From Armatimonas rosea (GTDB lineage: Bacteria; Armatimonadota; Armatimonadia; Armatimonadales; Armatimonadaceae), in NCBI RefSeq assembly GCF_014202505.1, contig NZ_JACHGW010000004.1, positions 62,001-126,000 of the forward strand: a stretch of 64,000 bases of DNA, in the 5' to 3' direction. Under the pieces are notes generated by a model. The model did no database searches. It was not told the DNA's origin and was given only the letters and a program-made list of their open reading frames with translations. The translations under genes and the position numbers were made by a program. This document shows, one piece after another, positions 1-64,000 of the stretch. The stretch's first letter is position 1. Every line of letters starts with the position of its first letter.

Positions 1-2748
1 GTTGTGCATCGAGAGATACGGGGTCTGGACCTTATCCACCCAGAAGATCGGGGAGTTCTCGATGTACTTGAGCGGGTCGGTCCAGGGCGGCCCACCGATA
101 CGGCTCTGGGTGCGCTCGTACTGGAAGGCGCGGCTCATGCCACTCTCGTAGCGAATCCCGCCGTAGGCACTCACCATGTTGGAGACCGCCGCCCCCGCCT
201 CGACCGCGCGGAAGAGGTTGGTTCGGGTGATCATGTAGGTGATCTCATAGGCGCCCCAGCTGTGTCCCTGAATCCCGATGCGCTTCTCGTCGATATAGCC
301 ACGCCGCAGCACTTCCTGCACCGCGGGCACGACACACTTCATCGCGGACTCGCCGGGGTAGCCCGTGCGGTAGGTGATATCGGGGCGCAGGACGATATAG
401 CCGTTGCTGACATAGCGGCTAACATTGATATTGGTGCCAACTCCGGGACGGACATAGTTATGAAGCTGGTCGGCCATGCGCTCGTAGATATAGACCATCA
501 GGGGGTACTTTTTATTGGGGTCGAAGTTGTCCGGGAGCGTGAGAACCGCCGGGAGCTTCTGCCCATCACCGGTGGTGTAGGTAATCAGATCGCTCTTGCC
601 CCAGACAAAGTCTTTTTGCTGCGGGTTGGCATCGGTGATGCGCTCCGCCTGGGGAATCTTGGCCACGCTGGGCGCGAGCCAGAGATCGGGGAACTGGTCG
701 AAGCGCTCGCGGGTGAAGAGCACGGTCTCGGCATCGCGCGCCTTTGTCGGTGGCCCAAACGAGCAGTCGTCCATCAGGAGCTTGCTGGGGCGCCCACTTC
801 GGAGCGAAGGGAGCTGCCAGTAGCCCTCGGCCCGGCTGGCGAGGTCGTTGACGGTGAAGAGGATGGGCTTGTCGGTGGGAACGGCGGGCTTCTCGGGATC
901 AAACCCAACACGGCTCATGCGGAAGACAAGCCCTGCTTTTCGACCACCGGTTACTTGACGCGCGTCGCCATTCTCCGGGTTCACCTCCCAGAGATCGAAC
1001 TTATCGTAGACCAGGATCGACTTATCGCCCTCGGTCCAACCTGCCGACCCGTACGGCGGAGGCGGGGCCGGATGGTCGTCGTCTTCGTCCCAGAGCGCCT
1101 GCGGAACCTTCTCGCCCAGATTGACGACCTTCTCGCTGTTCACCCCCCGGCAGAGCCAGGTTCGCCGCGCTTGGTCCCACCAGACAAGATACTTCTCGGT
1201 CGGCGAGAGCAGCACCGCGCCCCCAGCCTTGGTGAGCACTTTCTTGCGCTCCCCAGACTCGATATCCACGAGGTAGACATCGTCGTAGCTCTGGTCCCAC
1301 GACGTCAGCTGCTGGTAGGGCTTGGCATCCCGCCCGAGTGTCCAGCGCTTGGTCTCATCGCCCACAAACACGGTCGGTAGGTCTGGCCCCGAGAGCACGG
1401 TGAGCTTCTTACTCTTCAAGCTCAGCAGTGCCGGGTAGCTGGGGCGTGCCCCCGCGCGGAGCTTCTGCATGGTCTGGAGCAGGCCGTCCCCCGACGACCA
1501 GATATCCACGGCCAGCGGCTCGACCGGGTCCTTGGGCTTCGGCGCGGGCTTTGGTGCCAGCGAGAGGCTCAAGCGGCTCCCGTCCTTGGAGAACCGCGCG
1601 CTGCTACCGTCGGCGAGCTGCCAGCCCGCAGGCACACCGGGCGACCTCTCGGTCAGCAGCTCCGTGGCCTTGCCCTCCCCCACTCGCCAGTGCCAGAGGC
1701 TACTTACTCGTTCGCGCACCGGAGCGGGAGGGATCGTCGGAGCCGCCGCGGGCGGCTGTGGCGCAGGTGCGCCGGTTGAGGCGGGCGTCGGTGCGGCGGC
1801 GGCAGGAGCCTTTGGCGTTCGGACAAAGACCAGCTGCTCCCCGGCATCGTCCCAGGCGATCCCCCGCAGCTCCGACGGCCCTGCGCTCACCGCCACATCG
1901 CCGACCTTGCCCAGCTCTCGGACAAAGAGCCCGTCTTTGGTGTCGTCTTTGCTATCCACCGAGTAGGCCAGCCGGGTACCCGCCTTGTTCCATACAAACT
2001 CAACCACGTCTGAAATGGTTGTGCTCTGCCCCGTACTTAGATCCCGCACCGTCAGCTCCGCACCTGTCGGCTGATTCGGTGCGCCGCCCGCCGGCCCGTC
2101 TGCCCCTCCTGGGAGCGGAGCACCTTGAGGTCGTCGCCCTTGTCGCCCCGCGGGCGGCTGATCTTTGCCCCCCCCGCCCCCACCTGTGGGGGCGGGGGGG
2201 GCGGCTTTCTCCAGCTGGTAGGCCAGCCAGCGGCTCCCCTCGCTCGCCAGAGTAAATCGCCGGACTTTCTCAATCGTCTCGGTCTTGCCCGTGGTCAGGT
2301 CTAGAATGCCCAGCGCCGACGGAAGGGGCGGTTTCTTTTCTTTACGTGCCTTCTCGCTCTCGGCAAACGGCGCGCCGATCGTGAAGATCACAAAGCGGCT
2401 GTCGGGGGTGAGCTGGGGCGCACGGCCACGGGGGATCTTGTACTCGGTCGGGCTGTTGGTGCTCCGAATAAAGAGCGTCCCATCGCCCTCTGTCGGTGCG
2501 ATGACGTAGGCCGCCCACTTGCCATCACGCGAGAGCTGCGGGAGCTGGATACTCTTCCAGAGCTCGTAGTCGTAGTGCTGAAGCGGACGCTTTGTTGCAA
2601 CCGGGGTAGTGGAGGCCGGCTGGAGCTGGTTGATCGTCCCCCCGCCGTTCACCCGCGCCGGGAGCGGCTGCTGGGCGTAGGCGGCGGAGAGAAAGAGAAG
2701 CGAGCAGGAGAGCGCAAGTGACAGACGGGAAACACGTGACGGAGCCAT
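1..2748 (-). CDS. S9 family peptidase (prolyl oligopeptidase-like), exported, 3' end off window
   Basis: Reads without a stop from ATG 2748 to the left edge, so the first 916 residues are present and the C-terminus is missing. Residues 1-25 form a signal peptide (hydrophobic, ending SAAYAQQ). A long region of beta-propeller type follows (repeated short strands ending in TGK, SGE, DLTT), with Ala/Pro- and Gly-rich linkers. The alpha/beta hydrolase domain then starts, with nucleophile motif GHSWGAYE; the catalytic Ser is residue 830. The Asp and His should lie beyond the edge. Family role: serine peptidase cleaving short peptides, here probably in the periplasm. A -10 box TATAAT (2759-2754) sits 5 nt before the ATG, suggesting a leaderless mRNA. 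It diverges from ribE. The fold assignment is firm; the substrate is unknown. Confidence 0.9.
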   Translation of the reverse strand, partial: MAPSRVSRLSLALSCSLLFLSAAYAQQPLPARVNGGGTINQLQPASTTPVATKRPLQHYDYELWKSIQLPQLSRDGKWAAYVIAPTEGDGTLFIRSTNSPTEYKIPRGRAPQLTPDSRFVIFTIGAPFAESEKARKEKKPPLPSALGILDLTTGKTETIEKVRRFTLASEGSRWLAYQLEKAAPPAPTGGGGGGKDQPPAGRQGRRPQGAPLPGGADGPAGGAPNQPTGAELTVRDLSTGQSTTISDVVEFVWNKAGTRLAYSVDSKDDTKDGLFVRELGKVGDVAVSAGPSELRGIAWDDAGEQLVFVRTPKAPAAAAPTPASTGAPAPQPPAAAPTIPPAPVRERVSSLWHWRVGEGKATELLTERSPGVPAGWQLADGSSARFSKDGSRLSLSLAPKPAPKPKDPVEPLAVDIWSSGDGLLQTMQKLRAGARPSYPALLSLKSKKLTVLSGPDLPTVFVGDETKRWTLGRDAKPYQQLTSWDQSYDDVYLVDIESGERKKVLTKAGGAVLLSPTEKYLVWWDQARRTWLCRGVNSEKVVNLGEKVPQALWDEDDDHPAPPPPYGSAGWTEGDKSILVYDKFDLWEVNPENGDARQVTGGRKAGLVFRMSRVGFDPEKPAVPTDKPILFTVNDLASRAEGYWQLPSLRSGRPSKLLMDDCSFGPPTKARDAETVLFTRERFDQFPDLWLAPSVAKIPQAERITDANPQQKDFVWGKSDLITYTTGDGQKLPAVLTLPDNFDPNKKYPLMVYIYERMADQLHNYVRPGVGTNINVSRYVSNGYIVLRPDITYRTGYPGESAMKCVVPAVQEVLRRGYIDEKRIGIQGHSWGAYEITYMITRTNLFRAVEAGAAVSNMVSAYGGIRYESGMSRAFQYERTQSRIGGPPWTDPLKYIENSPIFWVDKVQTPYLSMHN
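2167..2202. repeat. Perfect 16-bp inverted repeat inside the S9 peptidase gene
   Basis: The arms 2167-2182 (G, eight C, G, five C, A) and 2187-2202 are exactly complementary around a 4-nt loop, CCTG. On the coding strand it specifies an Ala/Pro stretch followed by a Gly run in a linker between propeller-like segments. The reading frame stays open through it. Confidence 0.85.
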
Positions 2749-2808
2749 GGCGCATTATACGGAAAGGCCCTCACCGACGACAACCCCGCTGGCGCGGTAC
2801 AATAAACC
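2749..2808. promoter_or_regulatory. Divergent leaderless promoters for the S9 peptidase and ribE
   Basis: Sixty bases separate the two start codons. Minus strand: TATAAT at 2759-2754, 5 nt before the peptidase ATG. Plus strand: TACAAT at 2798-2803, 5 nt before the ribE ATG. Neither gene has room for a Shine-Dalgarno sequence after its -10 box, so both are predicted to start transcription at or near the A of ATG. Confidence 0.65.
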
Positions 2809-3492
2809 ATGTTTACAGGAATCGTAGAGGCAGTGGGAAAAGTGGTCGCGCTGGACTCGGGGCGAGACTCGGTGCGGCTGACCGCGGCAGCGGGGCGTGT
2901 GGCCGAGGATGTCGCGATCGGAGACTCCGTGGCGATCAACGGGGTCTGCCTGACGGTCGTGGAGATCGCGGCCCCACAGCTCACCTTCGAGGCGGTCTAC
3001 GAGACCCTGCGCCGCACGACACTGGGCTCACTCCGGGTCGGCGATCCCGTGAACCTAGAGCGCGCCCTCAAGGCCGACGGGCGCTTTGGCGGCCATATTG
3101 TCCAGGGGCATATCGACGGCACCGGCCGCATCGCCTCGATTCGCCCGGTCGGGGATTCCTGGTTTGTCTATATTGAGGCGTCCCGCGAGCTCCTGCGCTA
3201 TGTCGTCACCAAGGGAAGCATCTGTGTCGATGGCATCTCGCTCACGGTGATGGACGCCGACGATAAAGCCTTCTCGCTCTCGATCATTCCCCACACCTGG
3301 GACAACACGACCCTCAAGGACCGGCGGGCGGGCGACCAAGTGAACCTGGAGACCGATATTGTGGGTAAGTATGTGGAGAAGCTCATGGGCGGCTGGGCTC
3401 CGGGCGGCGGGCGTGGTGTGACCATGGACCTGCTGGCACGGAGCGGCTACATCGAGCCCCAGCCCGAGCCTGAGGCATCGCGACGATGGTAG
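2809..3492 (+). CDS. ribE: Riboflavin synthase, alpha subunit
   Basis: Dismutates two 6,7-dimethyl-8-ribityllumazine molecules to riboflavin and a pyrimidine, the last step of riboflavin synthesis (cytosol). The 227-aa length fits the family. It starts with the hallmark MFTGIVEAVG and has two tandem lumazine-binding barrels: the first about residues 1-95, the second from about 98, with the repeated pattern GxSVAINGVCLTV and GSICVDGISLTV. TACAAT at 2798-2803 acts as a near-leaderless promoter. Its last 7 bases overlap the start of the Uma2 gene, which in turn overlaps ribBA, so the three are probably one mRNA. ribD and ribH are not in the window. Confidence 0.96.
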   Translation: MFTGIVEAVGKVVALDSGRDSVRLTAAAGRVAEDVAIGDSVAINGVCLTVVEIAAPQLTFEAVYETLRRTTLGSLRVGDPVNLERALKADGRFGGHIVQGHIDGTGRIASIRPVGDSWFVYIEASRELLRYVVTKGSICVDGISLTVMDADDKAFSLSIIPHTWDNTTLKDRRAGDQVNLETDIVGKYVEKLMGGWAPGGGRGVTMDLLARSGYIEPQPEPEASRRW

Positions 3493-4130
3493 AGTCCTCT
3501 GAGAAGCTCCAGTTTGAGACCTTTGAAGCCTTCCACGACTGGGCACTCCAGCACGAAGCCCGCGCCGAGTGGGTTGCGGGGAAGTTGATCGTGCTCACAA
3601 ATCACCAGGGAGAAAGCCTCGTGTCGGTTCGTCGCATCCATCAAAAGCTACAGCTCTTCCTCTCACGTTTACTCGTCTCCTGGCTCGAAGAAAACGCACT
3701 TGGGGGTGAGGTGCTCGGCCCTGAGTTTGCGGTTCGCCTCTCGTCACGCCCCTCGGGTAGGGAGCCCGATGTTTTTTACGTGAGCCCGGAACAGCTTCCC
3801 TTGCTCAACGACACCTACTTAGACACTGCTCCTGCCCTCTGTATCGAGATCGTCAGCCCGGAGAGCGCCGACCGGGACTTCAACGATAAGTTTCAGGAGT
3901 ACGAGGCTGCGGGGATCTCGGAGTACTGGATTGTCGATCCCGACGACCATGCGATCTTTTTCTACCGCCTTGCGGACAACGGGCGCTACCGCCGAATCCT
4001 TCCGCAAGACGGAACCTACACCAGCCGCGCCGTTCCGGGTCTGACCCTTCAGACCGCCTGGCTCTGGCAAGACCCCCTGCCGACCCTGCGCGAGATCGGG
4101 CGGTTCTGGGAAGCACGAGAGAGTTTATGA
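3486..4130 (+). CDS. Uma2 family (DUF820) putative endonuclease
   Basis: 214 aa of the Uma2/DUF820 family, a PD-(D/E)XK-like nuclease fold expanded in cyanobacteria, Armatimonadota and others; its biological role is not established. Family residues are visible: PD at 94-95, EIVSPES at 121-127, Lys135, Tyr139 and EYWIVD at 146-151. The start overlaps the ribE stop by 7 bases and its end overlaps the ribBA start (ATGA), so it looks translationally coupled inside the riboflavin operon. There is no obvious functional link to flavins; an inserted accessory gene is the simpler reading. It is one of three Uma2 genes in the window. Confidence 0.88.
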   Translation: MVESSEKLQFETFEAFHDWALQHEARAEWVAGKLIVLTNHQGESLVSVRRIHQKLQLFLSRLLVSWLEENALGGEVLGPEFAVRLSSRPSGREPDVFYVSPEQLPLLNDTYLDTAPALCIEIVSPESADRDFNDKFQEYEAAGISEYWIVDPDDHAIFFYRLADNGRYRRILPQDGTYTSRAVPGLTLQTAWLWQDPLPTLREIGRFWEARESL

Positions 4131-5356
4131 GCACCACACACGAGCCTGAGTTTCACTTCGACCGGATCGAAGACGCTATCGAGGACCTTCGGGCGGGAAA
4201 GCTGATCATCCTCGTTGACGACGAAGACCGGGAGAACGAGGGCGACTTTGTCATGGCCGCCGAGTTTGTGACGCCCGAGATCATCACCCTCATGAACCGG
4301 CGCGCCAGTGGGATCATCACGGTCCCGATGATGGCCGAGCGCCTCGACGAGCTCAATATCCCCGCCCAGGTCCAGGACAACACCGAGGCGATGCGCACGG
4401 CGTTTCATGTCGCGGTCGACGCCCGCTTTGGGACCACCAGCGGCTCCAGCGCCCAAGACCGTGTGCTCACTATCCAAAAGCTCGCCGACCCTAGCGCTGT
4501 TCCCGCGGATTTCAACCGCCCCGGCCATGTCAGCCCGCTCATGGCGCGCAACGGGGGCGTCCTCAAGCGCCCCGGGCACACCGAGGCAGCGGTAGATCTG
4601 ATGCGTCTCGCGGGGCTCCAGCCGGTCGGGGTGATCTGTGAGATCATGGGCGACGATGGCGAGATGCTGCGCCTGCCGGGCCTTGTCGAGCTTGCCAAAG
4701 AGCTTGGCCTGAAGCTCTGCACCATCGCCGACCTGATCCGCTACCGTCGCCGCACGGAGAAGCTCGTCAAGAAGCTCGCGGTCGCGGACCTACCGACGCG
4801 CTTTGGAACCTTTGCCGCCCACGCCTACCTCAGCGAGGTGGACAACAACGAGTACCTCGCGCTAGTGTTGGGTGAGATCGCTCCCGACGATGCCATTCTC
4901 TGCCGGATCCATAGCTCCTGCGTGACGGGCGACCTCCTGGGCTCCCTCCGCTGCGACTGTGGCGACCAGCTCCAGCTCGCGCTGGAGAAGATCGCGGCGG
5001 AGGGGCGTGGCGTGCTGCTCTATATCGAGCAAGAAGGACGTGGGATCGGGCTGGTCAATAAGATGCGCGCCTACGCCCTCCAGGACCAAGGTGCCGACAC
5101 GCTCGATGCCAACACCATGCTGGGCTTCAAGGCAGACTCGCGCGACTACGGGATCGGGGCGCAGATTCTCGTGGATCTCGGCCTGCGAAAGCTACGGCTG
5201 ATGACCAACAACCCCGGCAAGCGCGACGGTCTCCAGGGCTTTGATCTCGTTGTCACGGAGCGGGTCCCCCTCCCCATCACGGCAAACCCCCACAACGCCC
5301 GCTATCTCGAGACCAAGCGCACCCGCATGGGCCACGATCTCCCCCCCGTTCCCTAG
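4127..5356 (+). CDS. ribBA: Bifunctional 3,4-dihydroxy-2-butanone-4-phosphate synthase / GTP cyclohydrolase II
   Basis: 409 aa, the standard length of the RibBA fusion. Residues 1-205 are the RibB half, making DHBP from ribulose 5-phosphate: acidic loop DDEDRENEGDF at 31-41 and RPGHTEAAVDL at 148-158. Residues 210-409 are the RibA half, opening GTP to the pyrimidine precursor of riboflavin: zinc ligands Cys265, Cys276 and Cys278 (spacing 11 and 2 as in E. coli RibA) and EQEGRGIGL at 301-309. The ATGA overlap with the Uma2 gene suggests coupling in a ribE-Uma2-ribBA operon. No FMN riboswitch is seen upstream of the operon. Confidence 0.96.
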   Translation: MSTTHEPEFHFDRIEDAIEDLRAGKLIILVDDEDRENEGDFVMAAEFVTPEIITLMNRRASGIITVPMMAERLDELNIPAQVQDNTEAMRTAFHVAVDARFGTTSGSSAQDRVLTIQKLADPSAVPADFNRPGHVSPLMARNGGVLKRPGHTEAAVDLMRLAGLQPVGVICEIMGDDGEMLRLPGLVELAKELGLKLCTIADLIRYRRRTEKLVKKLAVADLPTRFGTFAAHAYLSEVDNNEYLALVLGEIAPDDAILCRIHSSCVTGDLLGSLRCDCGDQLQLALEKIAAEGRGVLLYIEQEGRGIGLVNKMRAYALQDQGADTLDANTMLGFKADSRDYGIGAQILVDLGLRKLRLMTNNPGKRDGLQGFDLVVTERVPLPITANPHNARYLETKRTRMGHDLPPVP

Positions 5357-5468
5357 GATTTTTTCCCGACTGCCCAACTAAACGTCGCCTCCCCGACGAT
5401 TGTGGGGTGGTGTGAATGCAATTGCTCACAGCAGGGAACAACACACCAGGTGGAGTCGTTTGTAAGAC

Positions 5469-5984
5469 ATGATTCCTGGAACTATGAATGGAGATATTGC
5501 ACTCTGGACAACCTACGGAGCGGTACTGAGTATCGCCCTCGTGGGGGGACTGATGTTGTCCAGCTTTCCCAAGACCCGGTGGGAGCGGAGCCTCAAAGTT
5601 CTGGGACTGGGGTGCAAGGGAGCGGGGATCTACCGAGGCCGCGCGATCCAAGTGACACGCAAGGGTAGTCTCGTCTCGATCTCGATTCGTACACGCAACG
5701 AAGCGCGCCTCTTCGATGAGCTCAGTAGCGACACCCCTGTCCCTGCCCTGCCCTGGATCAGCGAGCTCGCGGCGATGCAGCTCAGCACGCTTGCCTTCGC
5801 CCAGAGAGTCTGGGACCGCTGGCACATCCAGCTCCGCGACAAGACCCTCCAGATCTCCTGCGACACCGTCCGCCCCGAGCGCCTACGCTTTCTCCTGGAC
5901 CTTGCCTGTGACCTCGCCGATGGGGTAGACCGCTTTGGGGAAGAGCAGGCCCCCAGCCGCTTTGTACGCAGGGCATCGGTTTAA
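5469..5984 (+). CDS. Hypothetical protein with one N-terminal membrane segment
   Basis: 171 aa, not recognised. One hydrophobic segment at about residues 10-32 (YGAVLSIALVGGLMLSS) is followed by a soluble domain with basic and beta-type stretches (IYRGRAIQVTRKGSLVSISI) and an Arg/Asp-rich end. This suggests an N-terminally anchored protein. A second ATG at codon 6 is an equally possible start. The codon pattern matches the flanking GC-rich genes. The 112 bases between ribBA and this gene hold small inverted repeats but no clear terminator. Confidence 0.6.
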   Translation: MIPGTMNGDIALWTTYGAVLSIALVGGLMLSSFPKTRWERSLKVLGLGCKGAGIYRGRAIQVTRKGSLVSISIRTRNEARLFDELSSDTPVPALPWISELAAMQLSTLAFAQRVWDRWHIQLRDKTLQISCDTVRPERLRFLLDLACDLADGVDRFGEEQAPSRFVRRASV

Positions 5985-6022
5985 TAACGCTTTCTCTAAT
6001 CGTCGGGTACAATGCCTGCGTT

Positions 6023-7174
6023 ATGAAAATGCAGGAATATCAGGCCAAAGCTCTCCTGGCGCAGTTTGGAGTGCCGACGCCCAAGGGAATTGTTTGTACC
6101 ACTCCCGATGAAGTCAAGGCTGCTGCCGAGTCGCTCGGGGGCGGAGCTGTTGTCAAAGCACAGGTTCTCGCTGGCGGGCGAGGCAAGGCCGGTGCCGTCA
6201 AGGTCGCCAAGACCGCCGAGGCGTGCGCGGACTTTGCGGGCTCGATCCTGGGCAAGAAGCTCTACTTTGAGCAGGCCAAGGAAGAGCTCGCGATCAACAC
6301 GCTTCTTGTCGAGGAGCTCCTCCCCATCGCCAAAGAGTACTATCTGGGCATGGTGGTCGACCGCGACACCCAGCGCAACGTGCTGATTCTCTCGTCGCAG
6401 GGCGGGATGGATATCGAGGAAGTGGCCCACTCCCACCCCGATGCCATCGGACGCCACCCGGTCGATCCGGCCATTGGGGTCAAGGACTTCCACATCCGTG
6501 AGCTGGCCCGCAAGGGCGGCATCCCGGACTCCGAGCTGGGCAAGCTGGCCCCGTTTGTCAAGAACCTCTACAACGCCTGCCTCAAGTCCGATGCCACCCT
6601 CGCGGAGATCAACCCGCTGGTTGTGCTCGCGGATGGGAACTTTATCGCGGGCGATGCGAAGATCAATATCGACGACAACACGCTCTACCGCCACCCAGAG
6701 CTCGCCGCCCACGGCGAGGACTCCGACGAGCTCAACGACTTCGAGAAAGAAGCACGTCGGCGCGGGATCAATAACTACGTTCACCTCGGCGGCAATGTCG
6801 GCATCATCTGCAACGGCGCCGGGCTCGTCATGGGCACGATGGACGAGGTCAAGCGTGCGGGCGGCCAGCCGGCAAACTTCCTCGATATCGGCGGCGGCGC
6901 AAAGGCCGAGCTGGTGCGCTCCTCGCTGGAGCTGATCCTGCTCGATAAAGACGTGAAAGCGATCCTCATCAATATCTTCGGCGGTATCACCCGCGGCGAT
7001 GAAGTCGCCAAGGGGATTATCGAGGCGACAAGCACGATGGACATCCAAGTTCCGCTGGTCGTGCGCCTTGCGGGGACAAACTCGGAGGAGGGCCTTGCGC
7101 TTCTCAAGGATGCCAACCTGGTCCCTGCCGCCACGATGCAGGAAGCTGCTCAGAAAGTTGTCGCGCTGCTCTAA
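6023..7174 (+). CDS. sucC: Succinyl-CoA synthetase (ADP-forming), beta subunit
   Basis: Beta subunit of the TCA-cycle enzyme that couples succinyl-CoA and ADP/GDP to succinate, CoA and nucleoside triphosphate. The 383 aa fit the family (E. coli 388). The N-terminal ATP-grasp domain starts MKMQEYQAKALLAQFGVP; the C-terminal CoA-ligase domain contains NIFGGITRGDEVA. TACAAT (6008-6013) lies 9 nt before the ATG, so the leader is very short. sucD follows after a 66-codon gene and a palindromic spacer rather than directly. Confidence 0.96.
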   Translation: MKMQEYQAKALLAQFGVPTPKGIVCTTPDEVKAAAESLGGGAVVKAQVLAGGRGKAGAVKVAKTAEACADFAGSILGKKLYFEQAKEELAINTLLVEELLPIAKEYYLGMVVDRDTQRNVLILSSQGGMDIEEVAHSHPDAIGRHPVDPAIGVKDFHIRELARKGGIPDSELGKLAPFVKNLYNACLKSDATLAEINPLVVLADGNFIAGDAKINIDDNTLYRHPELAAHGEDSDELNDFEKEARRRGINNYVHLGGNVGIICNGAGLVMGTMDEVKRAGGQPANFLDIGGGAKAELVRSSLELILLDKDVKAILINIFGGITRGDEVAKGIIEATSTMDIQVPLVVRLAGTNSEEGLALLKDANLVPAATMQEAAQKVVALL

Positions 7175-7198
7175 CAGCCACAAGAAAGAAAACCTACC

Positions 7199-7399
7199 AT
7201 GGCCTGGGAATATAAAATTATCACCTCCGCAGAGGACACCGACGATGAGACGATGCTCAATGAGCTCGGTGCTGAGGGCTGGGAGCTTATCTCGGTGCAG
7301 ATCAGCGAAGTGACCTACGTCGAAGAGAACGCCGAGAGCGAAGAAGGCGACGAGTACGTCGAGGAAGTGGCGACCTACTACCTCAAGCGAGCGAAATAA
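7199..7399 (+). CDS. Small DUF4177-like protein
   Basis: 66 aa, very acidic. It carries the pattern seen in DUF4177 proteins: WEYKIIT at residues 3-9, LNELGAEGWELISVQ at about 20-34, and a terminal YYLKR at 60-64. The function of that family is unknown. It lies 24 bases after sucC and before sucD, so it is probably co-transcribed with sucC. The ATG is preceded by an A-rich stretch with a weak AAGAAAG Shine-Dalgarno-like sequence. Confidence 0.7.
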   Translation: MAWEYKIITSAEDTDDETMLNELGAEGWELISVQISEVTYVEENAESEEGDEYVEEVATYYLKRAK

Positions 7400-7420
7400 C
7401 CCCCTCGCGCATCGCCCCGG

Positions 7421-7550
7421 TTGGAGCGGGGCGTCGACGAGCCTCGTTTCTCGGCTGGAAAGGCCTTCGGCCATCGGGCTAGTTTATGGCCGAAGGCCTT
7501 CCTAGCGGAGCCTGCGACGCTCGTTGACGCTCCCCTCTCACGGGAGCGAT
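7421..7550. repeat. Nested palindrome between sucC and sucD
   Basis: The core arms (GGAAAGGCCTTCGGCCAT at about 7459-7476 and its near-perfect complement at about 7487-7503) flank a short loop. Outside them GGAGCG...CGACGAGC (about 7432-7451) can pair with GCTCGTTGACGCTCC (about 7522-7536). The roughly 100-bp structure has no T run, so it looks more like a REP-type element or processing hairpin than a terminator. Confidence 0.6.
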
Positions 7551-7570
7551 CACGGGGAACCTATAAAACT

Positions 7571-8461
7571 ATGGCAATTCTGATTGATGAAACAACCAAG
7601 GTTGTCGTCTCCGGCATCACCGGCCGAGAAGGCACCTTCCATAGCGGGCAGATGCTCGCCTACGGCACCCAGGTCGTCGCCGGTGTGACTCCCGGCAAGG
7701 GTGGTCAGACCTGGACCAGCGATGATGGAAAGTACACGGTTCCGGTCTTCAACACAGTCGCCGAGGCGGTCGAGAAGACGGGTGCCAATGCGCACTTTGT
7801 GGTGGTTCCGCCCAAGTTCGCCGCCGACTCGATCATCGAGGGCGCGGACGCCGGCTGTGAGCTGATTGTCTGCATCACCGACGGTCTGAGCCAGCAGGAC
7901 ATGATCACAGCCACCGACTATGTCAAGCGCGTCAAGAAGACCCGGCTGATCGGCACTAACTGCCCTGGCCTGCTCTCGGTGGGCAAGGCGAAGATCGGGA
8001 TCATTCCCCAGAATATCTTCCTTGAAGGCCCGGTTGGGCTGGTCTCGCGCTCGGGCACCCTCACCTACGAGATCGTGGACGCGCTCACCCGCGCAGGCCT
8101 CGGCCAGACCACCGCGGTCGGAATCGGCGGCGACCCCATTCTTGGGATGCGCTTCGCCGATGTGCTGGAGCTCTTTGAGAACGACCCGGAGACCAAAGCA
8201 GTCGTCATGGTCGGTGAGATCGGCGGCGCAGACGAAGAGGCCGGGGCGGAGGTCATCAAGCGCATGACCAAGCCCGTGGTCGGCTTTATCGGCGGCCGCA
8301 GCGCCCCTCCCGGAAAACGAATGGGCCACGCCGGTGCTATCGTCTCCGCCACCAGTGGCAGTGCGGACAGCAAGATCGCCGCCCTCAACGCCGCCGGAGC
8401 CCCCGTCGCCGACACCACCGCCGACATTCCGGGGCTGGTGAAAAAAGCGCTGGGGATGTAG
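7571..8461 (+). CDS. sucD: Succinyl-CoA synthetase, alpha subunit
   Basis: 296 aa from ATG 7571 ([18 protein letters not shown]), the normal length. An upstream in-frame extension to 7421 reads through the palindromic spacer and is rejected. The N-terminal CoA-binding Rossmann domain has [14 protein letters not shown] at 15-28. The phosphohistidine loop is [12 protein letters not shown], with the active-site His at residue 253. It forms the enzyme with SucC. The separation from sucC by a small gene and a palindrome might allow unequal expression of the subunits. Confidence 0.96.
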
Positions 8462-8535
8462 TTCGCCCAATAGAATTGGGCGTCAGCAGTGGCGGGCGCG
8501 AAGCGCCGTTCAAATGCCCCCTTCGGGGCCGCCGC

Positions 8536-8581
8536 AAAGCCCGTGCCGGGCTCCTAATTGGGGAGCTTGGGGCGGGCTTTT
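8536..8581 (+). terminator. Rho-independent terminator after sucD
   Basis: AAAGCCCG at 8536-8543 pairs with CGGGCTTT at 8573-8580, with an inner GGGCTCC/GGGGAGC pairing and a short T run. A smaller hairpin, GCCCAAT/ATTGGGC (about 8464-8480), lies directly after the sucD stop. Confidence 0.65.
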
Positions 8582-8612
8582 CTGTTCTTAGGTGCAGTGA
8601 TAAAATAGCGCT

Positions 8613-9191
8613 ATGACCCCCCTGACCGCTCCTGCCCCCACCCCTTCTCCCCGCCGTAAACGCTGGAACCGCGACGAGTACCACCGCCTCGCGGAGCAGG
8701 GCTGGCTGGGCACCTTGCGCTGGGAGCTGATTCAGGGAGAGATCGTCGAAGTCATGCCACAAAGCCCCACCCACTCTACCGGTATCATGCGCCTCGTCCT
8801 CGCGCTCGTTCCTATTTTCGGGCTTGAGTTCGTCCGCACGCAGCTGCCCATCGTTCTTGGTCCACTCAATGAACCTGAACCGGATATTGTCGTCACGGCA
8901 GGCACCGTCGCCGACTATGCTAGCCAACAACCTGGCGCAGAAGATATTCGACTTCTCGTAGAGGTGTCCTCGACAACGCTCCGTGATGATCTTAGCGTGA
9001 AAGCCGCGCTCTACGCTCAGGCGGGAATCCCAGAGTACTGGGTTCTCGATCTGGAAAATCGTCGCCTCTACGTTCACCGTAACCCTAATGCGTCGGGATG
9101 GGGAGCAATCCAGAACCTTGGGGAGACAGAGCATATCGCCCCCCTCGCTGCTCCACAAGCGAGTCTCTCGATCGCGCAGCTTTTGAGCTAA
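8613..9191 (+). CDS. Uma2 family (DUF820) putative endonuclease
   Basis: 192 aa. Family residues: PEPD at 88-91, EVSSTTLRDD at 117-126, Lys130 and EYWVLD at 141-146. The N-terminus is Pro-rich. The promoter TAAAAT (8601-8606) is 6 nt before the ATG, so the gene appears independently transcribed and leaderless. The role of Uma2 proteins is uncertain; a nuclease activity is predicted from the fold. It sits next to the AT-rich island that starts near 9.4 kb. Confidence 0.88.
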   Translation: MTPLTAPAPTPSPRRKRWNRDEYHRLAEQGWLGTLRWELIQGEIVEVMPQSPTHSTGIMRLVLALVPIFGLEFVRTQLPIVLGPLNEPEPDIVVTAGTVADYASQQPGAEDIRLLVEVSSTTLRDDLSVKAALYAQAGIPEYWVLDLENRRLYVHRNPNASGWGAIQNLGETEHIAPLAAPQASLSIAQLLS

Positions 9192-9195
9192 TCCC

Positions 9196-9420
9196 GTGAC
9201 CCTTGGCGAGCTGCTCAAATCCGTGATCGCAATTCTCTGTGGGGTACTTCTTTTCGTTGTCTGCATCGCCCTGAAGAAGACCAACCCCACCCTCGCAATG
9301 GGATGCTGCCTTGCGTTGCTCCTCGTGCCGATTGCAGTCCTTCGTTCACGCCACTTTGACCGATTTTTGCTTCGTACGGGCTCCCGGTGCGAGGTGGCAC
9401 GGGCTTTTCGCGTTGCTTAG
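9196..9420 (+). CDS. Possible small membrane protein
   Basis: 74 aa from GTG 9196, five bases after the Uma2 stop. It has two hydrophobic segments (about residues 8-26 and 32-48, separated by KKTNPT) and a basic end. It has no recognised family and the start codon is weak, so it may be a chance open frame; position and membrane pattern favour a real small protein cotranscribed with the Uma2 gene. Confidence 0.4.
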   Translation: MTLGELLKSVIAILCGVLLFVVCIALKKTNPTLAMGCCLALLLVPIAVLRSRHFDRFLLRTGSRCEVARAFRVA

Positions 9421-9852
9421 AATGACCGTAGAGAGTAGTAGTTCAAAATGGAAGAATGCCCAGGGTGTACTGGATCACGCGTGCTTCGATGGCAACGTCG
9501 TTTCCCGTGAGATAGGTATGACAAATAGCATAGGGGAGCTTGTCGGTTCGAGCCCGTCCCGCTCTCTCTGAAATTGACATCAGGCAAGATCAGAACGAAA
9601 TATCGAAATCAAGATCATGGGAATGATTCCTAGATCATCGGCACCAATCCTAAAGTCAAATTTTTTATCCTAATACTTCGGAATCGAGCCTAAAATTAAA
9701 ATTCAAAATTGTCGTTCTAGGCAGACAGATTTGATTCAAAATCTTGAAAGATAAGCGTTATCTGACGTTTTTTGGTAATGCCCTTGCAAGATAAACCATG
9801 TCTATGGTATACACAAAAAATCTCAGCGTTATGAGGAAGTGAGGCAACTCTC
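9421..9852. other. AT-rich gene-free stretch with a tRNA T-arm-like fragment
   Basis: Base composition shifts from GC-rich to AT-rich here. No convincing gene is seen. At about 9543-9567 the string GTCGGTTCGAGCCCGTC looks like the T-arm of a tRNA (loop TTCGAGC, four of five stem pairs), but no matching 5' half is present. This could be the footprint of an old integration at a tRNA gene and marks the left border of the AT-rich island. Confidence 0.4.
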
Positions 9853-10203
9853 ATGGCATCGAAAGTAGCAGTATCAAAAGTCATTGACGATCTGGAGAAG
9901 ATCATTAACACCTGGGGAGAGAACCCTGATTTTTCGCTCCCCGATGGAACGACACGGCAGCAACTAGAACAACTTCGGTCCGAGATTATCAGCGATAATG
10001 AAGATATCGAAGTTCAGCGTACCAAGCTTACCGGAATGATTGATCGCCGCGATGATAAAGCATCACGTGGAAATGATCTAGCCGTTCGGGCACGAAGTGG
10101 CATTAAGTTCACGTATGGAGCTGATTCTGCTCAGTACAAACAAGCAGGTGGAACGCCGTTGAGTGAACGAAAACCCCGTGTACGAAGATCAAGCTCAATG
10201 TAG
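9853..10203 (+). CDS. Hypothetical 116-aa protein, intact copy of a duplicated gene
   Basis: Not recognised. The first 60 residues look helical (KVIDDLEKIINTW, LEQLRSEIISDNEDIEVQ), followed by a short conserved-looking end: RSGIKFTYGADSAQYK, GGTPLSERKP and a basic Ser-rich tail. The shape (helix, YG-DS-Y-GGT-SERK) suggests a small structural or binding protein. Bases 9978-10154 recur exactly at 11109-11285. A purine-rich GAGGAAGTGAGG lies 10-20 nt before the ATG as Shine-Dalgarno. Confidence 0.65.
   Translation: MASKVAVSKVIDDLEKIINTWGENPDFSLPDGTTRQQLEQLRSEIISDNEDIEVQRTKLTGMIDRRDDKASRGNDLAVRARSGIKFTYGADSAQYKQAGGTPLSERKPRVRRSSSM
9978..10154 (+). repeat. 177-bp perfect direct repeat, copy 1
   Basis: Identical base for base with 11109-11285 (offset 1131). 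Weaker similarity continues for about 25 more bases beyond the repeat end. Perfect identity indicates a recent duplication. Confidence 0.9.
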
Positions 10204-10217
10204 ACGTACTTAGATTT

Positions 10218-10865
10218 ATGCGAAGTAATCATCGGTATATACTTCAGTACGAGGAGTTAATTAACTCTTATCGAACACATGGTGTCTCATTCATAGATAA
10301 ATATGATTTTGTGAATGAGATATTCATGCCGATGTCCTTTCGGGTATTAGAATACATTGTATCGACAAATAACTTAGACGATAGTTTGACTTTCCTTAAT
10401 TTATTTGATCTTCAAAAAGCAGCAATGCAAACTGTATACTTAGAGCTATGCCTTCTACTCGTAAAATCAGATCATCCAGAATCGGATAAATATTTTCAAT
10501 ATGTGACATCAAAATGGGATCTACTTTACTTAAATTCTAGTCTGAGTGTTCATTTTTTTGAAGAAAAGAATCTTGATAAATCGGATTTGTATTTTATGAG
10601 AGAGATCTCTATTCTTGATTCTATGGAGAGTAGCTTAGAAAAAGATTACGCAATAGAAGCAACCTGTGATTTTTGTTGCAGGACAAACCGTCATAACTTA
10701 CTTCTTTCATTATGTAATCAAATCGAAGAGATCAATCTTAGAATTAGTGTAATTAGCCGCTACATTGATCCTGACATACTCAAAGGAGAAAAGATAGATA
10801 TCACTGCTCTTTCCAAGTATATTGATCCAAAAACCATTCAAAATTATCTCAATAAACATTCTTAA
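10218..10865 (+). CDS. Hypothetical 215-aa protein, AT-rich
   Basis: No family recognised. It is rich in Leu, Ile, Asp and Tyr, mostly helical in appearance, without signal peptide or membrane segment. It contains a repeated ISRYIDP/LSKYIDP near the C-terminus (about residues 174-200). Base use is strongly AT-rich compared with flanking housekeeping genes, implying acquisition from another source. It starts 14 nt after the 116-aa gene and is probably cotranscribed with it. A small palindrome (CCGATTT/AAATCGG, about 10879-10893) follows. Confidence 0.6.
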   Translation: MRSNHRYILQYEELINSYRTHGVSFIDKYDFVNEIFMPMSFRVLEYIVSTNNLDDSLTFLNLFDLQKAAMQTVYLELCLLLVKSDHPESDKYFQYVTSKWDLLYLNSSLSVHFFEEKNLDKSDLYFMREISILDSMESSLEKDYAIEATCDFCCRTNRHNLLLSLCNQIEEINLRISVISRYIDPDILKGEKIDITALSKYIDPKTIQNYLNKHS

Positions 10866-10910
10866 TATTAGATTGTTACCGATTTTAAATCGGCGAGCAA
10901 ATGCTGTTGC

Positions 10911-11033
10911 CTATGCCAACAAGTCTTTGACGACTTCTTGATTGATCCAGAGGGTGACCCTGCCACGGTTGACCAGAGCGGTGTTATACTGTTTCCAGTT
11001 GCGGGTGCGGTACTGAGGTTTTGTTTTTTTCAC
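10911..11033 (-). pseudogene. IS5-family transposase remnant, N-terminal fragment
   Basis: From GTG 11033 the minus strand encodes 40 residues ending at TAG 10911. They include QYRTRNWKQYNTALVNRGRV and TLWINQE, the N-terminal signature of IS5/IS903-group DDE transposases (about 300 aa when complete). The catalytic domain is absent. The terminal inverted repeat of this group is seen upstream at 11094-11108. This is an inactive left-over of an insertion sequence. Confidence 0.75.
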
Positions 11034-11093
11034 AGATTACTGGACTGCCAGAATCGTGCCCGTGACTACCTGGAAAAACTACTGGCTAGACCA

Positions 11094-11108
11094 TTGTGCA
11101 ACAAAGCC
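11094..11108 (-). mobile_element. Terminal inverted repeat of an IS5/IS903-type element
   Basis: On the minus strand the sequence is GGCTTTGTTGCACAA, matching the GGCTTTGTTG end typical of IS903-like elements. It lies 60 nt upstream of the transposase start. The partner repeat at the other end is not found, so that side of the element is deleted. The duplicated segment starts at the very next base (11109). Confidence 0.7.
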
Positions 11109-11285
11109 GTCCGAGATTATCAGCGATAATGAAGATATCGAAGTTCAGCGTACCAAGCTTACCGGAATGATTGATCGCCGCGATGATAAAGCATCACGTG
11201 GAAATGATCTAGCCGTTCGGGCACGAAGTGGCATTAAGTTCACGTATGGAGCTGATTCTGCTCAGTACAAACAAGCAGGTGGAAC
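11109..11285 (+). repeat. 177-bp perfect direct repeat, copy 2
   Basis: Second copy of 9978-10154. Its left end coincides exactly with the outer end of the IS5-type terminal repeat, so the insertion defines the truncation point of this copy. Confidence 0.9.
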
Positions 11286-11331
11286 ACCGTTGAGTGAAAG
11301 AAAACCTAGAACTAAAAAATCTTCTAGTTAA
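11109..11331 (+). pseudogene. 5'-truncated second copy of the 116-aa hypothetical gene
   Basis: Encodes the last 75 residues of the paralogue at 9853-10203 (from SEIISDNEDIEVQ to the SERKPR tail, which diverges in the last few codons). Bases 11109-11285 are identical to 9978-10154. The 5' half is replaced by the end of the IS5-type remnant. The frame stays open into the IS sequence, but no start codon with a good Shine-Dalgarno is seen. Probably a broken copy, possibly still expressed as a fusion. Confidence 0.65.
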
Positions 11332-11385
11332 GGTTTACTTTTATTCTTGGCCCGTCACTGTATAGACATTTTACATTAAAACAGG

Positions 11386-11420
11386 TAGTGGGATGGATCT
11401 GTTTTACGTCCATCCCACTA
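11386..11420. terminator. Hairpin between convergent genes in the AT-rich island
   Basis: TAGTGGGATGGA (11386-11397) pairs perfectly with TCCATCCCACTA (11409-11420) around an 11-nt loop; A/T-rich sequence follows. It lies between plus-strand and minus-strand genes, so it could serve as a terminator, possibly for both directions. Confidence 0.55.
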
Positions 11421-11483
11421 TATTTAAATTATCGAACTACCAGCCTTTATTTCGAACAACAATGAACCAGCAAAATCATTCAC

Positions 11484-11957
11484 TCAAATTGAGTAAAATC
11501 TTTCCATGACATCACTAGGAATTTGCACTGTATTTAATTTGTTCAGAAATATTTTGATGATAATTTTCTGGAACTCACGACTGCAATATTGAAATTTTAC
11601 ATGATACAAAGAAACACATTTCATCTTCATTATCTCCTCCAGGAAATCTTTTCTTTTGCCATCTTGAAACATAGTATAAATCACACCACTATTAGATTCG
11701 ATCTCGATCTTCCCTTTTTTAAAGTCTGATTCAAAAAATGGAGGATGCTTTATTTTAAATTTTTGAATCAATTTATCTTCTAGTTCATTACTGAATCGTT
11801 CAGTTCTCGGTTGACGAATCACTAAAAATGACGTCTCTTGTGTGTCACAAAGATGATGAAATGCTTGATGCAGTACGAGTGAATCAAACTCATCAGAAGA
11901 AACAAAAGTAACCGATTCAACACCACAATAACGCTTTATAAGATTCTCTCTATCCAT
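11484..11957 (-). CDS. Hypothetical 157-aa protein, AT-rich
   Basis: No family recognised. The protein is soluble, with alternating charged and aromatic residues (EDKLIQKFKIKHPPFFESDF, then a Lys/Ile-rich end); no signal peptide or membrane segment. AT-rich codon use marks it as part of the accessory island. It begins 3 nt after the stop of the 83-aa gene on the same strand, so the two form a tight pair, as often seen for small two-gene modules, but nothing in either sequence identifies a toxin, antitoxin or immunity family. Confidence 0.6.
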   Translation of the reverse strand: MDRENLIKRYCGVESVTFVSSDEFDSLVLHQAFHHLCDTQETSFLVIRQPRTERFSNELEDKLIQKFKIKHPPFFESDFKKGKIEIESNSGVIYTMFQDGKRKDFLEEIMKMKCVSLYHVKFQYCSREFQKIIIKIFLNKLNTVQIPSDVMERFYSI

Positions 11958-11960
11958 TTT

Positions 11961-12212
11961 TTACATTTCACACCTAGAGTGATTAACAAATAGCGCATCG
12001 TAGCTTTTACGAAATTGACAATATTCCATTTCCTCCAAGATAGATTCTTTACGAATCAAGTAATCCCTCCACTCCTTCAGAGTAGTAAATTTCGTGACAA
12101 ATATATCATTCAGCAAACGAATCAAATCCGCTTGATCATCATCACACCAAGGAGCGATTAATGCTGATTCAATAATATCAATATATCCTCCAAATATTCT
12201 GGAGTCGTGCAT
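11961..12212 (-). CDS. Hypothetical 83-aa protein, AT-rich
   Basis: First gene of a two-gene unit with the 157-aa protein. Small soluble acidic protein with helical stretches (DDQADLIRLLNDIFV, LIRKESILEEMEYCQFRKSY) and two C-terminal Cys. No family recognised. Composition is as AT-rich as its partner and unlike the DUF1501 gene that ends 30 nt upstream. Confidence 0.55.
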   Translation of the reverse strand: MHDSRIFGGYIDIIESALIAPWCDDDQADLIRLLNDIFVTKFTTLKEWRDYLIRKESILEEMEYCQFRKSYDALFVNHSRCEM

Positions 12213-12242
12213 AACTTACTCACCGTCTAAAAATTCAAATTA

Positions 12243-13682
12243 TTATGCTAACAAATCCTTTACGACGTGCCCGTGCACGTCCGTTAATCGGAAATCTCGG
12301 CCTTGGTAGCGGTAGCTTAGGCGGGTGTGGTCAAATCCGAGCAGGTGCAAGATAGTCGCCTGGAGATCGTGGACGTGCACGACGCCGGGGGTGAACTCGG
12401 CTTTGTTGGGGGTGATGGGGTTGCCCTGCGCGTCGGCGATATTGTAGCCGTAGTCGTCGGTGCGGCCGTAGGTGAAGCCGGGCTTGACTCCCCCGCCTGC
12501 CATCCAGAGAGAAAAGCTACGCGGGTGGTGGTCACGGCCGTAGTTGTTTTTCTCCAGCTTCCCCTGCGAGTAGCTCGTCCGCCCGAACTCCCCGCCCCAG
12601 ATAATCAGCGTGTCGTCGAGCATCCCACGCCGCTTGAGATCGAGAACGAGTGCGGCGGACGCTTTATCCGTGAGCTTTGCTTGGCCGCGCATCGCGCCGG
12701 GAAGCCCGCCGTGGTGATCCCAGCCCTGGTGGTAGAGCTGGATAAAACGCACCCCTTTTTCGGCGAGGCGGCGCGCGAGCAGGCAGTTGGCGGCAAACGT
12801 CCCCGGTTTTCGGGCGTCCTCGCCGTAGAGGGCGAACGTTTCGTCGGGCTCCGTGGACGTGTCGGTGACCTCGGGGACACTGGTCTGCATGCGGTAGGCG
12901 AGCTCGTACTGCGCCATGCGGCTCTCAATCGCGGGATCGAGTGTCGCTTGGGATTGTAGCTTGCTTAACTGTCCGAGCGTGTCCAAGAGCGCACGGCGGC
13001 TCTGGTTCGAGACGCCCTCCGGGTTGGTGAGATAGAGCACGGGACTCTTGCCCGCGCGGAACTGTGTCCCTTGGTAGCGTGCATCGAGGAAGCCACTGCC
13101 CCACAAACGCGAGTAGAGCGGCTGGTCGCCTTGATTGGCCGTCACCAAGACCACAAAGCTGGGCAGGTTCTCGTTCATCGAGCCCAGGCCGTAGCTCACC
13201 CACGCGCCGAGGCACGGGCGGCCCGCGATCTGGCTCCCGGTCTGGAAGAACGTAATCGCGGGGTCGTGGTTGATCGCCTCAGTCCACATCGAGCGCACCA
13301 GACACAGCTCATCGGCGATCTTAGCGGTCTCTGGCATGATCTCGGAGAGCTCCATCCCGCACTTGCCCGCCCGCACAAAGTTAAACGCCGAGCCCGCCAG
13401 CGGTAGCTCCGCTTGGTTGGCGCTCATCCCGGTCAGGCGCTGGCCGCGGCGGATAAAGTCCGGCAGGGGCTGGCCGTGTTTCTCGCGGAGCAATGGCTTG
13501 TTGTCAAAGAGGTCCTGCGCTGCGGGGCCGCCGCTCTGGAACAGATAGATCACCCGCTTGGCCTTGGGTGCAAAGTGCGGGGCCGCAAATGCTCCCGTTT
13601 CGAGGCTTCCTAGCCCCAGCACCCCCAACCCAAGAGTCGAGTTCTTCAAAAAATGCCGTCGCGTCACTGCCAGTGGGTCCAT
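12243..13682 (-). CDS. DUF1501 family protein with Tat signal
   Basis: 479 aa from ATG 13682. Residues 1-33 are a twin-arginine signal (RRHFLKN, then a Leu/Gly-rich segment), predicting export of a folded protein. The rest matches DUF1501, a sulfatase/alkaline phosphatase-superfamily group common in Planctomycetes and Armatimonadota: VIYLFQSGGPAAQDLFD near the start, then GGEFGRT and GRDHHP. Catalytic function is unproven. TACAAT (13695-13690) lies 7 nt before the ATG, giving a leaderless start; an in-frame ATG further upstream (13733) precedes the -10 box and is rejected. A second DUF1501 gene is at 48930. Confidence 0.88.
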   Translation of the reverse strand: MDPLAVTRRHFLKNSTLGLGVLGLGSLETGAFAAPHFAPKAKRVIYLFQSGGPAAQDLFDNKPLLREKHGQPLPDFIRRGQRLTGMSANQAELPLAGSAFNFVRAGKCGMELSEIMPETAKIADELCLVRSMWTEAINHDPAITFFQTGSQIAGRPCLGAWVSYGLGSMNENLPSFVVLVTANQGDQPLYSRLWGSGFLDARYQGTQFRAGKSPVLYLTNPEGVSNQSRRALLDTLGQLSKLQSQATLDPAIESRMAQYELAYRMQTSVPEVTDTSTEPDETFALYGEDARKPGTFAANCLLARRLAEKGVRFIQLYHQGWDHHGGLPGAMRGQAKLTDKASAALVLDLKRRGMLDDTLIIWGGEFGRTSYSQGKLEKNNYGRDHHPRSFSLWMAGGGVKPGFTYGRTDDYGYNIADAQGNPITPNKAEFTPGVVHVHDLQATILHLLGFDHTRLSYRYQGRDFRLTDVHGHVVKDLLA

Positions 13683-13782
13683 GCCCCGTATTGTACCGAA
13701 AAAAAACTTGTCCGGTTTTATCAGATTTGGCACCTCCCACCCGTTATAGGGGCGACAACCCAGATGGGAAACCGGAGTTTTT

Positions 13783-14667
13783 ATGAACGCTTACACTCGC
13801 TCTCTTCTTGCCTTGCTCCTCATCGCTTTCTGCCGTTACGACGCCCTTGCTCAGGTGCTCTTTCGCGATGACTTCAACCGCGCCGCGCTAACGGTCGGCG
13901 CCCCGACAACCTACACCACCACCGTGACCAGCGGCGACGGCGACGCCAGCATTGTGGGCGGAAGTTTCCTCCAGCTCACCAACGATGGTACGGCCGCGGC
14001 GAACGCGAGCGGCCGCGTCTGGGTGGCCGGGCAGACCATGAGCTTTTCGGGCTTCAGCCCCACGCTCAGTAGCAACGCGGGAGCCTTGAGCTGGAGCTTC
14101 AATGCCCGTTACAACCGCACGACGAACCCCGGTGGCTTCGATGCGAACCTCTATAGTATGGCGGTCATTCTTGGGGCCACCAGTAGTGACCTCACGACCG
14201 CCAACGGGTACGCCATCGCCTACGGCAACGCGGGCGCTCCCGACCCGATCCGGCTTGTGCGCTTCACCGGCGGGCTGGACGCCGATGCGAACTTGACCAC
14301 CCTGATCTCCAGTGGCGCATCGGACCTCGCCGCGGTGAACGACTACTTTAGTGTGAGAGTGCTCTACAACCCAAACACCAACGACTGGCAGCTCTTGGTG
14401 CGCGACGATGGCACAAGTGCGTGGGGCGATCCGCAGACCGTGAGCACCTCGGTAGGAACGGCATTCGATACGGCCTACACCGCGACACCGCTCACCCACT
14501 TTGGCTTTCTCTGGAACTACAATACCGCCACCAACCAGACCGTCCAGTTTGACAACTTCCAGCTCGCCACGGTCCCAGAGCCCTCGACAGGCATGCTCGT
14601 CGTTGTCGGCCTCGCGATGATTCTGGCGTGGCGTCAGGAGCGAGTGGGGCGGCGGCCACGGGCATGA
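13783..14667 (+). CDS. Exported PEP-CTERM sorting-domain protein
   Basis: 294 aa. A signal peptide at 1-24 (hydrophobic core LLALLLIAF, ending DALAQ) is followed by a Thr/Asn/Ala-rich beta-type domain reminiscent of a lectin/concanavalin-like fold (LFRDDFNRA, VQFDNFQLA). The C-terminus has the sorting signal VPEPST, a hydrophobic helix and an Arg-rich tail, which in PEP-CTERM systems is cut by an exosortase. No exosortase gene lies in the window. A GGAG just upstream of the ATG serves as Shine-Dalgarno. Ligand unknown. Confidence 0.85.
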   Translation: MNAYTRSLLALLLIAFCRYDALAQVLFRDDFNRAALTVGAPTTYTTTVTSGDGDASIVGGSFLQLTNDGTAAANASGRVWVAGQTMSFSGFSPTLSSNAGALSWSFNARYNRTTNPGGFDANLYSMAVILGATSSDLTTANGYAIAYGNAGAPDPIRLVRFTGGLDADANLTTLISSGASDLAAVNDYFSVRVLYNPNTNDWQLLVRDDGTSAWGDPQTVSTSVGTAFDTAYTATPLTHFGFLWNYNTATNQTVQFDNFQLATVPEPSTGMLVVVGLAMILAWRQERVGRRPRA

Positions 14668-14731
14668 TATACTGTCACGATGGGCCGCCGTGGCGCTTTG
14701 CCAGGCGGCCCTAACTCTGTCAGAAAGGAGG
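14668..14731 (+). promoter_or_regulatory. Promoter, leader hairpin and strong Shine-Dalgarno of der
   Basis: A -10 box TATACT (14668-14673) is followed by GGGCCGCC (14682-14689) pairing with GGCGGCCC (14704-14711), with inner TGGC/GCCA and a 5-nt loop. AAAGGAGG (14724-14731) lies 9 nt before the der ATG. The hairpin would form at the very 5' end of the mRNA, more likely a stabiliser than a terminator since no T run follows. Confidence 0.6.
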
Positions 14732-14740
14732 CGGCGTTTT

Positions 14741-16096
14741 ATGCCTAAACCGATTGTCGCCATCGTTGGACGCCCCAACGTCGGCAAGTCCACCCTCTTC
14801 AACCGCCTCACCGGCAAGCGAATTGCCATTGTCGAGGACACCCCAGGAATTACGCGTGATCGGCTCTATGCCGAGGGCGAGTGGAACGGACGAAACTACA
14901 CCCTGATCGATACGGGGGGAATCAGCATGGACGAGGACGATCCCATGCAGGCCCAGGTACGTATCCAAGCGGAGATTGCGATGGAGGAGGCAGATGTTAT
15001 CCTCATGCTCTGCGATGCATCGCAGGGAATCACGCCCAACGATATCGAGCTAGCCGATGAGCTCCGTGGTGTCGTGGATGTCCCGCTGTTTGTGGTGGTC
15101 AATAAGTCCGACAACCCCAACCGCGACCAAGACGCGATGGAGTTCTACAGCCTCGGGCTGGGCGAGATCTACCCGGTCTCGGCCATCTCCAGCCGCGGTG
15201 TGGGAGACCTTCTCGATGAGGTCGTCGCCTCGTTCCCCCCCGAGACCGAAGAGGACAACGAGGATGAGACCGTGCGGATCGCGCTGGTCGGCCGCCCGAA
15301 TGTCGGGAAATCGTCGATGGTCAATGCCATTCTTGGTGAGGAGCGCACGATTGTCTCCCCGGTTGCCGGAACCACGCGCGATGCCATCGACACCTACTTT
15401 GAGTTCGAGGGCAAGCGCATCTTGCTGATCGACACCGCAGGCATCCGGCGCTCCGGGAAGATCCAGGGGACGGTCGAGTACTACTCCGTGCTCCGTGCCC
15501 AGCGCGCGATCGAGCGCTGCGATGTCGCGGTCACGGTGATCGATAGCATCGAAGGCCTCCGCGATGGCGATAAGCGCGTCCTGGGGATGGCACACGAAGC
15601 CGGCAAGGCAAGTGTGATCTGTGTGAATAAGTGGGACGAGGGCCGCAAGGGAGTCTTGGAGGAGAACGCGGGCAAGAACCCCATGCGCATCCTCACCCAG
15701 ACCCTCCGCGATGAGCTGCCGTTCTGTAGCTATGCGCCGGTCGCCTTCTGCTCCGCACTCAAGGGCACGGGGATTGGTGCGTTTCTAGAGACCGCGATCC
15801 ATGCCGCAGAGAACCACTCGATGCGCATCCCCACGGGCGAGCTCAACCGGCTCATCCGCGATGCCGTCGACTCCCGCCCGTACACGACCAAGGGACGAAA
15901 CCTCAAGGTCAAGTACGCGACCATGGCGGCGGTTCAGCCTCCGACCATTGTCCTCTTTGTCAACGACCCAGAGCTGATGCACTTCTCCTACCAGCGCTAC
16001 CTAGAGAACCAGCTCCGCAAGACCTATGGCCTGGAAGGGACCCCCCTCAAGATCATCTGCCGCAAGGCCGCCAAAGACCGCGAAGACCGGGACTAG
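14741..16096 (+). CDS. der: Ribosome assembly GTPase Der (EngA)
   Basis: Tandem-GTPase factor needed for 50S subunit maturation (cytosol). 451 aa from ATG 14741. Two G domains: GRPNVGKST at 10-18, DTGG at 57-60, NKSD at 121-124; then GRPNVGKSS at 184-192, DTAG, NKWD. An acidic linker of about 10 residues (ETEEDNEDE) joins them, and the KH-like C-terminal domain completes the protein. Start chosen for the family N-terminus [10 protein letters not shown] and the good AAAGGAGG; a longer upstream frame would include the leader hairpin. Confidence 0.97.
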
Positions 16097-16138
16097 CTGC
16101 TGGGGATTGCTGGGGGCTGAAGACCCCGGCTCAAGACA

Positions 16139-16192
16139 AGAGCGTCCCGTGGACGCAGGAAACCTAACTCTCCTGCGTCCACGGGACGCTCT
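16139..16192. terminator. Bidirectional terminator with 22-bp perfect stem, between der and pit
   Basis: The left arm 16139-16160 (AGAGCGTCCCGTGGACGC...) pairs without mismatch with 16171-16192 around a 10-nt loop, followed by ATTTT. It separates the convergent der and pit genes. The stem shares GAGCGTCCCGnGGACGC with the palindrome at 41359-41484, so it may derive from a dispersed repeat. Confidence 0.8.
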
Positions 16193-16225
16193 ATTTTCAT
16201 CAGGCGGGTATTTTAATGCCCGCGA

Positions 16226-17620
16226 CTAATGCCCGCCGATAAACCGCCCCGCAGTGAGCCAGAACAGCAAGCCGGAGACCACCATGGTAACGGGCAGGGT
16301 AAGCACCCAGGCGATCAGGATATTTCGGATCGTCTTGGGCTGAAGCCCCGATTTATTGGCCGCCATCGTCCCCGCGATTCCCGACGAGAGAATGTGCGTC
16401 GTGGAGACGGGAGCGGCGAGCTTATCGGCGACCATGATCGTCAGCATCGCGGTGAGCTCCGCGGCGGCACCTTGGCCGTAGGTGAGGTGGGCCTTCCCGA
16501 TCTTCTCCCCGACCGTCACCACGATCCGCTTCCAGCCAAACATCGTCCCCACTCCCAGCGCCAGCGCCACAGCGACTGTCACCCAGGGTGCGACAAACTC
16601 CACCGTGCCCTTGATCTCTTTCTGCCCCTTCTCCAAGAGGTCCTTGTCGTCGGCGCTGAGCCCCTTCTCTTTTGCCACTTTCTTGAGGGCGGAGGCGGCC
16701 TTGAGTGCCTCTTTGCGGAGCTCTGCCTGATCGGCGGCGGGAAGCTCGCTCAGGCTCGCACGGTTGGCGAGGAGCGACTCGATCTTCTTGAGACGCTTGT
16801 CGGCCTCAGCAGCCTTCTCCACGGAGGCCAGCGCGGGGCTCTCGACCAGGGTCTCTACCTGCTTTACCACCGCGACCGTGCTGGCGATCTTCTCCGCACC
16901 GAAGTTAGGGTTGACCGTAAACTGGCCGGGGAGCAGGGCGATCAGGATCAGCATCATCAGGCCAATCCCCTTCTGGCCATCGTTGGAGCCGTGGGCATAG
17001 CTCACCCCGGTACAGGTCCCAATCAGCATCAAACGAATCGGCCAGGGCGGCGGGGCCATGTTATCGACATCCTCAGGCGACTGGAAGAGCTCGGGGCGCT
17101 TGACAATCAGCTTCATCGCCAGGAAGATCAAGGCCGCTACCCCAAACCCGACCAGGGGCGCGAGAGCCAGGCCTTTTAGTGTGTCGTAGAACTTCTCCAG
17201 GTTGACATCTTTGTGCGCCAGCATGCCCCACGTGATCCCCACTCCGGTGATAGAGCCTATCAGCGTGTGCGAGCTGGATGCAGGAAGCCCGACAAACCAG
17301 GTAGCCAGGTTCCAGAGCACTGCAGTAATCAGGATCGAGAGGAGCATCCAGATCCCCATCGCGCCACTCGCCCCCACCAACAGGTCGGTGGGAAGCAGGC
17401 CCACGATTTTGAAGGCGACTCCGGCTCCTGCGCCAAAGACACTCAGGACCCCAAGCAGGTTGACCAGCCCGGACCAGAGTACCGCGACGGTCGGCTTCAG
17501 GGAGCGTGTGTAGATCACGGTCGCGACCGCGTTGGCGGTATCGTGAAATCCATTAACAAACTCAAAGCCCAGCGCGATCACCAGGCAGAGCCCCAGCAGG
17601 CCAATTGTTGCGATGTCCAT
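16226..17620 (-). CDS. pit: PiT family inorganic phosphate transporter
   Basis: 464-aa integral membrane protein. PiT carriers move Pi (with H+ or Na+) across the inner membrane. The N-terminal repeat contains the signature FVNGFHDTANAVATVIYT (residues 21-38); the second repeat has STTHILSSGIAGTMAANKSG near the C-terminus. A hydrophilic central segment of about 90 residues (Lys/Glu/Ala-rich) is typical. Convergent to der, divergent from the porin gene. An upstream TTAACA-N5-TTAACA box on the minus strand (17693-17677) places it with the pst genes in a Pho-type regulon. Confidence 0.92.
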   Translation of the reverse strand: MDIATIGLLGLCLVIALGFEFVNGFHDTANAVATVIYTRSLKPTVAVLWSGLVNLLGVLSVFGAGAGVAFKIVGLLPTDLLVGASGAMGIWMLLSILITAVLWNLATWFVGLPASSSHTLIGSITGVGITWGMLAHKDVNLEKFYDTLKGLALAPLVGFGVAALIFLAMKLIVKRPELFQSPEDVDNMAPPPWPIRLMLIGTCTGVSYAHGSNDGQKGIGLMMLILIALLPGQFTVNPNFGAEKIASTVAVVKQVETLVESPALASVEKAAEADKRLKKIESLLANRASLSELPAADQAELRKEALKAASALKKVAKEKGLSADDKDLLEKGQKEIKGTVEFVAPWVTVAVALALGVGTMFGWKRIVVTVGEKIGKAHLTYGQGAAAELTAMLTIMVADKLAAPVSTTHILSSGIAGTMAANKSGLQPKTIRNILIAWVLTLPVTMVVSGLLFWLTAGRFIGGH

Positions 17621-17676
17621 AAATCTATTTCTATCTGACTCCTTTTCCCTATCATGCCATCTCCCTTACCGGACTC

Positions 17677-17693
17677 TGTTAAGCAAATGTTAA
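17677..17693 (-). promoter_or_regulatory. Pho-box-like direct repeat for pit
   Basis: On the minus strand TTAACA-TTTGC-TTAACA, two identical hexamers 11 bp apart. CATGAT (17656-17651) begins 20 nt after the second hexamer, the spacing found at the three plus-strand boxes, and is a fair -10 candidate. Confidence 0.7.
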
Positions 17694-17735
17694 CCTTTCC
17701 TGATGATGGGGCGATTTAGATTAAGAGACCGATAT

Positions 17736-17778
17736 TTAACTCACTCTTAACAGAGCGTTCTTATTCGCCTCTTAAACT
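17736..17778 (+). promoter_or_regulatory. Pho-box-like repeat and -10 box of the first porin gene
   Basis: TTAACT (17736-17741) and TTAACA (17747-17752) are 11 bp apart; a degenerate third half-site TTCTTA starts at 17758. TAAACT (17773-17778) begins exactly 20 nt after the second hexamer and lies 10 nt before the ATG. This is the geometry of PhoP/PhoB-activated promoters, in which the repeats replace the -35 box. Confidence 0.75.
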
Positions 17779-17788
17779 ACTTGCCGAA

Positions 17789-19072
17789 ATGAAGACGATT
17801 CTTAATACAGCTCCTCTCTTTGCCCTTGCCCTTCTCGGTGCCCACCCTGCCGCGGCCCAGACCAAGAACAGTGCGCCACCCGCCCTCACCGCAGAGCAGG
17901 TCAAGGCACTCGATCTGCTCTCCAAGCTGAAGTTCAGTGGCTACCTCCAGCTTCGCTACGATGCTCTCCTCGGAGATGCAGCCCTCTTTAAGAACCAGGG
18001 TGCAGGCGGCACAGGACCACGGCCGACCGTCGGGGCGCCCCATGTGGGCGGTGCATCGCAAGGGTTTATCTTGCGACGAGGGCGCTTCAAGGTTGATGGC
18101 GCACTCAATCCCAAAGATGCCTTTACCTTCCAGTTCGACTTTGGCTCAGTCGGCCCGCTTCACCTCCGCGATATGTACGCCGATATTAAGAGTGGTCTGC
18201 CCCACAACTGGCAGCTACGCGTTGGGCAGTTTCCGCCCCAGTTCACCTACATTTTGCCGTCGAGTAGCCGTGTGCGAGAGTCGCCCGAGCGCGCTCTAGG
18301 CTTCTCGGACAGCAGCAACGCCAACTTCATCTTTAAAGACACGGTCTCAGCGACCGGGGGGACGGTCACGGCGGGGACGGTGATTCCCTTTCTGCTGAAC
18401 CAGGACCGCGATCAGGGGGCGATGTTTAGCTACAAGGCCAAGCGTGCGACCAGCTACTTTGGTCTCTACAACGGCGAGGGCCGCGACAACAACGGGCAGA
18501 GGCCCATCAATGGCAACCTGACGTTCATGGGGCGAGTCGAGCAGCGCATTCCTGCCGCGAAGGGAGATGTCTTTGTGGGAGGCTCGCGCTACGATGGCCA
18601 GTGGCCCGCCCGTGCCGCCGCGCCGGTCGGCACCACGGTCGCCGATTTTAAGAACGCCGCCCGCCGGGTGACGGCCCTCGAAACCCGCTGGGTGGGCAAG
18701 AATGGCACCGAGCTACGCTACGAGCGAATCGATGGTCGCTACGATGTCACCCCCGATCGCTCTCTCTATCTTGCGGGAAACAACATTCATGCCTGGTATG
18801 CCACCGTGCGTCAGCCTATCGCCCCGCACACGGTCGCCTCTCTCACCTACGATGTCTTCGATCCGACCAACCAGACCGTCGCGGGCCTGACACCGGGCGA
18901 GTACCGGCGCAAGACCCTCCAAGGCGGCGTCCTCCACCAGCTCGCCCCCGGAACCCGCCTGCGCCTCTGGTATGTTCAGGGCCTCACTCCCTACGACCCA
19001 TCGGCGGCCGCAGGCACTGCCGCACGCAAGAAGCTTGGGCAAGTGATCGGGGAGCTACAGGTCGAGTTTTAA
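17789..19072 (+). CDS. Phosphate-regulated outer-membrane porin (OprO/OprP-like)
   Basis: 427 aa. Signal peptide at 1-23 (LFALALLGAHPAAAQ). The rest is a beta-barrel with alternating polar/hydrophobic strands and aromatic girdle residues, starting LKFSGYLQLRYDAL and ending in a strand with terminal Phe (GELQVEF), as outer-membrane proteins do. FILRRGRFKVDGALNPK and QLRVGQFPPQF recall the phosphate-selective porin family. No SLH domain, unlike the next gene. The Pho-type promoter and the neighbouring pst genes suggest phosphate or phosphoester uptake across the outer membrane; substrate selectivity is inference. Confidence 0.8.
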   Translation: MKTILNTAPLFALALLGAHPAAAQTKNSAPPALTAEQVKALDLLSKLKFSGYLQLRYDALLGDAALFKNQGAGGTGPRPTVGAPHVGGASQGFILRRGRFKVDGALNPKDAFTFQFDFGSVGPLHLRDMYADIKSGLPHNWQLRVGQFPPQFTYILPSSSRVRESPERALGFSDSSNANFIFKDTVSATGGTVTAGTVIPFLLNQDRDQGAMFSYKAKRATSYFGLYNGEGRDNNGQRPINGNLTFMGRVEQRIPAAKGDVFVGGSRYDGQWPARAAAPVGTTVADFKNAARRVTALETRWVGKNGTELRYERIDGRYDVTPDRSLYLAGNNIHAWYATVRQPIAPHTVASLTYDVFDPTNQTVAGLTPGEYRRKTLQGGVLHQLAPGTRLRLWYVQGLTPYDPSAAAGTAARKKLGQVIGELQVEF

Positions 19073-19181
19073 CCCCCCGCACCAATGCCTTCATCGCCGT
19101 TGAGGAGCTCCTCAACGGCGATTTGTTATTTATTTGTTAATAAATCAGCCAAAAGGACATGAATTGTTAAGCTTTCGTGGG

Positions 19182-19224
19182 TTAATCTGTACTTAACACG
19201 GACGAGTGGATGTGCTCTTAAACT
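19182..19224 (+). promoter_or_regulatory. Pho-box-like repeat and -10 box of the SLH porin gene
   Basis: TTAATC (19182-19187) and TTAACA (19193-19198) are 11 bp apart. TAAACT (19219-19224) begins 20 nt later. The string CTCTTAAACT is shared with the promoter of the preceding porin gene. Confidence 0.72.
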
Positions 19225-19233
19225 CCCACTGGA

Positions 19234-21114
19234 ATGAAAAACTCTCTTAATAGGATGGTAGGGCTCGCCGCGTTGCTCGCCCTGCCCGCTGCTGGCTTTG
19301 CACAGCAGGCTCCCGACGATGTCCCTGCAACCCACTGGGCCTACCCCGCGGTCCAAGACCTGATCTCCAAGGGCCTGATCCAGAACTTCCCCAATGGCAA
19401 GTACCTAGGGGAACGCACCTTGACGCGCTACGAGATGGCATCACTGGTTAAGCGCATGCTGGACTACCTTGCCAAGACTCAGGTCAAGGTCATCGAAGCG
19501 CCCAAGGTGAACCCGCCTAAGGTCGCCGCTCCCAAGCCGACCACGCCCAAGGCCCCTACCGCAACCAAGGCGGAAGTGGATGCCCTGAAGCTCTCTGTAG
19601 ACGCTCTCAAAGAAGTCCAGCTCTCGTCGGACGAAGTGGCGGAGCTGCGCAAGCTGATCAAAGAGTTCTTGCCGGAGCTACTGGTGATGAACACCAACTT
19701 CAAGGCCCTACAAGACAAGTTCGATGCGCTCGACACCAAGATGGTGGACTTTGAGCAGGACATCAAGGACATGAAGATCCTTGGGGCCGCGCACCAAGCT
19801 CAGCTGAATATCCTCAATGCCAAGAAGGCGGATGGCTATATCCAGGCGCGCTACTCCCGCCGTGGCACTGAGGACCCGCTCCGCGCCCCCGAGAATGTCG
19901 CGCAGGATACCACCCGAGGAAATGGCGGCGACCGCGATACGTTCCATGTGCGGCGTGCACGTCTGAACTTCCGCGGCGATCTGGTCAATGCCCAGGGCCA
20001 GCCCACGCGTGGTGGCTACCGCATCCAGCTCGATGCCCGTACGGCCCCGACCGCAGGCGCGCAGGAGCTGACGGTCAAAGAGGCCTATGTGATCGTCAAA
20101 AACTTCCCCTTCCAGCTCAAGAATCCGGGGGTCACGCCTTGGTTTCAGGCCGACATGTGGCTAGGGCAGGGCGTCACCCCCTTTGGTCACTACCTCCCGT
20201 ACTCGTCCAGTGATCGCTCCGCCCCGGAGCGCTACATCGCCTTCTCCGATGCCGGCCCTGGTCTCTTTGTGAACCAGGACTACGACAAAGGCGCATCGCT
20301 CAAGGGGAAGCTCTTCAATGCCTACGAGTTCCACATGGGGCTCTTCAATGGAAATGGCGTGGTTAGCAACGACTTAGGCCGCAAGAAGGACTTTATCGGG
20401 CAGATCGGCAAGCAAGTCACCCCTGGTTGGCGCGTCGGGGTCTCCGCCTACGACGGTGATGGCTCGACCTTTGGGACAGAGGTGGCGGCAAATGGCTACA
20501 TCGGCTTAGTGGGAACCGAGACCCCCACCACGGCATCTGACGGTACCAAGCTCAATGCAAGCAACAACCCGGTGGTCCTGAGTACCCGGGAGCGCCGGCG
20601 CCACCTCTTTGGCTTCGACACCCAGTACGCTGTCGGGAGCTCGTCGGAGCTGAAGTTTGAGTATGTCAAGGGCCATGGTGGACAGGTCGGGAGCAACCAG
20701 ACCGTCGTCCCCAAAGAGTTCTATGCCTATGTGGACAACGCTGAGGTCGAGGGCTGGTATGTGGAGATGAACCGCCACTTCGGGACAGTTGTGGTCGAGC
20801 CGGGTAAGCCGACTCTGCCCAAGCTCAAGGTCGTCACCGCCTACGAGTACTACAACCGCAATGCCAACCCCGCCAAGACCGGCGCATTCAGCCAGATCAA
20901 CCTAGGGACGGCAGCCGCTCCGAATATCCAGGGAGTGAGCAAGAGTATGTTTGAGGAGTCCCGTATCCATGCCGGTCTGCTCTACCAAGTCGATGCCGTG
21001 ACCCGTCTGCGCCTCTGGTACGAAGACCCCATCCATAACCCGGCACTCCCCGGCAAGCCGGACTTCCAGAACCACACTCCCTTCTACACCTTTGAGGTTC
21101 AGGTCAAGTTTTAA
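19234..21114 (+). CDS. SLH-domain porin, phosphate-regulated
   Basis: 626 aa. Signal peptide 1-23. SLH domain about residues 26-85 (VPATHWAYPAVQDLISKGLI, then TRYEMASLVKRML), which in OmpM/cyanobacterial-type porins binds cell-wall polymer and tethers the outer membrane. A Pro/Lys/Ala-rich linker (about 90-115) and helical coiled-coil (about 115-190) span the periplasm. The remainder is a beta-barrel of OprO/P type ending in the aromatic-terminated strand FEVQVKF. Its Pho-type promoter and position before pstS suggest induction on phosphate starvation. A combined tethering and phosphate-uptake role is inference. Confidence 0.85.
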   Translation: MKNSLNRMVGLAALLALPAAGFAQQAPDDVPATHWAYPAVQDLISKGLIQNFPNGKYLGERTLTRYEMASLVKRMLDYLAKTQVKVIEAPKVNPPKVAAPKPTTPKAPTATKAEVDALKLSVDALKEVQLSSDEVAELRKLIKEFLPELLVMNTNFKALQDKFDALDTKMVDFEQDIKDMKILGAAHQAQLNILNAKKADGYIQARYSRRGTEDPLRAPENVAQDTTRGNGGDRDTFHVRRARLNFRGDLVNAQGQPTRGGYRIQLDARTAPTAGAQELTVKEAYVIVKNFPFQLKNPGVTPWFQADMWLGQGVTPFGHYLPYSSSDRSAPERYIAFSDAGPGLFVNQDYDKGASLKGKLFNAYEFHMGLFNGNGVVSNDLGRKKDFIGQIGKQVTPGWRVGVSAYDGDGSTFGTEVAANGYIGLVGTETPTTASDGTKLNASNNPVVLSTRERRRHLFGFDTQYAVGSSSELKFEYVKGHGGQVGSNQTVVPKEFYAYVDNAEVEGWYVEMNRHFGTVVVEPGKPTLPKLKVVTAYEYYNRNANPAKTGAFSQINLGTAAAPNIQGVSKSMFEESRIHAGLLYQVDAVTRLRLWYEDPIHNPALPGKPDFQNHTPFYTFEVQVKF

Positions 21115-21153
21115 CCCTGAGTTAACAAAACGCGTGCAGACGAAACGTAAGAT
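21111..21153 (+). promoter_or_regulatory. Pho-box-like repeat and -10 box of pstSCAB
   Basis: TTAACC (21111-21116) overlaps the stop codon of the porin gene; TTAACA (21122-21127) follows 11 bp later; TAAGAT (21148-21153) begins exactly 20 nt after that and lies 6 nt before the pstS ATG. This is the third plus-strand promoter with identical spacing. Confidence 0.8.
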
Positions 21154-21159
21154 AACAAC

Positions 21160-22149
21160 ATGAACAAGAAAACCACAGCATCCCTCGCAGTCTGCGGACT
21201 GCTTGCCATTGCGGGAGTTGCCCAGGCCCAGATCTCTGGTGCCGGCGCGACCTTCCCTGAGCTTCTCTACAACAACTGGGCCAAGGAGTACAAGGCGGCC
21301 GGCGGTTCAGCCGTGAACTACCAGGGAATCGGCTCTGGCGGTGGGATCAAGGCCATCACGGCCAAGACCGTCGACTTTGGGGCGAGCGATGGCCCCATGA
21401 GCCCCGCGGAGCTCCAGGGCGCTCCGGGAATCCTGCACCTCCCGATGTGTATCGGTGGGGTTGTCCCCGCCTTCAATATCCAAGGAGTCACCGAGCTCAA
21501 GCTCACGGGGGCCGTGATCGCCGATATCTACCTGCACAAGATCAACACCTGGAACGACCCCAAGATCGCCGCACTCAACCCGGGTGTCAAGCTCCCCCCG
21601 ACCCGCATCGTGACGGTCAGCCGCGCCGATAGCTCGGGAACCACCGCGATCTTCACCAACTACCTCTGCAAGGTCAGCCCCGCGTTTGAGAGCGGTGTCG
21701 GTGAGGGGAAGGCAGTCAACTGGCCCAAGCCCGGTATCGCCGGTAAGGGGACCCAGGGTGTGGCGGCGCTGGTCAAGCAGACTCCGGGAGCCTTTGGCTA
21801 TATCGAGGCCGCGTTTGCGGACAAGAACCAGATCAGCTACGCCAGTGTCCAGAACGCCAAGGGGGCGTTTATCAAGGCCAGCCTGAAGTCGGTCACTGAG
21901 GCGGCCACCAGTGTGCGCCTCCCCTCCGACTTCCGTGCCATGATCACCAACACCAGCGATGCTGAGGGCTACGCCATCTCCGGCTTCACCTGGATCCTGG
22001 TCTACCCCGATGCCAAGCCTGAGGTCAAGAAGTTTCTCCGCTGGTGTCTCACCACGGGTCAGAAGTCGGCCACCAAGTACGACTATGCCCCGCTTCCCGC
22101 ACCGGTTCAGCAGCGCGCTCTGGCAGCACTGGCGAAGATCGGAGGCTAG
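21160..22149 (+). CDS. pstS: Phosphate ABC transporter substrate-binding protein
   Basis: 329 aa. Signal peptide 1-23 (LAVCGLLAIAGVAQAQ). The mature protein begins ISGAGATFPELLYNNWAKEY, the conserved PstS N-terminus, and carries SGGGIKAI, FGASDGPM, RADSSGTT and GTQGVAALVKQTPGAFGYIE, which form the phosphate pocket. It delivers Pi to PstCAB in the periplasm. It has no lipobox Cys, so the protein is probably freely periplasmic. First gene of pstSCAB; leaderless promoter with Pho box directly upstream. Confidence 0.96.
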   Translation: MNKKTTASLAVCGLLAIAGVAQAQISGAGATFPELLYNNWAKEYKAAGGSAVNYQGIGSGGGIKAITAKTVDFGASDGPMSPAELQGAPGILHLPMCIGGVVPAFNIQGVTELKLTGAVIADIYLHKINTWNDPKIAALNPGVKLPPTRIVTVSRADSSGTTAIFTNYLCKVSPAFESGVGEGKAVNWPKPGIAGKGTQGVAALVKQTPGAFGYIEAAFADKNQISYASVQNAKGAFIKASLKSVTEAATSVRLPSDFRAMITNTSDAEGYAISGFTWILVYPDAKPEVKKFLRWCLTTGQKSATKYDYAPLPAPVQQRALAALAKIGG

Positions 22150-22182
22150 CCCCTCGTGGCGCTGTCCTTCTCGAAAGGCACG

Positions 22183-23136
22183 ATGAACACACCCAGTATA
22201 CACAACGCCCAGAGCAAGAGCCGCCTGGGTGACCGGGTCTACCTGGGTGTGCTCAGCCTCTCCGCGCTCATCCTCTTCTTGCTTATCGTCGGGATTGCCG
22301 CCACTCTGGCCTGGCAGTCCCGGCTGAGCATCCAGGCAACGGGCTTTAAGTTTGTCACGGGGTCGGTCTGGGACGATGCGGCGGGAACCTACGGGATCTG
22401 GCCGTTTCTCTTTGGTACCCTGTACTCGTCGCTGATCGCCCTGCTTCTGGCCGTTCCTGTCAGTCTCGGCGCAGCGATCTTCCTGGCGGAGCTCTGCCCC
22501 AAGTGGCTCCGTACTCCGATCACGTTCTTGATCGAGCTCCTCGCCGCGATTCCATCGGTGGTCTACGGCCTCTGGGGGATCTTTCTGCTCATTCCCTTTC
22601 TGCGTGATCGCCTCATGACCCCGCTGGCCGACAAGCACATTCCCCTCCTCCAAGGCGCGGGCTATGGGCCGTCGATGCTGGCCGCCGGCGTGATCCTCGC
22701 GATCATGATCCTCCCGTTTATCACCGCCGTGAGCCGCGATATCTTGCAGGCGATCCCCAAGGCACAGCGCGAGGCATCGTATGGCCTCGGCGGAACCAAG
22801 TGGGAGACCATCTCGCGGGTCGTGCTTCCCTACTCCCGCTCCGGAATTATCGGTGCCATCATGCTCGGGCTGGGGCGCGCGTTTGGGGAGACCATGGCAG
22901 TGACTATGCTCATCGGCAACCAAGCCGCCCAGACCGACTCGGGGATCAGCTTCAACCTCTTCGAGCCGGGCTACACGATGTCCAGCGCGCTTGCCAATAA
23001 GTTCAACGAGGCGCAGCCCGGCCTGAGCACCGCCGCGCTGATCGAGATCGGCCTCGTGCTCTTCGTGGTGGCGGTTCTGGTCAATACCTGTGCCCGCCTG
23101 CTGGTGCGCTACACCGGAAAGAGCGTCAATAAATGA
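22183..23136 (+). CDS. pstC: Phosphate ABC transporter permease
   Basis: 317 aa from ATG 22183, preceded by GAAAGG at 22173-22178; an in-frame GTG at 22156 is less likely. Inner-membrane permease with six predicted helices and a large periplasmic loop after the first. The EAA-type coupling loop reads REASYGLGGTKWETISRVVLP. Pairs with PstA to form the channel for Pi. Its stop overlaps the pstA start (ATGA). Confidence 0.94.
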   Translation: MNTPSIHNAQSKSRLGDRVYLGVLSLSALILFLLIVGIAATLAWQSRLSIQATGFKFVTGSVWDDAAGTYGIWPFLFGTLYSSLIALLLAVPVSLGAAIFLAELCPKWLRTPITFLIELLAAIPSVVYGLWGIFLLIPFLRDRLMTPLADKHIPLLQGAGYGPSMLAAGVILAIMILPFITAVSRDILQAIPKAQREASYGLGGTKWETISRVVLPYSRSGIIGAIMLGLGRAFGETMAVTMLIGNQAAQTDSGISFNLFEPGYTMSSALANKFNEAQPGLSTAALIEIGLVLFVVAVLVNTCARLLVRYTGKSVNK

Positions 23137-23996
23137 GCCTCTACGCAGCAGATGGTCGGGTCAAGCTCCGCCGCGCGCAGAGCCTCTTCATGCTGACTCT
23201 GTGTAGCCTCGCCGCCCTTGTCGGAATCTTCGTCTTGGGTCTCGTGCTGTTCTTCCTCGCCCAGCGTGGCCTGGGGCACCTCAACCTCAAGCTCTTCACG
23301 GTCGCCTCGGGGGATGGGGATGGGTTCGCACAGAGCCTGCGCGGAACCCTACAGATCCTGGCGGTGGCGTGTGCAGTCGCGGTGCCGCTTGGGATCATGG
23401 GCGGCATCTACCAGCAGGAGTCCAAGGGGACGTTCGCCAACACGGTCCGCTTCCTCACCGATGTGCTCAATGGGATTCCCTCGATCGTCATTGGTATCTT
23501 TGTCTACGCCGCGCTCGTGCTCCCGATCTCCCAGGCGTTTCCCGGCAAGGGCTACAGTGGCTGGGCGGGCGGTGTCGCGCTGGCGATCATGATGCTCCCG
23601 CTGATCATGCGCACGACCGAAGAGATGCTGCGGCTCGTCCCTAGCGCGCTATCCGAGGCCTCGCTAGGCTTGGGCGCGACTCGGTGGCGCACGATGGTCT
23701 CGGTAGTCTTGCCGGCGGCGCGTGGGGGGATCCTCACAGGAATTTTGCTCGCCGTGGCCCGTGTGGCGGGAGAGACCGCGCCGCTGATCTTCACGATCCT
23801 GGGCAATGAGTTTATGGGCAAGATGGATGGGCAGATGGACGCACTCCCGCTGCGCCTCTTCAAGTACGCCACTGATGTTGATGAGACACACCACCAGATC
23901 GCTTGGGCGGCTGCGCTGGTGCTGATCCTGATGGTGCTCTGTCTGAGCATTATCGCGCGCCTAAGCACGAGAAACCGCATGCAGGAAGATAAATAG
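23133..23996 (+). CDS. pstA: Phosphate ABC transporter permease
   Basis: 287-aa inner-membrane permease. Coupling loop [21 protein letters not shown]; family motif [11 protein letters not shown] before it. ATGA overlap with pstC at 23133-23136 and 8 nt to pstB show a tight operon. Hydrophobic segments are visible at about residues 20-42, 68-95, 110-140 and beyond. Confidence 0.94.
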
Positions 23997-24004
23997 AGCT
24001 GAAG

Positions 24005-24847
<843 letters not shown>

Positions 24848-24853
24848 GGACGC

Positions 24854-25225
24854 TCAGCCGTTGTCGGTGAAACGAAACTCCTCGAAGTAGACCTCGCCCG
24901 CCTCGACCAGCTCTCGGTAGTGCTTCTGCAGCTTCGAGAGCTGGCTTTTGTTTGTCTTGAACTCCACAAAGACAATGCGGTCGTCCTCGAACTGCACACC
25001 GTCGATGGGCGTGCCAAGGAAGCGAAAGCCCTGCGGGTCGTAGGGGTACTGGTCCATGAGGGGAAACCACTGCTCGGTGATGCGGCCGTAGGTTGTGGAG
25101 AGGGAGCGCTGCTGAAAGTCGGCGGCATCGAGGCGCTCGGAGAGCTGGCGGATGCGGCGGGCGAGGGCGATCACGAGCAAGAACAGAGCGCCACAGACCG
25201 TGGCAAGCAGGAGGGTTGGGTTCAC
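24854..25225 (-). CDS. Holliday junction resolvase-like endonuclease (PF10107-type)
   Basis: 123 aa. N-terminal membrane-type helix (residues 4-21) followed by a charged coiled segment, then the compact nuclease core: PYDPQGFRFLGTPIDGVQF and IVFVEFKTNKSQLSK. The Asp of IDG and the E-x-K of VEFK give the PD-(D/E)XK active site. This matches the bacterial family related to archaeal Holliday junction resolvases that carries an N-terminal helix. In vivo role unknown. Convergent with pstB, 6 nt between stops. Confidence 0.75.
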   Translation of the reverse strand: MNPTLLLATVCGALFLLVIALARRIRQLSERLDAADFQQRSLSTTYGRITEQWFPLMDQYPYDPQGFRFLGTPIDGVQFEDDRIVFVEFKTNKSQLSKLQKHYRELVEAGEVYFEEFRFTDNG

Positions 25226-25237
25226 CCTCTTACTATA

Positions 25238-25750
25238 CTATACGGCGCGGCTGGGACGGGTCGTGCTGAGGTAGGCTCCCCAGACCGCAAACGGCAAGCC
25301 GTAGTTTTCATCGTCGGTGAGCCGGTGCAGGAGGATCTCCGATGCTTCTTCGGCACCTTCCATGTGCCAGGGGCGTAGTGTCCCCAGGCGTGTGGAGGTA
25401 TCGGGCTTGACGGAGGTAAGGGGCGTGGTGAGCATTCCGGTCCGCACCTCGACCCCGTGGCGAGACTCCAGGTAAGTGCGCAGGAGATGGAACTCATCCT
25501 CACGAAAGAGCTCATCGACGAGGCGCTCCGCGCGGCGTGCGGCGTCCTCGGCGAGGGCACGGTAGCCTAGGATCAGGCGGGCGTAGTCACCAATGGGCTC
25601 GGTGCGGTCGACCCGGAACCAGTGGAACGTTATCTTCCCCCGGCCAGGGCCGACCAGTACGGGCAACGTACTGTAGGGAAGATAGAGCTTGCGATCCGGG
25701 GCGCTCGTTCCTGCCGCCGCACCGGGGGGAATAGGGACAGGGGCAGGCAT
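25238..25750 (-). CDS. Hypothetical protein
   Basis: 170 aa, not recognised. The N-terminal third is Pro/Gly/Ala-rich; the centre is helical and charged (YRALAEDAARRAERLVDELF); the C-terminus contains GLPFAVWGAYLS. No signal peptide or membrane segment. It lies upstream of the resolvase-like gene on the same strand with 12 nt between them, so the two may be cotranscribed. Confidence 0.6.
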   Translation of the reverse strand: MPAPVPIPPGAAAGTSAPDRKLYLPYSTLPVLVGPGRGKITFHWFRVDRTEPIGDYARLILGYRALAEDAARRAERLVDELFREDEFHLLRTYLESRHGVEVRTGMLTTPLTSVKPDTSTRLGTLRPWHMEGAEEASEILLHRLTDDENYGLPFAVWGAYLSTTRPSRAV

Positions 25751-25792
25751 AGGAAGCTATCTCTCTGCCGCTTGCCCGGTGGTAAGACCGGA

Positions 25793-26041
25793 CTAACGAC
25801 GTCCTTTACGAGCGCTTTTGTAGCGCGAGGTGCCCTTGTCACGACGGGGCGCGGGCGCTCCATCGGGGGAAGGTCCCTGTTGACGAGAAATCTGCGACAT
25901 GAGCTCCACGGCTTTACCGCAACGCGAACAGAAGTACGCGTTGCGGCTAATAGCGGACGGAGGGATGCTTGAGCGGAACTCGCAGGCTGGGCAGACAATC
26001 ACGATCTCTCGTCGTCCACCCAAGAACGGAGCAGTACTCAA
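25793..26041 (-). CDS. Small zinc-ribbon protein
   Basis: 82 aa. CPAC at residues 18-21 and CSRC at 38-41 form a two-knuckle zinc ribbon; the C-terminus is strongly basic (RRDKGTSRYKSARKGRR), suggesting nucleic-acid contact. The longest start is TTG 26041, directly after the TAG of the RRM gene; an in-frame GTG just before the first CPAC is an alternative. Gene order implies cotranscription with the RRM protein. Confidence 0.65.
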   Translation of the reverse strand: MSTAPFLGGRREIVIVCPACEFRSSIPPSAISRNAYFCSRCGKAVELMSQISRQQGPSPDGAPAPRRDKGTSRYKSARKGRR

Positions 26042-26371
26042 CTAGTAGCGCCCGCCGCGACCACCACCTCCACCGTAACCACCGCCGCCACCGCTGCGTC
26101 CACCGCCGCCGCCGCCACCGCTGCGCTCTTCACGAGGACGAGCCTCGTTGACAGTCAGGTTGCGGCCACCGAGAGCGGAGCCATTCAGCCGGGAGATCGC
26201 CTCACGTGCCTCGCCGTCGTTGGGCATCTCCACAAAGGCAAAGCCCTTGCTCTCGCCCGAGAAACGATCCTGCACGACATGGACATCGCTGACCGTGCCG
26301 GACTGCTCAAAGAGCTTCCGCAGGCTGTCGTCGTTGGTGTTATAAGGGAGCCCCCCTACGAAAATACGCAT
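26042..26371 (-). CDS. RRM-domain RNA-binding protein with glycine-rich tail
   Basis: 109 aa. One RNA recognition motif at 1-78: RNP2 IFVGGLPY at 3-10 and RNP1 KGFAFVEM at 42-49, with the aromatic residues that stack on RNA. Residues 84-109 are Gly/Arg/Ser-rich ending GGRGGRY. It resembles the cyanobacterial Rbp and other bacterial glycine-rich RNA-binding proteins, which are often cold-induced. The start is supported by AGGACAG upstream. The long untranslated stretch before it (to 26630) could hold a regulatory leader. Confidence 0.92.
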   Translation of the reverse strand: MRIFVGGLPYNTNDDSLRKLFEQSGTVSDVHVVQDRFSGESKGFAFVEMPNDGEAREAISRLNGSALGGRNLTVNEARPREERSGGGGGGGRSGGGGGYGGGGGRGGRY

Positions 26372-26630
26372 AGTATCTGTCCTCTGTTGACCTGGAAATA
26401 TAGTGCAGCACGGGAGCGAGCAGAAGAGCAGAGGGAGCGAGAAGCAGGCGATCTACTAGAGCTGTCGGTTCAATACCAGTCGGTGAAGGTCATCACCCAC
26501 TTGGAGCACGGCTCAGTCTACCAGGGAATACCTATACCTGCCACAAAGGAATTCTGAGGGCGAGTGTCGAACCCTAGACCACGGGCATGGGAGCGCTTCC
26601 GTGCCTTGATTCCAGGAGGAACGAACACTG

Positions 26631-27425
26631 ATGCTACGACCGCATCCCAAACGAGGGTTCACCCTCATCGAGCTCTTAGTGGTTATCGCCATTATCGCCA
26701 TTCTTGCCGCCATTCTCTTCCCCGTCTTTGCCCGTGCCCGCGAGCAGGCACGCAAGACAACCTGCCTCTCCAACCTGAAACAGATGGGCACCGCTATGCT
26801 CATGTATGTCCAGGACTACGACGAGACCTATCCCTGGCTCATGCAAGACGGCCGCAACAACGACAATGCGACCGGACTGAGCCGACAGATGACCAATGCG
26901 GGGGTGACGCCCAATCTGAATGGCATTCGTGGGCTCTTTATCGACTACACCCTTCAGCCCTATGTCAAGAACCTCGGGCTGTTCAACTGCCCCACTCTCC
27001 AGCCGTCGAAGCCGGTCCTGGATGCGTCGGGGCTCCCCATGAACCAGTACGGCTCCTACGGCTACTCCTGGGGAGGCATCGGCCTGGCCCCCTCCCCCCG
27101 GATGACCCCGCTGGAGCTCTTCCTACGCCTGGTAGGGCCGTCGCTGGGCGCCCCCTACAACGACCAGAACCCGCAGAACCACTTTATTGCCGGGCAGTCT
27201 ATCGCAGCGGTGGCTCGTCCCGCCGATGTCGTGATGATCTTCTGTAACTCCTACGGTGCCCATGCCGCCGTCAAGGATGCAGCGGTGATCCCTGCCAGCT
27301 TTGGCGGCACGGGTGAGAACGCCAATGGGGCGACCCTCGCGGTCTTTGCCGATGGTCACGCGAAGTATAAGAACGGCAAGTTCCTCGATCTCGTGCGTCT
27401 GGTGCTGGAGCCGCTGAACCAATGA
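26631..27425 (+). CDS. DUF1559-type protein with prepilin-like N-terminus
   Basis: 264 aa. Type IV prepilin/pseudopilin signal: [19 protein letters not shown] (residues 7-25), with cleavage expected after Gly9 and methylation of the following Phe. [21 protein letters not shown] continues the pattern of DUF1559/H-X9-DG-type proteins, abundant in Planctomycetes and Armatimonadota. [11 protein letters not shown] near the C-terminus is the variant H-X9-DG region. It is probably a minor pseudopilin-like surface protein; function unknown. AGGAGG lies about 11 nt before the ATG. The stop overlaps the next ATG. Confidence 0.85.
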
Positions 27426-27649
27426 AACAAGAGATTCCCACGGGCGTTATTATCGCGGTCGTGGCGGTACTGGTGCTGGGAATTGGCCTGATGCTCTGGA
27501 AAAAATCCACCGAGCCCTCGGTCGAGCGGGATGCCCAGGGCAATCTGGTCACGGGAATCGACCCCAGCAAGGTCAAGACCCCCGCAGAGATCAAGGCCGA
27601 GATGGACAAGATGGTCCAGCAGGAGAAAGCCGCCAAGGGCGCGCACTAG
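27422..27649 (+). CDS. Small single-pass membrane protein
   Basis: 75 aa. One transmembrane helix at about residues 8-26 ([17 protein letters not shown]), then a charged segment ([20 protein letters not shown]). Overlaps the DUF1559 gene by ATGA, so translation is coupled; a partner role in the pseudopilin-like system is possible but unsupported by motif. Confidence 0.65.
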
Positions 27650-28890
27650 CTCTCCTTTTCGGGTCGAAGGCTCTCTAGTGGCCCTAGCTCTTGGAGCTGG
27701 GGCCACTTTTTTGCGACCCCGAGCACCACGAGTACCGTCCCAATCCCCCCGGTCAGCACCGACAGCACCGCCCCGAGCCACCGCGCCACATAGCCCGACT
27801 CCGCGGCTCCCAGCTCATTGGAGATCCCAATAAACACCGAGTTCACCGCCGAGACCCGCCCCTGCATGTGGCGTGGCGTCGTGGCCTGGACCAGGGTGTG
27901 GCGGACCACCACACTGATATTGTCCGTGGCTCCTGTCAGGGCGAGCGCCAGGAGGGAGAGGTAGAAGTTCTTGGAGAGCCCAAAGACAATCGTCGCGATA
28001 CCGAAGCCCGCCACGGCCCAGAGGAGCGCAACCCCAGCGCGCTTGAGCGGCGAGCGGTAGGCGATCGTCAGGCTGACACACAGCGCTCCGACCGCCGGCG
28101 CGGCACGCAGGTAGCCTAGGCCGGTCGGCCCCACCTCCAGGATGTCCTTGGCAAAGACCGGGAGCAGCGCGGTCGCGCCGCCAAAGAGCACCGCAAGCAT
28201 GTCCAGGGAGATGGCGGCGAGAATCAGGGGCTGGCTCCGCACAAACGCCGCACCTGCGGCAAGGCGCTCCAGCACTCCCTCCGTGGTCACCTCGCGCTCC
28301 GCCATTGGCAAGGGGCGAAGGAAAAACACACAGATCCAGAAGAGAAACAGTGCGCCCGCCGCGATGGCGTAGCTCGGCCAGGCGACATGGAAGATGGCGA
28401 GCAAGAACCCACCGAGTGCCGGGCCTCCCAGCGATGCCAGCTGCCAGCGCGATGTATTCCAGGCAATCGCATTGGCGAGGTCCTCTTGCTCTACCAGCTG
28501 CGGCAGGAGCGCGGAGCGGGCGGGATTGGCGGTCGCCTGGAAGAGTGCCTCCACCAAGAGGAGGGCATAGAGGCTCCAGAGCGGCGCATTGCTCCACGAG
28601 AGATAGGCAAGGCCCAGCATACAGAAAAAGACAAACGGCAGTGTCCAGAGGAGAATCCCCCGCCGGTCTTTTCGGTCCGCCAGATCGCCTGCGGGCAGTG
28701 CGAGTGCGACCACAGGAACCGCCTGAAGGAGCCCCAGGAGCCCCAGTGCGCCCGGATCGTGGGTTCGCTCGTAGAGCTCCCAGCCGAGGGCGATGGAGAA
28801 AATCTGTCCGCCCAGTGCCGAGGCAAACCCGCCCAGGGCAAAGAGGCGGTAGTTGGGGGAGCGCAGAGCGGCGTAGGGGTCACGGGACAT
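27646..28890 (-). CDS. MFS transporter (EntS-like group)
   Basis: 414 aa from ATG 28890 (MSRDPYAALRSPNYRLFALGG), with about 12 hydrophobic segments. The loop motif GDLADRKDRRGIL and the N-terminus put it in the MFS_3 group that includes the enterobactin exporter EntS; the substrate cannot be told. An upstream in-frame extension to 29154 overlaps a divergent gene and has no membrane pattern. TAAACT (28903-28898) lies 7 nt before the ATG, a leaderless arrangement. Its stop overlaps the convergent small gene by 4 bases. Confidence 0.87.
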   Translation of the reverse strand: MSRDPYAALRSPNYRLFALGGFASALGGQIFSIALGWELYERTHDPGALGLLGLLQAVPVVALALPAGDLADRKDRRGILLWTLPFVFFCMLGLAYLSWSNAPLWSLYALLLVEALFQATANPARSALLPQLVEQEDLANAIAWNTSRWQLASLGGPALGGFLLAIFHVAWPSYAIAAGALFLFWICVFFLRPLPMAEREVTTEGVLERLAAGAAFVRSQPLILAAISLDMLAVLFGGATALLPVFAKDILEVGPTGLGYLRAAPAVGALCVSLTIAYRSPLKRAGVALLWAVAGFGIATIVFGLSKNFYLSLLALALTGATDNISVVVRHTLVQATTPRHMQGRVSAVNSVFIGISNELGAAESGYVARWLGAVLSVLTGGIGTVLVVLGVAKKWPQLQELGPLESLRPEKES

Positions 28891-28948
28891 CAGGGTCAGT
28901 TTACCTCTCCCTAGCCAATATCCCGCTCGGTCTGCTATGATAATTGCT

Positions 28949-29620
28949 ATGAAGACAGTACTTCCCATCGCAGTGGTTTCTCTCTTGAGCGCATCGAGTG
29001 CCTGGGCACAGAGCGCCCCGGGTGGCCCCCTCTCCCCCTCGGCGGGCTGGGCGGCACAGCAGGCGGGTGTCGGGCCTGTGGGTTCACAGGCGGCGATCCT
29101 CAACAAGGGGCTCTTTGCCTTCTCGACCCTGACCAACTCCGCTATCGGGGGCAAGACGGAGTCGGTGCTCCGCTACGCTGTCACGGAGAAGCTCTCCGTG
29201 GGGCTGATGCATCTCCAGAAGCAGGCAACGTTGCGCCCGAATGTCAACTACACCCTCACCCCCGAGTCGGTCGAGTCGCCGTCGCTGAATATCGGCTACT
29301 ACGACAGCAGCGTTGGGGGCAAGGGCTCCGCTTTCTACGCCACAGCGGGGCGCACGATCTCAGACATGGGGCCGATCACCTGGTCGGGCTACCTGGGAGT
29401 TGCCAAGGTCAGCAGTGAGAGCGCCCCTCGGCTTCTCGCGGGTGCAGCCGTCCCGCTCCTGAAGAATAAGCTCGTCGCCTCAGCCCAGTGGGAGGGCAAG
29501 AAGCTCTCGCTGGGGATCGTCGGCCATGTCGGAACCCTTGGAAAGTACCCCGTGCGCCTCGGGCTGATTGCGGTTGGCGACACGGTGGGAACCCTGGCGG
29601 CGACCACCTGGAACCGCTAG
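28949..29620 (+). CDS. Hypothetical exported protein
   Basis: 223 aa from ATG 28949. Signal peptide 1-21 (LPIAVVSLLSASSAWAQ). The mature part is Gly/Ser/Thr-rich with alternating beta-type strands (SVGLMHLQKQ, SLNIGYYDSS, SLGIVGHVG), which could be a small outer-membrane barrel. TATGAT (28936-28941) ends 7 nt before this ATG; the ATG at 28937 lies inside that box and is unlikely to be used. Convergent with priA, the stops nearly touching. Confidence 0.6.
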   Translation: MKTVLPIAVVSLLSASSAWAQSAPGGPLSPSAGWAAQQAGVGPVGSQAAILNKGLFAFSTLTNSAIGGKTESVLRYAVTEKLSVGLMHLQKQATLRPNVNYTLTPESVESPSLNIGYYDSSVGGKGSAFYATAGRTISDMGPITWSGYLGVAKVSSESAPRLLAGAAVPLLKNKLVASAQWEGKKLSLGIVGHVGTLGKYPVRLGLIAVGDTVGTLAATTWNR

Positions 29621-29621
29621 G

Positions 29622-32066
29622 CTAGAGCAGGCTCATCGGGTCGAGGTCGACTGTCAAGCCAAAGCGCTCCGATGAGTTCAGGGAGAGCATTCCGCGCCGC
29701 ACGTGGGCGCGGAGTGCGTCTCCATCGGCGCATTTCAAGAGCAGGTGCCAGCGAAACTTGCCCCGGAGCCGCGAGAGCGGGCACGGCGCTGGCCCCAGAA
29801 CTCTTAGCCCCTCGGCATCCCCCAGTCGCTCGGCAAGGACCCGGAGCCGTGTCTCCGGCAGGCGCTCGTCTTCGTCCTGGGCGATGATATTGGCGAGACG
29901 CGCAAACGGCGGGTAGCCCAGCTCCTCCCGAAAGACAATCTCCCGCTTGTAGAACAGCTCGTAGTCGTGCTCGGCGGCAGCGGCAATCGACTCGTGCTCG
30001 GGATTGAAGCTCTGGAGAATCACATGGCCCGGTTTCCGCCCACGCCCCGCGCGCCCGGCCACCTGGGTCAGGAGCTGAAAGGCCCGCTCGCTGGCACGAA
30101 AATCCGGGAGGTTGAGCGCGGTATCGGCCGAGATAACCCCCACCAGAGTCACCCCCGCAAAGTCCAGCCCCTTGGCGACCATCTGGGTTCCGATCAGGAT
30201 ATCGGCCTCGCCGGAGCGAAACTGCCGGAGCATCTTCATGTGGGCGTTCTTCTCCATGGTCGTGTCCCGGTCCATGCGGATCACCCGCGCGGTGGGAAAC
30301 GCCAGCTTGATCTCCGTCTCGATCTTCTCGGTGCCTATCCCAAAGGGTCGGAGTCGGTTGCCGTTACAGGTCGGGCACATGTCGGGGGCGGGACGCTCGT
30401 AGTTGCAGTGGTGGCAGACCAGCCGCGCGGAGCGCTGGTGGTAGGTGAGGGAGACCTCGCAGTTGGGGCAGCGGGTGGTGTAGCCGCAGTCGCGACAGAG
30501 CAAGAACATCGAGAAGCCACGCCGGTTGAGAAAGAGAATGGTCTGCTCGCGCTTGGCGAGGCGCTCGGTGATCCCTTCGAGGAGCTGTGGAGCAAAGAGC
30601 GCCGGCTGGCCTTTCTTAAAGCCCTCGCGCAGGTCGATGATCTCCACACTGGGCAGCGGGCGAGAGAGAGCACGCTCCCGAAGCGGCAGAAACCCGTACT
30701 CGCCCTTTTCGGCGCGCCAGAAGGTCTCCACCGATGGTGTCGCGGACCCGAGAATCACGGTCGCTCCCGTGGCACGGGCACGAGCGATCGCGACCTCACG
30801 CGCGTGGTAGCGGGGCGCGGGCTGGTCTTGCTTGTAGCTCCCCTCGTGCTCCTCATCGACCACGATCAGGCCGACATTGGGCAGGGGACAAAAGATCGCC
30901 GAGCGTGCCCCAACCACGACATCCGCCTCGCCGCGTGCGATCCGCTGCCACTCATCACGCCGCTCCCCCACCGAGAGCTGGGAGTGGAGCACCGCCACCC
31001 GGTCGCCGATGCGGCTGCGAAAGCTATCGACCACCTGGGCAGTGAGCGCGATCTCCGGCACCAGCACCAGCGCCGTTCGCCCCCGCCGGCGAGTCTCCGC
31101 GATCGCCCGCAGGTAGACCTCGGTCTTCCCTGAGCCCGTGACCCCATAGAGCAGCGCGACATTGTGGGCGCGGGAGTCCAGGCGCCGCTTGATCTCGTCG
31201 AGCGCGACTTTCTGCTCGGGCATGAGCTCTGGGGCGACCACGGCACTCGTGCTGAGCGAGTAGGGGCGACGGCGCTCGGTGATGGTCTCGGTCTGGATCA
31301 GGCCGTCGGCCTCTAGCTTCTTGAGCGCAGCGGGCGAGACTCCCGCCTCCGCGACCAGCTTCGAGACCGCGATCGCACCTCCCGCACTGGCGAGCGCTCG
31401 AAGGAGCTTCGCCTGTGCCGGTGCCTTGGCCTCGCGCACCTTCGCTGCCTCCTCGGCATCGTCCCAGACCACCAGCAGGCGCGCGGCCTTCACGCGCCGT
31501 GCCCCCGTGCGTGGCGGCTCGACCGTCCAGATATCGCGGAGGAGCCCGCGCTCTCGGAGCAGCTTGACCGGCGAGTCCACACGGCTCGCGACGAGCTCTG
31601 CCAGCTCCTCCAGGGTCGCGGCCTCGCTGGGACACCCCGCCAGCGTCTCGATCACGAGTCGGTGCGATGCCGTGGTGAGCTCAGGAAGGCGCTCCTCCCA
31701 GCCGGACAAGAGCTGGACACGGCGCGTGAGGTGGGCCGCCTGAGCATCGGGGATCACGGAGCGGACGGCGGTGGCGAGGTCGGTTAGGTACTCGCGCGCC
31801 ATCCACTGCGCGGTCTGGAGCACCGCCCGCGGCAGGCTCGCGCCATCGCCCAGCACCTTGGCCTTGATGGGCTTGATAACCGCCGGGTCGAGGTCCTTGG
31901 GCGGCTCGTCCTCCCGGCTGATGACATAGCCAATCGCCTCTTGGCGGCCAAACGGCACGACCACGCAGTCCCCCACCGTCAGCTCGTCCAAGTCCTCCGG
32001 GACGCGATACGTCAAGGGCTGCTTAAGGTCAGGGACTTCCACATTGACGATCAGCGAGGCATACAC
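29622..32066 (-). CDS. priA: Primosomal replication restart helicase PriA
   Basis: 814 aa from GTG 32066. Restarts replication at collapsed forks. N-terminal DNA-binding region, then helicase lobe 1 with YGVTGSGKTEVY and VVDEEH, zinc-binding Cys pairs (CRDC, CPNC, CHHC, CPTC) and lobe 2 with QMVAKGLDF and TQVAGRAGRG. The GTG is favoured because TACAAT (32079-32074) ends exactly 7 nt before it; the upstream ATG 32075 overlaps that box (TACAATG) and ATG 32087 precedes it. Divergent from the next gene. Confidence 0.95.
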   Translation of the reverse strand: MYASLIVNVEVPDLKQPLTYRVPEDLDELTVGDCVVVPFGRQEAIGYVISREDEPPKDLDPAVIKPIKAKVLGDGASLPRAVLQTAQWMAREYLTDLATAVRSVIPDAQAAHLTRRVQLLSGWEERLPELTTASHRLVIETLAGCPSEAATLEELAELVASRVDSPVKLLRERGLLRDIWTVEPPRTGARRVKAARLLVVWDDAEEAAKVREAKAPAQAKLLRALASAGGAIAVSKLVAEAGVSPAALKKLEADGLIQTETITERRRPYSLSTSAVVAPELMPEQKVALDEIKRRLDSRAHNVALLYGVTGSGKTEVYLRAIAETRRRGRTALVLVPEIALTAQVVDSFRSRIGDRVAVLHSQLSVGERRDEWQRIARGEADVVVGARSAIFCPLPNVGLIVVDEEHEGSYKQDQPAPRYHAREVAIARARATGATVILGSATPSVETFWRAEKGEYGFLPLRERALSRPLPSVEIIDLREGFKKGQPALFAPQLLEGITERLAKREQTILFLNRRGFSMFLLCRDCGYTTRCPNCEVSLTYHQRSARLVCHHCNYERPAPDMCPTCNGNRLRPFGIGTEKIETEIKLAFPTARVIRMDRDTTMEKNAHMKMLRQFRSGEADILIGTQMVAKGLDFAGVTLVGVISADTALNLPDFRASERAFQLLTQVAGRAGRGRKPGHVILQSFNPEHESIAAAAEHDYELFYKREIVFREELGYPPFARLANIIAQDEDERLPETRLRVLAERLGDAEGLRVLGPAPCPLSRLRGKFRWHLLLKCADGDALRAHVRRGMLSLNSSERFGLTVDLDPMSLL

Positions 32067-32107
32067 AGCTCCCATTGTACAGTGCAAATCGGGCTATAAT
32101 GAGTGCG
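32067..32107. promoter_or_regulatory. Back-to-back leaderless promoters of priA and its divergent neighbour
   Basis: Minus strand TACAAT (32079-32074) and plus strand TATAAT (32095-32100) each end exactly 7 nt before a start codon (GTG 32066; ATG 32108). The whole divergent control region is only 41 bases. Confidence 0.7.
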
Positions 32108-32719
32108 ATGATCTCGACTCCCGAAGAGTGTGTGGCCTTTGTGAACGAAGTCGGGCTCTGTGCGTGGAGCCCGGGGACGCCGCTGCCGTCTGTGGCCGAG
32201 AACACTCCCTGGGGCGATCAGGCGATGCTCCACACCTGGTTCTGGAAAGACGATCTTCATATCGAGAAGCGGCTCTACTACGGCCAGCTCTGGGGCGCGG
32301 GGACTCCGGTCTTTGTGTCTTTAGAGCTCCTCCCCACCCTCATCGCTGCACAGGGGGACTGTGACCCGCGCGATCTTTACGAGAAGAACCGCCTCACCCG
32401 AGTCGCGCTGACCTTGTGTGAGCACATCGAGGCCCAGGGACCGTGCGCCAAGAAGAGCCTCCCGTATCCCCCCAACACGAGCCAGACGCCCCCGCTTGTC
32501 CAGCTCCAGCAGCACTTTCTCATCACCAAGGTCGGGCTCACGGGGCGTGGGCGTGGGACCTATGGCTACCTCTGGGGGAGCTGTAGCGGATTTTTCCCTG
32601 ATGCATTCGCGCAGGCGAGCCGACTTGGGGTCGCAGCGGCACGCCAGCAGCTTGCCCAGCGCACGACGCTCTCCGAGGCGCTCCTGCAGAAGTCCCTGCG
32701 CTGGCAGAGGCTGGACTAG
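32108..32719 (+). CDS. Hypothetical protein, possibly related to AlkZ/winged-helix proteins
   Basis: 203 aa from ATG 32108, 7 nt after TATAAT; earlier in-frame ATGs fall before or inside that box. Soluble. The text LHTWFWKDDLHIEKRLYYG and PVFVSLELLPTL resembles proteins annotated as AlkZ-related or winged-helix, but I cannot confirm this without a search. The next gene follows after 3 nt and probably shares its mRNA. Confidence 0.65.
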   Translation: MISTPEECVAFVNEVGLCAWSPGTPLPSVAENTPWGDQAMLHTWFWKDDLHIEKRLYYGQLWGAGTPVFVSLELLPTLIAAQGDCDPRDLYEKNRLTRVALTLCEHIEAQGPCAKKSLPYPPNTSQTPPLVQLQQHFLITKVGLTGRGRGTYGYLWGSCSGFFPDAFAQASRLGVAAARQQLAQRTTLSEALLQKSLRWQRLD

Positions 32720-32722
32720 CCC

Positions 32723-33457
32723 ATGCTTGCCACCCAGCGAGATAGCCCTGCCTACGCCGCGCTCCGTGACAAGCTCAAGGGCCAGCAGCTTCCCCAAGAC
32801 GAGGTACTGCGGTGCCTGGCTGGTCTTAGCCCTGACCTGGCTGCAGGCTACCTGAGCGCCTGTCTCGCCGAGGAGCGCACACAGCGCCAGCGCCAGGAAC
32901 GGCTGGTCATCGGGCTCTCGCTGATCGGACTGGTCCTTTGGATCGCCCTCAATGGCTCGGGGGGCTACATGACCGCAAGCGACTGGGCAATCCTTCTGTT
33001 TGGCCCCTTGCTGATCGTCGTGGCTGCTGTCCTCGGAGCGCGACGCTTCCGACCGCTTCGCCACAATGCGCTCACGGGTCTACGGAGCGTTGTCACCGAT
33101 GTTCACGAAAAAGAGAGCCTGCAGGCACTGTGCAGTGCCGCCCAGCTGGTCGATGGCGCGCGGCATCCTTGGGAGGCGGAGGTGGAGCGGCTGCTCCGTC
33201 AGCGAATCGCGCAGATTCTGGTGCGGCTCTCCGCAGATGACGGGGCCCTCCTGCCCGAGAGTAGCCGGCAGTTTTTGCTTCAAGCGATTGAGGACAACCG
33301 GAGCCCGGAGCTGACAACCAGCGCCTTGTTGGTCTTGGGCTCTGCGCAGGAGGTGGCGGTCCTTCCCCTCGCGGAGACTCTTCTGCGCTCCAGCCTCACC
33401 GAGTCGGTACGTGAGGCGGCAACGGAGTGCCTCGCGGAGCTCCGTCGCTCTCCTTAG
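32723..33457 (+). CDS. Hypothetical membrane protein with HEAT-like C-terminus
   Basis: 244 aa. An N-terminal helical region of about 55 residues is followed by two membrane segments (about 61-78, LVIGLSLIGLVLWIAL, and 86-103, DWAILLFGPLLIVVAAVL), then a cytoplasmic domain of short helices (TTSALLVLGSAQEVAVLPLA, SVREAATECLAEL) of HEAT/armadillo type. Probably a membrane-anchored scaffold; function unknown. Confidence 0.62.
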   Translation: MLATQRDSPAYAALRDKLKGQQLPQDEVLRCLAGLSPDLAAGYLSACLAEERTQRQRQERLVIGLSLIGLVLWIALNGSGGYMTASDWAILLFGPLLIVVAAVLGARRFRPLRHNALTGLRSVVTDVHEKESLQALCSAAQLVDGARHPWEAEVERLLRQRIAQILVRLSADDGALLPESSRQFLLQAIEDNRSPELTTSALLVLGSAQEVAVLPLAETLLRSSLTESVREAATECLAELRRSP

Positions 33458-33460
33458 GCC

Positions 33461-33715
33461 CTAGCGGTGGATGAGAAGGAGGCCGTCTTCTTCGAGGCTC
33501 TCCAAGAGTTTTATGGCAGCAAACTCAGCAAACAACGGACCAATCTCCGACGAGTAGCGTCCCACCCGGTCGCACTCCAGCTGTAGAAGCATGCTCTCGC
33601 GGCTCTGAGCACCGACAGGAACCCGCGTCCCCGTACGCACCGCTGCCGTGAGTTGCGCGACAAGCTCCAGTGGCTGTCCCTGTATAAATCGTCCCTCTGA
33701 GGTTACTATCCGCAT
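33461..33715 (-). CDS. Small hypothetical protein
   Basis: 84 aa from ATG 33715 (MRIVTSEGRFIQGQPLELVAQ), preceded by AGGACAG as Shine-Dalgarno; a longer frame to 33748 would include that site. Soluble, with an acidic Leu-rich C-terminus (FAEFAAIKLLESLEEDGLL). No family recognised. Convergent with the membrane protein gene. Confidence 0.55.
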   Translation of the reverse strand: MRIVTSEGRFIQGQPLELVAQLTAAVRTGTRVPVGAQSRESMLLQLECDRVGRYSSEIGPLFAEFAAIKLLESLEEDGLLLIHR

Positions 33716-33790
33716 TGTGCCTGTCCTATATACACCGTAAGAGGCCAAAAAGTTTCCCCTACTTCACGGTTTATCGGCAAAAAGTCACAT

Positions 33791-34009
33791 TTACTTTAGG
33801 CTAGCATCCCGAATGCTCAGGAGCCCACGAAGTGCGCTCCGGCCCAATAAATAGGCCATACCCAGGCAAAATAGCACGACGAAAACAGCGAGGGCAGGGA
33901 TTGCCTTGAGTGGACGAAGCAATAAAACGGCCAGAGCCAAGAAAGCGAGCGCAGAGAGACCATCCAGATACCATCGGCGCGGTTGAGTTTTCTGGAGGGA
34001 AGAAGGCAT
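33791..34009 (-). CDS. Small two-helix membrane protein
   Basis: 72 aa from ATG 34009; TATATT (34020-34015) lies 5 nt before it, a leaderless start. Two membrane helices (about residues 19-35 and 38-58) follow a basic N-terminus (KTQPRRWY). No family recognised. Divergent from the lysine-rich exported protein. Confidence 0.58.
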   Translation of the reverse strand: MPSSLQKTQPRRWYLDGLSALAFLALAVLLLRPLKAIPALAVFVVLFCLGMAYLLGRSALRGLLSIRDASLK

Positions 34010-34108
34010 GTTATAATATACCCGTTCGTGGAACAAAATCGGTTCCTCGGACGCCCAAATAACTGTGTCTTCCGACACATAGATCTTTGAAGTTTAGAGG
34101 AGCCAACC

Positions 34109-34543
34109 ATGCTTCGTTTCCGTATGATTTCGTCCTTGATTGCTATGAGCACCTTGGGTGTGTTCTCGCTCTCCGCACTGGCACAAGACGCCAAACCGGG
34201 TGATAAGAAGCCCGCCGGTAAGATGGCACCTGCTGCCAAGAAAGAAGGCCCAAAGCGCGGCCCAGACGGTAAGTTCGTCAAGGCAGATGCCAAGAAGGAC
34301 GAGACCAAAAAAGAAGGTCCCAAGCGCGGACCCGATGGCAAGTTCGTCAAGGCGGACACTGCCGGCAAGCCTGCGGAAGCGGGCTCCAAGATGGCCGGTG
34401 GCAAGATGGCCGGTGGCTCGAAGATGGCACCTGCAGCCAAGTCCGGTGACAAGCCTGTCTGGGATGCCAAGGCCAACCGCTGGCGCCTGAATGGCAAGTT
34501 CATCAAAGAGGAAGAAGCCCTCAAGCTGGGCGGCAAGAAGTAA
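34109..34543 (+). CDS. Exported lysine-rich protein with repeated KRGPDGKFVKAD motif
   Basis: 144 aa. Signal peptide 1-25 (SLIAMSTLGVFSLSALAQ). The mature part is dominated by Lys, Gly, Ala and Pro, with KEGPKRGPDGKFVKAD occurring twice (about residues 46-61 and 69-84) and a degenerate version, ANRWRLNGKFIKEE, near the end; KMAGG is also repeated. Low-complexity cationic proteins of this kind may bind anionic polymers or DNA outside the inner membrane; no function is known. GAGGAG lies upstream. A strong terminator follows. Confidence 0.75.
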   Translation: MLRFRMISSLIAMSTLGVFSLSALAQDAKPGDKKPAGKMAPAAKKEGPKRGPDGKFVKADAKKDETKKEGPKRGPDGKFVKADTAGKPAEAGSKMAGGKMAGGSKMAPAAKSGDKPVWDAKANRWRLNGKFIKEEEALKLGGKK

Positions 34544-34554
34544 GTCGCTGCCCA

Positions 34555-34590
34555 AAATAAGACCGGGGCCTCGTGGCCCCGGTCTTATTT
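34555..34590. terminator. Strong bidirectional rho-independent terminator
   Basis: AAATAAGACCGGGGCC (34555-34570) pairs perfectly with 34575-34590 around a TCGT tetraloop, followed by T residues in the plus direction and A residues upstream for the minus direction. It serves the lysine-rich gene and the convergent phosphatase gene, whose TAA stop lies inside the stem. Confidence 0.92.
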
Positions 34591-35040
34591 TTTTGTCGCT
34601 CGCTTCTCAACAGCGCCCTTCAAGTCCTTGAGATAGGTCTTAAAGCCGTACTTTCTCATCTCTGTGTAGGTCTGGGCGAACCCCCACTTACTCTGGGTCA
34701 CCCGCCAGATCCCGACCATCGCTCCGGTTCGGTCGGCACCGTGCTGGCAGTGGACAAAGACTGGCTCAGACTTCGCGTTCTTGAGGAGCGCCAAGAACTG
34801 GGCGACTTGCTTCTCCGTGGGTGCCTCGGCCCCCAGCGGGATGCGAACGCGCTTGAGCCCCAGTGCCTTCACCGCGGCCTCCTCTTCGGCCTGGCCCTTT
34901 TTCTCGATCCGCAGGTCGATCACCAGCTTGACCCCTAGGTCTTTGAGCCGCTTGAGACCCGCGGCGGTCGGGGCGGCACCGCGACAGATGCCGGGCTCGA
35001 CCACCGCGAAGTTAGGTAGGTTTTTCTTGTCTTCTTGCAT
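34585..35040 (-). CDS. Tyrosine/dual-specificity protein phosphatase family
   Basis: 151 aa from ATG 35040. CX5R signature VHCQHGADRTG with nucleophile Cys98 and Arg104; general acid candidates lie before it (GAEAPTEKQ). N-terminal VEPGICRGAAPTAAGLKRLK matches cyclin-type/SIW14-like phosphatases. No signal peptide. It starts 1 nt after the histidine phosphatase stop and is coupled to it. Substrate unknown: protein or inositol/lipid phosphates are all possible. Confidence 0.85.
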   Translation of the reverse strand: MQEDKKNLPNFAVVEPGICRGAAPTAAGLKRLKDLGVKLVIDLRIEKKGQAEEEAAVKALGLKRVRIPLGAEAPTEKQVAQFLALLKNAKSEPVFVHCQHGADRTGAMVGIWRVTQSKWGFAQTYTEMRKYGFKTYLKDLKGAVEKRATKK

Positions 35041-35041
35041 C

Positions 35042-35623
35042 TTAGCTCTCAAGGTGCGCGGTATCGTTGACCCGCACCAGTCGGTTGTCTCCCTCGCCCA
35101 GCTGGACAACCGAGAGGCTGGTGTTTCCCAGGGTGAAGTAGCGCATTCCCTCCACCGAGTGCCCGGCGGCGGCGGCCAAAATGGCCCGGAGTGCGCCACC
35201 GTGTCCCACGACAAGGGCGACTCTTTCCAGCGGGGCAATGGCGTCCAGCACGCGCTCCCAGACACTCTCCTGAGACTCTGCATCGGCGGCGCGCTCATGG
35301 CTCCCAGGGGCATACCCCACCTCCGCATGGGTCCTGCCCTCCCATGAGCCAAACCCCCGCTCCCGGAGGCGTGAGTCGGTCTGGAGGGCAAGCCCGGTCT
35401 CAAGAAGCGTCGCCGTCTCAACAGCTCGGGAGAGGTCTGAGGCGACCAACCGCTCGGGACGTGGGAGCCCTCCCCGCTCCCAGAGCCGCTGGAGGCGGTC
35501 CCGTAGCAAGCGTGCTTGTGCCCGCCCCGTTTCATTGAGCGGGACATCGCACTGCCCCTGCCAGCGGTTCTGCGCGTTCCAGTCGGTCTCACCGTGCCGC
35601 ACCAATAAAAGTGTCTTGGGCAT
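35042..35623 (-). CDS. Histidine phosphatase family protein (phosphoglycerate mutase-like)
   Basis: 193 aa. LVRHGETDWN at 7-16 with catalytic His10; SDLSRAVETA; and VVGHGGALRA containing the second His. The length and sequence fit the cofactor-independent-looking CobC/GpmB-type branch, which acts on small phosphoesters such as adenosylcobalamin 5'-phosphate. The sequence does not settle the substrate. Its start overlaps the DsbA-like gene end by one base. Confidence 0.88.
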   Translation of the reverse strand: MPKTLLLVRHGETDWNAQNRWQGQCDVPLNETGRAQARLLRDRLQRLWERGGLPRPERLVASDLSRAVETATLLETGLALQTDSRLRERGFGSWEGRTHAEVGYAPGSHERAADAESQESVWERVLDAIAPLERVALVVGHGGALRAILAAAAGHSVEGMRYFTLGNTSLSVVQLGEGDNRLVRVNDTAHLES

Positions 35624-36345
35624 TACGGTGGTGGCGGCATCAGCGCGGGCTTGGAGCCATCGTCGGGCGGGGGCGGTAGCTTCACAACACCCTTAAGCGC
35701 CTCGACCAGCCGCCGGTAGCCCGTAATGATCGAGACCTGATGGGTTTGCTTGTCATGGACGATAAAGGTCGGGGTCTGCGAGACCCCCGCAGCGATTCCC
35801 GCCTCTTTGTCCGCATCCACGAGCTTATTGAGGGCGGCGTCCTTGCGCTGAGCCTCAAATGCCGCCATGTCCACTCCGGTCGCCTGGACCGCCTTGACGA
35901 TCATCTCCTCGGTTAGGTCCTCTTTGGGGCCTTTCATCAGGTTCGCGTAGACGTCCCAGAACTTCCCCTGCTTTGCACAGAACTCTGCAGCCATCGCCGC
36001 GGGGCGAGCAAACGGGTGCGGCTCATCGAGCGGGTAGTGCCGAAACCCGAAGTACACCTCGGGAAACTCTTTTCCAAAGAGCTTAACCCCGGAGTCGTAG
36101 GCAAACCGGCACGACGGGCACTGGAAGTCCGCAAACTCGATAATCGTTATGCGCGCATCCGGGTTGCCCTTGAAGTGCTGGGTGGTCTTCTTCAAACCAT
36201 CGAACTTCGCCTCGTCTAAGGGAGCCGGAGTCGGGCTGGGGGTTGGTGGGGTCTCCGGGACGCCATCCTTATTGAAGACCAGAAAGCCTGCTCCCAGCGC
36301 AACAATGGCTCCCATGATTGCAAAAAGTTTTTGCTCTGATTTCAT
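35623..36345 (-). CDS. DsbA-like thioredoxin-fold disulfide oxidoreductase, membrane-anchored
   Basis: 240 aa from ATG 36345. One N-terminal membrane anchor (residues 7-24), a Pro/Thr-rich linker, then the DsbA fold: active site CPSC at 76-79, cis-Pro loop SQTPTFIV. The tail is Pro-rich. It should introduce or isomerise disulfides in periplasmic proteins. ATGA overlap with the VKOR gene indicates that VKOR reoxidises it. An upstream extension in frame to 36618 overlaps VKOR and is rejected. Confidence 0.9.
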   Translation of the reverse strand: MKSEQKLFAIMGAIVALGAGFLVFNKDGVPETPPTPSPTPAPLDEAKFDGLKKTTQHFKGNPDARITIIEFADFQCPSCRFAYDSGVKLFGKEFPEVYFGFRHYPLDEPHPFARPAAMAAEFCAKQGKFWDVYANLMKGPKEDLTEEMIVKAVQATGVDMAAFEAQRKDAALNKLVDADKEAGIAAGVSQTPTFIVHDKQTHQVSIITGYRRLVEALKGVVKLPPPPDDGSKPALMPPPP

Positions 36346-36809
36346 GATTTCTTTGTCGTTCCACCGACAAGGGGCCGAAGCCAGTCGGTCAAGAGTAGTA
36401 GGAATATACCCGCAATGATGCCCTGGCTGGTCATGCACCACTTGCAAATCTGACGGAGAATATTGACCTCGATGTAGGTGAGCCAGAGAGAGAACCCCAG
36501 CGCTCCCACGGCGAGAGCCAAGCTGACCCCCAAGATCTGCCGGCTGCGCTTGAGGTCGTCGGTGCCGGTCCGCAGGAACGAGAGCGCGGCGAGGGCGAGA
36601 TAGCCAAAGGTCCCCCACATCGCCACCGGGGGGCCGTCCCCCACGGGAAATCGAGAGTACTTGCTCAGCGCGACACCCGCACAGGGCGATGGTGCACCAT
36701 GGGTCTCGCCACAGGGAATGTCAAGAGGATGAGAGTGCATGCTCCACATGTAGGCGGCGACAACGAGCCCGAAGATGGAGAGGATAAAGACAACGCGATT
36801 GAGTACCAT
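36342..36809 (-). CDS. Vitamin K epoxide reductase (VKOR) family protein
   Basis: 155 aa from ATG 36809. Integral membrane protein with four helices; cysteine pairs Cys33/Cys43 in the outer loop and CKWC (122-125) at the quinone site. Bacterial VKOR oxidises DsbA-type proteins and passes electrons to (mena)quinone, replacing DsbB. AAAGGAGG (36825-36818) gives a classic Shine-Dalgarno 8 nt before the ATG, and TACAAT (36842-36837) the promoter, so this operon is led, not leaderless. Confidence 0.92.
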   Translation of the reverse strand: MVLNRVVFILSIFGLVVAAYMWSMHSHPLDIPCGETHGAPSPCAGVALSKYSRFPVGDGPPVAMWGTFGYLALAALSFLRTGTDDLKRSRQILGVSLALAVGALGFSLWLTYIEVNILRQICKWCMTSQGIIAGIFLLLLTDWLRPLVGGTTKKS

Positions 36810-36910
36810 CAAACGAACCTCCTTTCTACGTCGCCTATTGTACCGTGGCCCCGCCTTGGAAGTTCCCTCTCCCCTTTGTCTTGGCGTTTTGGCGCGGTAG
36901 AATGTCCGAT

Positions 36911-38104
36911 GTGACCATTGAAGAGCAAGTTGAACTCCTCGCGCGCGGCGCGAGCCTTATCGTCCCTGAGAACGGCCTGAAAGCCAAGCTAGAGAAGTCC
37001 GCCAAGACCGGTAAGCCCCTCATCGTCAAGCTTGGGCTCGATCCCACTGCGCCCGATATCCACCTCGGCTTTGCGGTGGTCCTGCGCAAGATGCGCCAGT
37101 TTCAGGACCTGGGCCACCGTGTGACCATTATTATCGGGGACTACACCACCCTGATCGGGGACCCATCGGGGCGCTCCGCCACCCGCCCGATGCTCTCGTC
37201 CGAGCAGATCGCCGAGAACGCCGCGACCTATGTCGAGCAGCTCTCCGTCATCCTCGACCGGGAGAAGACCGATGTCCGCTTCAACTCCGAGTGGCTGGGC
37301 AAGCTCAGCTTCGCAGACCTGGTCAAGCTCACCAGCAAGATCACGGTCGCGCAGGTGCTCACTCGCGACGATTTTAAGAAGCGCTGGGACGCCAGCCAGC
37401 CGATCTCTCTCCACGAGCTCCTCTACCCCCTCGCCCAAGGCTACGACTCCGTGGCGATCCAGGCCGATGTGGAGATGGGGGGGCTGGATCAGACCTTCAA
37501 CATCCTCACGGGCCGCGAGCTCCAGAGCGACCCAGAGATCGGACAGGACCCGCAGATTGGCTTCTTCATGCCGCTCCTGGTCGGCTTAGACGGTCAGAAA
37601 AAGATGAGCAAGAGCCTGGGCAACTACATTGGAATCGCCGAGCCCGCGCTGAGTCAGTACTCCAAGGTCATGAGCCTCGGCGATGAGCAGATGTCGATGT
37701 ATTTTCTGCTCTGCACCGATGTGCCCGTCGCGGCGTTTGAGGAGATTCTCAAGGCCCCGAATCCCATGGAGGCAAAGCACCGGCTCGCCACGGAGATCGT
37801 GACGATCTACCACGGCCCCGACGAAGCCCAGGCGGCGAGCGCCGAGTGGAAGCGCATTCACTCGGCGCGGCAGTTCCCCAGCGATGCACCGGAGCTTGTT
37901 GTCCCCGAGAGCCCTATCAATATTGTCGCACTCGTTCGCCACGCCGGCTTTGCTCCCAGCAACGGCGAGGCCCGACGCCTCATTGAGCAAGGTGGTGTCA
38001 AGCTCAACGGTGAAAAAATCTCCGACCCCGCGGCCCTGATTACCATCACGGACAATGCGGAGTTTCAAGTAGGGCGCAAAAACTTCGCGCGCCTGAAGTT
38101 ATAG
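36911..38104 (+). CDS. tyrS: Tyrosyl-tRNA synthetase
   Basis: Class I synthetase charging tRNA-Tyr. 397 aa from GTG 36911. HIGH-type motif in LDPTAPDIHLGFAVVLRK, KMSKS in the form QKKMSKSLG, and a C-terminal S4 RNA-binding domain (GEARRLIEQGGVKLNGEKI). TAGAAT (36898-36903) ends exactly 7 nt before the GTG; the in-frame ATG 36902 overlaps that -10 box (TAGAATG) and cannot be on the mRNA if this promoter is used. Conventional annotation may pick the ATG. Confidence 0.95.
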   Translation: MTIEEQVELLARGASLIVPENGLKAKLEKSAKTGKPLIVKLGLDPTAPDIHLGFAVVLRKMRQFQDLGHRVTIIIGDYTTLIGDPSGRSATRPMLSSEQIAENAATYVEQLSVILDREKTDVRFNSEWLGKLSFADLVKLTSKITVAQVLTRDDFKKRWDASQPISLHELLYPLAQGYDSVAIQADVEMGGLDQTFNILTGRELQSDPEIGQDPQIGFFMPLLVGLDGQKKMSKSLGNYIGIAEPALSQYSKVMSLGDEQMSMYFLLCTDVPVAAFEEILKAPNPMEAKHRLATEIVTIYHGPDEAQAASAEWKRIHSARQFPSDAPELVVPESPINIVALVRHAGFAPSNGEARRLIEQGGVKLNGEKISDPAALITITDNAEFQVGRKNFARLKL

Positions 38105-38186
38105 GTACGGGTCTTGCACAACAACCAATTCCGGTGTATCTAAACCTATGTCAGAAAATAGGTAGTGTCCTCTGTCTACCTCGAAC

Positions 38187-39314
38187 GTGAACATGTCCTT
38201 GGAACAGTCACTGTTAAATCTTGAAATCGTGCTCAAGCTTGGGCTCCGAGCGGCGAAGCAGTGCGTCCTTCCCCCTAAAACCAGAACACGGGATATCTTC
38301 CTTTGCCTGGTTGACCACTTTGAGCCACACGTCGGGCAAGTGTCGGATGAGCAAGCGCATGTTCGCATGGAGGACTGGATGGTCCGGTATCCCCAGATCG
38401 CGCAGCGCCACCAAGATGCCGACGGCGTGCACCCTGCCCACTCCTTTTTCTATCCCTACGATGAGTTTGATGCCTGGGAGTTCTCTCAACTCGCCGAGCT
38501 CTGCGCTCAGGGTTGGGGCGAGATCGACCTCCACCTCCACCACCGTGATGATACGTCGGACTCGCTTCGGGAGAAGTTTCGAGCGGCCATACAGCTCTAC
38601 CATCAGTCGGGCGTGCTGCCCCTCTGGCCCGACGATAGGCCCGCCTGGGGCTTTATTCATGGCAACTGGGCTCTGGACAACTCGCGCCACGAGCATGGCC
38701 GAAATTTTTGTGGCGTCAATAACGAGCTCACCCTGCTTGCCGAAGAAGGTTGCTACGCGGACTTTACCTTTCCCGCCTGGCAACAGAGTGCGCAACCACG
38801 GCAGATCAATAGTATTTTTTACGCAGCCGACGATCCCACGCAGCCAAAGTCGTACGACACGGGGGTGACGATCCGGTGCGGCGGTAGGGCATCGGGGACG
38901 CTGCTACTCGTCCAGGGCCCCTTGCACGTCTCTTGGAAAAGTACACGCAAGGGCCCTCGGCTCGCGATGGACGATGGCGACCTAGCCTCCTACCGGCGGT
39001 ACACACCGGCACGTTTAGATAACTGGGTACAGACAGGCATCCAAGTGAAGGGCAGACCAGATCGGGTCTTTATCAAGCTTCACTGCCACGGGGCCGCCGA
39101 TGCCAACCGAGCCGCGTTGCTCGATCACGATCTTGACACGATGTTTAGCGATGCCGAGAGCCGCTACAACGACGGTAAAAACTACCGCCTCCACTATGTG
39201 ACGGCCCGTGAGATGTACAACATTATCAAGGCGACCGAAGCAAACTCCCCCCGGCCCATCTCCGAGCTCCGAGACTACATTCTTCGGCGTCCCCCCGTGG
39301 CGTCAAACCGCTAA
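38187..39314 (+). CDS. Polysaccharide deacetylase-like protein
   Basis: 375 aa. It resembles an uncharacterised family near the NodB carbohydrate esterases: CLVDHFEPH (about 41-49), AHSFFYP, IDLHLHHRDDT (metal-type His cluster), FIHGNWALDNS and CGVNNELTLLAEEGCYADFT. No signal peptide. Such proteins often occur in polysaccharide loci. Here it stands alone between tyrS and tRNA-Asn. Catalysis is inferred from the His/Asp pattern only. Confidence 0.7.
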   Translation: MNMSLEQSLLNLEIVLKLGLRAAKQCVLPPKTRTRDIFLCLVDHFEPHVGQVSDEQAHVRMEDWMVRYPQIAQRHQDADGVHPAHSFFYPYDEFDAWEFSQLAELCAQGWGEIDLHLHHRDDTSDSLREKFRAAIQLYHQSGVLPLWPDDRPAWGFIHGNWALDNSRHEHGRNFCGVNNELTLLAEEGCYADFTFPAWQQSAQPRQINSIFYAADDPTQPKSYDTGVTIRCGGRASGTLLLVQGPLHVSWKSTRKGPRLAMDDGDLASYRRYTPARLDNWVQTGIQVKGRPDRVFIKLHCHGAADANRAALLDHDLDTMFSDAESRYNDGKNYRLHYVTAREMYNIIKATEANSPRPISELRDYILRRPPVASNR

Positions 39315-39413
39315 GCAAACCGCCAGGCGAGACAATCCGTTTAAAAAATAAAGAAGAGATGGCGTCACTTTTGCGACGACACCTCTCCTCAAAATCGATT
39401 ATCTCGATTAAAG

Positions 39414-39485
39414 CTCCCCCGACTGGATTCGAACCAGTGACCCTTCGGTTAACAGCCGAATGCTCTACCGCTGAGCTACAAGGGA
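39414..39485 (-). tRNA. tRNA-Asn (GTT)
   Basis: 72 nt, minus strand. Acceptor TCCCTTG pairs with CGGGGGA (three G-T wobbles counted through the stem); D arm GCTC/GAGC; anticodon stem TTCGG/CCGAA with loop CTGTTAA, anticodon GTT; T arm ACTGG/CCAGT with loop TTCGAAT. The 3' CCA is not encoded. Confidence 0.95.
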
Positions 39486-39497
39486 ACGGCGAACTGG

Positions 39498-39526
39498 GTT
39501 ATACCATGCCTACAGTGGCCGCGCAA
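39498..39526 (-). promoter_or_regulatory. Promoter of tRNA-Asn
   Basis: Minus strand -35 TTGCGC (39526-39521), 17-bp spacer, -10 TATAAC (39503-39498); transcription would start about 6 nt before the mature 5' end. Confidence 0.65.
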
Positions 39527-39554
39527 GCCTTCCGGAAAAATTGCTTGAAGTCCA

Positions 39555-39619
39555 TTGCATTGGGCACAAAGGGACGGTATAATCCGCTTGTAAGACTTTG
39601 TGAACATGTTCACAAAGTC
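39555..39619 (+). promoter_or_regulatory. menG promoter with perfect 26-bp palindromic operator
   Basis: -35 TTGCAT (39555-39560), 17-bp spacer, -10 TATAAT (39578-39583). Directly downstream, 39594-39619 is a perfect palindrome with half-site GACTTTGTGAACA. Its core TGTGA-N6-TCACA is the symmetric CRP/FNR-superfamily site and also fits some GntR-type operators. Position at about +4 to +29 implies repression, unless it acts as an RNA hairpin. Confidence 0.75.
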
Positions 39620-39634
39620 GGTAGAAGAAAGCAA

Positions 39635-40360
39635 ATGACACACCCAGTCTCCGAGCCCCTCCCTGCGCCCGAAGCCAAGCACGACTACGTTGAGGCGATG
39701 TTTGATGCGATCGCGCCACGCTACGACCTGCTCAACTCGGTGCTCTCCCTCAAGCTCCATGGACGCTGGCGGCACACGGCGGCGCGTCAAGCAGAGCTCA
39801 AAGCGGGAGATCGGGTGCTGGATGTCTGCACTGGCACGGGGGATTTTGCCTGCGAGCTAGGCCGCTGGGTTGGCCCCACGGGAGAGGTGATCGGGACCGA
39901 TTTCTCCAAGGAGATGCTCCGGTTTGGGGAGCCCAAGCTCGCCAAGCACCCCAATGTGACACTCCAGTGGGCCGATACCCAAGCCCTCCCCTTCCCCGAT
40001 GCGCACTTCGAGGCGGTCACGGTTGCCTTTGGAATTCGCAATGTCGCCGATACGCAGCAGGGACTTAACGAGATGGCGCGGGTGACCAAGCCAGGAGGGC
40101 GTGTGGTCATCCTGGAGTTCAATCGCCCAACCAATCCGGTTGTCGCCTGGGGCTATGGGCTCTATCAGAGGCTCATGCCGGCAATTGGCGGGATGATCTC
40201 GGGCCGACGGAGCGCCTATGTCTATCTCCCAGCCTCCATCGATGCGTTCCACTCCCGCGAGCAGCTTAAGACACTCATGGAGACCGCGGGCCTCCACTCC
40301 GTCACGGTGACGGACCTCAACTTGGGAACGGTGGTGATCCACCGAGGAATAAAGAAATGA
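39635..40360 (+). CDS. menG: Demethylmenaquinone / ubiquinone methyltransferase
   Basis: 241 aa from ATG 39635. SAM-dependent C-methylation of demethylmenaquinone, the last step of menaquinone synthesis. Family signatures: FDAIAPRYDLLNSVLSLKLH, SAM motif VLDVCTGTGDFA, AFGIRNV and RVVILEFNRP. Called MenG rather than UbiE since no ubiquinone genes are seen and the next gene makes the prenyl tail. Longer upstream frames read through the tRNA-Asn region and are rejected. Regulated by the palindrome-bearing promoter just upstream; overlaps the next gene by ATGA. Confidence 0.93.
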   Translation: MTHPVSEPLPAPEAKHDYVEAMFDAIAPRYDLLNSVLSLKLHGRWRHTAARQAELKAGDRVLDVCTGTGDFACELGRWVGPTGEVIGTDFSKEMLRFGEPKLAKHPNVTLQWADTQALPFPDAHFEAVTVAFGIRNVADTQQGLNEMARVTKPGGRVVILEFNRPTNPVVAWGYGLYQRLMPAIGGMISGRRSAYVYLPASIDAFHSREQLKTLMETAGLHSVTVTDLNLGTVVIHRGIKK

Positions 40361-41352
40361 CAGCCACTCGCCCGGAAGGGTTGCTTGCGTGCATTGAAGA
40401 CGACCTCACAAAAGTCGAAGAGCGCCTGGTCGCAGAGACCCGCTCGGATATCGGCGAGGTTCGTGCGATCTCGGGACACACGCTCCTCTCGGGTGGGAAG
40501 CGCCTCCGCCCCGCCATTGCGCTCCTCGCCGCACGCTGTGTCGGGCGCTCGTTTGACACACACCGTGCCTACGCTGCCGCCGCGGCGGTCGAGCTGATCC
40601 ACATGGCCACGCTGATGCACGATGACGTGGTCGATGAGGCCCCCGAGCGCCGTGGCCGCCCCACCGCCAACGCGGTCTATGGCAATAGCATCACGATCTT
40701 GACGGGCGATTTCCTCCTGGCGAAGTCGATCTGGCTGCTCTCCCGCGATGAAGAAAACCTCAATTTGGTGCGGCTCTTTGCCGATGTGACGATCGCGATG
40801 GCGGAGGGGGAGGTGCTCCAGGCCGCGGTTGCGCGAAACTGGAACCTGAACCTCACCACCTACGAGCAGGTGATCGAGCGCAAGACGGCCCGCTTCCTCG
40901 CGGGCTGCACCGAGGCGGGAGCCTATCTGGGGGGCGGCACCGAGGCCGAGACCGCCGCGATGCGCGCCTTTGGTCACCACCTCGGAATCGCGTTCCAGAT
41001 CGCCGATGACCTTCTGGACTTCTTAGGCGACCCCAAGCAGACCGGCAAGCCGCTGGGAACGGACCTCAAGGACGGCCGCGTAACCCTCCCGCTGATCCAC
41101 ACCCTCGCCCACTGCGACCCGGCAACCCGCGCCGAACTCCTCACCACCCTGGAGCGTGGCCAGGCCCTCACCGACTCGGAGATCGCGGCCCTCACGGCTG
41201 TGATCGCCCGCCTTGGAGGCTTCGAGGTCGCACGCCAAGAGGCCGAGCAGCGCATGGAGCGCGCCCTCGCCGAGCTAAACCGCTTCCCCGAGTCCGCCTA
41301 CCGCGATGCCCTCATCCGCCTCGCCGGCTACGTGGTCGCGCGGGATCGCTAG
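40357..41352 (+). CDS. Polyprenyl (heptaprenyl/octaprenyl-type) diphosphate synthase
   Basis: 331 aa. Trans-isoprenyl diphosphate synthase. GGKRLRPAI, first Asp-rich motif LMHDDVVDEA, and second DDLLDF. The residue before the first Asp-rich motif is small/medium, as in enzymes making long chains for quinones, but exact chain length cannot be read. Translationally coupled to menG (ATGA), supporting a role in the menaquinone side chain. No separate small subunit (HepS) is seen. Confidence 0.92.
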   Translation: MTATRPEGLLACIEDDLTKVEERLVAETRSDIGEVRAISGHTLLSGGKRLRPAIALLAARCVGRSFDTHRAYAAAAAVELIHMATLMHDDVVDEAPERRGRPTANAVYGNSITILTGDFLLAKSIWLLSRDEENLNLVRLFADVTIAMAEGEVLQAAVARNWNLNLTTYEQVIERKTARFLAGCTEAGAYLGGGTEAETAAMRAFGHHLGIAFQIADDLLDFLGDPKQTGKPLGTDLKDGRVTLPLIHTLAHCDPATRAELLTTLERGQALTDSEIAALTAVIARLGGFEVARQEAEQRMERALAELNRFPESAYRDALIRLAGYVVARDR

Positions 41353-41358
41353 CGCCGC

Positions 41359-41484
41359 CGTGTGCGGGGATTGGAAATCCCCGGCACCAAATTTAGGAGC
41401 GTCCCGAGGACGCGCAGGATTCGCGTTTTCCGCGCCCACGGGGCGCTCCCACCCTTGAAACGGGGATTGAAATCCCCGCACACA
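41359..41484. repeat. Large nested palindrome (REP-like)
   Basis: The outer arms TGTGCGGGGATT...AAATCCCC (41360-41382) and GGGGATTGAAATCCCCGCA (about 41462-41480) are near-complementary and each also forms its own small hairpin. Inside, GGAGCGTCCCGAGGACGC (41396-41413) can pair with GCGCCCACGGGGCGCTCC (41432-41449). The inner arm is shared with the terminator at 16139, suggesting a repeat family. Confidence 0.6.
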
Positions 41485-41519
41485 GCAGGAAAACCGTGGT
41501 CCATGTCGAACCTGAGAGT

Positions 41520-42635
41520 ATGTCTGACCTGCGACCCGTGAAATTTGGCGTCATTGGCTGCGGAGCGATCTCCGGAGCCTACTTCAACGCCACAAAGCTC
41601 TTCCCCACCCTCTCTATCGCCGCCTGCGCCGACCTCGATCTGGCCCGTGCCGAGGCCGCCGCAGAGAAAAATGGCTGCCGCGCCCTCTCGGTCGATGCGC
41701 TTCTCACCGACCCGGAGATTGAGATTGTCATCAACCTGACCATTCCCAAGGCCCACTATGCGGTCACCAAGGCAGCGCTGGAGGCGGGTAAGCATGTCCA
41801 CCTGGAGAAGCCTCTCGCGGTGACCTTTGAAGAGGGTGCAGCGCTGGTCGCGCTGGCCAAAGAGAAAGGGCTACGGCTCGGATGCGCCCCGGATACGTTT
41901 CTGGGTGGCGGGCACCAGACCTGCCGTAAGCTAATCGACGATGGCGCGATTGGCGAGCCCGTGGCGGCGATGGCGACCATGCTCTCCCGCGGCCACGAGA
42001 CCTGGCACCCCGCGCCGGAGTTCTACTACAAGCCCGGCGGCGGCCCGATGCTGGACATGGGCCCGTACTACCTCACCGCCCTGGTCAACATGCTCGGCTC
42101 GATCAAGCGCCTCACGGGTAGCACGCGAACGACCTTTGCCCAGCGCACTATCACCAGCCAGCCGCTCAATGGGACGGTGATCGATGTCGAGGTTCCCACC
42201 CACTACTCCGGTGTGATCGACTTTGCCGGCGGCGCAATCGCACAGATCGTCCAGAGCTTCGATGTCTACGGCGTCCCCCCGTTCTCGCCCATCGTGGTCT
42301 TTGGCACCGAGGGAACCCTCGCCGTGCCCGATCCCAATGGCTTTGGTGGCCCGGTCAAGCTCAAGCGCGGCAAGGACGACTGGACCGAGGTTCCCCTGAC
42401 TCATGGCTATACCAACAACAGCCGCGGAATTGGAGCTGCCGATATCGCGGTCGCCATCCAGACGGACCGTGCGCATCGCTGCTCGGGCGACCTTGCCTGC
42501 CACGTGCTGGAGGCCATGATCGGCTTTCACACCTCGTCGGAGAGCGGCACCCACTACGCCATGCAGACCACGGTCGAGCGCCCCGAAAGCCTCCCCGCCC
42601 TCGCGGCGCTTCCTGTGTCTGCACTGCTCGGCTAA
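41520..42635 (+). CDS. Gfo/Idh/MocA family oxidoreductase
   Basis: 371 aa from ATG 41520 (379 from an in-frame GTG-type start at 41496). NAD(P)-binding Rossmann domain KFGVIGCGAISGAYF near the start, the EKPLA motif at about residue 100, then the alpha/beta dimerisation domain (GGGPMLDMGPYYLTALVNMLG). Typical substrates are sugars or inositols; not resolved here. The TAA stop shares a base with the next ATG, so this gene and the ABC ATPase are coupled although functionally unrelated by sequence. Confidence 0.88.
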   Translation: MSDLRPVKFGVIGCGAISGAYFNATKLFPTLSIAACADLDLARAEAAAEKNGCRALSVDALLTDPEIEIVINLTIPKAHYAVTKAALEAGKHVHLEKPLAVTFEEGAALVALAKEKGLRLGCAPDTFLGGGHQTCRKLIDDGAIGEPVAAMATMLSRGHETWHPAPEFYYKPGGGPMLDMGPYYLTALVNMLGSIKRLTGSTRTTFAQRTITSQPLNGTVIDVEVPTHYSGVIDFAGGAIAQIVQSFDVYGVPPFSPIVVFGTEGTLAVPDPNGFGGPVKLKRGKDDWTEVPLTHGYTNNSRGIGAADIAVAIQTDRAHRCSGDLACHVLEAMIGFHTSSESGTHYAMQTTVERPESLPALAALPVSALLG

Positions 42636-43576
42636 TGCCTAACCTGGCCCTGGAAACCCACCAGCTCCGCAAGGTCTACTCTGGCGCCCCGCAAGCGGCG
42701 GTCGAAGCCCTCGACCTGAGTGTCCCCGAGGGCGCGGTGTTTGGGTTTCTAGGGCCCAACGGGGCAGGCAAGACCACGACTATCGGGATGCTGCTGGGCA
42801 ATGTCCGCCCCACCAGTGGCTCGGCGACCGTGCTCGGAAAGCCGATCGGAGACCGCAACACGCGGCGCTCTATCGGCTACCTCCCCGAGAAGTTCCAGTT
42901 TCATGAGTTTCTGACCGGCACCGAGTTTCTCGACCTGCACGGGCGGCTCTATGGGCTTGACGCCGCCACGCGCAAGGCCCGCATCCCGGAGGCACTGGAG
43001 CGGGTTGGGCTCGGCGAAAAAGCCAAGACGCCACTCAAGGCGTTCTCCAAGGGCATGCAGCAGCGCGCCGGACTGGCGCAGGCCGTGCTCCACAAGCCAC
43101 GCCTCGTGATCCTCGATGAGCCAACCAGCGCCCTTGATCCGCTCGGTCGGCGCATTGTTCGCGAGCTGATTGTCTCGCTCAAGGAGGAAGGCACTACCGT
43201 CGTGCTCAACTCCCACCTGCTCTCAGAAGTGGAGACGACCTGTGATTTTGTGGCGATAATCCGGCGCGGACGCGTGGTCAAGCAAGGGACACTGGCGGAG
43301 CTGACAGCACAACCGGCCTCAGTTGTGATAGAGTTGGAAGGCATTTCGGAGAGGCAGCTTCTGGCGGCACAGGCCTTTGGTCCCGTGGAGCACACGGACA
43401 CGTGGCTGAGAGTCGAGACTGAGGCGACCGCCGCGCTGGTGAGTGCGCTCGTGGGAGCCGGTGCGCAGGTGCGCGCCGTGACCCCGGCCCGCCAGAGCCT
43501 GGAAGATGCCTTTATCCGATTGATGGAGGATGGGACAGACAGTGGCTCAGAAGTGGACAGTCAAGACGCCCGGTGA
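42635..43576 (+). CDS. ABC transporter ATP-binding protein (ABC-2/CcmA type)
   Basis: 313 aa. Walker A GPNGAGKTTTIG, signature FSKGMQQRAGLAQA, Walker B LVILDEPTSALDP, His switch region NSHLLSEVE; a C-terminal accessory domain (about 215-313). Such ATPases usually pair with an ABC-2 permease, but no permease gene is adjacent: the next gene is map, overlapping by up to 47 bases. The partner must be encoded elsewhere, or the ATPase works without one. Confidence 0.9.
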   Translation: MPNLALETHQLRKVYSGAPQAAVEALDLSVPEGAVFGFLGPNGAGKTTTIGMLLGNVRPTSGSATVLGKPIGDRNTRRSIGYLPEKFQFHEFLTGTEFLDLHGRLYGLDAATRKARIPEALERVGLGEKAKTPLKAFSKGMQQRAGLAQAVLHKPRLVILDEPTSALDPLGRRIVRELIVSLKEEGTTVVLNSHLLSEVETTCDFVAIIRRGRVVKQGTLAELTAQPASVVIELEGISERQLLAAQAFGPVEHTDTWLRVETEATAALVSALVGAGAQVRAVTPARQSLEDAFIRLMEDGTDSGSEVDSQDAR

Positions 43577-44339
43577 GATCGAGGCGATGCGGGCAACAGG
43601 AATCGCGCTGGCAGCGGCGCTGCGGACGATGCGAGATGCAATCGTGCCAGGAAAGACCACAACCGGAGAGCTCGATGAGATCGCGGGTGAGGTGCTCAAG
43701 CGCTACGGGGCAAAGTCGGCCCTGCTGGGCTACAAGCCGCCCTGGACCGACGATATCTACCTGCACAATAGCTGCATCTCCGTGGGCGATGAGGTCATTC
43801 ACGGGGTCCCCAACAAGAAGCGCAAGCTCCGCGAGGGGGAGCTCGTCAGCCTGGACATGACCGCCGAGCTCGATGGCTGGTGCGCCGACTCGACCATCAG
43901 CACGATTGTCGGGAAGAAAGTGCTCCCCAAGGCCAAGAAGATCAACCAAGTCACGCGCGAGGCGATGTACCTGGGGATCGAGAAGGCGGTCGCGGGCAAC
44001 ACCATGCGCGATGTCTCCTGGGCGATCCAGAACCATGTCGAGAAAAACGGCATGAGCGTCGTCCGCGAGCTGGTCGGGCACGGGATCGGCCGCGAGCCCC
44101 ACGAAGACGGCCTCGATGTCCCCTGCTTTGTGGGTAGCGACGCCGACAAGACCGTGATTCAGCTCGGGATGACCTTCTGCATCGAGCCCATGGTGATCTT
44201 TGGCAAGCACGAGGTCGCGCATATCGAAGAAGACCCCTGGACCATTGTCTCCCAAGACGGCACGATTGCCTGCCACTGGGAACACACGGTCGCGGTCACG
44301 GAGAACGGCCCCGTTATCCTAACCCTTCCGCCGAAGTAG
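43530..44339 (+). CDS. map: Methionine aminopeptidase, type I
   Basis: 269 aa. Removes the N-terminal Met of nascent proteins using two metal ions. Metal ligands visible: Asp in SLDMTAELDG and in CADST, His in VGHGIGREPHEDG, Glu in FCIEPM and in WEHTVAVTENGP; the substrate His is in DEVIHGVP. ATG 43530 lies inside the ABC ATPase gene (47-bp overlap); GTG 43542 is an alternative, but some overlap is unavoidable since KTPGEIEAMR starts before the ATPase stop. Confidence 0.93.
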   Translation: MGQTVAQKWTVKTPGEIEAMRATGIALAAALRTMRDAIVPGKTTTGELDEIAGEVLKRYGAKSALLGYKPPWTDDIYLHNSCISVGDEVIHGVPNKKRKLREGELVSLDMTAELDGWCADSTISTIVGKKVLPKAKKINQVTREAMYLGIEKAVAGNTMRDVSWAIQNHVEKNGMSVVRELVGHGIGREPHEDGLDVPCFVGSDADKTVIQLGMTFCIEPMVIFGKHEVAHIEEDPWTIVSQDGTIACHWEHTVAVTENGPVILTLPPK

Positions 44340-44350
44340 CGAACTCAATC

Positions 44351-44377
44351 AAGCCGGAACAACGAGTGTTCCGGCTT
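44351..44377 (+). terminator. Hairpin after map
   Basis: AAGCCGGAAC (44351-44360) pairs with GTTCCGGCTT (44368-44377), 7-nt loop, 11 nt after the map stop. There is only a weak T content after it. Confidence 0.6.
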
Positions 44378-44410
44378 CAGAGGGCGACGGCTGCCTTCGC
44401 AGCCAAGAGA

Positions 44411-44845
44411 GTGTTCCTGTTGAACTATACAGAGTACGAAGTTGGCTTGATCGGCTGGCTAAAAGATGCCTCCGACGAACATTGTAGACGTTTCGGTTTG
44501 GATTTACTTGATCGAACCTACGAGAAGACTCAACCCAATCTTCCTAAGGAATCACTCACTCTCATCGCCCGTATTGTCACCAAGGTAAAAGACGCGCCCA
44601 TCGAACACTTGTCTGCGCTGTACTTTAATTTGGTTGACGAGGTAGATCGACTGTATGACGAGGTCGTAAATTTTGAAGACTGCGATGACTCACAATTCAG
44701 TCAACTCAGAGATGTTGTCGCAGGATGGGTTGGCTACAGAGAAACAGGAGCCCGAAATAACCTGACAGGGATGGGGGTTGCTTTCCTGACACTTTTCGAT
44801 TGGGAGCTAGATGGCGATTGGAACTCGTCTGAGATACTCGCATAG
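44411..44845 (+). CDS. Hypothetical protein, probably acquired
   Basis: About 144 aa. GTG 44411 is the most plausible start; GTG 44366 lies inside the map terminator and TTG 44420 is another option. Soluble, acidic, helical (LPKESLTLIARIVTKVKDAP, LYFNLVDEVDRLYDEVVNFE), ending in FDWELDGDWN. It is less GC-rich than its neighbours. The size and acidity recall contact-dependent immunity proteins, but no motif supports that. No family recognised. Confidence 0.55.
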   Translation: MFLLNYTEYEVGLIGWLKDASDEHCRRFGLDLLDRTYEKTQPNLPKESLTLIARIVTKVKDAPIEHLSALYFNLVDEVDRLYDEVVNFEDCDDSQFSQLRDVVAGWVGYRETGARNNLTGMGVAFLTLFDWELDGDWNSSEILA

Positions 44846-44983
44846 ATTGAGCACCAACGACGAGTTCTTCAAGACTAGATCTATTTCATCAACAACGTTG
44901 GAACAAATCTGTCCCTGACAAGCGTGATCCGAGGGCGACACACGATTGCCCACATCGGCGTGAGAATCGGGTAGTATCTAGCC

Positions 44984-46264
44984 ATGCGGCTGGTCTATCT
45001 CACGACGGGAACAGGGAGCTTCTACTGCGGGAGCTGTATGCGGGACAATGCGCTGGTGCGGGCGCTCCGGGCGCGCGGCCACGATGCGTTGCTCGTGCCG
45101 ATGTACCTTCCGCTGACCCTGGATGAGGCGTCGGCAGCAGACAACGTGCCGGTGTTCTTTGGAGGCATTAATTCCTATCTCCAGCAGGTCTCACCGCTCT
45201 TTCGCAAGACGCCGCGCTGGGTTGACAAGCTCTTTGATGCGCCGGGGATGCTGGCGGCGGCAGGTAAGCGCTCGGGGATGACGCGGGCAAGTGAGCTGGG
45301 GCCGATGACACTCTCCATGCTCCAAGGCGAGGAGGGCAACCAGGTCAAGGAGCTGGAGCGCCTGGTTGCCTTCCTCGCCGATGAAAAACCGGACTGGGTG
45401 GTTCTCTCCAACGCGCTCCTGATCGGGATGGGCCGCCGGATTCGCGAGGCGACCGGCGCGAAGATCGCCTGCACGCTCCAAGGCGAGGACGGTTTTCTCG
45501 ATGCTCTCGGTGCCCCCTACAGCGAGCAGTGCTGGAAGCTGATTGGGGAGCGCGGCTCGGAGTTCGATGCTCTGATCCCCGTCAGCCACTACCACGGCGG
45601 TCTGATGCAGCGCCGCGCGGGGCTGCCGTCTGAGCGGCTCCACGTGGTCTACAATGGGATCGACCTGACCGGCTACACACCGCGCTCTGTGCCGCCACAA
45701 GAGCTGACACTTGGCTACCTCGCCCGGATGTACGAGCCCAAGGGCCTGGGAACCCTGGTCGATGCCTTCCTGCTCCTCGCGCCACGCGTGCCTGCGCTCC
45801 GGCTCGCGGTGGCTGGCGCTCAAGTGGGCTACGACCCGACCTATGTCGCCCAGCTCACCGCCAAGCTGACCGCAGCTGGCCTCGGCGACCGGGTGCGCTG
45901 GCTCCCCAATATCAGTCGCGAGGAAAAGATTCAGTTTCTACAGAGCCTGACCGTGCTCTCGGTTCCCGCGACCTATGGGGAGTCGTTTGGGCTCTACGTG
46001 ATCGAGGCACTCGCCGCAGGAGTACCCGTGGTCCAGCCGCGCCACGCGGTCTTCCCCGAGCTCCTCGCCCAGACCCGCGGCGGCCTCCTCTACGACCCAC
46101 TCACCCCGGCCGCCCTCGCCGACGCGCTGGAGTCTCTCGTCACCGACCCACAAGCGGCGTTCGCCCTCGGGGCGGAGGGGCAGAAGGCGGTCTTTGCCCG
46201 GTTTGGCGTGGACACGATGGCGCAGGGAGTGGAGGCCGCTCTCCGTCACGGAGCCGCCGGGTGA
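44984..46264 (+). CDS. Glycosyltransferase, GT4 family
   Basis: 426 aa. N-terminal GT-B domain begins RLVYLTTGTGSFYCGSCMRDNALVRALRARGHDAL; the C-terminal nucleotide-sugar domain contains YGESFGLYVIEALAAGVPVV, the EX7E-type motif of GT4 enzymes. No membrane segment. TAGTAT (44972-44977) lies 6 nt before the ATG. Donor and acceptor sugars unknown. Its stop overlaps the GTG start of the protease-like gene. Confidence 0.88.
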   Translation: MRLVYLTTGTGSFYCGSCMRDNALVRALRARGHDALLVPMYLPLTLDEASAADNVPVFFGGINSYLQQVSPLFRKTPRWVDKLFDAPGMLAAAGKRSGMTRASELGPMTLSMLQGEEGNQVKELERLVAFLADEKPDWVVLSNALLIGMGRRIREATGAKIACTLQGEDGFLDALGAPYSEQCWKLIGERGSEFDALIPVSHYHGGLMQRRAGLPSERLHVVYNGIDLTGYTPRSVPPQELTLGYLARMYEPKGLGTLVDAFLLLAPRVPALRLAVAGAQVGYDPTYVAQLTAKLTAAGLGDRVRWLPNISREEKIQFLQSLTVLSVPATYGESFGLYVIEALAAGVPVVQPRHAVFPELLAQTRGGLLYDPLTPAALADALESLVTDPQAAFALGAEGQKAVFARFGVDTMAQGVEAALRHGAAG

Positions 46265-47349
46265 GCGAGCGCCTCCGTGCGATCCGACAAGGAACCTATC
46301 TCTTCCTTGAGGCGCAGCGGGCGGGCCAGAAGCTCCTGCTCTGCCTCGACTCCGGTGCGGGTATCCATGTTGTCACCCCCGATGCCGCCGTGCGCCTGGG
46401 AATCTACCCGACCAACACCGACGACCGCCCGGTCACGGGTACGGCAGCGACAGTCAAGGCCCGCTCGCTCAAGCTCACCAACCTGACCCTGGGCACGACC
46501 GCTCTCGCGGACACCGATGGTGTGATGGTTGCGCTCCCCGCTTCCCTCGGTGGGGATGGTCTCCTTGGCTACCCGCTTTTTGCCCAGCTCGCTGTCACGC
46601 TGGACTACGAGGCAGCGACCGTCACCCTCACGCCCTATACCGCCTTCACGCCGCCAGCCAACGCGGCCAGCCTTCCCCTGCGGATCGTGGGAAATATCCC
46701 GCAGGTTGAGGTGCGCCTCGATGGCCTCGCCGCCTGGGTTGAGCTCGACACGGGCTCTAGCGGTGAGCTCGACCTCAACACGCCGTTTGTGGTCAAGAAT
46801 GAGGTGAAGGAGCGCTATCCCAAGCAGATCGCCATGCCAACCGGCGTCGGGGTTGGGGGGGTGACCTACGGGGAGGTGGCCCGTGCGGAGCGGCTAGAGC
46901 TCGGCCCTTTCTCCCTCACAAAGCCCTTGGTCCATCTCTCGTCGCAGAAAAGCGGGGCCGATGCGTCGTCCAAGGTGGATGGTAGGATCGGGGGGGAGAT
47001 TCTCTCCCGGTTTCAAGTGACCCTCGACTACGCCGGCAAGCGGCTCTTTCTCACCCCCAACACACGCTTCGCGGAGCCATTTGTCTTCTCCCGCTCAGGG
47101 CTCCTCCCGATCCGTGAGAGCCTAGACTGGGTGGTCTTCCATGTACTCCCCGACTCCCCCGCCAGCGACTCTGGCATCCAAGCCGGCGATCAGCTCCTCC
47201 TCGTCGATGGGCGCTCTGCCGCGCGGCTGACCGCCTCGGCGCTCAATGAGCTGCTCCGACGGCCCACGGGCACCAAGATTCCCTTGCTCCTGCGCGCCCC
47301 GAGTGGCCGCACCCGCCGCGTGACCCTCACCCTGCGCGAGCTTCTCTAG
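46261..47349 (+). CDS. Retropepsin-like aspartyl protease with PDZ domain
   Basis: 362 aa. Two aspartyl motifs: DSGAG at 30-34 and DTGSS at 163-167, the second followed by a typical retropepsin/clan AA domain. This suggests a single-chain, two-lobe protease. C-terminal PDZ domain at about 280-345 (VLPDSPASDSGIQAGDQLL). No signal peptide from the GTG start, which overlaps the glycosyltransferase stop; such proteins are usually exported, so the location is unclear. Convergent with ftsX, stops overlapping by 4 bases. Confidence 0.8.
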   Translation: MSERLRAIRQGTYLFLEAQRAGQKLLLCLDSGAGIHVVTPDAAVRLGIYPTNTDDRPVTGTAATVKARSLKLTNLTLGTTALADTDGVMVALPASLGGDGLLGYPLFAQLAVTLDYEAATVTLTPYTAFTPPANAASLPLRIVGNIPQVEVRLDGLAAWVELDTGSSGELDLNTPFVVKNEVKERYPKQIAMPTGVGVGGVTYGEVARAERLELGPFSLTKPLVHLSSQKSGADASSKVDGRIGGEILSRFQVTLDYAGKRLFLTPNTRFAEPFVFSRSGLLPIRESLDWVVFHVLPDSPASDSGIQAGDQLLLVDGRSAARLTASALNELLRRPTGTKIPLLLRAPSGRTRRVTLTLRELL

Positions 47350-48215
47350 CGGCCCAGATAGCGGTGGACACTTAAGAGCGCGCCACCCGCGCCCAGCACT
47401 CCGCCCCCAAGAATCAGCGAGGCCGCGACCTTGGGGAGGCTGACCGGCTCCAGGTAGCTCGCCAGGAGGGGAATCGCGGCGGTGAGGGTGTTGGTGTAGT
47501 GCAGCAGCCCTGCCAGCGCTAAAGTGGCAAGGATCCCGCCGACAACCCCATGGAGAAGCCCTTCGATAAGCATCGGGAGGCGGATAAACCCAGGAGTCGC
47601 CCCGACAATCTTCATGATCTGGATCTCACGCCGCCGCGAGAACACCGAGAGCCGGATGGTATTCACGACCACCACCAGCGCCCCCAGCAAGAGAAAGCCT
47701 CCCCCTAAGAGCCCGAGGTTACGGATAAACTCCGCGAGCCGCACGACGACCTTGAGCTCCTCCTCTGGCACATCGACATTCTCGACCTCGCCCATCCAGC
47801 TCCGAATCTCCGCCGCGATCCCCGCGGTCTGCTCGGCGCTTCGGAGCTTCACCACAAACGTATCGGGCATGAGGTTCGGGAGGCCCTCGGTGTCGATTGG
47901 CAGGCTCTTCGACGCGTCTGCAAAGGCATCGTCACGGGAGCGGTAGGTCACACCAGCGACCCCAGGAAGGGCACGTAGCTTCTTTTCGGTCGACTTGAGC
48001 GTTTCCGCCGTCAGCTCTGGCCGACAGAAGACCCGCATCTCAAAGGCATCGACCGTGCGCCGGCTCATGCTGCGTAGCTGCACAAAGGTGAGGTAGAACG
48101 AGCCAATCAAGGTCAGCGCCACCCCAATCGTGGTCACCGCCGCGACCGTCATCAGGCCATGGCGACGGAGGTTGATGAGCGCCTCGCGTAGGAGGAAGGG
48201 GAAGGAGCGTGTCAC
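47346..48215 (-). CDS. ftsX: Cell-division ABC permease-like protein FtsX
   Basis: 289 aa, four membrane helices with a large periplasmic loop after the first. N-terminus [20 protein letters not shown] is typical. In complex with FtsE it transmits divisome signals to cell-wall amidases or hydrolases. The start overlaps the ftsE stop by ATGA, so the pair is one operon. Confidence 0.93.
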
Positions 48216-48901
48216 TCGGCGTACCCGTACTGCCCCTCGGCATCGTCGCGGGCCAGGGTCCCTTTTTCAATCGCGATCACGCGACGCCGGAGCCGATCGA
48301 CAGCATTCTTGTCGTGGGTCGCCACCACGACGGTTGTACCCTCCGCACTTACGGCTAAGAGCGCGTCCATGATCCCTGCACTGGTCTCGGGATCTAGGTT
48401 GCCGGTTGGCTCATCCGCAATCAGCAGCGGCGGCTTACCTACCAGTGCGCGTGCAATCGCCACGCGCTGTTGCTCGCCGCCGGAGAGCTGGGCGGGAAAG
48501 GCATCACAGCGGTGGAGCATCCCGACCTGTTCCAGGCGCTCCTTCACCCGCTGGCGAGCGTCTTTGCGCGGGAGTCCCAGCACCTCACAGGCGAACAAGA
48601 CATTCTCCCAGACCGTGCGCTGGGGAAGCAGGCCGTAGTCCTGAAGGACGATCCCCATCTGCCGCCGGAGCGCAGGAATGTCTTTCGTCGCGATCTGGGT
48701 GATCTCGCGCCCCGCGACCGTCAGGCTCCCCTCGGTCGCCCGCACATCGGCGTAGAGTAGCTTCAGGAGCGTGGACTTCCCCGCCCCGGTCGGCCCCACC
48801 AGAAAGACAAAGTCCCCCGCCGGGATACTCAAGGAGACATCCGACAAGGCGGTCACCTTGCCGGTAGGATAGGTCACCCCGACCCGCTTCAGTTCAATCA
48901 C
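48212..48901 (-). CDS. ftsE: Cell-division ATP-binding protein FtsE
   Basis: 229 aa from GTG 48901. Walker [10 protein letters not shown], signature [17 protein letters not shown], Walker [14 protein letters not shown], then [14 protein letters not shown] (48914-48909) ends exactly 7 nt before the GTG; the nearby ATG 48910 overlaps that box (TATAATG) and would not be on a leaderless transcript. Partner of FtsX. Confidence 0.94.
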
Positions 48902-48929
48902 GAGGGGCATTATATCGCCCCGTCGTCTC

Positions 48930-50759
48930 TCACACGGACTTCTTGATGTAGGTCAGCGGGTTGCGGTCGTTGCGGCCGGTCTGGCTACGCTTGGGAATGT
49001 CGCAGAGATAGAGCGCGGTGGCGTAGACATCGCCGTGGTTGGGAATGGCGTTGCGGTACTCCGTCTCCTTGGCGAGGCTGTAGCGAGCGCTGGACTTGTC
49101 GTTCCAGCCCACGGGGCCTTCGCCCGTCACCGGATGGAAATCGGGGTGGAGGGAGCCGTCGGGCAGGAGCGGAATCGCCTGCATGGTCTTGGTGCCCACG
49201 CGGCCCCACTGTGTGCCGCCCTTGACCTTGGGCCCAAGGAACGCCGCGCTGGTCACAAACCAGTGCTCCGAGATATCTTGCCCGTCGATCTTCTGTTTCT
49301 TCTCGGAGAGCGGCAGGTTGGACTTGATGATGTCATCGACATCGCCGTGGATCGAGCGCCCGAACTCGCTGGTCAGCACGATAGTCGTGTAGTCCCAGAT
49401 CGGCTTCCCGGTCACTTTATGCGGCGTGTTCTTGAGCAGCTCCACCAGGGTCAAGAGCGGCTCCCAGAGCTCCTCTTTCAGCCCCGTGGTCTGGTCTGGC
49501 TGGCCCTTGGGAGTCACCCCATCCGCCGCCCAGAGGCTCTTGCGGTTGTGGTGGGAGTCGAAGTGCCGGATATCACGGGTCTCGATAAAGTACGAGCAGG
49601 AGAGGTTCTCGCGCATCAGCTCATAGGTCATCATTGCCTGGACATTAGTCGCCGGGCAGAACTTGGTGCGTGCCTTGTTCCCATTGACCGAGCGGTAGGT
49701 GATGAGCTCATCGACCGGCTTGACCTTGAACTTCTCCTTCAGCACCGGGTCGGTGAAGAGGCGCGAGAGCGCCCCACGGTCCAGCTTCTTCCCCTTGCTC
49801 GCCAGCGCACCGTAGATCTGCCGCGCCGAGTTGTAGCTCTTGATCGTCTCCATCTCCGCGTCTTTACGGAGCCCCGCGTGGGCGTTGTCCAGGAACTTTT
49901 CGATCTGCCGGTTGACCACATCGCTGGCGCTGCCCTGCATCCGCAACAAGAAGTCCCTCAGGTTGGCTGGAGTTCCCGCATAGATCGTGTGGGCATGGGC
50001 CGGTCCGAGTGCGTGGTAGTAGCCCTTGCGCCCCGTGTACTGCACCTCATTGAGCTCCCCGTCGCTGAGCCACCAGTGCCAGGAGAGATTCGGGAGCGCG
50101 TAGGATTGGCCGTAGACCTCCGCAAAGGCCTGCATCACGCTGCGCTCATCGGGCTCCCGGTCGGCCTGGAGCCGCAGGTCGTAGCTGCCCATGTGGGCCT
50201 TTAGGCGCTCGCCCGAGTGGAACTGGCCGGTGTGCATCGACGACAACACCGCCATCTCGGGGAAGAGGCTCTTGCCTGCCTCGGCGAGGTAGCCGTAGTT
50301 GATCTTCCCGTTCCACTGGTTGTCCACGCGGTAGCCCGGTTTGTTGAAGTCGAGGACCCGGTAGCGCTCCTGGCTGGTCTTCTCAAAGGGGAGGCGGGTC
50401 TTGGGGAAGATGTTGTTGTCGGTATCGAGCGGCGAGAACATGTCGTAGCTCTCCCAGCCGCCCTCGACAAACCAGTAGATCAGGTAGTGGGGATCGGCCC
50501 CCTCCGCCGCCTTGGCCTCCAGGCTCGCCGCCAGCGCCGCGCCTTGGTTGGGATCGCCGTGCTTGAGCAAGTACCCTAGAAAGTCTGCCGCTCCGAGGGT
50601 GAGCCCGGCAGTCGCGCCTCGCCGGAGAAAATCCCGCCGGGTCACGGCCCACGGGTTCACCGTCGGCTTGGGCAGCTCCGTGTCTAGAACCGAAGGGCCC
50701 AGCTCCGGGCACTCCGAAAACTCCACGGCCCCCTCTTCGATGTCGTGATAGTCGCTCAT
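48930..50759 (-). CDS. DUF1501 family protein with Tat signal
   Basis: 609 aa from ATG 50759 (MSDYHDIEEGAVEF), with AGGAAAG about 7 nt upstream; the ORF extends further but without support. Tat motif RRDFLRRGA near residue 45, so the signal has an unusually long n-region. Central and C-terminal parts match the DUF1501 fold (WFVEGGWESYDMFSP; TSEFGRSIHGD). Found together with the DUF1592-type gene at 51411, the usual planctomycete/armatimonadote pairing, but a Uma2 gene separates them. Function unknown; probable periplasmic hydrolase-like protein. Confidence 0.86.
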   Translation of the reverse strand: MSDYHDIEEGAVEFSECPELGPSVLDTELPKPTVNPWAVTRRDFLRRGATAGLTLGAADFLGYLLKHGDPNQGAALAASLEAKAAEGADPHYLIYWFVEGGWESYDMFSPLDTDNNIFPKTRLPFEKTSQERYRVLDFNKPGYRVDNQWNGKINYGYLAEAGKSLFPEMAVLSSMHTGQFHSGERLKAHMGSYDLRLQADREPDERSVMQAFAEVYGQSYALPNLSWHWWLSDGELNEVQYTGRKGYYHALGPAHAHTIYAGTPANLRDFLLRMQGSASDVVNRQIEKFLDNAHAGLRKDAEMETIKSYNSARQIYGALASKGKKLDRGALSRLFTDPVLKEKFKVKPVDELITYRSVNGNKARTKFCPATNVQAMMTYELMRENLSCSYFIETRDIRHFDSHHNRKSLWAADGVTPKGQPDQTTGLKEELWEPLLTLVELLKNTPHKVTGKPIWDYTTIVLTSEFGRSIHGDVDDIIKSNLPLSEKKQKIDGQDISEHWFVTSAAFLGPKVKGGTQWGRVGTKTMQAIPLLPDGSLHPDFHPVTGEGPVGWNDKSSARYSLAKETEYRNAIPNHGDVYATALYLCDIPKRSQTGRNDRNPLTYIKKSV

Positions 50760-50794
50760 GATTGCTTTCCTGGACGAATCTTGCCCAAAGTGGT

Positions 50795-51406
50795 TCACTC
50801 CGTTGTGCGAGGTGGCAAAAGCGCACTCACCAAGATTGTCTGGCCCACTGCGGCGAGAGGCGCGATAGTCTCGTTTTCCTGATACACGCTCACCCTCTGG
50901 TACTTGCCCTCGCTGGGTTCACGGTGCACATGCAGCGTGCGCTGCACCAGATCTAAGGACCAGTATTCCACAATCCCGGCCCGAGCGTAGAGATTCGCCT
51001 TGATGCCGCGGTCAAAGTAGCGCGTCGCATCCGAGACTTCGATGAGGAGGCGAATGTCTTCGGGGCGTGGATTCGTCTCAGAGAACGCAGTGAGTGGACG
51101 GGAGAGAACAATCAAATCAGGTTCAGGTTCGCTGGTCGGGTTGTCTTCAGGTGCAACATTAATCGCAACGGGGCCCTCAACATAGAGATCACCAAAGACT
51201 TGGCGGAGGCAGATACACGTCAGGCTCAGGGCAATGGCATGGGGACGTTTCTGGGGCATTTTTCTGAGAATGTCTCCTTCGATCAGCTCGTACTTACCGG
51301 GCGTGAGCAGGCCATCGCGCTCGAAGCGCTCGCAGTCGGTGCGGGTCCAGCGGATGCGGAAGGGACGGGTGGTGTCTAGCTCAGGCTCAGAGGTCGTGGA
51401 GGGCAT
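50795..51406 (-). CDS. Uma2 family (DUF820) putative endonuclease
   Basis: 203 aa. PEPD at 94-97, EVSDATRYFD at 123-132, Lys136 and EYWSLD at 147-152 match the family. TAAAAT (51418-51413) lies 6 nt before the ATG, within the last codons of the upstream DUF1592-type gene, so it probably has its own leaderless promoter. It breaks the usual DUF1592/DUF1501 pair. Confidence 0.87.
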   Translation of the reverse strand: MPSTTSEPELDTTRPFRIRWTRTDCERFERDGLLTPGKYELIEGDILRKMPQKRPHAIALSLTCICLRQVFGDLYVEGPVAINVAPEDNPTSEPEPDLIVLSRPLTAFSETNPRPEDIRLLIEVSDATRYFDRGIKANLYARAGIVEYWSLDLVQRTLHVHREPSEGKYQRVSVYQENETIAPLAAVGQTILVSALLPPRTTE

Positions 51407-51410
51407 GATT

Positions 51411-54400
51411 TTATTTTACTCCCATGCGCTGATGAAGGGCGGAAAGCTGTGCGAGGCGTTTTTTCTTTGGGTCTGGAGCGAGCGGGGCGCTCACCGTACC
51501 ATTGAGGTACTCTGGGGTGAGAACCAGCGCCTTGACCAGGGGCTTGAGGGCGTAGTTGCTCTTTGCCATCGCGCCCCAGAGACGCTGGTACAGACCGCGC
51601 TCGTCGGTCTCGGCGCGGAGCTCGCGACCAAAGTACCAGACAAAGTGGGTCTGGAGAATTGTCCTCAGGAAGCGCTCTTTCTGGGCCGCCTGGGTGGCAA
51701 ACGCCTCTATCCCCTCGCCCTTGAACGGGTAGGCCGCTACTTCGTCGCGGTCCGAGCTATCGATCGGGAGCCCATACTCATCGTGCGCCCGGTAGTTGCC
51801 CTCGTCGTCCCAGTGCGCTCTCTGGTAGGCCAGCGGCGTCAGGACTTTGTGACACGTATAGCAGACCGACTTCGGGTCCGTGGTCGCCGATGCCGTGATC
51901 CCCTGGCGCGCTGTGACAATCTCATCGGGCACCTCAAAGACATAGCCCAAGAACTTCTCACAGACCTGCGCGGAGTAGTTGAAGTGCGGCAGGCTCGGCT
52001 TTCCCTGGATAAACCCACGCATGGTCAAGACCCCGGTCTTGCCGAAGTAGGCCGGGCGCTTTTGCTTCTGAAACGCCGTATCCACGGTGTAGTCCGCGGT
52101 CAGGAGCTCCTGAAACGGGCGGTTTTGCAGGGCGAGGTAGGTCCAGAGGCGCGCGGGCTCGTCCTGCTCGGGGGTTCCGTGGCTCTCGATATAGAGGCGC
52201 GTCCGGTGGAAGTAGAAATCGGTAAACTCCTTGGACGCAAGATACCCATCGACCAGCTTCTCCAAGGGGATACCCGCCTCGCACTGGGCCAGCTCGGTCT
52301 CGCTGGGTGTGCGCCCCACTAAATCCTGAGCGAGCTTGACGAGCTGGAGGCGCTTGCGGGTCTTGGGATCGGTCATGGTGGCGAGGGAGCGGGGGCGTGT
52401 AAAGAGAAAGTCCGGGTGGGCCATGAGCGCGCGGCAGAGCCCTTCCCACGCTGCCTGTTGTGCCGACAGGCGGGTGGTCTTCATCGTCAGCTTGGGCTGT
52501 GTCGGGTCAGCGAGTGCCACCCGTGGCCCGCCGATCTGGGTCCAGCGGAATGTCAGCTTACTCCCCTGGATGTTGTACGACGACGATGCATCCAACGTGA
52601 TCGCCGCCCCTGCCTGGGCCACGAGGGGTGTACTGACCTGAACGATCGGCGAGGAGGCCTGGGCCTTCACCACGATGGGAACCCGGGTCTCGTTGTCGGC
52701 CTTTCCGGGGTAGACAATCGCCGGACGGTAGGCGCGCTGCGGGTCGTAGCCCTCGCCCGACGGTGGCGTAAAAAAGAGGCTCAGCGGCTTCTTGGAGCCG
52801 TCGCTGGCCAGGTCTTGCAGGAGGTCCGGCCCGACCGTGTTGTAGGGGTTGAAGCTCTCCGCAGGGAACTTGCCCCACTGCTCCTTGTTCTTCGCCTTCC
52901 CCGCCCGTAGCAAGATCGGTGTCTCGCTCCCTGGAACAAAGAGCCGCACCGCATCGGCGACCACGCGCTTGGCGGTGCCGTCGTTGCGAATCTCAATGCC
53001 GCCCTCCGTGCCAAACACAAACGACGACTTCAGGTCGGCATGGGCGCGGTTGTCGATACTCTGGTCGATCCAAAAGTGCGCCTCGCCCTTGGGCGGCACC
53101 GGCGGCGCGGGCGGTGTGGCAATCGCGCTGACGGAGTCACGGCTCACCACCTGCACACAGAGATCGCGGCAGAGGGTGCTTGGGGCGAGATTCTTCCCGG
53201 CGGGCCGCTTGCCTGCCTTCGGCGCCGCGGCGCGCTTCCAGAGAAACGTAACCTCGTACTTGCCAGGCTTTAGAACCTCCAGAGGGAAGGTGATCTGCGA
53301 AGCGCCTTTATTCTCGCTATTGTCTTCCGCGCTCGCGCCACTCAGCTTCCACGCACCCTCGATCAGCACGCCCGGCTCCCCCACCTTGAGGGTCTTATCA
53401 AGCTCTGCGCCCTTGATCCGCACCCCGACCACGCTCACATTGCCGTAGCTCTCCGCGTTGCTGATAATCACCTTTTGGCCCATATCGCCTGGGGCCAGTG
53501 TAAAGCTCCCAAGGTACTTCTCCGGCTGCTCCTCCGCTTCCTGATCGACATAGAGCGTCGTGAGCGCATGGTCATCGCCCCGCACCGCCACCCCGACCTC
53601 CCGGGTGACGTGCTGCCCGCGCTCATCGGAGACGGTCAGGGAGAAGCGGAGATCACTCGGGGCGGTCTGGCGCAGGCTCGCCTCGGAGTCCCGAACACTC
53701 TTCAAAAACGCCTGCGCCTCGGCCAGCTCCGGCGCGGTCGGGTCCCGGAAGAGGAGCTTTTTCCAGAGCCGCGTGATTCCCTCACGCTCGCTTGTCTGCT
53801 CCGTGAAGCCCACAAACGGCCCAGTTCGGTTGAGATAGGCCTTACTCGCCAGCTCCCGCGCCACCAGCTCGACACCACTGAGAAAAGTAGGAGAAGCCTT
53901 CGCGCTCTCGTCGAAGCGCTTCACAAAGTCCGCCCCGCCAAAGAGCGCGGCATTGTCCAAGAAGAGGTTCCGGTCCTCCCGCTCGCCATCGTCGGCAAAG
54001 ATCGCCTTTGTCTTGCCGCGGAGCTGGCGAAAGGTCAGAAAGGTGTTGTCAAAAGTCGGCTTCTTCGCCCCAGTAAACGGCAGGGTCAGGTACGGTGGGA
54101 ACTGCTCATCGGGCTTCTTCCCCGAGAGCGCCTGCTGGGCACGCACCCCCTCGGCGAAGTGGTCGAAGGCCGTGATCTGCGCCACCGTGAGCTTGTGCAT
54201 CCCCTGCGGCGGCATGATGATGTTCTTATCAGTGGTGGTCACACGGTAGACAATGCTGGAGTGGTTGTCCGGGTCGAACTGCCCCTCGGCGACAAGCTTG
54301 AGAAAGGCGGTGTGGGAGTCGGCGGGCAGGAGCAGCTGCGACGGGTTCTTCTTCCCGTGGCACGGGGCGCACTGGCCCGTCAGCACCGGCCAGAGCTCTT

Positions 54401-54530
54401 TGGTAAATGTCTGCTCTAGCCCCCCCGGCCCCCGCTCCGCCGGGGAGTTCTGTGGTCGCGCCGGCACGCTTGCCGCCAGCGCGAGGCCACCGGCGAGCGC
54501 CGCTCCCAAAAACACTTGCTTCCTTGCCAT
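51411..54530 (-). CDS. Large c-type-haem/DUF1592-DUF1588-type exported protein
   Basis: 1039 aa. Signal peptide 1-26. CAPCHG (about residue 56) is a CXXCH haem-binding motif, and SVCYTCHKVLTPLAYQ near the C-terminus is a second, as in DUF1588. Between are segments that fit PSCyt-type, carbohydrate-binding-like (DQSIDNRAHADLK) and PKD-like (RWTQIGGPRVAL) regions and a DUF1592-like helical region (AQCEAGIPLEKLVDGYLASKEF). Proteins of this build accompany DUF1501 in Planctomycetes and are thought to act in polysaccharide breakdown or periplasmic redox, unproven. TATAAT (54542-54537) lies 6 nt before the ATG. Confidence 0.85.
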   Translation of the reverse strand: MARKQVFLGAALAGGLALAASVPARPQNSPAERGPGGLEQTFTKELWPVLTGQCAPCHGKKNPSQLLLPADSHTAFLKLVAEGQFDPDNHSSIVYRVTTTDKNIIMPPQGMHKLTVAQITAFDHFAEGVRAQQALSGKKPDEQFPPYLTLPFTGAKKPTFDNTFLTFRQLRGKTKAIFADDGEREDRNLFLDNAALFGGADFVKRFDESAKASPTFLSGVELVARELASKAYLNRTGPFVGFTEQTSEREGITRLWKKLLFRDPTAPELAEAQAFLKSVRDSEASLRQTAPSDLRFSLTVSDERGQHVTREVGVAVRGDDHALTTLYVDQEAEEQPEKYLGSFTLAPGDMGQKVIISNAESYGNVSVVGVRIKGAELDKTLKVGEPGVLIEGAWKLSGASAEDNSENKGASQITFPLEVLKPGKYEVTFLWKRAAAPKAGKRPAGKNLAPSTLCRDLCVQVVSRDSVSAIATPPAPPVPPKGEAHFWIDQSIDNRAHADLKSSFVFGTEGGIEIRNDGTAKRVVADAVRLFVPGSETPILLRAGKAKNKEQWGKFPAESFNPYNTVGPDLLQDLASDGSKKPLSLFFTPPSGEGYDPQRAYRPAIVYPGKADNETRVPIVVKAQASSPIVQVSTPLVAQAGAAITLDASSSYNIQGSKLTFRWTQIGGPRVALADPTQPKLTMKTTRLSAQQAAWEGLCRALMAHPDFLFTRPRSLATMTDPKTRKRLQLVKLAQDLVGRTPSETELAQCEAGIPLEKLVDGYLASKEFTDFYFHRTRLYIESHGTPEQDEPARLWTYLALQNRPFQELLTADYTVDTAFQKQKRPAYFGKTGVLTMRGFIQGKPSLPHFNYSAQVCEKFLGYVFEVPDEIVTARQGITASATTDPKSVCYTCHKVLTPLAYQRAHWDDEGNYRAHDEYGLPIDSSDRDEVAAYPFKGEGIEAFATQAAQKERFLRTILQTHFVWYFGRELRAETDERGLYQRLWGAMAKSNYALKPLVKALVLTPEYLNGTVSAPLAPDPKKKRLAQLSALHQRMGVK

Positions 54531-54555
54531 AGGAAAATTATACCGCTGGATAGCC

Positions 54556-54588
54556 TTGACAACGCAAAAATTAGCGATAGCATAAAAT
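54556..54588 (+). promoter_or_regulatory. Candidate promoter of the kdp leader
   Basis: TTGACA (54556-54561) with either TAGCAT (54578-54583, 16-bp spacer) or TAAAAT (54583-54588, 21-bp spacer) as -10. Transcription would begin near 54590-54596, just before the structured leader. Confidence 0.5.
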
Positions 54589-54589
54589 C

Positions 54590-54717
54590 CAACTACATAA
54601 CGCTACGGACAACGAAGGTTGCCGAATCGAAGGGGCTACTGAGAATTCAGAAGCCAAGTCGTGAGGGAGGCCAGAGTTTTCGCTGAATCAATCAGCGATC
54701 ACTCTGGCCTCTTTTTT
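54590..54717 (+). promoter_or_regulatory. Candidate riboswitch with terminator, kdp leader copy
   Basis: Conserved core GGTTGCCGAATCGAAGGGGC (54617-54636) is shared with the leader at 63173 at 19 of 20 positions. 5' of it CAAC can pair with GTTG across a tetraloop; 3' of it a variable hairpin (GGCT-a-CTGA...TCAG-a-AGCC) leads to GTCGTGAGGGAGGCCAGAG, also conserved. GAGGCCAGAGT (54667-54677) then pairs with ACTCTGGCCTC (54701-54711), with an inner CGCTGA/TCAGCG hairpin and TTTTTT: an intrinsic terminator whose 5' arm lies in the conserved block. This is typical riboswitch design. The 5' core resembles ydaO, but other ydaO blocks are missing. Confidence 0.7.
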
Positions 54718-54758
54718 GTTTTTATCCCGGACGTTTACCGTCCATGAAAGAAAGACCG

Positions 54759-54839
54759 ATGGATCTTGTCTATGTGCTGCTGACCCTTGGCGCGTTCGCG
54801 CTCTGTGGCCTCTACATCCGGGGCTGCGAGAGGCTCTGA
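54759..54839 (+). CDS. Kdp-operon 26-aa membrane microprotein
   Basis: Encodes 26 residues, MDLVYVLLTLGAFALCGL then YIRGCERL, with one membrane helix and a charged end. It lies between the terminator and kdpF with 1 nt to the kdpF ATG, so it is translated on the same mRNA. It resembles KdpF in size but not in sequence. Similar short frames are known upstream of kdpF in other genomes to my recollection, but are seldom annotated. Confidence 0.55.
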   Translation: MDLVYVLLTLGAFALCGLYIRGCERL

Positions 54840-54840
54840 G

Positions 54841-54927
54841 ATGCTTGATTATCTGATCACCGGCGGGATCGCAGTGCTCCTGCTGGGCTATCTGCTCTAT
54901 GCACTGCTACGACCGGAGAAGTTCTAA
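54841..54927 (+). CDS. kdpF: K+-transporting ATPase small subunit KdpF
   Basis: 28 aa: a hydrophobic helix (ITGGIAVLLLGYLLYALL) ending RPEKF, the conserved KdpF tail. It stabilises the KdpABC complex in the inner membrane. The TAA stop overlaps the kdpA ATG (TAATGA). Confidence 0.85.
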   Translation: MLDYLITGGIAVLLLGYLLYALLRPEKF

Positions 54928-56591
54928 TGACACCCCATGGAGCGCTTCAGATAGCGCTGTACTGCCTGGTCCTGCTCGCTCTCACAAAGCCCGTCGGTGC
55001 CTACATGGCGCGGGTATTCTCGGGCGAGGTGACTTGGCTCAAGCCGGTGGAGAGGCGCTGGTACCAGCTACTGGGCGTGCGCGACGATGAGGAGATGCCG
55101 TGGCAGACCTATAGCCAAGCGTTGCTTGTGTTCAGCGCGATAGGCATGCTTTTCACCTACGCCCTGCTACGCCTGCAAGGCCAACTGCCCCTGAACCCGC
55201 AGGGATTCTCGGGGAAGGAGATGACACCCGATCTCGCCTTCAACACCGCCGCGAGCTTTACGACCAACACCAACTGGCAGAGCTACGTGCCGGAGGCGAC
55301 GGTCTCCTACTTCTCCAATATGGTCGCGCTGGCGATCCACAACTGGATGAGCGCTGCGGCAGGGATCGCGGTTGCGCTAGCGCTGGTGCGAGGTTTTGCA
55401 CGCCGCCAGACGGTAGGGCTGGGCTCGTTCTGGGTGGACGTGACCCGAGCGACTCTCTGTGTGCTCTTGCCTGGGTGCTTTGTCTACGCGCTGTTTCTGG
55501 TCAGCCAGGGCGTGCCACAAAACTTCGATGCCTACACAAAAGTGACCACGCTGGAGGGCACGGCGCAGACACTAGCACAGGGCCCGGTGGCATCGCAGGA
55601 GTGCATCAAGATGCTGGGGACCAACGGGGGCGGCTTCTTCAACGCCAACTCGGCGCATCCCTACGAGAACCCGACTCCGCTCACCAACTTTGTCCAGATG
55701 CTCTCGATCTTTCTGATCCCGGCAGGCCTCACCTACACCTTTGGCAGGCTTGTCGGCAACACCCGGCAGGGCTGGGCGCTCTTTGGGGCGATGGCGGCAC
55801 TCTTTCTTGTGGGCGTCGTGGCCTGCTACGGAGCAGAGGCGGCGGGAAACAACCTAGAGGGGAAAGAGACGCGCTTTGGGATTGTCGGCTCGGCGCTCTT
55901 TGCCGTGGTCACCACCGATGCATCGTGTGGGGCGGTCAATGCGATGCACGACTCCTTTACGCCGCTGGGAGGCCTCGTGCCCTTGGTCAATATCCAGCTC
56001 GGCGAGGTGGTCTTTGGTGGAGTCGGGGCGGGGCTCTATGGGATGCTGATGTTCGCGGTGCTTGCGGTGTTTATCGCGGGACTGATGGTGGGACGCACCC
56101 CCGAGTACCTGGGCAAGAAGATCGAGCAGTATGAGGTCAAGATGGCGATGCTGGCGACCTTGGTGCTCGCCGCGTCCACATTGCTCTTTACCGCAGTGGG
56201 CGTGAGTGTCTCGGCGCTCTCTAGCACGACCAACAACGCCGGGGCACACGGCCTCAGTGAAGTTCTCTATGCCTACACATCGGCGACCGGCAACAATGGC
56301 TCGGCGTTTGCGGGGCTGACGGCAAACTCCCCCGCGTGGAACGTGACCTTGGGAGTCGCGATGCTCGCCGGGCGCTTTTTGATGATTGTCCCCCTGCTTG
56401 CGATGGCGGGAAGCCTTGCGAAAAAGAAGCTCACGCCCGCAACCTCGGGGACATTTCCTACCGATGGTGGGACATTCACGGCGCTCTTGATCGGAGTGGT
56501 GGTGATTGTCGGTGCTCTCACCTATCTCCCGGCACTTGCCCTGGGGCCAATCGTGGAGCACTTCCAGTGGCAGGCAGGAAAGGCGTTTTAG
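54927..56591 (+). CDS. kdpA: K+-transporting ATPase, channel subunit KdpA
   Basis: 554 aa, the usual length. Superfamily-of-K+-transporter fold with four selectivity-type loops (TNTNWQSY, GTNGGGFFNANSAHPYENPTP, SCGAVNAM, TGNNGSAFAG). Binds and passes K+; energised by KdpB. First large gene of a K+-limitation operon preceded by the candidate riboswitch. Confidence 0.96.
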   Translation: MTPHGALQIALYCLVLLALTKPVGAYMARVFSGEVTWLKPVERRWYQLLGVRDDEEMPWQTYSQALLVFSAIGMLFTYALLRLQGQLPLNPQGFSGKEMTPDLAFNTAASFTTNTNWQSYVPEATVSYFSNMVALAIHNWMSAAAGIAVALALVRGFARRQTVGLGSFWVDVTRATLCVLLPGCFVYALFLVSQGVPQNFDAYTKVTTLEGTAQTLAQGPVASQECIKMLGTNGGGFFNANSAHPYENPTPLTNFVQMLSIFLIPAGLTYTFGRLVGNTRQGWALFGAMAALFLVGVVACYGAEAAGNNLEGKETRFGIVGSALFAVVTTDASCGAVNAMHDSFTPLGGLVPLVNIQLGEVVFGGVGAGLYGMLMFAVLAVFIAGLMVGRTPEYLGKKIEQYEVKMAMLATLVLAASTLLFTAVGVSVSALSSTTNNAGAHGLSEVLYAYTSATGNNGSAFAGLTANSPAWNVTLGVAMLAGRFLMIVPLLAMAGSLAKKKLTPATSGTFPTDGGTFTALLIGVVVIVGALTYLPALALGPIVEHFQWQAGKAF

Positions 56592-56594
56592 CTC

Positions 56595-58628
<2,034 letters not shown>

Positions 58629-58632
58629 ACCC

Positions 58633-59205
58633 ATGAAAAACCAACTCCGACCGGCGCTTGTCAGCGTCGCTCTCTTCACCCTCGTGACGGGATTTCTCTT
58701 CCCTGGCGCCGTTACAGCCGTCGCGGCCCTCGCCTTTCCGAAACAGGCACATGGGAGTCTCGTTGTCAAAGCCGGCAAGGTCATCGGCTCAACACTCATC
58801 GGGCAAAACTTCACGAAGCCCGAGTACTTCCACCCCAGGCCATCGGCGGCGGGTAACGGCTTCGATGGCACGAGCTCGGGCAGCACCAACCTTGGCCCCA
58901 CCAGCGCCAAGCTGCGGACCCAACAGACGGACCTTACCAGCGCCTACCGTACCGAAAATACGCTTGATGCCAGCGGCACTGTCCCCGTGGATGCGGTCAC
59001 ACGCTCCGCCTCCGGGCTCGATCCGCACATCTCCCCCGAGAACGCGCTCCTCCAAGCCGCGCGGGTGGCAAAAGCACGGGGCAAGAGCCTCGAGTCTGTC
59101 AAGGCGCTGGTGGCTCAGCACACGGAGGGCCGGACGTTTGGAGTGCTTGGGGAGCCGCGCGTGAATGTCCTGGCGCTCAATCTCGCCCTCGACGGACTAC
59201 AATAG
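58633..59205 (+). CDS. kdpC: K+-transporting ATPase, subunit KdpC
   Basis: 190 aa from ATG 58633 (MKNQLRPALVSVALFTLVTG); a longer frame to 58549 lies within kdpB and is rejected. One N-terminal membrane helix, then the periplasmic domain with YFHPRPSAAG and SASGLDPHISPENALLQ, KdpC hallmarks. Assembles the KdpFABC complex. HK gene begins 3 nt after the stop. Confidence 0.95.
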   Translation: MKNQLRPALVSVALFTLVTGFLFPGAVTAVAALAFPKQAHGSLVVKAGKVIGSTLIGQNFTKPEYFHPRPSAAGNGFDGTSSGSTNLGPTSAKLRTQQTDLTSAYRTENTLDASGTVPVDAVTRSASGLDPHISPENALLQAARVAKARGKSLESVKALVAQHTEGRTFGVLGEPRVNVLALNLALDGLQ

Positions 59206-59208
59206 GCC

Positions 59209-60888
59209 ATGCAAAACCTCCGACGCCAGCTCTTGCTTAGCCACTTGCTCCTGATTGGGCTGATGCTTCTGCTACTCGCGGGCGGCGTCCTGCGCTTCTT
59301 CCATCTCGGGCGCTCCATCGACCGGGTCTTGGATGCCAATGTCAAGAGTGTCCTGCTCATGCAGCAGACCAAAGACGCGCTCAGTGCCCAGCCCGTGCGC
59401 CTCCCCGAGGCGGCGTTTGCGATCCAGCAAGAGCTCGGGAACATCACCGAGCCCGGTGAGGGGGAGCTGGCAGAGGCACTGAGGGACGGTTTTGACGCGC
59501 TCCGAACGGGCACCGGCGATCGAAAGCAGGTTAGTGCCAAGGCGCAGGAGATCCTGGAGCTCAACCTCGCCGCGATGCGCCGCGCCGATGCCGAGGCCAA
59601 GCACGAGGCGCGACAGTCCGCGCTCCTCGGGGCCGCGGCGACTGTTGGCGCGGCGGTGCTCGCCGTGCTCTTGGCCCGTCGGGCTGTTCAAGGGGCGCTC
59701 CTGCCGCTGGTCTCGCTCGCTCGCCAGGCCGAGGAGGTTGGCGAGGGACGGCTCAACCAGCGGATCGAGCTCACCCGCAGCGATGAGATCGGCACCCTGG
59801 CCCGGGCCTTCAACGGCATGTCCGAGAAGCTCGCCGAGGCACGGGCGGCGCTGGAGGCACGACTGATCCGCGCCGAGCGCATGAACGATGCCGCCCTGGA
59901 GAGCCTCTACGATCCCGTGATTGTCACCGATGCGGCCGGGCGGCTGGTCCACCTCAATCGTGCGGCCGAGAGCCTACTGGGGCAACCCCTCGGCACGCGG
60001 CTCGGCGAGGCGCGGCTGGCACAGGCCGTGGACACCGCGCTCCAGGAGGGCAAGACGGTCGCCCCCGACGATAGCTCGGCGCTGGTGGGGCTCAAGGACA
60101 AGACCTTCCGCCTCCGTGTCAGCCCGATGCGCACGGAGAGCGAGCCCCTCGGCGCAGTGATCGTCCTGGAGGATATCACCTCGCTTCAGGAAGTAGACCG
60201 CCTCAAGACCGAGTTCATCAGTGTGGCCTCGCACGAGCTCCGAACCCCCGTGACCAGCCTGCTCCTCTCGGTCCAGCTCCTCCAGGAGGGAGCGGTTGGG
60301 ACCCTCACGGCACCCCAGAGCCAGCTGATCCAAGCCCAGCGCGACGATCTTGAGCGCCTGGAGCGGCTCCTGCGAGAACTGCTGGACCTGACCAAGCTAG
60401 AGAGCGGTGCGAGCCCACCCCAGCTGGAGGCAGTTGCCGCACGCTCCCTCTGCACGGCGGCGCTTGACGGGATTCGTGCGGAGGCGGGCGCACAAGGAGT
60501 CTCCCTGGCGGTTGGGACACTAACCGAGACCTTGGTTTGGGCAGACACAGGGCAGCTCACGCGGGTTCTCACCAACCTCCTGGGCAACGCCATCCGGCAC
60601 ACGCCCCGCGGCGGCACCGTGACCCTCGAGGCACGTGAGCTGCCATCGGAAGTGATTGTTACGGTCTCGGACACGGGGAGCGGGATTCCCCAGGAGTATC
60701 TGAGCGAGATCTTCGGGCGCTTTACCCAGGTGCCCGGAGCCACCCGCGGCGGGGCAGGACTTGGCCTCTCCCTCGCCAAAGCCATTGTCGAGGCGCACGG
60801 CGGCACGATCGCCGCCCAGAGCGCTGGTGTCGGCAAGGGAAGTGCCTTTATCTTCACCTTGCCCCGAACAGAGAAAACACGAGAGTAA
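59209..60888 (+). CDS. Sensor histidine kinase of the kdp locus
   Basis: 559 aa. TM1 about 8-28, short periplasmic loop, TM2 about 137-157, HAMP about 157-212, PAS about 230-325, HisKA with SHELRTPV (His342), HATPase with N box NLLGNAIRHTP, DTGSGIP and GLGLSLAKAIV. It carries no KdpD/Usp domain; these are on a separate protein two genes downstream. Together they could form a split KdpD. Input ligand unknown. Followed by its response regulator after 5 nt. Confidence 0.92.
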   Translation: MQNLRRQLLLSHLLLIGLMLLLLAGGVLRFFHLGRSIDRVLDANVKSVLLMQQTKDALSAQPVRLPEAAFAIQQELGNITEPGEGELAEALRDGFDALRTGTGDRKQVSAKAQEILELNLAAMRRADAEAKHEARQSALLGAAATVGAAVLAVLLARRAVQGALLPLVSLARQAEEVGEGRLNQRIELTRSDEIGTLARAFNGMSEKLAEARAALEARLIRAERMNDAALESLYDPVIVTDAAGRLVHLNRAAESLLGQPLGTRLGEARLAQAVDTALQEGKTVAPDDSSALVGLKDKTFRLRVSPMRTESEPLGAVIVLEDITSLQEVDRLKTEFISVASHELRTPVTSLLLSVQLLQEGAVGTLTAPQSQLIQAQRDDLERLERLLRELLDLTKLESGASPPQLEAVAARSLCTAALDGIRAEAGAQGVSLAVGTLTETLVWADTGQLTRVLTNLLGNAIRHTPRGGTVTLEARELPSEVIVTVSDTGSGIPQEYLSEIFGRFTQVPGATRGGAGLGLSLAKAIVEAHGGTIAAQSAGVGKGSAFIFTLPRTEKTRE

Positions 60889-60893
60889 ACATC

Positions 60894-61658
60894 ATGGCAA
60901 AGCTACTAATTATCGACGATGAGAGCAATATCCGGCTGATGCTTCGGCTCGCCCTCGAGCATGTGGGGCACACGGTTGAGCAGGCGGGCGACGGCATCGA
61001 GGGCCTAGAAAAGTTCGGGCAGGGCGCGGGCTGGGACCTGGTCCTGCTCGATCACCGCATGCCGGGAATGGAGGGAATCGATGTCTTGCGCGAGCTGCGC
61101 CGACGAAATCCCCACGCGCGGGTGGTGATGATCACGGCCTTTGGGACGGTCGATCTGGCATCGGAGGCGATCCGGGCAGGCGCGACCGACTTCCTGCGAA
61201 AGCCCTTCACGATCGAGGTGCTGCGCGAGGCGGTCGAGGCGGCCCTGAGCGAGCGCCCCCACCTGCCCCATATCGCCAATGCCGCCCCCCAGCCCAGCCT
61301 CTCGTTTGAGCGCCTCGGGATCAACGGCTACCGCCTCGCCAGCCTCCCCGGCCTGGAGCACCACCCCGATCAGAGCGTCACCAAGGTCTTCAGTGTCCAG
61401 AAAACCGAGGGGGCGGGTCGTGCGTGCCGGGTGACTCTCACGGCGGCGGCGGTGGAGCAGGTTCGCCAGCACGCGCTTGGAAGCCCCCTCCCTGGCGGTG
61501 ATACGTTTTGGGAGGCGCTCTGTGGCGAGGCGCTCGCCAACTACCTCTGGCAGAATGTCACCCTCCCCACGGGCGGCCAGCTACTGGTGGAGGAGCTGAC
61601 ATCGGGGCTGCGCCGCTGGGTCGATGCAGTGGTTCAGACAGCGGGAGCGGTGGCCTAA
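60894..61658 (+). CDS. Response regulator with unrecognised C-terminal output domain
   Basis: 254 aa. Receiver domain 1-120: Asp8, Asp9, phosphoacceptor Asp53, Thr81 and Lys103. Residues 120-254 show no OmpR, NarL, AAA+ or HD-GYP pattern; the text (FSVQKTEGAGRACRVTLTAAAVEQV, then DTFWEALCGEALANYLWQNV, LLVEELTSGLRRW) is mixed alpha/beta. KdpE normally has an OmpR-type DNA-binding domain, so the output is unusual: a new domain, protein-protein output, or degenerate form. Between the kinase and the KdpD-like gene. Confidence 0.88.
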   Translation: MAKLLIIDDESNIRLMLRLALEHVGHTVEQAGDGIEGLEKFGQGAGWDLVLLDHRMPGMEGIDVLRELRRRNPHARVVMITAFGTVDLASEAIRAGATDFLRKPFTIEVLREAVEAALSERPHLPHIANAAPQPSLSFERLGINGYRLASLPGLEHHPDQSVTKVFSVQKTEGAGRACRVTLTAAAVEQVRQHALGSPLPGGDTFWEALCGEALANYLWQNVTLPTGGQLLVEELTSGLRRWVDAVVQTAGAVA

Positions 61659-61661
61659 GCG

Positions 61662-62774
61662 ATGGACCTGGGTGTGGGAAGCACGCCGCGCGGGCGGCAC
61701 AAGATCTTTCTGGGCTTCGCGGCAGGTGTCGGCAAGACCTGCGAGATGCTCTCGGAGGCCAACCGGCGGCGGGAGCGCGGCCAGGAGGTGGTGATTGGCT
61801 ACCTGGAGACCCACGGCCGCGCTGGCACCGAGGCGCTGATCGGGGAGCTTCCCTGTGTCCCGCGCCGCCAGCAGGCCTACAAGGGGAGCACCTTTGAGGA
61901 GATGGACACGGAGGCGATCCTGGCCCGCCCACCGCAGTGCGTTCTCGTCGATGAGCTGGCCCATACCAATGTCCCCGGAAGCCCCCGCGCCAAGCGCTGG
62001 CAAGATGTGGAGGTGCTCCTCGCGGCAGGAATCAATGTCCTCTCGACCCTCAATGTCCAGCACCTGGAGAGCCTCAACGACACGGTCTTGGAGATCACGG
62101 GAGTGCGCGTCCGGGAGACCGTCCCCGACCACGTCCTACGCGATGCCGACGAGGTCCAGATGATCGATATCACGCCCCGTGCGCTGGTCAACCGCCTGGA
62201 GCGCGGCGATATCTACAAGCCCGAGAAAGTGGCGCAGGCCCGACAGAACTGGTTTCGGGAGGGGAACCTCAATGCCCTGCGGGAGATCGCGCTCCGGGAG
62301 ATCGCGCAAGAGGTTGATGACGAGCTAGAGACCTACCGGCGCGAGCGTCGGATCGCCCAGCCCTGGGCCACCCACGACCGGATCATGGTCTGCCTCTCCC
62401 CGACCCAGTCGTCGCTGCGGATCCTGCGGCGGGGCTGGCGGATCGCCCGGCGGCTGAAAGGCGAGCTGGTGGCGGTCTATGTCGAGGCGCGGCCCCCACG
62501 GCCGCAGGAGCAAGCGATCCTCAAGGCGGACTTTGCGGTCGCCGACCAGCTCCAGATTCCGGTCGTGACCCTCCAGGGCTCGGATGTGGCGGCGGAGCTG
62601 GTGCGGTATGCTCGGGAGAAGAGTGTGACTCAGGTGGTCCTGGGGCACTCGGACCGCTCGCACTGGCAGGAGCTCCTGCGCGGCAGTATCGTCAATCGCC
62701 TGACCCGTGAGCTACGCTCCATCGACCTTCTCATCATGGCAAACAGTACACAAGCAACTCAGGAGGCGCTCTAA
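61662..62774 (+). CDS. KdpD sensor half (KdpD domain + Usp domain), no kinase
   Basis: 370 aa. N-terminal KdpD domain: Walker A GFAAGVGKT (18-26), VDELAHTN Walker B, PGSPRAKRWQDV and VNRLERGDIYKPEK. Residues about 225-370 are a Usp domain (RIMVCLSPTQSS, then VTQVVLGHSDRSHWQELLRGS). The four membrane helices, HisKA and HATPase of a full KdpD are absent. In S. aureus the KdpD Usp domain binds c-di-AMP; whether this one does cannot be read. It probably modulates the separate kinase encoded two genes upstream. Three bases after the receiver gene. Confidence 0.92.
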   Translation: MDLGVGSTPRGRHKIFLGFAAGVGKTCEMLSEANRRRERGQEVVIGYLETHGRAGTEALIGELPCVPRRQQAYKGSTFEEMDTEAILARPPQCVLVDELAHTNVPGSPRAKRWQDVEVLLAAGINVLSTLNVQHLESLNDTVLEITGVRVRETVPDHVLRDADEVQMIDITPRALVNRLERGDIYKPEKVAQARQNWFREGNLNALREIALREIAQEVDDELETYRRERRIAQPWATHDRIMVCLSPTQSSLRILRRGWRIARRLKGELVAVYVEARPPRPQEQAILKADFAVADQLQIPVVTLQGSDVAAELVRYAREKSVTQVVLGHSDRSHWQELLRGSIVNRLTRELRSIDLLIMANSTQATQEAL

Positions 62775-62776
62775 CC

Positions 62777-63151
62777 ATGCCCAAGACCAAAGGCGAGCTG
62801 GAGTCAGAAGCGGCCAGCGCGACTGTCAAGTTTCAGCGTGAGCAGCAGGGCCGTGGCCCCACCGATGTGCGCGCGACCCTGGTCGGGGAGCTGCTCCTGG
62901 TGCGCTCCAGCGGGATCTTCACCCCCACCGAGGCGCATCTGGCAGTCTCCGACGAGGGCCGCAAGCTGATCAAGTCCGCCCGGATCGAGCTGCGGAGCAT
63001 CAACCACGGTGAGATCGAGGCGATCCTCTCCGACCTCGCGCGGAGCGTCGTGGTGCGCAGCTACTACGACCTCAATGTCGAGGCCGCCGAGCAGGTCGAG
63101 GTCTATATCTTCGCGGAGAACATAGAAAAAAGACTGCTTGCACCCCACTGA
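62777..63151 (+). CDS. MpsC-family (DUF2294) protein
   Basis: 124 aa. Matches the DUF2294/MpsC family: EQQGRGPTDVRATLVGELLLV, SGIFTPTEAHLAVSDEGRKL and terminal AENIEKRL. In S. aureus MpsABC is a bicarbonate/cation system, but stand-alone MpsC-type proteins have no clear role. Here it lies 2 nt after the KdpD-like gene and closes the operon, so a role in K+ or membrane-potential control is plausible. Confidence 0.8.
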   Translation: MPKTKGELESEAASATVKFQREQQGRGPTDVRATLVGELLLVRSSGIFTPTEAHLAVSDEGRKLIKSARIELRSINHGEIEAILSDLARSVVVRSYYDLNVEAAEQVEVYIFAENIEKRLLAPH

Positions 63152-63166
63152 AAGCGGAGGTAAAGT
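63138..63166 (+). promoter_or_regulatory. Promoter of the KimA-like gene leader
   Basis: TTGCAC (63138-63143), 17-bp spacer, TAAAGT (63161-63166). It overlaps the end of the MpsC-family gene. Transcription would start near 63173. Confidence 0.6.
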
Positions 63167-63172
63167 GCGTTT

Positions 63173-63325
63173 CATAGCAACTAAATAATGCTCGCGCAAC
63201 CTCAGGTTGCCGAAACGAAGGGGCACGGACACCGTGTCTTGTCGCGACGGAGGCCAAAGAAGCGTGGTTGAGCCGGAAAGCGTTTGTCTTTCCGACTCCC
63301 ACCTTTTTTGGCCTCCGTTTTTTTT
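63173..63325 (+). promoter_or_regulatory. Candidate riboswitch with terminator, KimA copy
   Basis: Core GGTTGCCGAAACGAAGGGGC (63205-63224) differs from the kdp copy at one base. GCAAC/GTTGC hairpin 5' of it, variable hairpin CACGG/CCGTG 3' of it, then GTCGCGACGGAGGCCAAAG, conserved. CGGAGGCCAAA (63248-63258) pairs with TTTGGCCTCCG (63307-63317), inner stem GGAAAG/CTTTCC, then eight T. The loop insert differs fully from the kdp copy while the stem position is kept. This supports selection on structure. Confidence 0.7.
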
Positions 63326-63341
63326 GCTCTGGAACAAATAC

Positions 63342-64000
63342 ATGACTGGAAACTCGCAACCGCCCGTGGGCTTCGCTCGCCGACTCCTCCTGGGCGCTCC
63401 CCTCTCCTCAGACCACGCGGAGCACACACTGCTTCGTAAGCTGGTCGCCCTCCCTGTCTTCGCCTCCGATGCGATCTCGTCGGTGGCGTATGCATCGCAG
63501 CAGATTATCCTCGCCCTGGGTGGCGCTGGCCTCTGGATGGCAGGCCAGAGCGCGACCTACGGCCACTACACGCTCCTGATCACCGGGCTGATTGTCTTGC
63601 TCCTCGGAATTGTGGTGATGAGCTACTGGCAGACAGTCTTTGCCTACCCGAGCGGCGGCGGGAGCTACATCGTGAGCAAGGAGAACCTTGGCACGATGCC
63701 GGGCCTGATCGCCGCCGCCGCGCTGCTGATCGACTATGTTCTTACGGTCTCGGTCTCGATCGCGGCGGGGATTCAGAACCTCAAGGACGTCCCTCTCTTC
63801 GCCCACGCCCATATCAGCGAGCACTTGGTTCTCTACTGCCTGCTGGCCATTGGGGTGCTGACCTACGCCAACCTGCGCGGGCTGAAGGAGTCGGGGACGG
63901 TGTTTGCGCCGCCGACCTACGCCTTTGTTGGCCTCTGCTATCTCATGATCTTTCTGGGAATCGCGGGCCCGTTTCTCGGCTGGCAGTTCCACCCAGAGTA
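63342..64000 (+). CDS. KimA-like APC-family K+ permease, 3' end off window
   Basis: 219 residues visible, open to the right edge. N-terminus with LLLGAPLSSDHAEHTLLRKLVALPVFASDAISSVAYA, the hallmark of KimA/YdaO-type APC transporters (LP-FSSDAISSVAY), then hydrophobic helices and YPSGGGSYIVSKENLG. In B. subtilis KimA imports K+ and is controlled by a c-di-AMP riboswitch. The candidate riboswitch directly upstream and the kdp operon before it support a K+ role. A few amino-acid permeases share this N-terminus, so substrate is inference. Confidence 0.85.
   Translation, partial: MTGNSQPPVGFARRLLLGAPLSSDHAEHTLLRKLVALPVFASDAISSVAYASQQIILALGGAGLWMAGQSATYGHYTLLITGLIVLLLGIVVMSYWQTVFAYPSGGGSYIVSKENLGTMPGLIAAAALLIDYVLTVSVSIAAGIQNLKDVPLFAHAHISEHLVLYCLLAIGVLTYANLRGLKESGTVFAPPTYAFVGLCYLMIFLGIAGPFLGWQFHPE

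Follow-up and report, generated by a model that had tools for sequence, protein, structure and literature searches.

Covarying leader RNAs that overlap intrinsic terminators ahead of potassium-import genes in Armatimonadota

In the RAT site of the BglG/LicT type, a hairpin interrupted by internal loops shares its 3' strand with the 5' arm of a terminator. In Bacillus, the c-di-AMP (ydaO, RF00379) riboswitch controls kdpFABC and kimA, and its bound form promotes termination (PMC6488665). In the Na+-I riboswitch (DUF1646 motif), the overlap of aptamer and terminator stem implies an ON switch (PMC9337991). Literature searches found no K+-sensing riboswitch and no paper on a riboswitch of the Armatimonadetes, and one recent survey of motifs mentions neither kdp nor potassium in its main text. 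The leaders described here share with RF00379 their place in the 5' leader of kdp or kimA, the control by an intrinsic terminator and the link to potassium homeostasis; however, they are single hairpins that match it in neither sequence nor structure, and their conserved fold is predicted to block the terminator, whereas binding of c-di-AMP to RF00379 promotes termination. With Na+-I they have in common the small size, the connection to ion physiology, the terminator-stem overlap and the ON design, but they occur at different genes and in a different phylum. Like the RAT site they are hairpins with internal loops and a 3' strand within the 5' arm of a terminator, although sequence and loops differ and the targets are K+ importers.

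The window, a 64,000-nucleotide stretch of the Armatimonas rosea genome, contains two leaders, both on the forward (+) strand like the genes they precede. Their 20-nt cores (54617-54636 and 63205-63224) are one base apart. This repeat had been noticed in a sequence-only reading of the window and is borne out, as the two copies are the only window matches to the core with up to three mismatches (0.03 expected from shuffled sequence) and the only perfect matches to the core pattern in the 6.3 Mb genome, which holds no third copy. At a fixed distance 3' of the core both leaders carry GTCG-N4-GGAGGCC, followed by a strong intrinsic terminator; the longer second block proposed earlier, GTCGyGAsGGAGGCCArAG, is found at both sites. 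Leader 1 has its own promoter, a sigma-70-like TTGACA-16-TAGCAT at 54556..54583 (consensus scan, 10 of 12 positions), and the gene upstream of it lies on the opposite strand. Its P1 5' strand, GGUUGCC, occupies 54617..54623 (assigned from family alignments A3/A4 and P1 covariation), P2 (CGA/UCG) with a 3x3 internal loop and the variable P3 hairpin 54628..54661, and the P1 3' strand, GGAGGCC, 54666..54672. The latter is also the beginning of the 5' arm of terminator 1 (54666..54717), a hairpin followed by U6 with a folding energy of -34.8 kcal/mol. Downstream are a kdpF-like small ORF (54841..54927), recognized by its sequence and its position directly 5' of kdpA, and kdpA itself (54927..56591; PF03814, E=7e-234); kdpF is the first gene in the typical kdpF-A-B-C order. 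Another small ORF, at about 54759-54839, lies ahead of the kdpF-like one.

In leader 2 the P1 5' strand GGUUGCC lies at 63205..63211, P2 with the 3x3 internal loop and the P3 hairpin at 63216..63244, and the P1 3' strand GGAGGCC, again shared with the terminator 5' arm, at 63249..63255. Terminator 2 (63249..63325) is a hairpin with U8 (-44.1 kcal/mol). The gene ahead of leader 2 encodes MpsC (62777..63151, +; PF10057), the usual upstream neighbour of the motif, with a Pfam match at 62777-63148 that scores 89.4 bits against a cut-off of 23 and is thus above the gathering score. The potassium importer gene kimA follows (63342..64000, +) and continues past the window (L034:543-2462 in the extended locus); by phmmer its product is similar over the full length to the KimA structure 6s3k (E=4.3e-126, residues 13-634). 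The two leaders and their association with potassium import are therefore confirmed as observed. In 59209-63151 KdpD is split: its sensor and USP part (61662-62774) is a protein of its own, apart from a HAMP/PAS histidine kinase (59209-60888) and a response regulator (60894-61658), and after it comes MpsC. The only Rfam gathering-score match of the window is a single tRNA gene (39414-39485, -; 69 bits).

In other genera the motif was first met by reading the DNA ahead of kdpA homologs. When 84,980 species, each represented by one genome, were scanned with a strict pattern, 31 matches resulted, of which only five are real loci, all in Armatimonadota; one of the five lies ahead of kimA in an Abditibacteriaceae genome. 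Scanning the phylum with the core pattern alone and two mismatches was dropped, since the matches were mostly chance ones in coding regions. A covariance model built from 8 sequences (R1) and run against 291 genomes of the phylum found distant members, and a second one, R2, was built from 17 sequences over 60 positions. Searching the 291 Armatimonadota genomes with R2 yielded 19 matches of at least 49 bits, then a gap down to 29 bits or less. All 19 strong matches are upstream of kdp (14), kimA (2) or a histidine kinase gene (3); two of these three histidine-kinase loci continue with a response regulator gene and kimA, and the third is cut off by the end of its contig. Another four matches (L125, L126, L136 and L149), weaker but in the right place, bring this first type of the motif (type 1) to 23, 18 of them ahead of kdp. 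Other matches at or below 30 bits include false positives in coding DNA (L123, L127, L128), and the best R2 score in 25 other genomes of mixed phyla, taken as the chance level, was 28.7 bits. No match was obtained in samples of 145 Verrucomicrobiota and 178 Actinomycetota genomes (323 in total). By these computational searches at least 20 related genomes carry the family ahead of genes for potassium import. One genome (G017, contig C31) has two kdpA genes about 4.7 kb apart (L037 and L057), with a leader before the first and no leader core seen before the second.

The conserved fold is a hairpin of three helices. P1 pairs GGUUGCC with GGAGGCC, a pairing absent from the model first proposed for the leaders, and encloses, in order, a 4x4 loop, the three-pair P2, a purine-rich 3x3 loop and the variable P3. 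The family consensus is GGUUGNC/GNAGGCC for P1 and NGA/UCN or GCA/UGC for P2, with a variable 4x4 loop; the hairpin has a conserved core of U.G U.G and G.A/A.G. In the alignment of 17 sequences P1, P2 and P3 all covary, with 12 of the 17 pairs changing on both sides. The 93% of cells that are paired is a figure biased upward, the members having been found with P1-containing models, and sister species contribute several of the sequences, which are hence not independent. None of 500 shuffles reached the observed covariation score or paired percentage, and pairing fell to 38-48% when the alignment was slid by one column. The result was upheld with 26 sequences. Compensatory changes are not favoured by the models, whose P1 letters were invariant or close to it when they were built. 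Such changes are found at P1 pair 6 (C-G in 22 sequences, A-U in 6, and G-C, G-U and U-G in single ones), pair 1 (G-C to A-U) and pair 7 (C-G to A-U); pair 4 is U.G in all. The P1 mismatch is G.A in 29 of 31 sequences and A.G in the other 2, so that it flips when changed. The GGAGG sequence was rejected as a Shine-Dalgarno site, since it changes in step with the strand it pairs with in P1 and is not followed by a start codon. The search with covariance models thus produced what had been sought from it, matches ahead of K+ genes whose stems covary in related genomes, and these leaders are a real, conserved and covarying RNA family dedicated to potassium uptake in Armatimonadota.

That the elements are no switch at all, being conserved terminators of the upstream mpsC or a repeat, might be thought from the many copies just behind mpsC. 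This is very improbable. Leader 1 contradicts it by its position, behind its own promoter and an opposite-strand gene, as does the covariation of P1; the covarying fold precedes the terminator, and the genome has no more than two copies.

Folding places strong terminators behind the members, starting at the P1 3' strand, in keeping with the earlier claim that GGAGGCC is the 5' arm of an intrinsic terminator at both window sites. When the motif is folded by itself, the predicted mean pair probability of P1 is 0.73-0.96 in 20 of 21 members; with the terminator included it falls to 0.00-0.27. In computed folds, conserved hairpin and terminator are mutually exclusive because the terminator begins with the 3' strand of P1. 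Since P1 is mostly or wholly lost when the terminator is present and the terminators begin at the P1 3' strand, the conserved fold is predicted to be an antiterminator. When P1-P3 is formed, the terminator would be blocked and RNA polymerase would read into kdpFABC or kimA; when it is not, transcription would stop at the terminator. An effector present when K+ is needed would bind and stabilise P1-P3, and the leader would then be a genetic ON switch acting directly as a riboswitch. The overlap of aptamer and terminator stems expected of an ON design is found here, as a logic common with Na+-I and not as membership of that class, and by analogy with it ON is the most likely polarity. That the family is an attenuator is well supported. 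That it is also a riboswitch, direct ion sensing included, is the more likely reading by a modest degree, and the same measured preference applies to the full proposal, in which the leaders form a new family of RNAs that attenuate potassium-uptake genes in cis and act as effector-binding, ON-type riboswitches. Should a ligand bind the leader, it would be the signal by which the cell registers a need for potassium; at 60 nt, the element is compact and readily probed.

Some features speak against this proposal. A small-molecule pocket is usually most conserved in its loop nucleotides; in the leaders their conservation is partial, and the 4x4 loop varies. Moreover, the 5' flanks of the two window copies can base-pair with the 5' strand of P1, which reduces the predicted P1 probability to 0.02-0.28. 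The CAAC/GTTG hairpin (P0) described earlier as flanking the core is present in both window copies and strong in leader 2 and in two other genomes (G208 and G027). It did not hold as an element of the family: across 21 members, the 5' flank paired no better with GGUUGCC than shuffled flanks did (Fisher p=0.15). The hairpin may be an extra layer in some copies.

The leaders had at first been considered either a shortened ydaO variant or a new class. The second alternative stands as a separate class, and the first does not. RF00379 gave no match to the leaders at the gathering score or at permissive thresholds (up to E=10), so they do not fall into that known class. No Rfam 15 family matched either leader at the gathering score or up to E=10 by more than chance, the chance matches being mostly microRNA-type models on the terminator hairpins, and six further members had no gathering-score match in Rfam. 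Nor did any Rfam 15 family place the leaders in Na+-I, the presence of DUF1646 in that library not having been separately confirmed. The family is new to Rfam and previously uncatalogued. A c-di-AMP riboswitch of a reduced or diverged ydaO class would have the same targets, kdp and kimA, as the known c-di-AMP switches (PMC6488665), and 17 of the 18 genomes with a leader have a diadenylate cyclase gene; the presence of the cyclase was set aside as a pointer, since it does not discriminate. Such a riboswitch is nevertheless improbable, as the leader core has 60 model positions in a single hairpin of 17 pairs and RF00379 has 134 (about 130 nt) in another fold. Of 101 genomes from the phylum, 27 had a match to RF00379 by its own model, none of them among the listed genomes of the family and order to which the window belongs, and kdp or kimA was downstream at none of the ten RF00379 loci examined in Armatimonadota. 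These ten (L065-L074) are near non-potassium genes, for example mechanosensitive-channel-like and mannose-6-phosphate-isomerase-like ones. An unrelated RNA fold is thus found on kdpFABC and kimA in a phylum whose examined RF00379 copies precede other genes. The sign is also wrong: a ligand stabilising P1-P3 would activate, which is opposite to c-di-AMP logic because the bound kdp switch promotes termination (PMC6488665). Of the earlier idea of ligand control through the terminator there remains a conserved, structured leader that shares sequence with the terminator; a repressing c-di-AMP or K+ ligand is weakly compatible with it. The sequence-only reading as a whole is partly supported.

Direct sensing of an alkali ion by a riboswitch, with K+ as a repressing ligand or else Na+ (or a low K+/Na+ ratio) as an activating one, is a rather unlikely reading. 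Tandem U.G pairs are plausible ion sites in general and could be so in the leader, and the association with K+ importers is exclusive. Na+-I riboswitches, furthermore, are ON switches by terminator overlap (PMC9337991). For sensible repression, however, binding of K+ would have to disfavour P1-P3.

The leader may instead be a protein-dependent antiterminator, with the P1-P3 hairpin as the RAT-like (BglG/LicT) site of a regulatory protein and MpsC as the first candidate. MpsC belongs to a widespread family without clear function. At 16 of 21 loci its gene is found no more than 160 nt upstream of the leader, and MpsC is encoded in 18 of the 19 leader genomes, found without reference to MpsC, against 20 of 272 others (Fisher p=3e-17); the sole genome of the 19 that lacks it is 64% complete, and among all leader genomes the count is 22 of 23. 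MpsC is retained also in two genomes (G043 and G055) in which one leader copy or more does not adjoin it. This co-occurrence leaves a protein effector possible and counts against direct ligand binding, but the operon is shared and linkage alone can explain much of it. MpsC also occurs without a leader in 16 genomes, and fold searches of the PDB with its predicted structure (pLDDT 96) gave nothing informative, every Z being below 8. We know of no RNA binding by MpsC. No BglG-type gene (CAT RNA-binding and PRD domains) was noticed among the neighbours examined, and relatives of MpsC were not found in viral contigs. Protein dependence is accordingly possible and less likely than not by a clear degree, somewhat ahead of alkali-ion sensing. 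If a protein binds the leader, MpsC would gain a testable role.

A sister motif, GGUUGAC-N4-GCA-AGG...NGG-UGC-N4-GUAGGCC, occurs ahead of mpsC in several genomes (16 copies in 14 genomes), which would allow autoregulation by MpsC. Copies with a terminator, mostly before mpsC, are at L117:964-1017, L126:856-907, L137:102-157, L138:120-175, L139:139-194, L149:3143-3194, L081:2883-2944 (-) and L115:1186-1239. The terminators overlap the GGCC end of the motif, and P2 varies by compensation (GCA/UGC, AUA/UAU, ACA/UGU). A common gene order is sister motif, mpsC, type-1 motif and kdpFABC. On the broadest reading the leaders would be the first natural class of riboswitch with direct readout of potassium status (K+ itself or its balance with Na+), in two paralogous forms per operon, one before mpsC and one before the importer; this broader proposal is doubtful, slightly more so than alkali-ion sensing as such. 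In one genome (L115, G027) the sister motif is in tandem, about 300 nt upstream of the type-1 leader before kdp. A strong sister-motif match with a terminator has no recognisable gene behind it (L159, G017:C309), and another copy (L164:813-867, G053) lies before a decayed KdpD/USP-like remnant.
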